A stretch of 36,578 bases of DNA, from assembly GCA_001775395.1 (NCBI GenBank), contig MEWP01000159.1:1-36578 (forward strand), written 5' to 3'. The stretch's first letter is position 1, and every line of letters begins with the position of its first letter. The notes under the pieces were generated by a model that saw only the letters and a list, made by a program, of their open reading frames with translations, had not been told where the DNA came from and did not search any database. Below are positions 1 to 36,578 of the stretch, one piece after another. This DNA is from a candidate division Zixibacteria bacterium RBG_16_53_22. Its GTDB lineage: Bacteria > Zixibacteria > MSB-5A5 > UBA10806. A program made the position numbers and the translations under genes.

Positions 1-1050
1 CTCGATGTCTTGAACGAGAGAACATGGGAGCTCGAGAAATCGCAGGCGCAACTCAGCAATATATATGAAACCACGCGAGCCCTATCCGGGATTCTCGAGA
101 TGGACAGGCTACTTCAGGAGATTCTGAATGTCGCCCATAGGATTTTTCGACTCCAGAAATGTCAGGTCTATCTGACCAACGTCGCGGCCGACTGCCTCTA
201 TCTCTATGCCAGCCTCAATAACTCCAACAAGCGCATATTCGAGAAGCCGCCGATGCATGTAAGGGATACCAGCCCGTTGATGGAGGTTGGCGACAGGACG
301 GCTCTCTTCAAGCAGCTGAATTTCGATAATGGCGAAGGCGGCGCCGATTTCCTCGATATCCCGCTGGTTTCGCGGGGGAAACTCATCGGCATCGTCAGGG
401 TGGTCACCGAAAAGGGAAACATGCCGACCGAGCGCGAGAGACACCTTCTCATGATTTTCGCCAACGCCGCGGCGGTGGCTATCGATAACTCTCTCTTGCA
501 TAAGAAAACCGAAGAACTTACAATAACGGATGCGCTGACCGAACTGTACAATTACCGGTTTTTCCGGAACAAACTCGCCGACGAGCTTCGGCGCGCCGAC
601 CGATATCGGCAGAGATTTTCACTCTTGATGATGGACCTGGATCATTTCAAGAAGGTCAACGATGCCTTTGGACATCAGACCGGGAATATTGTCTTGCGCG
701 AAATCGCCAATGTCATTAAGCTGTGTGTGCGTGATGTCGATATTGTGGCCCGCTATGGAGGCGAGGAGTTCGCGGTGATTCTTCCCCAGACCGGGGATCA
801 GGACGCGCTTGTAATTGCGGAGCGAATCAGGGTGGCCACCGAAAAGGCGTTCTTCTCCGACGCCCAGGGACATCGGGACCTGCAGATCACTGTCTCGATC
901 GGAGTGGCGAGTTACCCCAACGGAGTTCACACGCTCGATCAATTGCTCGAGAAGGCCGATAAGGCGCTCTATCAGGCCAAGGCCGACGGCAGGAATCGAG
1001 TGCACATGGCCAATACCGAAAAGAGAATTTCGGTTAATGTTCCCGTATGA
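1..1050 (+). CDS. GAF-GGDEF diguanylate cyclase (5' partial)
   Basis: This protein probably makes the second messenger c-di-GMP from two GTP in response to a signal sensed by its GAF domain. A GAF-like region spans about residues 25-160 of the listed ORF and a GGDEF domain about 170-335. The active-site motif GGEEF is intact (residues 250-254). An RDVD sequence sits five residues before it, matching the RxxD product-inhibition site, so feedback control by c-di-GMP is likely. The track starts at a TTG at base 10, but the frame is open to base 1 (CTC GAT GTC). The residues around that TTG look like a coiled-coil linker, so the true start and probably more sensory sequence lie upstream of the window. 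The stop overlaps the next ORF by 4 bases. The family is clear; the sensed signal is unknown. Confidence 0.9.
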   Translation, partial: LDVLNERTWELEKSQAQLSNIYETTRALSGILEMDRLLQEILNVAHRIFRLQKCQVYLTNVAADCLYLYASLNNSNKRIFEKPPMHVRDTSPLMEVGDRTALFKQLNFDNGEGGADFLDIPLVSRGKLIGIVRVVTEKGNMPTERERHLLMIFANAAAVAIDNSLLHKKTEELTITDALTELYNYRFFRNKLADELRRADRYRQRFSLLMMDLDHFKKVNDAFGHQTGNIVLREIANVIKLCVRDVDIVARYGGEEFAVILPQTGDQDALVIAERIRVATEKAFFSDAQGHRDLQITVSIGVASYPNGVHTLDQLLEKADKALYQAKADGRNRVHMANTEKRISVNVPV

Positions 1051-2024
1051 CAGAGGTTTTCAATCCAGCCAACTTCCTCATACTGGGCTTCGATGGCCTG
1101 GAGCCATCTAATAAATTCCTGAATTTAATCCAGAATAGCCCGCCCGCGGGATTCCTTCTTCTGGGCCATAACTTTCATGATCTGGAACAACTGCGCTCTC
1201 TTGTGGCAGGCTTGAAATCGGCCTGCAGCGAAAGGACAATCCTGGCCGTCGACCAGGAGCCGGGGCGTGTCCAAAGGTTAAAGGGGACCTTTCCATTATC
1301 GAGGAAGCCATCGTATTATATCAAGCAGGGCGGCCTGACTGAATTCCGCGCCTGGTGTGGCGCCACAGCCGACATGATGGCCATGGCCGGATTAAACATG
1401 AACCTGGCCCCGGTTGTCGACCTGAATATTATTGCCGGCAAAAATTCCGTGCTGAGGGATCGGGCATTCGGCGACAATCCAGGGAGGGTTTCGGAATTTG
1501 GAGAGGTCCTAATCGAGGAATTCAAGAGTCGCGGCGTTACTACCTGTGCCAAGCATTTCCCCGGGCTTGGGGGAGGTTCCGGAGATCCGCACCAGGTGTT
1601 GACCAGGTCAGATGAAACCCTCGAACGGTTTCTTGATTTTCACTGGAGGCCGTTCAGAGCGGCTATCGAATCCAACGTGGTTTGTGTTATGACTACCCAT
1701 ATGCTGGCGCCTGCCATCGATCCCGAAAACTGCGCCACGTTTTCGAGCAATGCGGTCAGCCATCTTAGAAATACGCTGGGCCATCGCGGGCCGATAATAT
1801 CCGACGATCTTTGCATGTCTGGGGCGAGGACCGGTTATACGATAGGCGAGGCGGCGGAAAAATCACTTTGTGCAGGACATAATCTCCTGATCATCTCCAA
1901 GAACATCGACTTGCAAATTCAAGCGATAGATTCGATTCGAAGGCGTTGTGCCGTGGATCCCAATTTCATGAAATTGGCCATCGAAAACGAGAAAGCGTTG
2001 GAAACCTTCAAGAATGCACTCTAA
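1047..2024 (+). CDS. nagZ: Glycoside hydrolase family 3, NagZ-like beta-N-acetylhexosaminidase
   Basis: This is a single-domain GH3 enzyme of NagZ size (325 residues). NagZ removes N-acetylglucosamine from muropeptides in the cytoplasm during cell-wall recycling. The family motif KHFPG is at residues 169-173, followed by a D-x-H pair (D180, H182) that forms the catalytic His/Asp loop of NagZ enzymes. The nucleophile motif SDDL is at 252-255. The loop reads GLGGGSGDPH rather than the common GHGxxxxDSH, so it is a divergent member. No signal peptide is seen, which fits a cytoplasmic enzyme. It overlaps the upstream cyclase by 4 bases and the downstream anmK by 11. That pairing with anmK strongly supports a recycling role over general glycosidase activity. 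Confidence 0.85.
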   Translation: MTEVFNPANFLILGFDGLEPSNKFLNLIQNSPPAGFLLLGHNFHDLEQLRSLVAGLKSACSERTILAVDQEPGRVQRLKGTFPLSRKPSYYIKQGGLTEFRAWCGATADMMAMAGLNMNLAPVVDLNIIAGKNSVLRDRAFGDNPGRVSEFGEVLIEEFKSRGVTTCAKHFPGLGGGSGDPHQVLTRSDETLERFLDFHWRPFRAAIESNVVCVMTTHMLAPAIDPENCATFSSNAVSHLRNTLGHRGPIISDDLCMSGARTGYTIGEAAEKSLCAGHNLLIISKNIDLQIQAIDSIRRRCAVDPNFMKLAIENEKALETFKNAL

Positions 2025-3165
2025 TTTTCTCACCCATCTAAAATCGGGCAAAAGCCTGAATATTCTCGGGATCAATTCCGGCACCAGCGCCGATGGCATA
2101 GACATGGCGCTATGCAGATTCGCAACCGGCAAACCCAGGATAATATCATGCGCCACTCGTCCTTTCGGTCATCGCCTGACGGCCAGGATTATTTCGGCGG
2201 GGGAACCGAATTTCAACAATGGGGTCGAGTGGTTGAGGCTCGATGCCGAACTTGGGGAGATTCTTGGTGAAAACGCAAGAAGATTTATTAACAGGGCTGC
2301 CAGGCTTGATATTCGTATCGACCTGATAGCCGTTCATGGGCAGACCGTTCGCCATCTGCCGGACAATACCTCTCACAGGATAACATATCAAGTGGGAGAT
2401 GCCGCCCGAGTGGCGCGGATAACGGGCCTTCCGGTCATAACCGATTTCAGGCGCTCCGATATCGCGGCCGGCGGTGAGGGAGCGCCCTTGTCTCCAATAC
2501 TGCATGAGGCCCTGTTCAGGCATAGAAGCTTATGGCGGGCGATTGTCAATATTGGGGGAATATCGAATGTGACGGTGCTTCCGCCCTTTGGTTCAAAGTC
2601 CAGGCCTTTCGCGGCCGATTGCGGCCCCGGCAATATGCTGACAGATCGGGCAGTGCAAAACCTCTACGGTAAGGCCTATGATAGAGGCGGAAAGATTGCG
2701 CTATCGGGGGGCTCTCGCCCCGACGTGGTAAGGAAATTTCTGGCTGATCCGTACTTTTTGAGGAAACCTCCCAAATCGACAGGCCGAGAGTATTTCGGGG
2801 AGCCGTATTTGGAAAAGGTGATGCGACAACTCGGGAAAGCATCGCCCGAGGATATTGTCGCGACCCTTACTGAAATCACGGTTGGGGCCATGGCCGATTT
2901 CTTATCGGGATTTTGCCCCAGGGTCGAGGAAATATACCTTTGCGGTGGAGGCGCCCATAACAAGGCTATCCTTGGCAGGCTTCGCTCAATAATACCAAAT
3001 GTCAGAGTATCGACAACCACCGACCTTAAGTATGACCCCGATTACCTGGAGGCCCTGCTCTGGGCATATCTTGCCTGGCGTTTCATGAAAAGGCAGCCCG
3101 TGTCGGCGCGCGGCTATACCGGAGCGAAAAAACCCTATATTCCGGGCAGGCTATGTCTGCCGTAA
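2014..3165 (+). CDS. anmK: Anhydro-N-acetylmuramic acid kinase AnmK
   Basis: AnmK opens and phosphorylates 1,6-anhydro-MurNAc to MurNAc-6-phosphate, returning wall fragments to metabolism. The sequence has the family's N-terminal nucleotide-binding stretch (GINSGTSADGIDMAL), the AVHGQTVRHLP motif, an INIGGISNVT-like segment and CGPGNMLTDR. Its 383 residues match the usual length. The ATG lies inside the end of the NagZ-like gene (11-base overlap), which suggests translational coupling; NagZ acts just before AnmK in recycling. The stop overlaps the start of the SpoIID-domain gene by 13 bases. The assignment is firm. The start could be later, at ATG 2098 or 2104, but the GxxSGTSxDG loop requires the upstream start. 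Confidence 0.95.
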   Translation: MHSNFLTHLKSGKSLNILGINSGTSADGIDMALCRFATGKPRIISCATRPFGHRLTARIISAGEPNFNNGVEWLRLDAELGEILGENARRFINRAARLDIRIDLIAVHGQTVRHLPDNTSHRITYQVGDAARVARITGLPVITDFRRSDIAAGGEGAPLSPILHEALFRHRSLWRAIVNIGGISNVTVLPPFGSKSRPFAADCGPGNMLTDRAVQNLYGKAYDRGGKIALSGGSRPDVVRKFLADPYFLRKPPKSTGREYFGEPYLEKVMRQLGKASPEDIVATLTEITVGAMADFLSGFCPRVEEIYLCGGGAHNKAILGRLRSIIPNVRVSTTTDLKYDPDYLEALLWAYLAWRFMKRQPVSARGYTGAKKPYIPGRLCLP

Positions 3166-4397
3166 GATCAATTCTCAGTTCCCTGGTGATTGTTCTTATC
3201 TTATGCGCGAATTTGGCGGCCCAGGATTATCTTGACAGATTATCGAAAAGGTTTAAGCGCGAGATTCCCATTCAATTGTACGAGGGGTCAGAGGGGAGAA
3301 TTGGAGTCAGGGGAGAAGCGGTCATCGAGTGCTACCGGGGCCTGAAACTTGTGGAGATTTTCTATTTTTCGACCGATATCAAATTTCGCTATCGCAATAA
3401 TGGCATAGAGATCAGCGATGAAGACGATATCTTGACTTATGGCCTGGCAGAGGTTCGTGTCAAGCCCCGTCATGGATCGTCACTTGTGACGTTCAATGGC
3501 CGGGCCTATCGTGGCTATATTAAATGCAAGTACCAGAATTCCCCGGAAAAAGCCCTAATCCTCAACATGGTGGATATCGAGGATTATCTCCGGGGGGTCC
3601 TGCCGGCGGAAATTGGGGAAAGGGCCCCGGACGAATACGAGGCTGTCAAGGCGCAAGCCGTAGCGGCTCGAACCTACGCTGTCTGGAGGCTGACCGATAA
3701 TGAGTTCTCGGGGTATCTCTCTCCCACGGTGGCTGACCAGGTTTACACCGGGTTTGACACCGAGAAGGAGTTTCTCAGCCGGGGGATAGAGGAAACCAGG
3801 GGAGAGATAATGATATTCGAGGGCCGGCCAATCGCCGCCTTTTATCATGCTGTCTGCGGGGGGCACACCTCGCCCGTGGAGAAGATATGGCCGGAGCGCA
3901 ATCCGGCCGATTATCTTGTCGGGGCCGATGATGACACTTTTTGCACTTGGGCAAAAACCTACTCCTGGAGCGAGTCATATACTTTAGAAAGGCTAAGGGA
4001 AACGCTCATCAGGTATTTCACAGGCAAAAACGGCGCCAGGGCCAGGGATTTTGAATCGATAAACGATCTTAAGTTTGCCATTGACAAGAGGAGCGGCCGG
4101 GTGGAGATGATGGAGGTCAACACTGATGCCGGCGTGTTCCGCGAAACCAGCGACAGGATCCGCTGGGTCTTCTTAAGAGCGTCACCTGCGGGAGCGATTC
4201 TGCCCTCAACTAATTTCACGCCGCACAAGGTGGTCGTCGAAGGTAAGCTGGCAGGTCTGGAGATATCGGGTCTCGGCAATGGCCACGGGGTAGGTATGTG
4301 CCAATGCGGGGCCATCGGACGTTCGCGCGCAGGAGAGGAGTACGATAGTATCCTGAAGCATTACTATGGCCCTATCAAGCTTGCTGAATTATATTGA
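3153..4397 (+). CDS. SpoIID/LytB domain protein, exported
   Basis: SpoIID/LytB proteins cleave or help cleave denuded glycan strands; B. subtilis SpoIID is a lytic transglycosylase. A hydrophobic signal sequence is at residues 6-22, with a plausible cleavage site after LAA. The SpoIID core runs from about residue 115 to the C terminus. It includes the conserved segment EDYLRGVLPAEIGE, whose Glu lies at the expected catalytic position, and AVKAQAVAARTYA. The protein ends with the typical GNGHGVGMCQCGAIGRSRAG motif before a YYG tail. No sporulation gene is present nearby, so a role in wall remodelling or turnover is more likely. It overlaps anmK by 13 bases and could be the periplasmic source of anhydro-muropeptides for the two upstream enzymes; that link is inference. 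Confidence 0.85.
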   Translation: MSAVRSILSSLVIVLILCANLAAQDYLDRLSKRFKREIPIQLYEGSEGRIGVRGEAVIECYRGLKLVEIFYFSTDIKFRYRNNGIEISDEDDILTYGLAEVRVKPRHGSSLVTFNGRAYRGYIKCKYQNSPEKALILNMVDIEDYLRGVLPAEIGERAPDEYEAVKAQAVAARTYAVWRLTDNEFSGYLSPTVADQVYTGFDTEKEFLSRGIEETRGEIMIFEGRPIAAFYHAVCGGHTSPVEKIWPERNPADYLVGADDDTFCTWAKTYSWSESYTLERLRETLIRYFTGKNGARARDFESINDLKFAIDKRSGRVEMMEVNTDAGVFRETSDRIRWVFLRASPAGAILPSTNFTPHKVVVEGKLAGLEISGLGNGHGVGMCQCGAIGRSRAGEEYDSILKHYYGPIKLAELY

Positions 4398-5202
4398 TGC
4401 GGATGATTTTCGGTGCGACCAAAAGAGGATTCGACATATCAATCATATCAAGTTTGCGCTGATTCAGGATAGTCCGGGCTCCGGCATAAGAGGACCATAT
4501 CTGCAAAAGCTTCGGGAATTCGACCCGGATATAATCGCATTCCCGGAATATTATTTTGTTGGTCCGCCGTTCATCAATGTGACATCATCATATGTAATTC
4601 ACGACGAGACACTGGAGCGCTTGCAGAACTGGTCTCGCGAGCTGGGGTGCATCATCGTGGGTGGGACCCTGGTGGCGGACGAAGGCGGCCGGAAGTTTAA
4701 CCGGTGCTACATCTTTGATCGTGGCCGGACAGTCGGACATTACGACAAGATACATCTGTTTCGCGGCGAGGGTCAGGGGCTTTTGTCGCCGGGGACGGAG
4801 TACCGGGTATTTGAGATCGGATCAATCAGAATCGGCCTGCTTATCTGCGCCGATGCCCTTTTCCCCGATTCATTTCGCAATATCAGAGGACTTAAGCCTG
4901 ATCTGTTGTTCATACCCAATACCTCGAGATTCCGTGAGGGCGAATCGGTCGAAACGAAATTCAAGAGGGACATGGGCATTTTCGCCGCCGGCGCATCGGC
5001 CGCCGATACGATTGTGATCAAAGTAAGCGCCTCAGGAATATTGACCGGCCGCCGGCTGCAGGGCCGCAGCTTGATCGCTTTTCCAGGCAGCGTTGAATGG
5101 AGGATCGAGCCGCACAACGAGGATAAATCGGCACTGGCGCTGGCGACATCGAGCGGCGAAAAGACCAACCCCTCGCTTGACATTACAGTCTACCGCCCAT
5201 AA
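4366..5202 (+). CDS. Carbon-nitrogen (nitrilase-superfamily) hydrolase
   Basis: The Glu-Lys-Cys triad of the nitrilase/omega-amidase superfamily is visible: Glu in AFPEYYF, Lys in YDKIHLF and Cys in LLICADALF. Such enzymes hydrolyse amides, nitriles or N-carbamoyl compounds; the substrate cannot be told from sequence. The start is uncertain. The listed ATG lies 32 bases inside the SpoIID gene and has no clear ribosome-binding site, while family homology begins only at KFALIQ, about 30 residues in. An AAAAGAGGA stretch near 4420-4428 resembles a Shine-Dalgarno site, but only rare start codons (ATT, ATC) follow it in frame. Length and the distance between triad residues are normal for the family. 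Cytoplasmic, with no signal peptide. Confidence 0.8.
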   Translation: MALSSLLNYIDADDFRCDQKRIRHINHIKFALIQDSPGSGIRGPYLQKLREFDPDIIAFPEYYFVGPPFINVTSSYVIHDETLERLQNWSRELGCIIVGGTLVADEGGRKFNRCYIFDRGRTVGHYDKIHLFRGEGQGLLSPGTEYRVFEIGSIRIGLLICADALFPDSFRNIRGLKPDLLFIPNTSRFREGESVETKFKRDMGIFAAGASAADTIVIKVSASGILTGRRLQGRSLIAFPGSVEWRIEPHNEDKSALALATSSGEKTNPSLDITVYRP

Positions 5203-5212
5203 CTTGAAATAT

Positions 5213-5650
5213 ATGGTTCGTTTCAAACGATCGGGATTCAGGGTTATCGCCGTCTTGTCATTGTTGGCCCTCTTAGGCTCGGTGCTGGTATTGATTCAGC
5301 GATCCGAAAAGGCCGCGCGATTCAATATTCGCCTGCCGGGCGCCGGCGGCGCCTATAATTATCGTTACGACGAAACCAATCGAAATTCCACCGATCCGGT
5401 GATCGATTCCATGGCACTGGCGCGATCCCTCAATTTGAGTATCGCCATCGATTCCGAGAAGATCGATATCAATCAGTGCGGCTATTTCGATTTCGAGGCG
5501 CTTCCGGGGATAGGTCCGGCGTTGGCGGATAACATAATATCGTACCGTGACAGTGTCGGCAAATTCCGCAGTGTCGATGAGCTCTTGAATGTCAAAGGCA
5601 TTGGCCCGTCCAAGCTGAACCTCGTTCGGGACATGGTAGTGGCAAAATGA
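5213..5650 (+). CDS. ComEA-like helix-hairpin-helix protein, membrane anchored
   Basis: I place the start at the ATG encoding MVRFKRSGF rather than at the track's 5093, because the extra 40 residues are an out-of-frame reading of the preceding gene. The protein then has 145 residues, with one N-terminal membrane segment (about 10-27) and a short low-complexity linker. A C-terminal double helix-hairpin-helix domain carries the hairpins LPGIGPALADNII and VKGIGPSKLNLV. This is the architecture of ComEA, which binds incoming DNA at the outside of the inner membrane during transformation. The next gene is PilM-like, which fits a pilus or competence theme. No ComEC or other uptake gene is in the window, so a DNA-uptake role is inferred. 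The stop overlaps the next start by 4 bases. Confidence 0.75.
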   Translation: MVRFKRSGFRVIAVLSLLALLGSVLVLIQRSEKAARFNIRLPGAGGAYNYRYDETNRNSTDPVIDSMALARSLNLSIAIDSEKIDINQCGYFDFEALPGIGPALADNIISYRDSVGKFRSVDELLNVKGIGPSKLNLVRDMVVAK

Positions 5651-6501
5651 TTCTCGGCGTTGCCATCGAGACCGATTCTCTGCTGCTGGCCGCTCATTCC
5701 GGCCGGGACACCGAACCCCGATTCCGCACATTTACGATTAAAGGGAAAACGGTGGACGAGGGCGCTGACCACGCCGGCTCGATATGGGAGCAGGCCGGCG
5801 ACGATGCCCGGCAGTTTCTTATTCAGGCCGAACAGATAGTTTTCGCGCTGCCGGCCAGGACCTGCTATCTGAAGAGAATTAGTATCGAAAACCGGCTTAT
5901 TCGGGAAAAGCCCGATTATCTGAAATGGGTGGCCGGCAATCATCTGCCCGGGAAGCTCGACGATTATTATTTCGACTTCATTCCTCTAAGACAGAGTTTT
6001 GATGCTGCCAGAACCGAAATGCTCCTCCTCGCCACGACATCAAAGCGATATGATGAATTTTCAAGAAAATTAATCGCCGGGGAAAACCGCAATATGAAGT
6101 TCATTCCCGAGCAGATCGGCCTGGTGCAGGTAGTGGAGAAGTCGCTGAACAGCGAGGAGTTTGCACAAGCCGGAATTGTCGACTGCCGCCCAAACGGCAT
6201 CCTGGCCGTATTCGCCAGGAATAGCCGCTTTGACCATAGCCGGCTATTTAATAATTCGTCGTCTAAAAAAACCGAAATTGCTGCGGATATCGAGACATAT
6301 TTCTTGAGCCGGGCCGATTCCTCCGAGGCATTGCCCCTGGTAATCACCGGTTTTACCGGATGTTTCACAACCGGCTGGTCGCCGGTGGTCCCGGCATTCA
6401 TGGGAATACATAATCTGGAATATGCCGGCGCCTGGGGGGTGGCTGATTTTGTCATGCAGAACTTGTCTTTGCCAGGCCAGGGGACAGCGCAAGTCCGATG
6501 A
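5647..6501 (+). CDS. PilM-like (type IV pilus assembly family) protein
   Basis: I recognise this only by pattern. An early acidic strand (GVAIETDSLLLAA) takes the place of the actin-fold phosphate-1 loop. A segment like ALPARTCYLKRISIENRL is followed by an LDDYYFDFIPL stretch, which resembles PilM proteins (actin-like cytoplasmic platform of type IV pili or type II secretion). At 284 residues it is shorter than typical PilM (about 350), and I cannot see convincing second-phosphate or adenosine-binding motifs, so ATP binding may be lost. It overlaps the ComEA-like gene by 4 bases and the rsmD start by 4. No PilN, PilO or PilQ gene follows. Alternative: another GspL/PilM-like scaffold. A profile search against the PilM and GspL families would settle it. 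Confidence 0.5.
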   Translation: MILGVAIETDSLLLAAHSGRDTEPRFRTFTIKGKTVDEGADHAGSIWEQAGDDARQFLIQAEQIVFALPARTCYLKRISIENRLIREKPDYLKWVAGNHLPGKLDDYYFDFIPLRQSFDAARTEMLLLATTSKRYDEFSRKLIAGENRNMKFIPEQIGLVQVVEKSLNSEEFAQAGIVDCRPNGILAVFARNSRFDHSRLFNNSSSKKTEIAADIETYFLSRADSSEALPLVITGFTGCFTTGWSPVVPAFMGIHNLEYAGAWGVADFVMQNLSLPGQGTAQVR

Positions 6502-7076
6502 AAATCGCGGGCGGCCAATACAAGGGTAGAATCATAAAGGTGCCCAAAATTCGCAATATCAGGCCCTCGACCGAAAAGACCAGAGAAGCGATCTTCTCGG
6601 CATTGGGGGCCGATATCATCGATTCCACGGTGGCTGATCTATTCTGCGGGTCGGGCGCGCTTGGACTGGAGGCTCTCTCCAGGGGCGCCTGCCAGGCCCT
6701 TTTTGTGGATAGCAATCATGGCGCTGCCGTCGCTGTAAGGGAGAGCATCAAGGGGCTTGGGGTCGGAAATGAATCCAGGGTCATGACAATGAACGTGTTC
6801 CATTTAAGGCCCAAACATTTGCAGGGGGTCGGCATAATATTCGCCGACCCGCCGTATAGAGGGGGATATGCCCGGAAGCTCCTGACTTTATTGTCCTTGC
6901 CAAATTTCAACTGGTATGGGATATTGATTTTAGAACACGAGGCCGAATGGGAGAATGATGGGATCGAATTTCGGCTCCTGCGGCGGCTCAATTTCGGGGA
7001 TACGTCGGTAAGTTTTTTGATCCGAAATAGGCTGGACGAAAAAGCCGGCCACCAGAAAGGAAATAGCGATGGGTGA
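6498..7076 (+). CDS. rsmD: 16S rRNA (guanine(966)-N(2))-methyltransferase RsmD
   Basis: RsmD methylates G966 of 16S rRNA in the 30S subunit using S-adenosylmethionine. The protein begins MKIAGGQYKGRII, typical of the family, followed by RPSTEKTREAIFSAL, the SAM-binding loop DLFCGSGALGLEALSRGA and the N6/N2-methyltransferase catalytic motif DPPY (in FADPPYRGGYA). At 192 residues it has the normal length. It overlaps the PilM-like gene upstream by 4 bases and coaD downstream by 8. The rsmD-coaD pairing is common across bacteria and supports the call. Confidence 0.95.
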   Translation: MKIAGGQYKGRIIKVPKIRNIRPSTEKTREAIFSALGADIIDSTVADLFCGSGALGLEALSRGACQALFVDSNHGAAVAVRESIKGLGVGNESRVMTMNVFHLRPKHLQGVGIIFADPPYRGGYARKLLTLLSLPNFNWYGILILEHEAEWENDGIEFRLLRRLNFGDTSVSFLIRNRLDEKAGHQKGNSDG

Positions 7077-7551
7077 AATTGCCCTGTACCCGGGAACATT
7101 CGATCCGGTTACGCTTGGACATATAGATATCGTCAAAAGGGCCAGGAAAATATTCAGCAGCCTGGTTGTGGCGGTGGCGGAGAATCCGCAAAAAAGCCCG
7201 CTGTTTTCGGTTGAGGAGAGGATGGAGCTCATAAGGACGGCGACCGCTGATATCGATGGGATAACAGTTACCTGGTTCAACGACCTGACCGCCAGATTTG
7301 CCAGATCGATAAATGCCACCGTAATCATCCGCGGCCTGCGGGCCGTCTCGGATTTCGAGTTCGAGTTCCAGATGGCGTTAATGAACAGGAAGATCGAGCC
7401 CTTAGTCGAGACGGTGTTCTTGATGCCCAATGAGAAATACAGTTATCTGTCATCCTCGCTGGTAAAGGACATTGCCAGGCGCGGCGGCGATATCTCCTGT
7501 TTCGTGCCCGAGGTCGTCGGGGCCGGGCTCAAGGCGAAATTCGGCGCTTAG
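7069..7551 (+). CDS. coaD: Phosphopantetheine adenylyltransferase CoaD
   Basis: CoaD transfers AMP from ATP to 4'-phosphopantetheine, the penultimate step of coenzyme A synthesis. The nucleotidyltransferase motif TLGHIDI follows the opening ALYPGTFDPV. The ISSSL-type motif appears as YLSSSLVKDIARRGGD near the C terminus, and RGLRAVSDFEFEFQMALMNR is the usual central signature. Its 160 residues match the hexameric bacterial enzyme. The ATG overlaps the end of rsmD by 8 bases, with a ribosome-binding site (GAAAGGAAAT) inside rsmD. The call is secure. Confidence 0.97.
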   Translation: MGEIALYPGTFDPVTLGHIDIVKRARKIFSSLVVAVAENPQKSPLFSVEERMELIRTATADIDGITVTWFNDLTARFARSINATVIIRGLRAVSDFEFEFQMALMNRKIEPLVETVFLMPNEKYSYLSSSLVKDIARRGGDISCFVPEVVGAGLKAKFGA

Positions 7552-7587
7552 CGTATTCATGAAAAGCTCACCAAATTCGGGAGGAAA

Positions 7588-9090
7588 ATGATCGACGAGC
7601 TGAATGAAATATTGAAGAATAGAAGAATAAAACTCGAGCAACTCAGGGCCAGGAATATCAACCCCTATCCTTACCGATTCGAACGCACGCATATGTCATC
7701 GCAGGTGGTCGGAAATTTCGACCTCCTTGAAGCCAACGGAATTGCGGTGCGGCTCGCGGGACGATTAATGAGCATACGAAGCCATGGCAAAACGTTATTT
7801 GCCCATATCAAGGATAGCGGCGGCTTAATTCAAATCTATCTGCGCAAGGACGACGTTGGCGAGGAGATGTTCGAGATCTTTACGCTTTTCGACCTCGGCG
7901 ACATAATCGGCGTGGAGGGCACGGTTTTCAGGACGAAAACCGGCGAGATCACAATCCGGGTCGCGCAATTCGAGCTTCTCACCAAGGCGCTCCGGCCGCT
8001 GCCGGAGAAATGGCACGGCCTTCAAGATAAGGAGCTTCGTTACCGCAGGCGCTATATCGATTTGATTGCCAATCCCGAGGTCTTGGAGGTTTTCAAGGCC
8101 AGGACGAAAATTACCAATCTGATGCGGCAGTTTCTTGACGAGCGCGGATTCCTCGAGGTCGAGACACCGGTGCTGCAGCCGGTTTACGGCGGCACCAACG
8201 CCAGGCCTTTCGAAACCCACTTGAATGCGCTCGACCTTAAGCTATATCTTCGCATTGCCGATGAGCTCTACCTGAAGAGGCTTGTCATAGGCGGCATAGA
8301 GAAGGTCTATGAGATTTCCAAGGATTTCCGCAACGAGGGAATGGATCGCAATCATAACCCGGAATTCACCATGCTCGAATTCTATTGGGCCTATGCCGAC
8401 TACAACGACCTGATGAAACTTATCGAGGAGATGTATTTCAGGGTTGCCACGCTGGTTTTGGGTACTGAGAAAATTATCAGGGGCGAAAATGAAATAAACC
8501 TGGCCCCGCCATTTAAAAGGATGCCATACTTCAAGGCTATGGCGGAAAGCGTCGGAGAGGACATTTTCGACGCTGATGAAAAGCAACTGCAAGAAATAAT
8601 GACCGCCCGCGGCATGACGCTTCCCACCTCGAGGATATTCGGCCGCGGTGCCTACCTCGACGAGCTCTGCAAGGAGCTGGTCGAGCCAAAGCTCATTCAG
8701 CCGACATTCCTGGTCGACTATCCGATAGAGCTCTCGCCTTTAGCCAAGAAACATCGCGCCAACCCGCGCCTGGTGGAGCGTTTCGAACTGTATGTCGATG
8801 GCGTGGAATATGGCAATGGTTTCTCGGAGTTGAATGATCCCGACGATCAGCGCTCGCGCTTTCAAGGCCAGCAGGCAGGGCGAAAACCCGGTGACCTGGA
8901 GGCCCATCCTGTCGACGATGATTTTCTATTCGCTCTCGATCATGGCATGCCGCCAACCGCCGGTTTCGGCCTGGGTGTCGACCGCTTCGTGATGCTCTTG
9001 ACCGGATGTCATTCTATCCGCGATGTCATCTTCTTTCCCATCATGAAACCGGAGCCTGAGATTCAATCGCTCGACAAGGAAATACTTTAG
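7588..9090 (+). CDS. lysS: Lysyl-tRNA synthetase, class II (LysRS)
   Basis: LysS charges tRNA-Lys. An N-terminal OB-fold anticodon-binding domain covers about residues 50-150. The class II catalytic core follows: motif 2 as KDFRNEGMDRNHNPEFTMLEFYWAY and motif 3 as GFGLGVDRFVMLLTG near the C terminus. LYLRIADELYLKRLVIGG is a typical LysRS stretch and separates it from AspRS or AsnRS. The length of 500 residues is normal. The ATG has a strong ribosome-binding site (GGGAGGAAA). The stop is 3 bases before the lolC/E start, so lysS, lolC/E and lolD probably share a transcript. Confidence 0.97.
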   Translation: MIDELNEILKNRRIKLEQLRARNINPYPYRFERTHMSSQVVGNFDLLEANGIAVRLAGRLMSIRSHGKTLFAHIKDSGGLIQIYLRKDDVGEEMFEIFTLFDLGDIIGVEGTVFRTKTGEITIRVAQFELLTKALRPLPEKWHGLQDKELRYRRRYIDLIANPEVLEVFKARTKITNLMRQFLDERGFLEVETPVLQPVYGGTNARPFETHLNALDLKLYLRIADELYLKRLVIGGIEKVYEISKDFRNEGMDRNHNPEFTMLEFYWAYADYNDLMKLIEEMYFRVATLVLGTEKIIRGENEINLAPPFKRMPYFKAMAESVGEDIFDADEKQLQEIMTARGMTLPTSRIFGRGAYLDELCKELVEPKLIQPTFLVDYPIELSPLAKKHRANPRLVERFELYVDGVEYGNGFSELNDPDDQRSRFQGQQAGRKPGDLEAHPVDDDFLFALDHGMPPTAGFGLGVDRFVMLLTGCHSIRDVIFFPIMKPEPEIQSLDKEIL

Positions 9091-9093
9091 GCG

Positions 9094-10323
9094 ATGTCGC
9101 TTGAATTCTTCATCGCCCGGCGATATTTCACCTCGCGCCACCGGCAGGGATTCCTGTCCCTTCTCGGGTCGATCTCCATTATAGTGGTTCTTCTCTCGAC
9201 CGCTTCGCTGCTCATTGTGCTTTCGGTCATGAATGGATTCGAGACCGAAGTGCGCAACCGGATCATAGGCACCATGGCTCACGTGATGGTGTCATCGAAA
9301 TTCCTGGGCGGCATCGAGAACTGGCCGGAGATCGAGCAGCAAATTCAGGAAGTCGATGGCGTAGTTGCTACCAGTCCGGTGGTAATTGAAAAATCCGCTA
9401 TATCATCAAAATACGAAACCGATGGCATAGTTGTTCGTGGAATCATCCCCGAAAGGGAGAAAAACGTCACCGATATCGAGGAGTATCTTCTCACACAGGA
9501 CTTGAATTTCGATACGGTCGACAGCAACTTCGTGGGAATTTGGCTGGGGATCAATCTGGCTACGCGCCTCAATGCCACCATCAACGAAAAAGTTCGACTC
9601 TATTCGCTTAAGGATGTCAGCGGCGGCATGGCCGGCTTCTCCCCGAAAATCATGCCGTGCATGGTCGTGGGACTGATCGAAACCGGCATGTCGACCTACG
9701 ATGATAACTTCGTCTATATGCCGCTATCGGCCGCACAGGAGCTTTTCGAGCTCGGCGACGCGGTTACCATTGTCGAGGTCAAGACCAGGGATTTTTTCAA
9801 TGCCAACGATGTCGCGGTTGCCATAGAAGAGAAGCTCGGCTTAAGGTATACCGCCACCGATTGGAAAGACTTCAATCGAAATCTATTTTCCTGGATGACA
9901 CTTGAAAAGTGGATGATGTTTCTGGTACTCATGCTCTTTGTGCTGGTGGCGGCCAGCAATATTATCGCTCTCCTGATTATGATGGTTCTGGCCAAGAGGG
10001 CCGATATCGGTATCCTGATGGCCACCGGACTCTCCCGAAGGCGGGTCAGGAGAATTTTCGCCTACCAGGGCCTGATAATTGGTACCGCCGGCGGAATACT
10101 GGGAGTCTCGATAGGTGCCATTCTTTGCATGATTCAGAAGAAATACTCATTAATCGCCTTGCCGAGCGATATCTATTTTATATCGGCTTTGCCCATCGAT
10201 ATCCGCGTTTTGGACATAGCGCTGATTCTTGTCCTGGCCGTGCTGATAGGCTTGCTTTTTTCAATCTATCCGGCTTTAAGAGCATCGCGCCTGGACCCGG
10301 TTAACATAATCCGTTATGAATAA
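9094..10323 (+). CDS. lolC: LolC/LolE-type lipoprotein-releasing ABC permease
   Basis: With LolD this forms the inner-membrane ABC transporter that extracts lipoproteins for transfer to the outer membrane, so the organism should be diderm. The protein opens with the family sequence LEFFIARRYFTSRHRQGFLSLLGSISI. It has one N-terminal membrane helix (about 24-46), a large periplasmic domain (about 50-265) and three C-terminal helices of the FtsX fold. The tail YPALRASRLDPVNIIRYE is diagnostic. Only one permease gene is present, so the transporter may use a homodimer (LolF-like). It could equally be called lolE. It starts 3 bases after lysS and ends 12 bases before lolD. Confidence 0.9.
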   Translation: MSLEFFIARRYFTSRHRQGFLSLLGSISIIVVLLSTASLLIVLSVMNGFETEVRNRIIGTMAHVMVSSKFLGGIENWPEIEQQIQEVDGVVATSPVVIEKSAISSKYETDGIVVRGIIPEREKNVTDIEEYLLTQDLNFDTVDSNFVGIWLGINLATRLNATINEKVRLYSLKDVSGGMAGFSPKIMPCMVVGLIETGMSTYDDNFVYMPLSAAQELFELGDAVTIVEVKTRDFFNANDVAVAIEEKLGLRYTATDWKDFNRNLFSWMTLEKWMMFLVLMLFVLVAASNIIALLIMMVLAKRADIGILMATGLSRRRVRRIFAYQGLIIGTAGGILGVSIGAILCMIQKKYSLIALPSDIYFISALPIDIRVLDIALILVLAVLIGLLFSIYPALRASRLDPVNIIRYE

Positions 10324-10335
10324 GGCAGGATAAGC

Positions 10336-11034
10336 GTGAGCGAATTTATCCTATCAGTCAAGAATATTATGAAGAGATTCCCCTGGGGGGAGGGATACCT
10401 GGAAGTCCTGAAGGGAGCCAGCCTGGAAATAGAATCCGGTAAGCTCACCATCCTTTCGGGGCCTTCGGGTTCAGGGAAAAGCACCCTTCTGTACATAATC
10501 GGTGGCCTGGAACGGGCGGAATCAGGTGAAGTGACATTTCAAGGGGAGTTGCTTAACTCCTATAATGATAACAAATTAGATGATTACAGGAATCGCCGGA
10601 TTGGGTTTGTATTCCAGATGCACTACCTGCTTCCCGATTTTACGGCGCTTGAAAATGTAACCATGCCGGCGCTTATCGGGGGGGAGTCGTACGCCGCAGC
10701 CAGAGACAGGGCCTTGTCTCTGTTGAGCGACCTTTCCTTGCTGGAACGACGCGATCATTACCCTAACCAGCTTTCTGGTGGCGAACAGCAAAGGGTAGCC
10801 ATAGCCAGGGCCCTGGTTAATTCGCCGCAGCTGATTCTGGCGGACGAGCCGACCGGAGACCTCGATCGGGAAAACGCCGGACTTCTCTTAAAGTTATTTC
10901 GGAAACTTGTCGACCATACAGGTGTAAGTATATTAGTGGCAACACATGACGCCGAATTGGCGGGGAAGGGCGATATAGCCTATAATCTATATGATGGCAG
11001 AATTATTTGCTCCAAAGGTCTTGCACATGACTAA
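10336..11034 (+). CDS. lolD: LolD lipoprotein-releasing ABC ATPase
   Basis: This is the ATPase partner of the adjacent LolC/E permease. Walker A is GPSGSGKST (42-50), the ABC signature is [15 protein letters not shown], and Walker B is [12 protein letters not shown], typical of the MacB/LolD/FtsE subfamily. The 232 residues are the normal length. The start codon is GTG, with an AGGCAGGA ribosome-binding site a few bases upstream. No terminator is obvious after the stop; the next gene begins 77 bases downstream. Confidence 0.93.
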
Positions 11035-11110
11035 TCCTCGTCGCATAATAATAGGTTGGGAACAGAGAATTAGCGTATTAAGTTCAAGTAGATGAGGGAC
11101 AAAAGGTAAG

Positions 11111-11626
11111 ATGCTCTGTCAGGATTGCAATCAAAATGAATCTACGGTTCATTTGACGCAAATAATCAACAATAAGAAGCTGATGCTGAATCTTTGCAAA
11201 GATTGCGCCGAGAAAAGGGGATTCCATTCACCATTCGAACATATGCCTTTCCCGCTGGCGGAACTGGTGACTGGAATGGTGGGGACTGTCAAAGGCTCAT
11301 CGGCTTCCAAAGGGACCAAAAGGGCCCCGAAAGTTAGACGATGCCCTGCTTGTGGGATGTCATTCGAGGATTTTGGAAAGACAGGGCGGTTGGGATGCGG
11401 CGGATGCTATGACGCTTTTCGCAACGAAATGGCCGAGCTTTTGAGAAAGGTTCATGGATCTCCAAAACATCGCGGCAAAGGCAGCATGGAACCCAGCGAA
11501 CTCATGAAGCCTGTCAAAGAAGAGAGACGGCTCAGAGACGAGTTGAAGAAAGCTGTTGCCGACGAGGATTTCGAGAAGGCGGCAAATATCAGGGATCAGA
11601 TCAGGGCATTGCCCGAGGCGGAGTAG
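11111..11626 (+). CDS. mcsA: McsA-like zinc-finger, UVR-motif protein (McsB activator)
   Basis: McsA binds zinc and activates the protein-arginine kinase McsB in Bacillus. Four CxxC pairs are present: CQDC at the N terminus, CKDC near 30, CPAC near 78 and CGGC near 96. The C-terminal UVR motif DEDFEKAANIRDQIRAL is the part that interacts with partners. At 171 residues it is close to B. subtilis McsA. The ATG follows an AAAGGT ribosome-binding site. It lies 5 bases before mcsB, the conserved order mcsA-mcsB-clpC. Unlike Bacillus, no ctsR repressor gene precedes it; the upstream gene is lolD. Confidence 0.88.
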   Translation: MLCQDCNQNESTVHLTQIINNKKLMLNLCKDCAEKRGFHSPFEHMPFPLAELVTGMVGTVKGSSASKGTKRAPKVRRCPACGMSFEDFGKTGRLGCGGCYDAFRNEMAELLRKVHGSPKHRGKGSMEPSELMKPVKEERRLRDELKKAVADEDFEKAANIRDQIRALPEAE

Positions 11627-11631
11627 GCGAT

Positions 11632-12702
11632 ATGGCGAAGATTCTGCTTGAAGAAATGGCCAAGAAGCCGGCCCCCTGGCTGAGCGGCAACGGTCCCGAT
11701 TCCGCGGTCGTGTTGTCATCGAGAATTCGTTTGGCGCGGAATATATCGGATTTTCCATTCCCGCCCTCGGCTTCCTCCGATATTCGCGAGAGGATCATAG
11801 ACCTCATGCAAAGCGCCTTTTCGAGGATTCAAAATCTGAAAAAGGGAACATTTTTCCGCTCCGGAGATATTGATAATTTGCATCAGATGTTTCTGGCTGA
11901 AAGGCATCTGATTTCGCCGCAATTCATGATCGACGGAGGCGGCCGGGGCCTATTTATCGATGATAAGGAGAAGATCTCCATCATGCTCAATGAGGAGGAC
12001 CATATCAGGTTGCAGGTTCTTTCATCGGGCATGTCGCTTCATGAGTGTTGGGACCTTGCCAATAAAGTCGATGACGAAATCGGGCGTATTCTGCAGTTCG
12101 ACTATGACGAGGAGTTCGGATTCCTCACCGCCTGTCCGACCAACGTGGGGACCGGCCTGCGGGCATCCCTCCTGATCCACCTACCGGGCCTGGTGCTGAC
12201 CCGCGAGATCGACAATGTCATCAACCGCATCTCGAAGGTCGGCTTGATGGTCAGGGGATTCTATGGCGAGGGCACCGACGTGCTTGGCAACCTTTTCCAG
12301 ATCGCCAACCAGACGACCCTGGGAAGAACCGAGGACGAAGTGATCGACTCCCTCACCAAGATTTCGGCGCAGATCATAGAATACGAGAGAGGCGCGCAGG
12401 AGACGCTTATGAAGGACGCGCCCGAGCAGATAGAGGACAAGGTCTGGCGTTCCTATGGGATATTGATGCACGCCCGGGTGCTGACATCGAACGAGGTTAT
12501 GAACCTGCTTTCGGCGCTCCGGCTGGGGTTGTCCCTGAGCCTTATCGATAAGTTCGATTTCAGGACGTTAAACGAGCTATTGATTATAACTCAGCCCGCG
12601 CATTTGCAGAAATACGTGGGCCGTGAAATGGATACAACCGAGCGCGACATGGTTCGCGCCGACCTGATTAGACAGCGTTTGGCTGACTTTAAGCAGGCTT
12701 GA
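11632..12702 (+). CDS. mcsB: Protein-arginine kinase McsB
   Basis: McsB phosphorylates arginine residues on proteins, marking them for ClpC-ClpP. The phosphagen-kinase fold is clear: VVLSSRIRLARN near the start, the ATP:guanido phosphotransferase signature CPTNVGTGLRASLLIHLPGL with the reactive Cys, and IANQTTLGRTEDE. The 356 residues match bacterial McsB and lack the N-terminal domain of eukaryotic arginine kinases. The surrounding mcsA and clpC genes exclude a small-molecule guanidino kinase role. Its start is 5 bases after mcsA, so the two are almost certainly co-translated. Confidence 0.95.
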   Translation: MAKILLEEMAKKPAPWLSGNGPDSAVVLSSRIRLARNISDFPFPPSASSDIRERIIDLMQSAFSRIQNLKKGTFFRSGDIDNLHQMFLAERHLISPQFMIDGGGRGLFIDDKEKISIMLNEEDHIRLQVLSSGMSLHECWDLANKVDDEIGRILQFDYDEEFGFLTACPTNVGTGLRASLLIHLPGLVLTREIDNVINRISKVGLMVRGFYGEGTDVLGNLFQIANQTTLGRTEDEVIDSLTKISAQIIEYERGAQETLMKDAPEQIEDKVWRSYGILMHARVLTSNEVMNLLSALRLGLSLSLIDKFDFRTLNELLIITQPAHLQKYVGREMDTTERDMVRADLIRQRLADFKQA

Positions 12703-12719
12703 GTTTTTAGAAAGGTGTA

Positions 12720-15197
12720 ATGACGATGAACGAGATGTTCACCGAAAGAGCGCGAAAAGCAATCGAATTTGCCCGCGATGAGGCCGCCAGGCTCAAGCAT
12801 GATTATATCGGGACCGAGCATCTACTTCTGGGGCTGGTTCGTCTCGGTGAGGGCATGGCCATAGAGATCTTGAGGAATATCGGCATAGAGTTGGGCGAGT
12901 TGAAAGGATCTGTCGAGGAGATAGTGCAACCCTCGGGCGGGACCATGCAGATGGGGCAATTGCCCCTGACCGCCAGGGCCAAGAAGACCCTCGAGGTCTC
13001 CGGTAACGAGGCCCGAGCCCTCAAATCCAAGGATATCGACACCGAGCATATCCTTCTGGCCCTTCTGAAGGACGAGGAAGGAGTGGCGGCGCAGGTGCTC
13101 TCTATGTACGATGTCGATTATAAAGAGGCCTATGAGGAGCTTCGCAATATCCAGACCGGGAAGCCGTCGGCGTTTGGCCACAAGCGCAAGAAATCCAAGA
13201 CGCCGGCGCTCGACCATTTCGGCCGCGATTTGACCGAATTGGCCCGTCGCTCGCAACTTGATCCGATTATCGGCCGCGAGAACGAGATCGAGAGGGTCAC
13301 CCAGATTCTATCTCGCCGCAAGAAGAACAATCCGGTGTTAATCGGCGAGCCGGGTGTCGGTAAGACTGCGATCGCCGAGGGGTTGGCCCAGCGCATTGTC
13401 GAGGGCAAGGTTCCGCAGGTGCTCGAGGATAAGAGAATCGTGACGCTCGATATGGCCTCGCTGGTGGCCGGCACCAAATATCGCGGTCAGTTTGAGGAGC
13501 GCCTCAAGGCGGTTATGAATGAAATTTTAAATTCCAAAGATGTCATTATTTTCATAGACGAGTTGCATACCATAGTCGGGGCCGGCGGCGCCGAGGGTTC
13601 GCTCGATGCCTCCAATATTTTCAAGCCGGCTCTGTCGCGGGGTGAGTTGCAGTGTATCGGCGCCACGACTCTCAATGAGTATCGCAAATATATCGAGAAG
13701 GATGGCGCCCTCGACCGCAGGTTCCAGACTGTCATGATCGATCCCCCGACGACGCAGGACACCATAAAGATCCTCAAGGGCCTGCGCGAGAAATACGAGG
13801 AACATCACAAAGTGATCATCACCGATGATGCGATAGACGCCGCCGTCCACCTCTCGGACCGATACATATCCGGCAAATTCCAGCCCGACAAGGCGATCGA
13901 TATTATCGATGAAGCCGGTTCGAGAGCGCATTTGACCGCATTCACCAAGCCTGAGATATTCGGCAAGCTCGAGGACGAGGTGATCGAATATGGCAAACAG
14001 AAAGAACAAGCCGTAAAGAACCAGGAATTCGAAAAAGCCGCCCAGATGCGCGATACCATCAAGCTGAAAAAGGAAGAGCTCGAGAGATTGAAACGGGAGT
14101 GGGAGGAGAAGAGAAATAAGGAGAGAACCGAACTCAAATCGGATGATATTTCTATCGTCATTTCCAAGATGACAGGTATTCCATTGTTTAAATTGGAAGA
14201 GAAAGAATCGCAAAAGCTGCTGCGCATGGAGGATGAGCTTAGCAAGCGCGTGGTCGGCCAGGAAGAGGCTATCCACGCTATCTCCAAGGCCATTCGCCGA
14301 ACCAGGGCGGGATTGAAGGATCCACATCGCCCGATCGGCTCATTCATCTTCCTCGGTCCCACCGGCGTGGGGAAGACGGAGTTGGCCAAGGTTCTTTCGG
14401 AGTTCCTGTTCGAGGACCAGGATGCCATGGTCAGGATAGATATGTCGGAATATATGGAGAAATTCGCGGTCTCCAGGTTGATCGGCGCGCCTCCCGGATA
14501 TGTTGGCTACGAGGAGGGCGGCCAGTTGACCGAGAAGGTTCGCCGCAAGCCATATTCAGTGGTGCTTCTCGACGAGATCGAGAAGGCCCATCCCGAGGTT
14601 TTCAATATCCTGCTGCAAATGCTCGACGATGGCCAGTTGACCGATTCGTTCGGGCGCAAAGTCGATTTCCGCAACACGGTCGTCATTATGACCTCGAACA
14701 TGGGCACACGCGAGGCCCGCGTTGGCAAATCGCTTGGATTCCAGCATGCGGGTATCCAGACCGACTATGAGAAAATGAAAGGCCGCATCATTGATGAGAT
14801 GAAACGGACCTTCAATCCCGAGCTTATCAACCGTATCGATGAGACGATCATTTTCCACGCGCTGGAACGACACCATATCATGGCCATCATCGATATTCTC
14901 CTCAAGGATATTCTTAAGCGGATGGAGGACAAGGCTATCACAGTTGAGCTTCGCCCCGACGCCAGGGAATTCCTGACCGATAAGGGCTGGGACCCGAGTT
15001 TCGGCGCCAGGCCATTGAAGAGAGCGTTGCAACGGCATCTCGAGGACCCGTTGGCCGAGGAGATTCTGCGCGGCGAGTACACCTCAAACTGCCACGTGAT
15101 AGTTACCAAGCACGAGCTCGAGGACAAGCTTCATTTCGAAATCGTCCCCAGGAAGATGGGCGAGATCGAAGAGGAAACATCGAGGGCCGGCAAGTAG
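12720..15197 (+). CDS. clpC: ClpC AAA+ unfoldase
   Basis: ClpC unfolds substrates, including arginine-phosphorylated ones, and feeds them to ClpP. The N-terminal double Clp repeat domain spans about 1-145, where ClpC binds phosphoarginine. AAA-1 has Walker A GEPGVGKT (209-216). The middle domain carries a UVR motif, [16 protein letters not shown], which separates ClpC from ClpA and ClpB. AAA-2 has [12 protein letters not shown]. The length of 825 residues is normal. A ribosome-binding site AAAGGTG precedes two closely spaced ATGs (12720 and 12726), and either could start translation. The gene lies 17 bases after mcsB and is closed by a strong terminator. No clpP is in the window. Confidence 0.96.
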
Positions 15198-15220
15198 AGC
15201 TTCTGAGACGACATCTTAAG

Positions 15221-15256
15221 CCCCGGTATCTATCTTGGTAGATGTCGGGGTTTTTT
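15221..15256 (+). terminator. Rho-independent terminator after clpC
   Basis: The inverted repeat CCCCGGTATCTA / TAGATGTCGGGG forms a near-perfect stem around a short TCTTGG-like loop and is followed directly by six T residues. It ends the mcsA-mcsB-clpC transcript and separates it from uvrB. Confidence 0.9.
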
Positions 15257-15293
15257 CTTGGCCAAACGGAAGATTGAATATGTGAGATTTCCC

Positions 15294-15322
15294 GTAACAT
15301 TCCCTCCCGAATTTTGTATATT
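15294..15322 (+). promoter_or_regulatory. Possible uvrB promoter giving a leaderless mRNA
   Basis: A TATATT -10 element at 15317-15322 lies 17 bases after a weak -35 (GTAACA). Transcription would begin at about 15329, within two bases of the uvrB ATG. There is no Shine-Dalgarno sequence before that ATG. This is a prediction from consensus matching only. Confidence 0.45.
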
Positions 15323-15330
15323 ACATAATT

Positions 15331-17322
15331 ATGGCGGAATTTAAATTACGTTCCAATTTTCAACCGATGGGGGACCAGCCACAGGCAATCGCGGAGCTCA
15401 CCGAGGGCCTGGCTCGGGGCGACCGATATCAAACTCTGCTTGGTGTCACCGGCTCCGGCAAGACATTCACAATGGCCAATGTCATTGCCAATAGCGGCCT
15501 GCCAACACTGGTTATATCGCATAACAAGACCCTGGCGGCTCAGCTTTTCGGCGAGTTGAAAGGCTTTTTCCCCGAAAACGCAGTTGAGTTCTTTATCAGC
15601 TACTACGACTACTACCAGCCCGAGGCCTATATTCCTACCACCGACGTTTATATCGAGAAGGACACCTCCATAAACGATGATATCGACCGCCTGCGTCTGC
15701 GGGCGACATCGTCATTGTTCGAACGCGATGATGTCATAATCGTGGCCTCGGTTTCGTGTATCTACGGCCTCGGCTCCCCGACTGACTATAAGGAAATGCT
15801 TGTCCACCTGGAGCAGGGCCTGCACTACGACCGCGACAAGCTTCTCAAGGACCTGATCGAAATCCACTACGTGCGCAACGATATCGAGTTCGGCCGCGGC
15901 CATTTCCGGGTGCGCGGTGACGTGATCGAGATTCATCCCGCCTACGAGGAAGAGGCGGTGCGGGTCGAATATTTTGGCGATGAGATCGAGCGGATTACGA
16001 TAGTCAACATTGTCGACGGGCATGTTCTGGCACACAAGAATAAGCATTTTATATATCCGGCCAGACATTTCGTGACCGAGCCGGAGAACCTGGTCCGCGC
16101 CGTCAGCGCCATCGAAATCGAACTCGAGGAACGCCTGAAATTCTTCAAAGATAACGGCAAGCTCCTCGAGGCCCAGCGGCTGGAAATGCGCACCCGTTAC
16201 GATATCGAAATGATGCGCGAAATCGGTTTCTGCTCGGGGATAGAGAATTATTCCAGGCACATTTCGGGTAGGCAGGAGGGCGATCCGCCCTATACTCTTC
16301 TGGATTATTTCCCCAAGAACTACCTGACCATCATTGATGAATCACATCAAACGGTGCCGCAGATCCGTGGCATGTTTCACGGTGACCGATCCCGCAAGGA
16401 GACGCTGGTGGAGTATGGTTTCAGGCTGCCCTCGGCGCTGGATAACCGTCCGCTCTTTTTTGAGGAGTTCGAACAGAAAACGCATCGGATGATTTTCGTC
16501 TCGGCTACGCCGGCCGATTACGAACTGGAGAAAAGCGGCGGCGTGGTGGTCGAGCAGATCATTAGGCCCACCGGCCTGGTTGACCCGATCATAATCATGA
16601 AGCCGATCGCCACCCAGGTGGATGACCTTATCGAGCAGATCAAGGTCCGCACGGCGCGAGGGGAGAGGGTGCTTGTCACCACGTTGACCAAGCGGATGTC
16701 GGAGGACCTGACCGACTATCTTCAGAACCTCGGGATCAAGGCGCGCTATTTGCACTCGGAAATTGATGCTATCGACCGTGTAGAGATACTCCGCGACCTG
16801 CGGCTGGCGGAATTCGACGTGCTTATCGGCATAAACCTATTGCGTGAGGGTCTCGACCTGCCGGAGGTGTCGCTGGTAGCCATACTCGATGCCGACAAGG
16901 AGGGATTCCTGCGCTCGGAGAGATCGCTGATTCAGACTGCCGGGCGCGCCGCTCGAAACAGGGCCGGTGAGGTCATTCTTTATGCCGATGAGGCCACCGA
17001 TTCGATCAGGCGGGCGGTGCATGAAACCGAGAGGCGTCGAAAGATTCAGCTTGAATATAATGAGAAGCATGGTATCACTCCCCAGACAATCTTCAAGACT
17101 CGCGAGGAGATTCTTCGCGCAACGGCGTTTGCCGATGCCAAGACCGCGCCGCCGGAGATTTCGGCCGAGAACGAGATCGACGCGGTGGCCAAGCTCGAAT
17201 ATGAGGAAAGGATGCGCGCCCTGGAGCGAATGATGAAGCAGGCCGCCAAAGATATGCAGTTCGAAAAAGCGGCTCAACTGCGCGACGAAATTTCGCGCCT
17301 GCGGAAAGTGGTGGGAAGATGA
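15331..17322 (+). CDS. uvrB: Excinuclease ABC subunit UvrB
   Basis: UvrB verifies DNA damage and recruits UvrC in nucleotide excision repair. Walker A is GVTGSGKT (38-45). The damage-probing beta-hairpin [12 protein letters not shown] is present, as are the helicase motifs [15 protein letters not shown] and TAGRAARN. The C-terminal UVR motif [17 protein letters not shown] binds UvrC. Its 663 residues are full length. The ATG lacks a ribosome-binding site and sits just after a -10-like element, suggesting leaderless translation. The stop overlaps the next gene in an ATGA arrangement. Confidence 0.97.
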
Positions 17323-18215
17323 TAAGACAATATTTGAGATTGGCGGCCGCGGTTTGTCTTGCTGGGATCGTAATTTCCTGCGGAAAAACCGGCGTGGAAC
17401 CGATTATGGACTCGAACGATTTCGACGCCATATACAATATCATCCGATATGACTGGCCGGATGCGTTTAATATCGATCTTATCGATTTCTCCGTGCCGGA
17501 TACCACGAACCTTCTCGCCGGGCCGTTTCAGCCTATTTATTTCTGGCGCCGGCTAGACACTGATACGCAGGGAGTCGACATTCAAATTCATGAGCCTGAG
17601 CCTGATGACTCTCTGGGAACGGTGCGCTGGGCCGATGTCACATTCTGCAAGAATTTCCGAGGCTCGCTCGAAATTATTGCGATTGACACATCGAATGGTG
17701 GCCAAGACGAGGTCAGGCTCTCCAAGCCGTTTAATTTGACCGGGTATATCGATGCCATATTCGAAAAAGTCGGATTTGACTATAATACCCGTCGCGGATG
17801 GAAATTAAGCAGGATTGCGGATACGTTCTATGATGGCGGGGGGCCGTCGCTCGCGTTTAGTTACCGACCTGCCAGTCAGCCCGATTTAATATACGGACGC
17901 ATCGATATTCCAATAAATGTCACAGCTCTTCCGGAACTGGACCCCGGCGATTCGATGGTGGTGAGAATCCTGACCAGCAACTCGGACCATAAGGTTACCA
18001 TAAGATATAATTCGCCGGTAGGCATGGTAGCCCGATATGCGGCATTCGATAGCGCCTCGACCAACGGCGCGTATTTCAGCGCCGGCTTTGTAGTGCCATC
18101 TGGGCGAAGATTTGAACATCTACTCCTCGACATCTTGTCTATTGAATCGCTGAGTGATACAGTCGGTTACAGCGCGACATCTCGTGGAGCCATATTTCGG
18201 GTTGACAGAAATTAA
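17319..18215 (+). CDS. Predicted lipoprotein of unknown function
   Basis: I do not recognise a family. The N terminus [23 protein letters not shown] has a charged start, a hydrophobic stretch and a lipobox-like VISC, so the mature protein should be lipidated at Cys21. The rest (about 275 residues) looks like a beta-rich soluble domain with many Asp and aromatic residues and no further membrane segment. With the Lol system encoded upstream, outer-membrane sorting is possible; the residues after the Cys are Gly-Lys, not Asp. The ATG overlaps the uvrB stop by 4 bases, implying coupling, but a functional link to repair is not evident. Confidence 0.7.
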
Positions 18216-18312
18216 GGAAATAAGCGGAACATGGTCCCTTCCCGAAATCGACCAAGAATTCGCTTTATTTGAAAAATGAAAATTATTATATTTCAGCCAT
18301 TGGAGGAAATTT

Positions 18313-18501
18313 ATGGCAAAGAGACAATCGTTTGCGGATAAGGCCAGCAAGAAAAAACACGTAGTTAATTGCCAGGTGTGCGGAAGCCCCATAACACCGA
18401 CAGCGTTCATCTTGCCGCTGAATACCGATGCCGGCTCAGTTAAGTATAAAAGAAGCATAGTAGGTATCTGCAAGTGCAACCATAAGAAATACTACGGATA
18501 A
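18313..18501 (+). CDS. 62-residue Cys-rich small protein
   Basis: This short ORF is probably real. It has a strong ribosome-binding site (GGAGGAAATTT) 4 to 6 bases before its ATG and a non-random sequence. A basic N terminus (about 16 residues, rich in Lys) is followed by CQVCGS and, 32 residues later, CKC. That spacing suggests one zinc- or metal-binding ribbon. The protein ends HKKYYG. It stands alone between the lipoprotein gene and the oxidoreductase operon. The basic tail and ribbon could mean nucleic-acid or ribosome binding, but no family is recognised and function is unknown. Confidence 0.7.
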   Translation: MAKRQSFADKASKKKHVVNCQVCGSPITPTAFILPLNTDAGSVKYKRSIVGICKCNHKKYYG

Positions 18502-18597
18502 TATTAAGTTTCAGACGCACAAGCGCTTAACTGGCAACTTGGGCCTCCATTCGTCCGTTTGACGAGCAAGTAGCTTGTGAAACTTTTTACAAATAGG

Positions 18598-18625
18598 TTG
18601 ACATTGGCGTTAAGGTAATTATATT
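18598..18625 (+). promoter_or_regulatory. Sigma70-like promoter of the oxidoreductase operon
   Basis: A perfect -35 TTGACA and a -10 TATATT are separated by 16 bases. The predicted start is about 40 bases upstream of the ferredoxin-subunit ATG. It is the best promoter match in the window. Confidence 0.7.
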
Positions 18626-18671
18626 CCCTTTACCAGTCAAAATTCTCAATAAGGCCCGGGGAGGATTTCGA

Positions 18672-18875
18672 ATGCCGAAAATACAAGTCAATACTGCGCG
18701 CTGCAAGGGATGCGAATTGTGTATCCCGGCGTGCCCGAAGGACGTCATTGGACTTTCGAAAACCTTTTCCTCTACCGGATACTATCCGGCCACGATGGTT
18801 AAGCCGGAGGCTTGCAACGGCTGCAAACTGTGCGCTTACGTGTGCCCCGACGTTGCCATTACCGTGTACAAATAG
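18672..18875 (+). CDS. 2-oxoacid:ferredoxin oxidoreductase delta (4Fe-4S ferredoxin) subunit
   Basis: This 67-residue protein is a 2[4Fe-4S] ferredoxin. Its two cluster motifs are CKGCELCIPACP and CNGCKLCAYVCP. It passes electrons from the oxidoreductase core to free ferredoxin. The two motifs are complete. A GGGGAGG ribosome-binding site precedes the ATG. It is first in a four-gene operon, 12 bases before the alpha subunit start I prefer. Equivalent names in other organisms are KorD, OorD or VorD. Confidence 0.9.
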   Translation: MPKIQVNTARCKGCELCIPACPKDVIGLSKTFSSTGYYPATMVKPEACNGCKLCAYVCPDVAITVYK

Positions 18876-18887
18876 GAAGGGTTGACA

Positions 18888-19976
18888 ATGTCTGAAAAGC
18901 TTTTCATGAAAGGCAACGAGGCCCTGGCGGAGGGCGCCGTTAGAGCCGGTTGCCGTTTTTTTGCTGGATACCCGATAACGCCGCAAAATGAAGTGCCGGA
19001 ATATATGTCATGGCGCCTGCCGGAGGTCGGCGGCACGTTCATTCAAGCCGAATCAGAAGTGGCCGCCATCAATATGCTGTTCGGCGCCTCTGCCGTCGGC
19101 ACCAGGACTATGACGTCATCGTCGTCGCCCGGGATCAGTTTGAAGCAGGAGGGCATTTCTTATTGCGCCTCGGCTGAGTTGCCCATTTTCTATTCGAACA
19201 TCGTTCGCGGTGGGCCGGGGCTGGGCAATATTGCACCCGCCCAGGGCGACTACTTCCAGTCCACTCGGGGTGGTGGTCACGGCGACTACCGCGTATTCGT
19301 AATGGCCCCTAAGAGCGTCTCCGAGATGGCAAATTTCCCTCGCAAATGCTATGAGGTCGCATTCAAATACCGCATACCAACAATGATATTAGCTGACGGT
19401 ATCCTGGGGCAGATGATGGAGCCGTTGGAATTCGATTTCGAGCCGATCGATCCAAATACTCTGCCATTGCCGAGTTGGGCCCTGCGCGGCACCAACGGCG
19501 GCGAACGTCGCACCGTGAAATCGTACGACCTCAGGCCAAGCGCCATGGAAGCCTGGAATTTCCGGCTCGAAAAAAAGTATAACGAGATAATCGAAAAAGA
19601 GGTCAAATTCGAGACTGTCAAAATAGAGGACGCCGATATAATCCTGGCTGCCTATGGAACCGCCGCCAGGATCTGCGAATCGGCTCTGATGCTTGGCCGG
19701 CGCGAGGGTTTGAAGATCGGCCTGGTGCGCCCCATCACGGTTTGGCCTTTCCCGACGCAGGTATTTAGAGACCTGGCCAGGCGGGTCAGGAAATTCCTTG
19801 TGGTTGAAATGAGCCTGGGTCAATTTGTCGAGGATGTCCAACTTTCCATAAATGGCAAGGCCGAGATTCACCTGCACAAGCGCCCCGCCGGGGGAATCCC
19901 CACTGGCGAGGAAGTTCTCGAGGTTACCAGGAAGGTATTGGCGGGCGACGAATCCAAGGTCTTTGCCAGGCCATAA
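18888..19976 (+). CDS. vorB: 2-oxoacid:ferredoxin oxidoreductase alpha subunit (VorB/KorA type)
   Basis: The complex oxidatively decarboxylates a 2-oxoacid to its acyl-CoA, reducing ferredoxin. The start is set at ATG 18888, seven bases after GGAAGG, rather than at the TTG six bases earlier in the track. The N-terminal pyrimidine-binding domain opens MKGNEALAEGAVRAGCRFFAGYPITPQNEVPEYM and contains MTSSSSPGISLKQEGISY. A transketolase C-terminal-like domain follows (about 240-360). The sequence most resembles proteins annotated VorB (3-methyl-2-oxobutanoate oxidation), so branched-chain oxoacids are the likely substrate. 2-oxoglutarate cannot be excluded from sequence alone, which is why the other subunits carry no symbol. 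Confidence 0.88.
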   Translation: MSEKLFMKGNEALAEGAVRAGCRFFAGYPITPQNEVPEYMSWRLPEVGGTFIQAESEVAAINMLFGASAVGTRTMTSSSSPGISLKQEGISYCASAELPIFYSNIVRGGPGLGNIAPAQGDYFQSTRGGGHGDYRVFVMAPKSVSEMANFPRKCYEVAFKYRIPTMILADGILGQMMEPLEFDFEPIDPNTLPLPSWALRGTNGGERRTVKSYDLRPSAMEAWNFRLEKKYNEIIEKEVKFETVKIEDADIILAAYGTAARICESALMLGRREGLKIGLVRPITVWPFPTQVFRDLARRVRKFLVVEMSLGQFVEDVQLSINGKAEIHLHKRPAGGIPTGEEVLEVTRKVLAGDESKVFARP

Positions 19977-19992
19977 GGAATTGGAGAATATA

Positions 19993-20787
19993 ATGGAAAA
20001 AATAGTATTTGAGCAAACTTCGGGTTTGACCGACGTGCCCATGCGCTATTGCCCGGGGTGCGGTCATGGAATCGTGCATCGGCTGGTCGCGGAATGTTTT
20101 ACCGAACTCGGCATGAAGGAAAAGACGATCGGCGTGGCTCCGGTGGGATGTTCTGTTTTCGCCGACGAGTATTTCAATGTCGACATGATCCAGGGCGCTC
20201 ATGGTCGGGGTCCGGCGATTGCGACCGGTATCAAGCGCAACAGGCCGGAATGTCTTGTTTTCTCGTACCAGGGCGACGGCGACCTGGCCTCGATCGGCAT
20301 GGCCGAAACGATCCACGCTGCCGCTCGATCCGAGAATATCACGATCATCTTTATCAACAACGCCATCTATGGCATGACCGGCGGGCAGATGGCCCCCACT
20401 ACTCTGATCGGCATGAAATCATCGACCTCGCCCTATGGACGCACGATTGCCGCCAACGGTTATCCTATCAGAGTCTGCGAGCTCCTGGCGGCCCTCGATG
20501 GACCGGTATTCCTTGAAAGGACATCGGTTGACAAGCCTGCCGCCGTGGTCAAGACCAAGAAAGCAATCAGGCGAGCCTTTCAGTACCAGATTGAGAAGAG
20601 GGGTTTTACGCTGGTCGAGATCCTATCGCAATGCCCTACCGATTGGGCCATGCAGCCATTGCAGTCACTCGAGAGAATCAGAAACGAGATGATCCCTTAT
20701 TTCCCCCTGGGCGTCTATAAAGAACCAGCCGACTCAAAATCGTCCGTCATGTCCGATGAGCCGGTGGTCGCCGAGAAGAAGGAGTAA
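19993..20787 (+). CDS. 2-oxoacid:ferredoxin oxidoreductase beta (thiamine-diphosphate) subunit
   Basis: This subunit binds thiamine diphosphate and Mg2+. The track begins at 19852, but the first 47 residues are an out-of-frame reading of the alpha gene. The ATG at 19993 follows AAGGAATTGGAG and gives the expected MEKIVFEQTSGL start, 264 residues. Visible motifs are MRYCPGCGHGIVHR and the cofactor motif GDGDLASIGMAETIHAA followed by INNAIYGMTGGQMAPTT. The short N-terminal CPGC region is usual in KorB/VorA-type subunits. It sits between the alpha and gamma subunits with short or overlapping junctions, so the subunits should be made in balance. Confidence 0.9.
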   Translation: MEKIVFEQTSGLTDVPMRYCPGCGHGIVHRLVAECFTELGMKEKTIGVAPVGCSVFADEYFNVDMIQGAHGRGPAIATGIKRNRPECLVFSYQGDGDLASIGMAETIHAAARSENITIIFINNAIYGMTGGQMAPTTLIGMKSSTSPYGRTIAANGYPIRVCELLAALDGPVFLERTSVDKPAAVVKTKKAIRRAFQYQIEKRGFTLVEILSQCPTDWAMQPLQSLERIRNEMIPYFPLGVYKEPADSKSSVMSDEPVVAEKKE

Positions 20788-21326
20788 TGGCCATGTATCA
20801 AGGCGTGATAATGGCGGGATTCGGCGGCCAGGGAGTAGTCTCTGGCGGGATAATGCTGGCATATTGCGGTATGGTCGATGGTCTCAATGTCACCTTCTTT
20901 CCGGCTTACGGCGCCGAGATGAGGGGCGGCACGGCCAACTGCTCCGTGGTGCTATCGACCGATCCGGTGGCCTCACCGGTGGTTGGACAGCCCGATTCGA
21001 TTCTCATTATGAATGAGCCGTCGCTGGCCAAGTTTGAGCCGATGCTTAAGCCGGGCGGACGTCTCTTCCTAAACACCTCGCTGGTGTCATCGCGGCCAAA
21101 GAGGACTGATGTCGAGGTGATCGAGGTGCCGGCCAACGATATCGCTGAAGAGCTTGGCAATATCAAGTGCGCCAACATGGTGATGTTGGGCGCCTATGCC
21201 AGGAAATCCGGCGCGGTTAAACCCGAAACCTTGAAGGATAATATCAAAGAAATCTATCCCAAGGCCAAAGAGGCCATGCTGGAGATGAATAAGAAGGCTG
21301 TAGATAGAGGCGCGGCGGCAGTTTAA
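20787..21326 (+). CDS. 2-oxoacid:ferredoxin oxidoreductase gamma subunit
   Basis: This is the gamma subunit that completes the alpha-beta-gamma-delta complex. It has the typical opening VIMAGFGGQGVVSGGIMLAYCGM and the sequence FFPAYGAEMRGGTANCSVVLS. Its 179 residues match the family. The first ATG overlaps the stop of the beta subunit gene by one base; a second ATG six bases later (MYQGVIM) is equally likely to be used. Two terminators follow the stop, so this gene ends the operon. Confidence 0.9.
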   Translation: MAMYQGVIMAGFGGQGVVSGGIMLAYCGMVDGLNVTFFPAYGAEMRGGTANCSVVLSTDPVASPVVGQPDSILIMNEPSLAKFEPMLKPGGRLFLNTSLVSSRPKRTDVEVIEVPANDIAEELGNIKCANMVMLGAYARKSGAVKPETLKDNIKEIYPKAKEAMLEMNKKAVDRGAAAV

Positions 21327-21347
21327 TTTAATTATAGCCATATAAAG

Positions 21348-21377
21348 CGGCGCCCGGCCAAGCCGGGCGCCGTTTTT
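21348..21377 (+). terminator. Rho-independent terminator after the oxidoreductase operon
   Basis: A perfect 11-base-pair stem, CGGCGCCCGGC / GCCGGGCGCCG, has a CAA loop and is followed by TTTTT. Confidence 0.93.
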
Positions 21378-21381
21378 ATAG

Positions 21382-21410
21382 CCGGGGACTCCTATAGGCC
21401 CCGGATTTTT
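21382..21410 (+). terminator. Second (tandem) terminator
   Basis: CCGGGG / CCCCGG forms a 6-base-pair stem around an 11-base loop that contains the palindrome CCTATAGG. ATTTTT follows. It lies 4 bases after the first terminator and would catch read-through. Confidence 0.7.
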
Positions 21411-21416
21411 CTTGGA

Positions 21417-21515
21417 CGGCAGACGTCCTCGTCTGCCGCTTGGAATGCATCACTGGCGGCAGACCGGGAGGTCTGCCGCCCAAGGAATTTTGGCCGGCAG
21501 ATGTCCTCATCTACC
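21417..21515. repeat. Cluster of three related palindromes
   Basis: Three hairpins of one type follow each other. The first is CGGCAGACG-TCCT-CGTCTGCCG (21417-21438, 9 bp). The second is GGCGGCAGACC-GGGA-GGTCTGCCGCC (21455-21480, 11 bp). The third is GGCAGATG-TCCT-CATCTACC (21496-21515, one mismatch). They share the GGCAGA arm and, in two of three, the TCCT loop. There are no T-runs, so they are not ordinary terminators. The region from 21411 to about 21600 has no credible gene; these repeats are what it holds. Confidence 0.8.
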
Positions 21516-21545
21516 ATTTATACTTAGCGAAGTAGGGGCAGACCC
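21504..21545. repeat. Left copy of an imperfect direct repeat flanking the LVIVD gene
   Basis: TCCTCATCTACC, then a short variable stretch, then TTAGCGAAGTAGGGGCAGACC matches 22942-22984 (TCCTCATCTGCC ... TTAGCGAAACAGGGATAGACC). The two copies lie on either side of the LVIVD gene in the same orientation. Confidence 0.65.
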
Positions 21546-21600
21546 AGAGGCCCGCCGCAGTTCAAGGGATAGACAGAGCATCAAAAGGATAAAGAAAGAC

Positions 21601-21628
21601 TTGACGTGCATTTTAATAACTGTATTAT
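21601..21628 (+). promoter_or_regulatory. Sigma70-like promoter of the LVIVD gene
   Basis: A -35 TTGACG and a -10 TATTAT are 16 bases apart. The predicted transcript starts about 60 bases before the ATG at 21697. Confidence 0.6.
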
Positions 21629-21696
21629 ATAGCTGAAAATCCTATCGCTTTTGGCCATCAGCGGCCTCATAACCGCAATTGAGGCAGGATATCGCT

Positions 21697-22917
21697 ATGA
21701 AAAACAACCGGACGATAGCCGCAACTATAATCGGCTTGATAATAATAGCCCCGGTTGCCAATGCCCAATTTTTCGAGTTGATAAGTATATGCGATTCTAT
21801 CGGTGGTTTTGATGTATTCGCCGATGAAGAATATGTATACGTAGCGGATGGCAGTTGCTTTAAAATTCTAAATATGTCTGATCCATACCATCCTTTTATA
21901 ATGAGCAGTTATCAGCTTCCGTATGATGCTACCGGCGTATTTGCCCAGTGTAATTATGCATATATTGCCATCGGAAGAAGTCTTCAGATCTTAAGCATCT
22001 CCAATCCAATCGAACCCGTGTTCGCTGGTGAATGTGCGGTCCCGGCGTGGGATCTCTGGGTCCAAAATTCTTATGCGTATGTTGTGGCGCCTGGTAGTGA
22101 TTCCTTAAGCGTAGTAAATGTTTCCAATCCGGCCGCGCCATTTATTGCTGGGGCCTGCACCACGACTTTCCCTTTTGATATACATGTAATTAACAAATAT
22201 GCTTATATAGCCGATTATCATGGGGGTTTGAAAATCGTGGATGTTTCTAATCCCACCAATCCCGTAATCGTGGGCCATTGCCAGACACCCGGGACTGCGC
22301 ATGGCGTGTATGTTTCCGGAAATTTGGCTTTCCTGGGCGCCGGGAATCACGGTATGCAAATAGTCGACGTCTCCCAACCATCGAATCCAATTCGTGTGGG
22401 CAGTTACATCGAATATCCTTTCGGCCATGTGACCGGTTCGTATGCGGTGGGCAACGTCGGCATTATTGTTCAACCATCGTTAAAAGCAATTGATGCATCG
22501 GACCCCCAACATCCCGTATTGCTGGAGTATCTTCATCCCGTCGGTGGATACGCCATACATGGTGAAGGAGAATATGTATACACCGCATCGAGCGCGCTGT
22601 GTATTTTGCGGATCAATACAACCGGGGTAAGCGAAAACCATGCGCCACCCGATGCTTTTACAATCACCTCCACATACCCCAACCCCTTCAACAGCCAAAT
22701 GCGAATTGAATTTGAATTGCCCGCGGAGTCACCGGTATCGGTGTACGTTTATGATGTTTTGGGAAAGCCGATTGAGGAGATTGGCGATAATGCGATATTG
22801 CCATCGGGATCCAATTCGATCACCTGGAATCCGGGCCGGTTACCCTCGGGGATTTACCTTCTGCGGCTTAGGGCGGGCGATTATTTTAAATCATGGAAAG
22901 TGACGCTACTGAAATAG
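21697..22917 (+). CDS. Secreted LVIVD-repeat beta-propeller with C-terminal T9SS-type sorting domain
   Basis: The start is set at ATG 21697, which gives a clean signal peptide (MKNNRTIAATIIGL... cleaved after ANA), instead of the TTG at 21679. The mature protein has about six or seven LVIVD-type repeats, recognisable by recurring YVYVADG...LKIVDVSNPTNPVIVG patterns, expected to form a beta-propeller. The last 85 residues, from TYPNPFNSQMRIEFELP to SGIYLLRLRAG, match the Por/type IX (or FlgD-Ig-like) C-terminal domain that directs surface attachment or secretion. The gene is AT-richer than its neighbours (one 60-base stretch counts 40% GC against 57% in uvrB) and is flanked by repeats, so it may be an acquired cassette. 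The ligand is unknown. Confidence 0.85.
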   Translation: MKNNRTIAATIIGLIIIAPVANAQFFELISICDSIGGFDVFADEEYVYVADGSCFKILNMSDPYHPFIMSSYQLPYDATGVFAQCNYAYIAIGRSLQILSISNPIEPVFAGECAVPAWDLWVQNSYAYVVAPGSDSLSVVNVSNPAAPFIAGACTTTFPFDIHVINKYAYIADYHGGLKIVDVSNPTNPVIVGHCQTPGTAHGVYVSGNLAFLGAGNHGMQIVDVSQPSNPIRVGSYIEYPFGHVTGSYAVGNVGIIVQPSLKAIDASDPQHPVLLEYLHPVGGYAIHGEGEYVYTASSALCILRINTTGVSENHAPPDAFTITSTYPNPFNSQMRIEFELPAESPVSVYVYDVLGKPIEEIGDNAILPSGSNSITWNPGRLPSGIYLLRLRAGDYFKSWKVTLLK

Positions 22918-22941
22918 GGGCCTTTGCTTAACCTGCCTCCG

Positions 22942-22984
22942 TCCTCATCTGCCGCTTGTTTATTAGCGAAACAGGGATAGACCG
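22942..22984. repeat. Right copy of an imperfect direct repeat flanking the LVIVD gene
   Basis: TCCTCATCTGCCGCTTG followed by TTAGCGAAACAGGGATAGACC pairs with the copy at 21504-21545. The TCCTC(A/G)TCTGCCGCTTG part also matches the first palindrome at 21417. Confidence 0.65.
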
Positions 22985-23027
22985 GTACGCCTTAGGGCGG
23001 GTTCTGTCCAACGAAATAAAGAAAGAA

Positions 23028-23050
23028 GTCGAAACCACAGGGGTTTCGAC
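23028..23050. repeat. Hairpin between convergent genes
   Basis: GTCGAAACC-ACAGG-GGTTTCGAC is a perfect 9-base-pair inverted repeat between the plus-strand LVIVD gene and the minus-strand yhhQ. There is no T-run on either side. It could still stop transcription from both sides, or be an interspersed palindromic repeat. The rest of 22918-23063 contains only the direct-repeat copy. Confidence 0.65.
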
Positions 23051-23063
23051 CTACAACTACTCG

Positions 23064-23747
23064 CTACTCACTACTCACTCTTCCAAATACAAACGGATTG
23101 AAATTCGTCCCGCGATCGAAAACATCCATCCCCTCGCGGCGCTTGAGGAAATTCACGACCGCGTAGGTGATCGGGGTAAACACGGCTTCGAATCCCACCT
23201 TGAAAATGTAGTTTGAAATGACCACTGTCAATAGTAGTGAATTGGGAATGGCACCGCCAAAAGCGATGAAGCAGAAGATGACCGTATCGGCCGCTTGTCC
23301 GACCATCGTTGAGGAAATGGTTCGCGACCACAGCCATCGGCCCCCGGTAGCGATTTTCATTTTCGCCAAGACATACGAATTGGAGAATTCGCCCGCAAAG
23401 TAGGCTATCAGCGAGGCCGCCACGATACGGGGGGTCAGGCCAAGAATCTTTTCATATGCATCCTGATTTCCCCAGTCGCGCGCCGACGGCAAGGCCCCGA
23501 CCGCGATAAACGTAACCGACATCAACATTGACGCGAAAAAGCCGGTCCAGATTACTCGACGAGAACTGCGGTAGCCGTATACTTCCGTCAATATGTCGCC
23601 GAAAATGTAGCTTATCGGGAAAAGAATGGTGCCGCCGTCGAACGTAAACGGTCCCAGATCCAGGATCTTGGTCGAGGCGACATTGGAGATCAGCAGGACA
23701 GCGACAAACAGTCCGAGGATTATGTCATAATATTTGTAAGGTCGCAT
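23064..23747 (-). CDS. yhhQ: Queuosine precursor transporter (YhhQ/VUT family)
   Basis: YhhQ proteins import preQ0 or preQ1, precursors of the tRNA base queuosine. The 227-residue protein has about six membrane helices. It contains the family pattern LLISNVASTKILDLGPFTFDGGTILFPISYIFGDILTEVYGYRSSRRVIW, with charged GDxLTEVYGY at a helix end, and later FSNSYVLAKMK and KVGFEAVFTPITYAVV. It is third in a minus-strand run (fabL, MerB-like, yhhQ) with a 15-base gap to the gene before it. No queuosine synthesis or preQ1 riboswitch is visible nearby, so it may serve salvage. Confidence 0.9.
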   Translation of the reverse strand: MRPYKYYDIILGLFVAVLLISNVASTKILDLGPFTFDGGTILFPISYIFGDILTEVYGYRSSRRVIWTGFFASMLMSVTFIAVGALPSARDWGNQDAYEKILGLTPRIVAASLIAYFAGEFSNSYVLAKMKIATGGRWLWSRTISSTMVGQAADTVIFCFIAFGGAIPNSLLLTVVISNYIFKVGFEAVFTPITYAVVNFLKRREGMDVFDRGTNFNPFVFGRVSSE

Positions 23748-23762
23748 TGCAGGCTTTAATTG

Positions 23763-24881
23763 TTAAAGGACACCATCCGCCTTTTTCCTGACCATCTCCT
23801 CGGCCACGATCATGGCCCGCTCGAGATCCAAGAGCTTGGTGGAATCGAATCGGCCCCGATAACTGGCCTTGGCGCCGGCCGGCGAAGAATAGAATTCCAT
23901 TTCAGAGATGATGTCGCTCTTATAAACTTGGGCCTCGGGGAAATTGGTCGTGTCGATCTTCCCATCATGAATATCGATTTCGATTATTTGACCGGTATCA
24001 TGCAGGCGGCTCAATATCCTCATCCTGGCGCCATCGATGATTAGTGGAATCGATAGCGCATGCAGCGCGCTGGCCGCATGGATTCTTATGGTTCGTGAAT
24101 TCGCAGTCCGCTGGATCAAGACGTCGTGGCCGTTGTCGAAAGAGGCCCAGGGATAAGCGTACCTTATCTCGCTGTCGGCGCCCAATACGATACGGCCCTT
24201 GCTATCGAGCGCCATCAATGCGTTTCTGACGTCGACCCGCCGTATCCCGAGCGAATCGGCGATTTCATCGACCTGCGGTATATATCCATGATTGGGCGGC
24301 GCCGTCAACAGAAAGCGGTAGACGCGCGATTCAATCTCGGAAAACGCGGAGGCTTTCGAGATTCGAACTGCATAGTTGCTGAAAGTCAACTCCTGTCCAA
24401 ACCACTCATCGGTCTCGGTAGAATGAATATACGATAAAGCGGCGGTAAGGCCGACAACCAGGACGGCCGGCAGAATGTTGAGAATCCTCGAACTACGGCT
24501 CAGGAACATGGAACCCACGATAAATAGCAGCGCCGGGTAAATTCCGAAAGCGGCCAGCTGGGATTTCTCGGCCAAAAGATATATCATCAATCCAATCGGA
24601 GGGAGGCAGAGGCCGACCAGCCTCATTCCTTTGATTATAGGCTCGTCGGCGCCGACAACAATGGCACTGATGGCCGCAAGAATCGACAAGACAATCAGGA
24701 GGAATATCGGCTGCAGGAAGATATATATGCCCTCCTTGATACTATCGCCGGATACTATTGCCAGGATACCGCTGAATACCACGTAAAGAAAGAAAACGAA
24801 CCGCCAACCGTCAAAACCCTCCTGAATATAATTCCTGAAACCGGAGGGGATAAACATATAGGCCTTGATCGCCTCGTTCAT
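23763..24881 (-). CDS. Membrane protein with C-terminal MerB (organomercurial lyase)-like domain lacking catalytic residues
   Basis: The first 155 residues hold about five membrane helices (26-46, 52-78, 85-104, 110-128, 134-154), reminiscent of the Yip1 fold. Residues 185-230 form a winged-helix (VDEIADSLGIRRVDVRNALMALDSKGRIV). Residues 241-310 follow the MerB pattern: a YAYPW...GHDV strand, then RIHAASALHALSIP, where MerB has its CAxD active-site segment, then ILSRLHDTGQIIEIDIHDGKI. By this hand alignment the MerB Cys96 and Asp99 positions are Ser271 and His274, and the whole region has no Cys. It should therefore not cleave carbon-mercury bonds and may be a sensor or binding protein. It starts 7 bases after fabL in an operon. 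Fold assignment is by eye; a structure prediction would test it. Confidence 0.6.
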   Translation of the reverse strand: MNEAIKAYMFIPSGFRNYIQEGFDGWRFVFFLYVVFSGILAIVSGDSIKEGIYIFLQPIFLLIVLSILAAISAIVVGADEPIIKGMRLVGLCLPPIGLMIYLLAEKSQLAAFGIYPALLFIVGSMFLSRSSRILNILPAVLVVGLTAALSYIHSTETDEWFGQELTFSNYAVRISKASAFSEIESRVYRFLLTAPPNHGYIPQVDEIADSLGIRRVDVRNALMALDSKGRIVLGADSEIRYAYPWASFDNGHDVLIQRTANSRTIRIHAASALHALSIPLIIDGARMRILSRLHDTGQIIEIDIHDGKIDTTNFPEAQVYKSDIISEMEFYSSPAGAKASYRGRFDSTKLLDLERAMIVAEEMVRKKADGVL

Positions 24882-24888
24882 ATGATCC

Positions 24889-25653
24889 TCACGCTAACGA
24901 ATAACCGCCGTCGACCACTACGATCTGGCCGGTGATCCATTTAGCCCGTTCCGAGCAGAGAAAAACCACGACATCGGCGACTTCATCCGGCCTGCCCACC
25001 CGTTTGAAAGGTGTCCGGCGAACGACCTCATCGACCATCTCCTGGTAATTGGGGAATCCCTTCAAAGCGTCGGTATCTATGAAACCACCCGAAACCGTGT
25101 TGACATTGATCTGCCTGGGCGCAAGCTCGTATGCCAGGTATCGTGTCAGGGTTTCAATGGCGGCCTTGGAGGCTCCGATGGCGGCGTAGCCGGTTATATA
25201 TCGCACCGAGCCCAGCGACGACAGCGCCACTATCTTCGAGCCATTGGGCATCATGTCTCCGATAAGCTGGACCGAGCGCAAAAATGCCCAGGCATTGGTA
25301 TCCATGGAAAGGTGCCATGCCTTTTCGTCGAGATTGGAGGCCGACGTGAACAGCCCCAGGGCGGCATTGGAGACGAAAATATCGAGTCTGCCATATTTCT
25401 CCCGGACCTCGTCGAAGACCCTATGCATCTTCTCGTGGTTTCCTATGTTGCATCGAATCGCCAGGTGGCTGCCGCCGAATCCGTTCAATTCCTCGATCGT
25501 CTGGTCGGCGGCGTTCCGACTCCGCAGGTAATTGACTGCAACATTGGCCCCTCGCTCGGCCAGCTTCAAGGCGATACATTTTCCAATTCCCTTTGTCCCG
25601 CCGGTGATTAATGCAACCTTGCCGTCGAATTCTCGACGATTGTCATCCAACAT
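24889..25653 (-). CDS. fabL: FabL-type enoyl-[ACP] reductase (SDR family)
   Basis: This short-chain dehydrogenase has the NADP-binding TGGTKGIG, the NNAG-equivalent VSNAALG, and the catalytic YxxxK as a spaced Tyr-Lys pair (GYAAIGASKAAIETLTRYLAYELA). The stretch NTVSGGFIDTDALKGFPNYQEM is characteristic of FabL, the NADPH-dependent enoyl-ACP reductase III first known from Bacillus subtilis, and separates it from FabG. It would catalyse the last reduction of fatty-acid elongation. The 254 residues are normal. The ATG follows a GGAGGG ribosome-binding site on the minus strand. It leads a three-gene run with the MerB-like membrane protein and yhhQ. Confidence 0.82.
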   Translation of the reverse strand: MLDDNRREFDGKVALITGGTKGIGKCIALKLAERGANVAVNYLRSRNAADQTIEELNGFGGSHLAIRCNIGNHEKMHRVFDEVREKYGRLDIFVSNAALGLFTSASNLDEKAWHLSMDTNAWAFLRSVQLIGDMMPNGSKIVALSSLGSVRYITGYAAIGASKAAIETLTRYLAYELAPRQINVNTVSGGFIDTDALKGFPNYQEMVDEVVRRTPFKRVGRPDEVADVVVFLCSERAKWITGQIVVVDGGYSLA

Positions 25654-25713
25654 TGAGGCTCCCTCCGCTTAAAGGATATGCGGTTGATTTCAGGTATTCG
25701 AAATATACAACGC

Positions 25714-25732
25714 GGCGGCAGAGATTGCCGCC
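25714..25732. repeat. Hairpin in the fabL 5' region
   Basis: GGCGGCA-GAGAT-TGCCGCC is a perfect 7-base-pair inverted repeat about 60 bases upstream of the fabL start. It resembles a shortened copy of the GGCGGCAGA palindrome at 21455. It could be a decayed repeat or a leader hairpin of fabL. Confidence 0.55.
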
Positions 25733-25811
25733 AAATATTTAAGTTACCATAGTCGGCCGATATAGTCAATATTAACGTTTGGGCCGCGAAAAATCTTCAT
25801 AAATAATTTCC

Positions 25812-25975
25812 GGCCACTGACAGAATCTGACAGTGGCCCATTTTATATTTCATGCAGTTCTTGCTTTGTGGACATTCAATGTGTTATTATTATGGTTGCT
25901 ACCTGAAGGGGCAGACGAATTTGCCGTTTGACCGGCAATCGAAGCCGGAATTAATTAGGCAGAGTTACCAGGTAG
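25812..25975 (+). promoter_or_regulatory. Hairpin-rich leader upstream of the CPPYC cassette
   Basis: GGCCACTG-N11-CAGTGGCC (25812-25838) contains the direct repeat CTGACAG. Further on, CTACCTG (25899-25905) pairs with CAGGTAG (25969-25975) and encloses the small hairpin TTGCCG-TTTGAC-CGGCAA (25921-25938). A TATTAT near 25885-25893 could be a -10 box, but its -35 is weak. The enclosed structure would then lie in the 5' leader, about 20 bases before the AAGGAG ribosome-binding site. It matches no riboswitch I know. The rest of 25654-26008 holds nothing I can support. Confidence 0.45.
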
Positions 25976-26008
25976 AAATCGTTCACACTTTAATCAAAAG
26001 GAGATCGT

Positions 26009-26329
26009 ATGCAGTTTACAGGCCAAGAGAATCATTCGATCGACCTCGATGACGCGGCCAAGATGACAGCAAATTACAGGAATGCTCACGAGCCGGGCGC
26101 GTTATTGGGAGGATATTTCAGCCTGGAGGGGATCAAGAAAATCCTCGATCAGAGCAATTGCGTGGGAATAAGGATTTACAATGCGCTTAGCGACGACGGT
26201 GATGAGCATTTTGTTCTGGTGGGGGTGAAAAGCGATGGTGAGGATTTGCACGGTGGCGAGATCGCCGAGATTGAATACCAGTGCCCGCCATATTGCCCGA
26301 CGGCCTCACCATTAAACGGCACCGCCTAA
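26009..26329 (+). CDS. Small protein with C-terminal CPPYCP..SPLN motif
   Basis: Function is unknown. The 106-residue protein begins with a helical segment (IDLDDAAKMTANYRN), then GGYFSLEGIKKILDQSNCVGIRIYNALSDDGDEHFVLVGVKSDGEDL, a likely alpha-beta fold. It ends QCPPYCPTASPLNGTA. From memory, similar short proteins ending in CPPxC...SPLN are common in Bacteroidetes, next to membrane proteins or sensor kinases; this is not verified here. It has no signal peptide. The AAGGAG ribosome-binding site is strong. The stop touches the next ATG, so it is coupled to the membrane protein. Cys51, Cys92 and Cys96 could bind metal or form disulfides. The overlapping track ORF at 25852 is rejected. Confidence 0.8.
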   Translation: MQFTGQENHSIDLDDAAKMTANYRNAHEPGALLGGYFSLEGIKKILDQSNCVGIRIYNALSDDGDEHFVLVGVKSDGEDLHGGEIAEIEYQCPPYCPTASPLNGTA

Positions 26330-26956
26330 ATGAGTGATCTGTTTTACCCGGTGCTCTATGCGACTACGGCCTCGTCGGCGCTGCCTGTGGCGGCCGGATT
26401 TGCGTTCTATCGTCGTGCCAGGCTCGATACCAAGATTCTGCTGGCCCTTTTCATCTTGATTCTGGCAATCGATTTCTATTACCTTTATTGCGCCTGGCGA
26501 CAATCCAGCGCCAATTGGATACATCATTTCTATCTGCCGGTCGAATATGCGGCTCTGGGGATAGTCATCTCGACCTGGCAGGCCAGGCTGATCGAGAAGA
26601 AGGTCATTCTCTCGAGCGTCGTCTTGTTTACTCTGCTTTGCGCCTGGTATATCATCGGCGTTCAAGATTGGACCAGCAGCAGCGATTTCACGGCCTCGGT
26701 GGCTTGCGCGCTTTTCGTGGGTATGGCCTCCTACACGCTGATCGGGATTGAACGGCGGCAGGCCGGTGCGCTTCTCAAGGATTACCGGTTTTGGTTCCTC
26801 ATCGGCCTGCTGATCTATTCATCGGGAAACCTGGCTTATTTCGCCTTCTTTCGCCGATTTGTCTCTTATTACCTATGGGCGGGCCATAATCTGCTTAATA
26901 TCGTTGCTAACGTCTGTTACACCGTGGGATTCGTATGTCAAGCTCGCTGGGAATGA
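26330..26956 (+). CDS. Multi-pass membrane protein of unknown family
   Basis: The 208 residues contain about six or seven hydrophobic segments, with few charged residues inside them. Polar or aromatic patches such as FYYLYCAWRQSSANWIHHFYLPVEYAALG and YLWAGHNLLNIVANVCYTVGF recur between them. The layout recalls small 7-helix sensory or transport proteins, but I recognise no family and no catalytic motif. It starts immediately after the stop of the small CPPYC protein. It overlaps the PAS-LuxR gene downstream by 22 bases (or 4, if that gene uses its second ATG). The tight order suggests it senses or presents a signal to the other two products. Confidence 0.75.
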   Translation: MSDLFYPVLYATTASSALPVAAGFAFYRRARLDTKILLALFILILAIDFYYLYCAWRQSSANWIHHFYLPVEYAALGIVISTWQARLIEKKVILSSVVLFTLLCAWYIIGVQDWTSSSDFTASVACALFVGMASYTLIGIERRQAGALLKDYRFWFLIGLLIYSSGNLAYFAFFRRFVSYYLWAGHNLLNIVANVCYTVGFVCQARWE

Positions 26957-27843
26957 TCTGGGGTGTCGTGATCGTCACGCTCGCGCTCCTGGTTTTGAGC
27001 GCGGGCATAGTCATGAGCTTGATAATCCATACCAGGAAAATGCGGGAGTCGGAGCAACGCTTTCGCCTGCTTTTCGAGCGCGCCTTCGACTCTATCATCC
27101 TGGCTGACGAAAGCGGTGTCATACTGGATACCAACCAGGCTACCTGCGAGCTGTTGGGCCAGGAAAAGCCCGATCTTCTTGGCCAACCCATATTCAACTA
27201 TTTGTTCGAGGAGGATACCGGCCGATTTCAAAAGGCAATGAAGAAGGCCCTCTCCCAGGGCAGCGAAATGGCTGGAGAACTCCTGTTGAGAAATAAATCC
27301 GGCGCAAAACTTTATGTCGAGGGTGTGGTCGGGTACTTCGCATTTCTCGAAACCGATTATCTCATAATCAGTTTCAGGGATCTAACGGAGCGGATGGAGG
27401 CCTCCGAGGCCCTCAAAACGGAACGTCGCGTTCTCTATGAGAAAAATGTGGCCCTCAGAGAGGTCTTGCAGCATATCGAGGAAGAGAAGACAGAGGCAAG
27501 AAAGAATATCGCGCAAAGGATTGATCAAGTCATCTTGCCCCTTGTCAAGAGGATAGGCGCAGCCAAGGATACTATCAACGAGCATTACTACCACCTGCTC
27601 GTGGACGAGCTTAAGAAGCTCTCAGGCTTCAGCGGCGGGGCCTCCAGCCTTTATTACAAGCTATCTCCCCGAGAAATCGAAATCTGCGACCTGATAAAAA
27701 TGGGAGCTACGACCAAGGAGATCGCGAAAACCCTGAATATCTCGATAACCACCGTTAACAAGCATCGGGAGCGAATCAGAAACAGGCTTGATATTTCCAG
27801 GAAAGATGTCAATTTGACAGTTTTCCTGCAAAATTTGGAGTGA
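26935..27843 (+). CDS. Membrane-tethered PAS-LuxR transcription regulator
   Basis: One membrane helix lies at about residues 8-30. A PAS domain follows (40-150; FDSIILADESGVILDTNQATCELLG is the usual start), then a coiled-coil linker (155-230), and a C-terminal LuxR/FixJ helix-turn-helix (243-300; LSPREIEICDLIKMGATTKEIAKTLNISITTVNKHRERIRNRL). There is no kinase domain and no phospho-receiver, so this is a one-component, membrane-bound regulator. The PAS domain could sense a small ligand or redox state, or interact with the neighbouring membrane protein. The start is either 26935 or ATG 26953, which overlaps the preceding stop as ATGA and still keeps the membrane helix. DNA targets are unknown; its own operon is a reasonable guess. 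Confidence 0.85.
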   Translation: MSSSLGMIWGVVIVTLALLVLSAGIVMSLIIHTRKMRESEQRFRLLFERAFDSIILADESGVILDTNQATCELLGQEKPDLLGQPIFNYLFEEDTGRFQKAMKKALSQGSEMAGELLLRNKSGAKLYVEGVVGYFAFLETDYLIISFRDLTERMEASEALKTERRVLYEKNVALREVLQHIEEEKTEARKNIAQRIDQVILPLVKRIGAAKDTINEHYYHLLVDELKKLSGFSGGASSLYYKLSPREIEICDLIKMGATTKEIAKTLNISITTVNKHRERIRNRLDISRKDVNLTVFLQNLE

Positions 27844-27949
27844 GTAATGTTGATTACGCATTCTTAGGGCATTGATGTCGTATTGACTTGGCGCTGTTTT
27901 CCCCTTTATTTCCTACGATGGATAACATTAGGGGGGCGCGGGTCCTAAG

Positions 27950-28303
27950 ATGAGCAAGTCAGAGCGCCTTATTTTCATTCTATCACTTCTTCGTAGCAGC
28001 AAGTATTTGAGAGCCAAAGACTTGGCCCTAAAATGCGGTGTCAGCGAGCGCACCATTTACCGCGATATCATCTCCATATCCGGCATTAACATCCCCATAT
28101 ATTATGAAAATGGGTACAGGCTGCTCAATCAGGAATTCATGCCGCCGGTAAATTTCACCTCTTCCGAGGCCAATTTCCTGGTTACTTTGCTGTTGCCCCG
28201 GGTGAAGTACCATCGCAAGAATGCCCATAGGATTGCCGAGCGCATCCTGGACAAACTCGAGGCTTGCCGAACCCCGGAGCAACCGGTAAATGCCGCCTGG
28301 TAA
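27950..28303 (+). CDS. Short HTH protein, YafY-like N-terminal part without WYL domain
   Basis: The N-terminal half is a helix-turn-helix of the HTH_11 type (IFILSLLRSSKYLRAKDLALKCGVSERTIYRDIISISGINIPIYYENGYRLL), as in DeoR/YafY regulators. YafY-family proteins continue for about 200 more residues with a WYL ligand-binding domain. Here the protein ends at residue 117 after a short helical stretch, so the sensing part is missing. The ribosome-binding site is poor. It could be a decayed regulator or a stand-alone DNA-binding protein. It lies 106 bases after the PAS-LuxR gene and converges with yjbQ. Confidence 0.7.
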   Translation: MSKSERLIFILSLLRSSKYLRAKDLALKCGVSERTIYRDIISISGINIPIYYENGYRLLNQEFMPPVNFTSSEANFLVTLLLPRVKYHRKNAHRIAERILDKLEACRTPEQPVNAAW

Positions 28304-28332
28304 ATTGATCCAGCATAGTTGATCATCTCGAC

Positions 28333-28746
28333 TTATTCGCCTATGATCTTGATAATTAAGCGCTTACGGCGCCGGCCGTCAAACTCGGCGTAATATACTT
28401 GTTGCCAGGGGCCGAGATCGAGGCGACTGTCGGTAATCGGCAGGATAACCTCGTGGCCGATTAGGAGATTCTTCAGATGGGCGTCACCATTGGATTCGCC
28501 TGTTCGGTGATGGCGATAGTCGAGGCCGGTCGGAGCGAGCTTCTCCAGCCATTCGTCGATATCGGCGAGAAGCCCCGATTCGGCATCATTTACATAGACA
28601 CCGGCCGTGATGTGCATGGCGGAAACAAGACAGAATCCGTCGCTTATCCCCGAATTCCTGACCTGCTCCTCGACCATATCGGTAATTCTCAGGAATTCGC
28701 GCTTCTTGCGTGTATTGAACCAGTGATAAAATGTATGCGCTTTCAT
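28333..28746 (-). CDS. yjbQ: YjbQ-family protein (UPF0047)
   Basis: YjbQ proteins are small trimeric enzymes; E. coli YjbQ has weak thiamine-phosphate synthase activity, but the true role is unsettled. The conserved features are present: [36 protein letters not shown], then [54 protein letters not shown]. The His and Asp/Glu residues in these motifs form the expected metal site. At 137 residues it is the normal length. The ATG has an AAGGAG ribosome-binding site. The TGS-GTPase gene lies 68 bases upstream on the same strand and may share its transcript. Confidence 0.93.
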
Positions 28747-28814
28747 CGATGCTCCTTGAAATGTGGTTTAGCCCCACTGTCGCTTCATATGTTCATTTTG
28801 CCTAAATTGAATCT

Positions 28815-29810
28815 CTAAATATGAAATTCGATAATATCGCCATCGGTAAGGACGAAATTATTTTTAACTCGCTGCCCCTCGAATTTGCCCTTGCCCCAGA
28901 TCTTGGCGAACTGAAACTTCTCCGCAAAGTCCTTGTGAAGCAGCCGGGCCGCGTCCTCCACCGTCCCGCCTATCGGAAGTATTATCGGGTCCGAGTATTC
29001 AGGCTCGTGCCCCACCCGCTTGGTGAAAACCCGCATTACCCCCAGCGCCGAAAAAACTGCCGCTTTGAAGTTATTTAAGGAATCATCATCCAGGATAGTA
29101 GTCGCGATGATCCGGAATTTCGGGTATCGGGCCTTGACCGTCTCCAGGGTCTTCTCCCAATCGCCGTCGAGATATTTGTGCGCGATAATAATCGCTTTCT
29201 TATACATAAACCTCGGATTCTCGATCTTATCGGGCTCTTCCGGGGCTAAAATAATCCCCTTTTCCTCCAGGAAACGCCCCAGCCTCTCAAGGCAGTCGAT
29301 TGTGTCGAATTCCGATATGTCGCAAACGACCGCCACCAGGTCGGCCTGACGGACGAGGTTTGGGAGGTAAGGGGGAGTCTGGTGCTCGGCGATCGGGGGT
29401 GTGTCGATAAGCTGGATCTGAACAGTCTCAAATGTCATCATGCCGGCCATCGGCTCATGCGTGGTGAACGGGTAATCGGCGATCATCGGCCTGGCGTTGG
29501 TCAGGCTTTCCAGTAGGCTGGATTTGCCGGAGTTCGGCGGGCCGATCAAAATCACCTGGGCGGCCCCCTCGCGCTCGATATGGGAATGGGGATCGGTACG
29601 ATGGGCGCCGTGCTTCTTGCCGCCGCCCTCCGCCTCTTTTTTCAGCCTGGCAATCTTGGCCTTCATATCGGCCTGCAGTTTGTCGGTGCCCTTATGCTTG
29701 GGCATGATAGCAAGAAGCTCTTTGGCCAGCCGAAGCTTCTCATTGATGTCGCTCTCCTTATTGAACTGGCGCTCGAGCTCGTAGTATTGGGGCGGCAAAT
29801 TCGCAGGCAT
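28815..29810 (-). CDS. DRG/Obg-type GTPase with C-terminal TGS domain
   Basis: The protein opens with a helical region (1-75) ending in a basic patch. The G domain follows, with Walker A/G1 GPPNSGKSSLLESL, a DRG-like G2/G3 region (DYPFTTHEPMAGMM and LIDTPP), and a C-terminal TGS domain (about 265-331, ending LTDGDIIEFHI). DRG proteins act in translation or ribosome-related processes. The G4 motif that specifies guanine, normally NKxD, appears as AHKYLD, with His in place of Asn; nucleotide specificity may be altered. G3 reads DTPP rather than DxxG. It has a strong ribosome-binding site (GGAGG) and 331 residues, about normal for the family. Its substrate or partner is unknown. Confidence 0.85.
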   Translation of the reverse strand: MPANLPPQYYELERQFNKESDINEKLRLAKELLAIMPKHKGTDKLQADMKAKIARLKKEAEGGGKKHGAHRTDPHSHIEREGAAQVILIGPPNSGKSSLLESLTNARPMIADYPFTTHEPMAGMMTFETVQIQLIDTPPIAEHQTPPYLPNLVRQADLVAVVCDISEFDTIDCLERLGRFLEEKGIILAPEEPDKIENPRFMYKKAIIIAHKYLDGDWEKTLETVKARYPKFRIIATTILDDDSLNNFKAAVFSALGVMRVFTKRVGHEPEYSDPIILPIGGTVEDAARLLHKDFAEKFQFAKIWGKGKFEGQRVKNNFVLTDGDIIEFHI

Positions 29811-29940
29811 TTTGTGACCTCCGAAAAATCATAATCCAAAATAGCCCCGATTTCAAGTCAAAATCGAGAGATGGCGCTTTATGTTATTAAATCAAAGGCA
29901 CAATCCACTTGCGTTGGACATTTCATTATGATAAGTTTTC

Positions 29941-29968
29941 TTGTGCTTCCTGGGGAATGTGGTATAAA
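29941..29968 (+). promoter_or_regulatory. Promoter with extended -10 for the AsmA-like gene
   Basis: TTGTGC and TATAAA are 16 bases apart, and a TGG directly precedes the -10 (extended -10 form). The predicted start lies about 25 bases before the ATG at 29999. Confidence 0.6.
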
Positions 29969-29998
29969 GCATTAATTTTAGCAAATGAGGTCGTGAGA

Positions 29999-32566
29999 AT
30001 GAGAAAGGTATTGATAATTGCTGGCATCGTGGTATTGGTCGTCATAGGTGCCCTGATCGCCATCCCACTAATCTTTAAGCCTCAAATTGTCAGGATGGTC
30101 AAGGAGAAAGCCAACCAGAGCATTAATGCCAATCTCGATTTCAAAGGTGTCGGGATCAGCCTTATCCGAAATTTCCCCAACGCCAGTCTGACTATCGACG
30201 ATCTGGTCATAGTCAACCGGGAGCCTTTTGCCGGAGATACCCTGGCGCAGATCCGCAAGTTTGAGCTTTCCCTGAATCTGAGCAAGCTTCTTTTCAAGCG
30301 GAAGGTCGAGGTTCTCTCGCTGACCATCGATGAACCGCGGATCTACGCGATGGTTCTGGATAACGGGCAGGCGAATTATATGATCATTCCCGAGGCCGAT
30401 GAGTCGCGGCCGACCGAAACCGACACGGCGGCCGCCATGGAGTTGGCTATCGAAGGATATAGAATCAAAAATGGTTCGCTTGCCTATATAAACGATTCCA
30501 CTAAAATGATCTTGCATGTGGCCGGGCTAAATCACGAAGGCTCCGGGGATTTTAGCCGGCAGACGTTCACTCTTTACACAAGGACTAACATCGACGAGAT
30601 CGATTTCAGCATGAAAGGCGTGCCTTATCTTAACGATGCCAATCTTCAAATGAAAGCCGACCTTCAAATGGATATGGCCCAAAATCGGTTCGCCTTTAAG
30701 GAAAATGAGATCAGGCTCAACGATCTGGCATTGAAATTCGACGGCTGGATTCAGTTGGCCGATGACAAAACCGAGCTCGATATGACTTTCAATGCCCCCA
30801 GCACCGAATTCAAAAGTATCCTTTCGATGGTACCAGCGATTTACCGGCGCGATTTCGGCAATCTTAGAGCCGAGGGCCGGATGAATCTCGAGGGGATAAT
30901 AAAGGGAGTCTACGGCAAAACGCAGTTTCCCATGGTCGACATCAAGCTCTTCGTGGATAATGGCACGTTCCAACATCCCGACTTGCCGACCCCGGTCAAG
31001 AATGTCGCGCTCGACTTTCAGGTGACCAATCCCGGGGTCACGGTGAACGAGACCGTGATCGATTTGAGGAGATTGCATCTGGAGATTGGAGATCAACCGA
31101 TCGACGCCCAGCTTCTGGTTCGGAATCCCGTCAAGGACCCATATGTCGATGGCCTGCTCAAGGGCAGGATCGATCTGGGGCAGGTTGGCAAATTCATGCC
31201 GCTGGGTGATACAATTAAGCTCGATGGCACTATTCAGTCCGATTTGACATTCCGCGGAACCGTCTCATCCGTACAGGAACAGCGCTATGATAATATAACC
31301 GCCAACGGCTCAGTGGCTCTCTCCAATATCAATTATTCCGCGCCTTCGATCCCTCAGCCGGTCATCATTCCAGCGGCCAACATCTCCTTTACGCCTCAGC
31401 AGGCCCGGCTGGAGCGATTCGATATGCAATTCGGCAGAAGCGATATCCACGCCAACGGCGGTCTAACCAATATGATTGGCTACATCCTGGGCGGCCAGAC
31501 CTTGAATGGCACCTTGACCCTGACATCGGGATACCTCGATCTCAATCCATTCCTGCAGCAGGAGAGCGGGGCAATCGCTGCGGTCGAACTTCCGGCCCGA
31601 GTTGATTTTGTCATGTCCGGCAGATTCGAGCAAATAGTAGTCAGCAATTTCAATCTCACCAATGTGCAAGGCCAATTGATATTGCGCGATCGCAAATTGA
31701 TGCTGATCGACCTCAAGGCCAATTTCCTCGAAGGTGAGATGGTGAGCAACGGCGCCTATACCTATGTCAAGCCCGGCAACCCTCATGTCGATTTCGACCT
31801 GAAGCTCTCCAAATTGAGTATCCCCGCCATGTACAAGAATATAGTCACGGTGCAGGCGTTTGCGCCGGTGGCCTCATTTATGAAAGGCTCGGTCAGCGGC
31901 GACCTTCAGCTCGACTCCGATCTCGGCGATTCGCTTAAGCCGATCTGGCAAACGATATCGAGCAAGGGGGCGCTGCAAATACCCGAGGCCAGGGTCGAGG
32001 GATTCGAACCGCTGAAGAAGATCGGCGAGGCGCTCAAATACGAAAGGCTGAAAAATCCCGGGTTCAGCAATTTCATGCCGAGCTTCGACATTGCCAAAGG
32101 TGTATTCAGCCTGAATCCCACGACATTGAAGATCGAGGGGTACGAGGCGATTCTTTCCGGATCAAACAGCCTCGACAAAACGATAAATTATCTAATGAAG
32201 CTCAATCTGCCGGCCTCGGCGGTGAAGGAGAATATAAACACCGCTCTGGCCGGCTTGATTAAGCAGGATGTCAATACCTTAACCGACGAGACTGTCGTCA
32301 TCGATGTTGGATTGACCGGCACTTTCTCGGATCCCAAGGTTCAGACGTCGCTGGCGCAGATTGCTAAGGGCGCCGGGGACCAACTTAAGCGCGCGGCGCA
32401 GGCCGAGGCCCAGCGGCGCCGCGAGGAGCTGGAACAGCAGGCCAGGGAGAAGGTGGCCGGGCAAAAAGAAGCGCTTCAGGATACGGTGAAAAAAGCGATC
32501 GAGGAGCGCACCAAGGGCCAGGCCGAGGATATCAAAAACCGGATTAAGGGGCTGTTCGGCAAGTAG
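29999..32566 (+). CDS. AsmA-family envelope protein
   Basis: AsmA-like proteins are inner-membrane anchored, span the periplasm as long beta-strand bridges and help move phospholipids to the outer membrane. I set the start at ATG 29999 (MRKVLIIAGIVVLVVIGALIAIPLIF), because the 30 earlier residues in the track are not credible and the predicted promoter lies inside them. One N-terminal membrane helix is followed by an AsmA N-terminal region (KEKANQSINANLDFKGVGISLIRNFPNASLTIDDLVI) and about 750 residues of repetitive beta-rich sequence. The C-terminal tail (about 790-855) is highly charged and helical (Arg, Glu, Lys, Gln), a likely coiled coil. The gene is monocistronic by spacing. Confidence 0.88.
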   Translation: MRKVLIIAGIVVLVVIGALIAIPLIFKPQIVRMVKEKANQSINANLDFKGVGISLIRNFPNASLTIDDLVIVNREPFAGDTLAQIRKFELSLNLSKLLFKRKVEVLSLTIDEPRIYAMVLDNGQANYMIIPEADESRPTETDTAAAMELAIEGYRIKNGSLAYINDSTKMILHVAGLNHEGSGDFSRQTFTLYTRTNIDEIDFSMKGVPYLNDANLQMKADLQMDMAQNRFAFKENEIRLNDLALKFDGWIQLADDKTELDMTFNAPSTEFKSILSMVPAIYRRDFGNLRAEGRMNLEGIIKGVYGKTQFPMVDIKLFVDNGTFQHPDLPTPVKNVALDFQVTNPGVTVNETVIDLRRLHLEIGDQPIDAQLLVRNPVKDPYVDGLLKGRIDLGQVGKFMPLGDTIKLDGTIQSDLTFRGTVSSVQEQRYDNITANGSVALSNINYSAPSIPQPVIIPAANISFTPQQARLERFDMQFGRSDIHANGGLTNMIGYILGGQTLNGTLTLTSGYLDLNPFLQQESGAIAAVELPARVDFVMSGRFEQIVVSNFNLTNVQGQLILRDRKLMLIDLKANFLEGEMVSNGAYTYVKPGNPHVDFDLKLSKLSIPAMYKNIVTVQAFAPVASFMKGSVSGDLQLDSDLGDSLKPIWQTISSKGALQIPEARVEGFEPLKKIGEALKYERLKNPGFSNFMPSFDIAKGVFSLNPTTLKIEGYEAILSGSNSLDKTINYLMKLNLPASAVKENINTALAGLIKQDVNTLTDETVVIDVGLTGTFSDPKVQTSLAQIAKGAGDQLKRAAQAEAQRRREELEQQAREKVAGQKEALQDTVKKAIEERTKGQAEDIKNRIKGLFGK

Positions 32567-32585
32567 AGACAGCCCGGATTCGACC

Positions 32586-32614
32586 TTGATTAAGGATCGG
32601 CATTACCTTATACT
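32586..32614 (+). promoter_or_regulatory. Sigma70-like promoter of efp
   Basis: TTGATT and TATACT are 17 bases apart, about 48 bases upstream of the efp ATG. Confidence 0.55.
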
Positions 32615-32661
32615 CATCGGCGCTTTTGCATATTCGGTCGTTTCATTTTTCGGAGGAATTA

Positions 32662-33222
32662 ATGCTCAGCACAAGTGATTTCAGGAAGGGGATGAAATTG
32701 GCGCTCGATGGGGAGCTCTATGTGATTGTCGATTTCCAGCATGCCAGGACCGCCCAGCGTCGGGCCAACGTCTGGACCAAGCTCAAACACCTTAAGACTG
32801 GACGTGTTCTGGAGAAGACATTTTCGGCCGGCGAAACGTTTAACGACCCCGAATTCACCGAGCGAGCCATGCAGTACCTCTACAACGACGGCGAGGCGTT
32901 TAATTTCATGGATTCCAGATCATACGAGCAAACGACGCTGTCGACTGAGCAGGTCGGCGATTCCAAATGGTACCTCCAGGAAAATGTCGAATATAAGATA
33001 ATGTTTTTCGAGGGAAACCCGATCGCCATCAATATGCCGTCAGCGGTAATCCTCAAGGTCATCGAGGCCGAGCCGGCGATCAAGGGCGATTCGGTTTCGA
33101 ACCTGACCAAGAATGTCAAGGTCGAGACCGGGCTGACAGTCCGCGCGCCCCTCTTCATTAAAGAGGGCGATTCCCTAAAAATCGATACCACCGAGGGGAA
33201 ATACCTCGAGCGGGTGTCATAA
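32662..33222 (+). CDS. efp: Elongation factor P, atypical loop
   Basis: EF-P helps ribosomes that stall at consecutive prolines. The ATG at 32662 follows CGGAGGAATTA; the track's extra 12 residues are dropped, giving 186 residues in three domains. The family hallmarks are LKTGRVLEKTFSAGE in domain I and a C-terminal VKVETGLTVRAPLFIKEGDSLKIDTTEGKYLER. The domain I loop, normally HVKPGKGxA with a modified Lys (K32 in B. subtilis numbering) or Arg, reads HARTAQRRAN. By hand alignment position 32 is Gln, flanked by Arg33 and Arg34. Known modification enzymes should not act on Gln, so this factor may work unmodified or be a divergent paralogue. It lies 17 bases before rnhC. Confidence 0.9.
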   Translation: MLSTSDFRKGMKLALDGELYVIVDFQHARTAQRRANVWTKLKHLKTGRVLEKTFSAGETFNDPEFTERAMQYLYNDGEAFNFMDSRSYEQTTLSTEQVGDSKWYLQENVEYKIMFFEGNPIAINMPSAVILKVIEAEPAIKGDSVSNLTKNVKVETGLTVRAPLFIKEGDSLKIDTTEGKYLERVS

Positions 33223-33239
33223 ATCCGCCTATTGATTCC

Positions 33240-33908
33240 TTGCAAGGCGATCTCTTATTCGGAGAACCCTATGGCGTCATCGGGGTCGATGAGGCCGGCA
33301 AAGGGGACTATTTCGGCCCGCTGGTGGTGGCGGCTTGTTTCGCCCATGAACAGATCGAGCGGGAGTTCGCGTCATTCGGTTTGAGAGAGAGCAAGAGAAC
33401 CTCCGACAGCCGGGCCTTTGTGCTTGAAAAACAGATCAAACGAATTTCGCCGCATCAGGTCATAGTTATCGGTCCCGAACGTTATAATGAGCTTCACGCC
33501 AAGATCAGGAATTTGAACAGGCTTTTGGCCTGGGGACATGCCCGGGCGCTGGAAAACCTCCTGGCGCAGGTCAATCCGATCGAGGTTATTTCCGACCAGT
33601 TCGGCGATAAGCGCCTGATTGAAAACGCCCTCATGGCCCGGGGGAGGGGAGTGAAATTGACTCAGATGCATCGGGCGGAGAGCGCTCCCGCGGTAGCGGC
33701 GGCCTCGATACTCGCCCGAGCCGAGTTTCTGAGGCGGCTGTCTGCCCTTTCGGCGCAATACGGCATGGAATTGCCTAAAGGAGCCGGCTCCATGGTCGAT
33801 GAGGCTGGCCGGAAATTCATAAAGGAAAAGGGACCCGATGAGCTTGTCATGATTGCCAAACTCCATTTTAAGAATACCCAGCGCATACTCGGTCGTGACG
33901 ACACCTGA
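33240..33908 (+). CDS. rnhC: Ribonuclease HIII, short form
   Basis: RNase HIII cuts RNA in RNA-DNA hybrids. The catalytic start GVDEAGKGDYFGPLVVAA contains the DEAGKGDYFGP form typical of HIII. The rest also fits HIII: LRESKRTSD, then the NLNRLLAWGHARALENLL stretch, ISDQFGDKRLI, AESAPAVAAASILARAEFL, LPKGAG and AKLHFKNTQRIL. The usual HIII has an N-terminal TBP-like substrate-binding domain of about 80 residues; here the core begins at residue 12, so that domain is absent. The only upstream in-frame start is TTG 33240 (or ATT 33231), with no strong ribosome-binding site. It follows efp by 17 bases. Confidence 0.85.
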   Translation: MQGDLLFGEPYGVIGVDEAGKGDYFGPLVVAACFAHEQIEREFASFGLRESKRTSDSRAFVLEKQIKRISPHQVIVIGPERYNELHAKIRNLNRLLAWGHARALENLLAQVNPIEVISDQFGDKRLIENALMARGRGVKLTQMHRAESAPAVAAASILARAEFLRRLSALSAQYGMELPKGAGSMVDEAGRKFIKEKGPDELVMIAKLHFKNTQRILGRDDT

Positions 33909-34083
33909 TTTGGAGCGTCGCCCGGGATAGAAAAGGTCAAGTAACAGGACTTTCCCCGAAAACCGGGCATAATTTCTTCGAGCTTTAATAATTTCATAGG
34001 ATTAGGCTTTTCCAGATCTGAGAATGATGATTTTTCAAAAAGCCGAGAAAAAATCGGGGGTTATTAAGACACCCGAAGCAGTT

Positions 34084-34218
34084 CAGCAGGTTCGTAGGTC
34101 GTTTGACCGTGAACCTGCTGGTTGAGAGGGCAAATGCGTGTCGGGTCGCGGCCATTTGGCCTACCCGGACGGGTCCGTATGGGCGACCCGACACAACCCA
34201 GAACGGGTCCGTCTGGAC
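34084..34218. repeat. Multi-hairpin intergenic element
   Basis: This lies in the 438-base gap between rnhC and the radical SAM gene. Hairpin 1 is CAGCAGGTTC / GAACCTGCTG (34084-34120, 10 bp) with GGTC / GACC inside. Hairpin 2 is an 11-bp stem GTGTCGGGTCG / CGACCCGACAC (34138-34194) enclosing GGCC-ATTT-GGCC and ACCC-GGAC-GGGT. Hairpin 3 is GTCC-GTCT-GGAC (34207-34218). ACGGGTCCGT occurs twice, once in element 2 and once just before hairpin 3. Stem pairing is seen directly; whether this is an RNA, a mobile repeat or a protein site is unknown. The remainder of 33909-34295 holds no credible gene. Confidence 0.75.
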
Positions 34219-34295
34219 GAGGGCAGCTTAGTGAAAGCAGCAATAGGTATCTGTGTGATAATTTCGGGGAAACGCCTCTTACGTAATCCTTGATA

Positions 34296-34323
34296 TTGAA
34301 TACAAAGCGTTATAGATTATAAT
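34296..34323 (+). promoter_or_regulatory. Sigma70-like promoter of the radical SAM gene
   Basis: TTGAAT and a perfect TATAAT are 16 bases apart. Transcription would begin near 34330, leaving a short leader of about 17 bases before ATG 34347. Confidence 0.6.
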
Positions 34324-34346
34324 CACCCTTAATCGGGGTGGTGGTC

Positions 34347-35510
34347 ATGTTAGAGCCGACTGGAAATGAAATTTGCCGCAGGAACTTCCTCAAAGCCTCA
34401 GGCTTTTGCCTGGGATACTCACTTATCGGCGCGCCGATTTCGTTGCCGGGCGGAATGATCCGACCCTTGAGCGAAGTTGCCGCAGATAACAGCAAACTTG
34501 AGTATCATCCTGCCCAATTCTATAAGAAGCTGGCCGATCTGGAGATCGAATGTGAGCTCTGCCCCAGGAAATGCGCCGTGGGCGATAAGGAGCGGGGCTT
34601 TTGCGGAGTGAGGGAGAACAAGGGGGGAGAATATTACACTCTCGTCTATGGTAATCCCTGCTCGACGAATATCGACCCCATCGAGAAAAAACCATTCTTT
34701 CATTTCTTCCCCGGCTCATCGGCGTTCTCTATCGCCACCGCGGGATGCAACCTCAACTGCAAATTCTGCCAGAATTGGCAAATCTCGCAATTCCGGCCCG
34801 AGCAGATCCGCAGCATGAAATACTCGCCCGATGAGATCGCGTCCATGGCGCTGCAATACGGCTGCCGCTCGATCGCTTATACCTACTCCGAGCCGACTGT
34901 TTTCTACGAATATATGCTCGATTGCGCGATTGCGGCGGAACAGCGTGGCGTCAAGTCGGTCATGGTCTCGGCGGGATTTATTTCACCGGAGCCGATGAAA
35001 AAACTCCTGCCGCATCTGTCAGCAGTCAAGATCGATTTGAAGGCGTTTGATCAGGAATACTATTCGAATATCTGCAATGGCGAATTGAAACCGGTTCTCG
35101 ACACGCTGGTGCTGCTGAAAAACTCCGGAATCTGGTTTGAAATTGTTTACCTAATGCTTCCCACGCTGAACGACGACCCCGGGAAAATATCGAAGCTCTG
35201 TTCATGGATTATCGATGAGCTTGGCCCTGATATTCCGATTCATTTCACTCGATTTCATCCTGAATACCTGCTGAAAAACCTGCCATCGACTCCGATTGCA
35301 AGCCTGGAGCAAGCCTGCCAAATCGCCAGGAAAACCGGCCTGAATTACCCTTATGTCGGCAACGTCTACGGCCATAAATGGGAAAATACATATTGCCCTG
35401 GATGCCAATCAGAAATCATCACGAGATCCGGGTTTCAGGTAAGCTCAATTCTTATTGAGAATGGCCGCTGCAAGAAATGCGGGCGCCAGATTCCCGGCAT
35501 ATGGTCCTGA
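34347..35510 (+). CDS. AmmeMemoRadiSam-type radical SAM enzyme with Tat signal
   Basis: The core has the radical SAM motif CNLNCKFC, with the N-terminal Cys cluster CELCPRKCAVGDKERGFCGVRENKGG and a C-terminal CPGC...CKKCGRQIPG, the layout of the AmmeMemoRadiSam system radical SAM proteins (related to PflA activases). The start is set at ATG 34347, five bases after GGGGTGG; the track's GTG would add three residues. The N terminus ICRRNFLKASGFCLGYSLIGAP fits a twin-arginine signal (RRxFLK then a hydrophobic stretch), so the folded, cluster-bearing enzyme could be exported or membrane held. AMMECR1 and Memo partners are not in the window. The stop overlaps the next gene by 10 bases. Confidence 0.88.
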   Translation: MLEPTGNEICRRNFLKASGFCLGYSLIGAPISLPGGMIRPLSEVAADNSKLEYHPAQFYKKLADLEIECELCPRKCAVGDKERGFCGVRENKGGEYYTLVYGNPCSTNIDPIEKKPFFHFFPGSSAFSIATAGCNLNCKFCQNWQISQFRPEQIRSMKYSPDEIASMALQYGCRSIAYTYSEPTVFYEYMLDCAIAAEQRGVKSVMVSAGFISPEPMKKLLPHLSAVKIDLKAFDQEYYSNICNGELKPVLDTLVLLKNSGIWFEIVYLMLPTLNDDPGKISKLCSWIIDELGPDIPIHFTRFHPEYLLKNLPSTPIASLEQACQIARKTGLNYPYVGNVYGHKWENTYCPGCQSEIITRSGFQVSSILIENGRCKKCGRQIPGIWS

Positions 35511-36578
35511 CCAACGGCCTTGGCTCAAAAGCGAACGCCATATTGCTGGGCGTCTGCTCATTGGGCACACAGGCTGTCGTCCTCAGGTTGACGCTGTCCT
35601 CGCAGAGCGGTGGCGAGATATACGCGGCGCTGGCGCTCGGCGGGTGGATTGCCTCGGTTGGGATGGGAGCGCTGCTGGGACGGATGCTCGGCGCGAAACA
35701 CCTCTCGACCGCCTGGCTTTTGTCGTCTATTATCAAACTTCCCGTGGCGGCCCTCATCTTTGTTTACCCCTCATTCTATACCGGGCTCTTGGATCCGATT
35801 AAGTTCCTTCCGCTTATTCTAATGGCCATTGCGCCGACCGGGCTGATCTACGGCGCCATTTTTTCTCTGATTATTTCACCAGAGGACAAGGCATCGATTA
35901 TTTACGGAGCCGAGGCCATCGGCTCGGTACTTGGAGGCCTTGGTGCGACTCTATGGGCCTTCGCAGGGCTGGGTGATTTTGGGCTTCTGGCGCTCCTCGT
36001 CGGAGTGGAGCTTGGGCTGGCATTCAAAAAGAGGGCTTTCCGATTTCTATTGCCGGCGCTGGGCCTCGTTGCCGGGCTCATTTTTTGGCCGGGGCTTGAG
36101 CGAGGCCTGAGCGAAATGCGATGGCCCGGATTCAAGGCGGAAATCATATCGCACGGGCCATCAGGTACCTGGATCAGGCTCGAACGTCAGGGCCAGGTCA
36201 CGATTATTCACAACGGCACGCAGATAGCGTCGATCCCCGACAGGCCAATGGCGGAGGAGGCGCTCTTCTGGCCGCTGTTATATCACCCCAATCCCCGAAA
36301 TATGCTGTTGATCGGGTTCGAAGGAATACCGGTTTCCGAATACTTGCCTGATGATATAAGAGCTCTTAGATTGCTGTTCGACCGCGCCTATCTCAGGATG
36401 AATGTCACTGATTCATCGGAAGTTATCTTCACCGATCCCCTGGGCTACTCGGGAGGGAAATTCGATATTGTTGCAGTTCGGCTCTACGGGGCGGCCAACC
36501 TGGCCGATTACAGATTTGAGACAGAGCGTTTTTTCAGGCGTTGCCGGCGCCTCCTAAATGAGGATGGAATCCTTTTCG
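35501..36578 (+). CDS. Membrane-fused spermidine-synthase-like protein (3' partial)
   Basis: This reading frame is missing from the track because it runs off the window without a stop. It begins at the ATG giving MVLTNGLGSKANAILL, ten bases before the radical SAM stop. Roughly the first 190 residues form about seven or eight membrane helices. A cytoplasmic spermidine-synthase-like domain follows (TIIHNGTQIASIPDRPMAEEALFWPLLYHPNPRNMLLIG). The SAM-binding glycine loop, usually IGGGDG, reads IGFEGIP, and the acidic strand near the active site reads AVRLYG where DLPDP is typical. Polyamine synthesis is therefore doubtful. Such fused proteins are common and unassigned. The C terminus is outside the window. 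Confidence 0.8.
   Translation, partial: MVLTNGLGSKANAILLGVCSLGTQAVVLRLTLSSQSGGEIYAALALGGWIASVGMGALLGRMLGAKHLSTAWLLSSIIKLPVAALIFVYPSFYTGLLDPIKFLPLILMAIAPTGLIYGAIFSLIISPEDKASIIYGAEAIGSVLGGLGATLWAFAGLGDFGLLALLVGVELGLAFKKRAFRFLLPALGLVAGLIFWPGLERGLSEMRWPGFKAEIISHGPSGTWIRLERQGQVTIIHNGTQIASIPDRPMAEEALFWPLLYHPNPRNMLLIGFEGIPVSEYLPDDIRALRLLFDRAYLRMNVTDSSEVIFTDPLGYSGGKFDIVAVRLYGAANLADYRFETERFFRRCRRLLNEDGILF

Follow-up and report, generated by a model that had tools for sequence, protein, structure and literature searches.

A small CPPYC-tailed protein and a seven-helix membrane protein as a constant gene pair with exchangeable LuxR-type outputs: a putative membrane signalling module

The window, i.e., the whole stretch of DNA analysed here, comprises 36,578 nucleotides (G000:C159:1-36578) of a 3.86-Mb genome from the candidate division Zixibacteria. 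At 26009-27843 on the + strand it carries three genes, here named A, B and C, whose coding frames were confirmed by the ORF list and by reading of the sequence; ORF calls are mechanical (longest frame), so that some starts are uncertain. Gene A (26009..26329, +) encodes a soluble protein of 106 aa with the core motif ILxQxxCxGIRIY and is preceded by a Shine-Dalgarno sequence, AAGGAG, read at 25998..26003 (+). Gene B (26330..26956, +) encodes a 208-aa seven-helix membrane protein with a predicted outside N-terminus and inside C-terminus, and gene C (26935..27843, +) encodes a 302-aa membrane-anchored PAS-LuxR regulator with PAS and GerE matches. The start of B is the base right after the stop of A (TAA followed directly by ATG, 0 nt spacing), while C starts inside B with an overlap of 22 nt. 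This confirms a preliminary description of the locus, made from the letters alone, which had reported three genes with touching or overlapping ends.

The 22-nt overlap was considered as a conserved junction, and 20 junctions of B with a kinase gene share this length. We nevertheless read it as coincidence, since the overlap is 37 nt long in Zixibacteria relatives such as L042 and L020. Two further genes of the window are worth recording. Just 3' of C, positions 27950-28303 (+) encode a 117-aa protein with HTH_11 as its sole domain, possibly a truncated regulator. Positions 21679-22917 (+) encode an LVIVD-repeat protein whose C-terminal sorting domain is of the Por_Secre_tail type; it may be a substrate of type IX secretion.

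The preliminary description had also spoken of a hairpin-rich leader, and here it did not hold: the 154-nt leader of A folds no better than its shuffles (z = -0.79) and reaches the gathering score of no Rfam family. Between the divergent SDR gene and A lies a 27-bp dyad, GGCCACTGACAGAATCTGACAGTGGCC (25812..25838), a candidate operator or terminator. Its arms are complementary at 12 of 13 positions, which goes beyond chance, as none of 300 dinucleotide shuffles reached it. The dyad was rejected as a family-wide operator: none was seen in the leaders of seven relatives' cassettes, and with one copy in the whole genome it is private to the genome of the window.

Protein A ends in ...CPPYCPTASPLNGTA, and the CPPYC motif first noticed near its C-terminus is indeed present in the translation of gene A (residues 92-96, codons at 26282..26296, +), with its cysteines and Pro-Pro conserved in most relatives. 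No family of Pfam or NCBIfam matched A at E<=1, a tblastn search of plasmids with A gave no match, and a PDB sequence search returned no family for A or B. Weak matches to DUF6968 occur in 8 of 61 A members, the best at 6e-4. The structure model of A describes a small alpha/beta protein (pLDDT 91) with no fold match in the PDB and no viral counterpart. The A family is one with a confidently predicted fold that has no counterpart among solved structures. An export signal was seen in none of 58 close A members; here and below, signal peptides and topology were judged by simple hydropathy and charge counts rather than by a dedicated predictor.

Two A paralogues occur without B, one each in G000 and G004; both are devoid of the CPPxC motif and adjoin Ser/Thr kinases. 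In the window's own genome (contig C69), the A-domain paralogue at L025:6397-6714(-) lies directly 5' of a Ser/Thr kinase-TPR gene (4020-6272(-)), and the same arrangement is found in G004 (L024:6400-6687(-) and 4036-6282(-)). The two kinases share 61% identity over 740 aa.

Protein B likewise matched no family of Pfam or NCBIfam at E<=1. Its structure model (pLDDT 94) consists of seven helices, in good agreement with the multi-pass membrane protein proposed earlier, and charge counts place the N-terminus outside and the C-terminus inside. A fold search had GPCRs and rhodopsins as top matches, with probability 1.00 but an E-value of 0.035 and a TMq of 0.58, i.e., below significance. No 7TM-sensor family of Pfam was matched among 55 B proteins, no protease or exporter family of Pfam by B, and no transporter or enzyme family by A or B. 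One B from the Zixibacteria (L070) carries a C-terminal tail resembling a LuxR HTH (GerE E 0.0016), which suggests a fusion of B with an output. Near this extended B (L070:2770-3597, the same locus as L023, G008:C228), the opposite strand holds fragments of a PAS-LuxR gene. Tandem B genes, two or three after a single A, were observed at L087:8322-10566, L088:8321-9657, L154:2888-5362 and L155:2517-3938. Across 63 loci, the mean pairwise identity is 34% for A, 18% for B, 26% for the kinase and 34% for the regulator; B appears to be the fast-changing part, as would be expected for a receptor.

Protein C combines a membrane helix (residues 13-31, 26971..27027, +, from hydropathy), a PAS domain (about residues 42-152, 27058..27390, +; Pfam PAS, E 1.9e-12, and PAS_9) and a LuxR/GerE DNA-binding domain (residues 243-288, 27661..27798, +; Pfam GerE, E 6.5e-12). 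Searches of Pfam and NCBIfam found neither a kinase nor a receiver domain in C. The architecture given in the preliminary description is hence borne out, and C belongs to the PAS-LuxR class, defined by a PAS domain followed by a C-terminal GerE HTH with no kinase or receiver.

The preliminary description had staked its reading on the three families occurring together elsewhere, and they do. By single-sequence and profile search, A and B are present in the identical 9 of 58 genomes of the window's class. They are neighbours in these nine genomes; in G002, A is split over two contig ends, and in G001, a member of the window's genus, the reading frame of B is interrupted and split into two ORFs. 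As many as 31 of the 58 genomes have PAS-LuxR matches to C, and it is the membrane-anchored form that tracks the pair: it was found in 8 of the 9 A-B genomes vs. 0 of the 49 others (Fisher 5e-9), where anchored denotes a match that includes C's membrane helix and starts at residue 9 or earlier, a cut set after the list had been seen. G002 retains an anchored C on another contig, unlinked from A-B, and has none directly after B. G033 has a multi-PAS-LuxR protein of 980 aa as its output. A solitary B exists as well (G033:C228, L219). A HisKA_3 kinase is absent from the window and from the Zixibacteria cassettes with A-B.

Beyond the Zixibacteria, a scan of 84,980 species genomes for A returned 57 loci, mostly from Bacteroidota, with few from Ignavibacteriota, Chlorobiota, Gemmatimonadota and Zixibacteria. 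B is the next gene after 74 of 76 non-Zixibacteria A genes, counted over the scan loci, phylum samples and extra copies with enough downstream contig. At one of the two exceptions (L080), a 201-aa protein that the B profile does not recognise takes the position of B. At the other (L097:7156-11748), the A match lies in a long protein of 246 aa, apparently a tandem, which stands between a LuxR response regulator and a HisKA_3 kinase of the propeller type (propeller/Y_Y_Y/HisKA_3). Such a recurrence of A-B in distant phyla means that the three-gene observation is not due to chance.

What follows B differs between the phyla. A HisKA_3-type kinase comes next in 62 of 68 non-Zixibacteria loci, mostly with a LuxR response regulator behind it. 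In a wider set of 44 products encoded after B, 36 match HisKA_3 and 35 HATPase_c, and the Zixibacteria members among them show PAS and GerE matches instead. The relatives' response regulators have a receiver and a LuxR HTH (e.g., L047), whereas C has GerE and no receiver. An intermediate was found in L049 (Ignavibacteria), where PAS, GAF and HisKA_3 follow a single membrane helix in one protein. A-B is thus the constant unit and its LuxR-type outputs are interchangeable, a two-component pair elsewhere and a TM-PAS-LuxR protein in Zixibacteria.

As a check independent of A, a B-profile search was run on 118 Bacteroidota genomes, a sample that includes two A carriers known beforehand (G070, G064). 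The A profile was found in 11 genomes and the B profile in 22, all 11 included. A combined A+B tree broadly follows the phyla, and the distances of A and B correlate (Mantel r 0.48); this value is compatible with shared descent and is therefore not taken as proof of contact. One genome (G066; L071, L129-L132) holds five A-B copies, and at three of them (L071, L130, L131) LuxR-like regulators lie nearby 5' of A, with no kinase 3' of B.

Each of 20 further B loci has a kinase-profile match downstream, and nearly all have a LuxR response regulator. Most of them also have a preceding gene, often too diverged for the A profile, in which the tail is kept. A Pro-Pro or CPxxC within the last 30 residues occurs in 93 of 100 proteins directly 5' of B vs. 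4.6% of other long ORFs. Among the 16 such proteins missed by the A profile, about three of which look like spurious neighbours, 14 have this tail. Profile comparison found one divergent group weakly homologous to A (E 3e-4 but probability 39%). Of 17 divergent A-like proteins, 8 begin with a lipoprotein-type or otherwise hydrophobic N-terminus, as against 0 of 58 close A. The genes 5' of B at L197, L201, L202, L206, L208 and L210 combine a lipoprotein-type N-terminus with a Pro-Pro or CPxxC C-terminal tail. Judged from their N-termini, A-like proteins can apparently occupy either side of the membrane, which is the main unexplained point. If the divergent proteins are true equivalents, the face of B that A meets must differ between systems.

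On balance, we think it probable that A, B and C form one membrane signalling module, with B as receptor or transducer, C as dedicated output and A as a modulator acting through its tail. The preliminary description had proposed a single signalling cassette read at the membrane. Co-occurrence and the anchored C agree with this; the invariant core, however, is A-B and not A-B-C, because a TM-HisKA_3 kinase and a LuxR response regulator fill the place of C outside the Zixibacteria. We infer the direction of signal flow, the physical contacts, the action of A through its tail and the target genes as follows. B would be a seven-helix inner-membrane receptor or transducer with no output domain of its own, taking a membrane or periplasmic signal, and the single N-terminal helix of C may adjoin it. 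A change in B would then pass through the PAS domain and helical linker of C to a LuxR-type DNA-binding dimer and switch transcription, possibly of its own operon among other targets. A would be a soluble accessory that tunes B, or the complex of B and C, in its sensitivity or state; the Cys-Pro-Pro-x-Cys tail at the C-terminus of A would serve as the contact or the switch. In Zixibacteria, C would replace kinase and response regulator, giving a membrane-held one-component switch.

Two points bear on B as input. Like C, the kinases encoded downstream of B generally carry a single N-terminal helix and lack a periplasmic domain, which makes B the likely input. Outputs with no sensor domain beside a multi-pass protein with no output likewise suggest this role. 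As regards A, the tail persists better than any other feature of the gene that precedes B, which makes it the best candidate for a contact with B or the output; the absence of CPPxC from the paralogues that have no B fits this idea. Speaking against the module are the hydrophobic N-termini of divergent A-like proteins, the A members that have B but no tail, the solitary B and the absence of a C after B in G002.

Alternatively, C or the pair of kinase and regulator could be just a local controller of expression, and A and B the regulated effector, e.g., a membrane enzyme or transporter together with its soluble partner; we find this reading unlikely and still take it seriously. The strict adjacency of A and B, their 0-nt junction and the 22-nt overlap of B and C would be expected here too. 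A is better conserved than B, which is unusual for a mere sensor accessory, and the divergent A proteins may be exported. On the other hand, neither C nor the kinases that accompany A-B possess a sensor domain, one B (L070) bears an HTH-like tail, and neither A nor B matches a transporter or enzyme family. Moreover, the anchoring of C tracks A-B, and a mere controller need not sit in the membrane.

A further variant may also be conceived: the body of A would sense the signal and its CPPxC tail would serve as a protein-borne ligand that gates the seven-helix B, with a two- or one-component LuxR output. We consider this rather improbable.

The tail cysteines could instead make A a metal or thiol sensor, in which B would pass on to the output the state of the CPPxC pair, set by metal binding or by disulfide formation. 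A CX3C metal-binding pair is known from Sco and CuA proteins. Within 53 close A members the two tail cysteines are indeed kept or lost jointly (both in 46, neither in 7, a single one in 0). Among the 83 A of a wider set, the motif is present in 70 and Cys is absent from 8; the remaining 5 are atypical, and two of these (L137, L209) have a single tail Cys. The state of the cysteines changed at least 9 times on the B tree, and where they are lost, Pro-Pro usually stays (SPPY, TPPT, KTPPY). Some A members that have B lack the tail (L094, L096, L162). The loss of Cys in several lineages with Pro-Pro usually kept argues against an obligatory metal site. The third cysteine, C51, is not invariant outside the pattern-selected set. 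Its apparent invariance was dismissed as partly a selection effect of the search pattern: the loci were chosen by short peptide patterns and an A-derived profile, which inflates the conservation inside A, that of C51 especially. As the model of A, in addition, has no fold match to a metal protein, we rate a metal or thiol sensor as quite improbable.

Finally, the operon of small protein, membrane protein, kinase and regulator resembles the gene content of Agr, and some divergent A proteins have export signals; that A serves as precursor to a peptide signal for export, which B processes, exports or receives and to which the regulator responds, is nonetheless highly improbable, given that A is a confidently modelled folded protein more conserved than B, that no close A has an export signal, that the C-terminal part of A is conserved and not hypervariable, and that B matches no protease or exporter family.

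If A, B and C act as one membrane signalling module, as we prefer, the pair A-B would supply an input to sensor kinases that themselves lack a sensor domain. It also presents a natural experiment, in which some phyla couple A-B to a two-component pair and another couples it to one membrane-bound regulator. PAS-LuxR regulators, HisKA_3/LuxR pairs, 7TM sensors and accessory membrane proteins are each of a known kind. The A family, the B family, the coupling of A with B and the exchange of a two- for a one-component output are apparently undescribed: they have no precedent in the libraries and papers searched, and no description of the motif or the cassette was found in the open-licence literature.

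C has parallels in the PAS-LuxR regulators CfaR and PteF, which we take to be soluble regulators of antibiotic or phytotoxin clusters in Streptomyces. C differs from them by its one-helix membrane anchor and its link to a seven-helix partner. As in C, a PAS domain and a C-terminal LuxR domain are found in Streptomyces CfaR (PMC4380410) and PteF (PMC9394381), with no kinase or receiver. C has no periplasmic domain and combines a cytosolic PAS domain with a C-terminal LuxR HTH; CadC, in contrast, senses through a periplasmic domain and binds DNA with its N-terminal domain. C resembles CadC-type receptors (PMC7888679) in that a single helix holds a DNA-binding regulator in the membrane. For B, the closest parallel is a seven-helix sensor feeding a signalling output, as in 7TMR-DISM proteins (PMC1592074, PMC6107284) and the LytS-type BtsS (PMC10653868). 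These are fused to their output in one chain, whereas B stands alone except for the HTH-like tail of L070.

For the module as a whole, a comparison can be made with UhpC-UhpB-UhpA and the similar LiaF-LiaS-LiaR. In the latter system, an accessory membrane protein controls a HisKA_3-type kinase with a LuxR-type response regulator (PMC7191749, PMC3543457). The A-B-kinase-regulator form of the Bacteroidota likewise encodes a membrane protein beside such a kinase and response regulator, and by analogy B, as the membrane protein beside the output, may exert a putative accessory control. It differs in that B is a seven-helix protein with no family match and that the soluble A is a fourth component. 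The cassette of the window departs further from LiaFSR, as kinase and receiver are absent and a single PAS-LuxR protein stands in their place.
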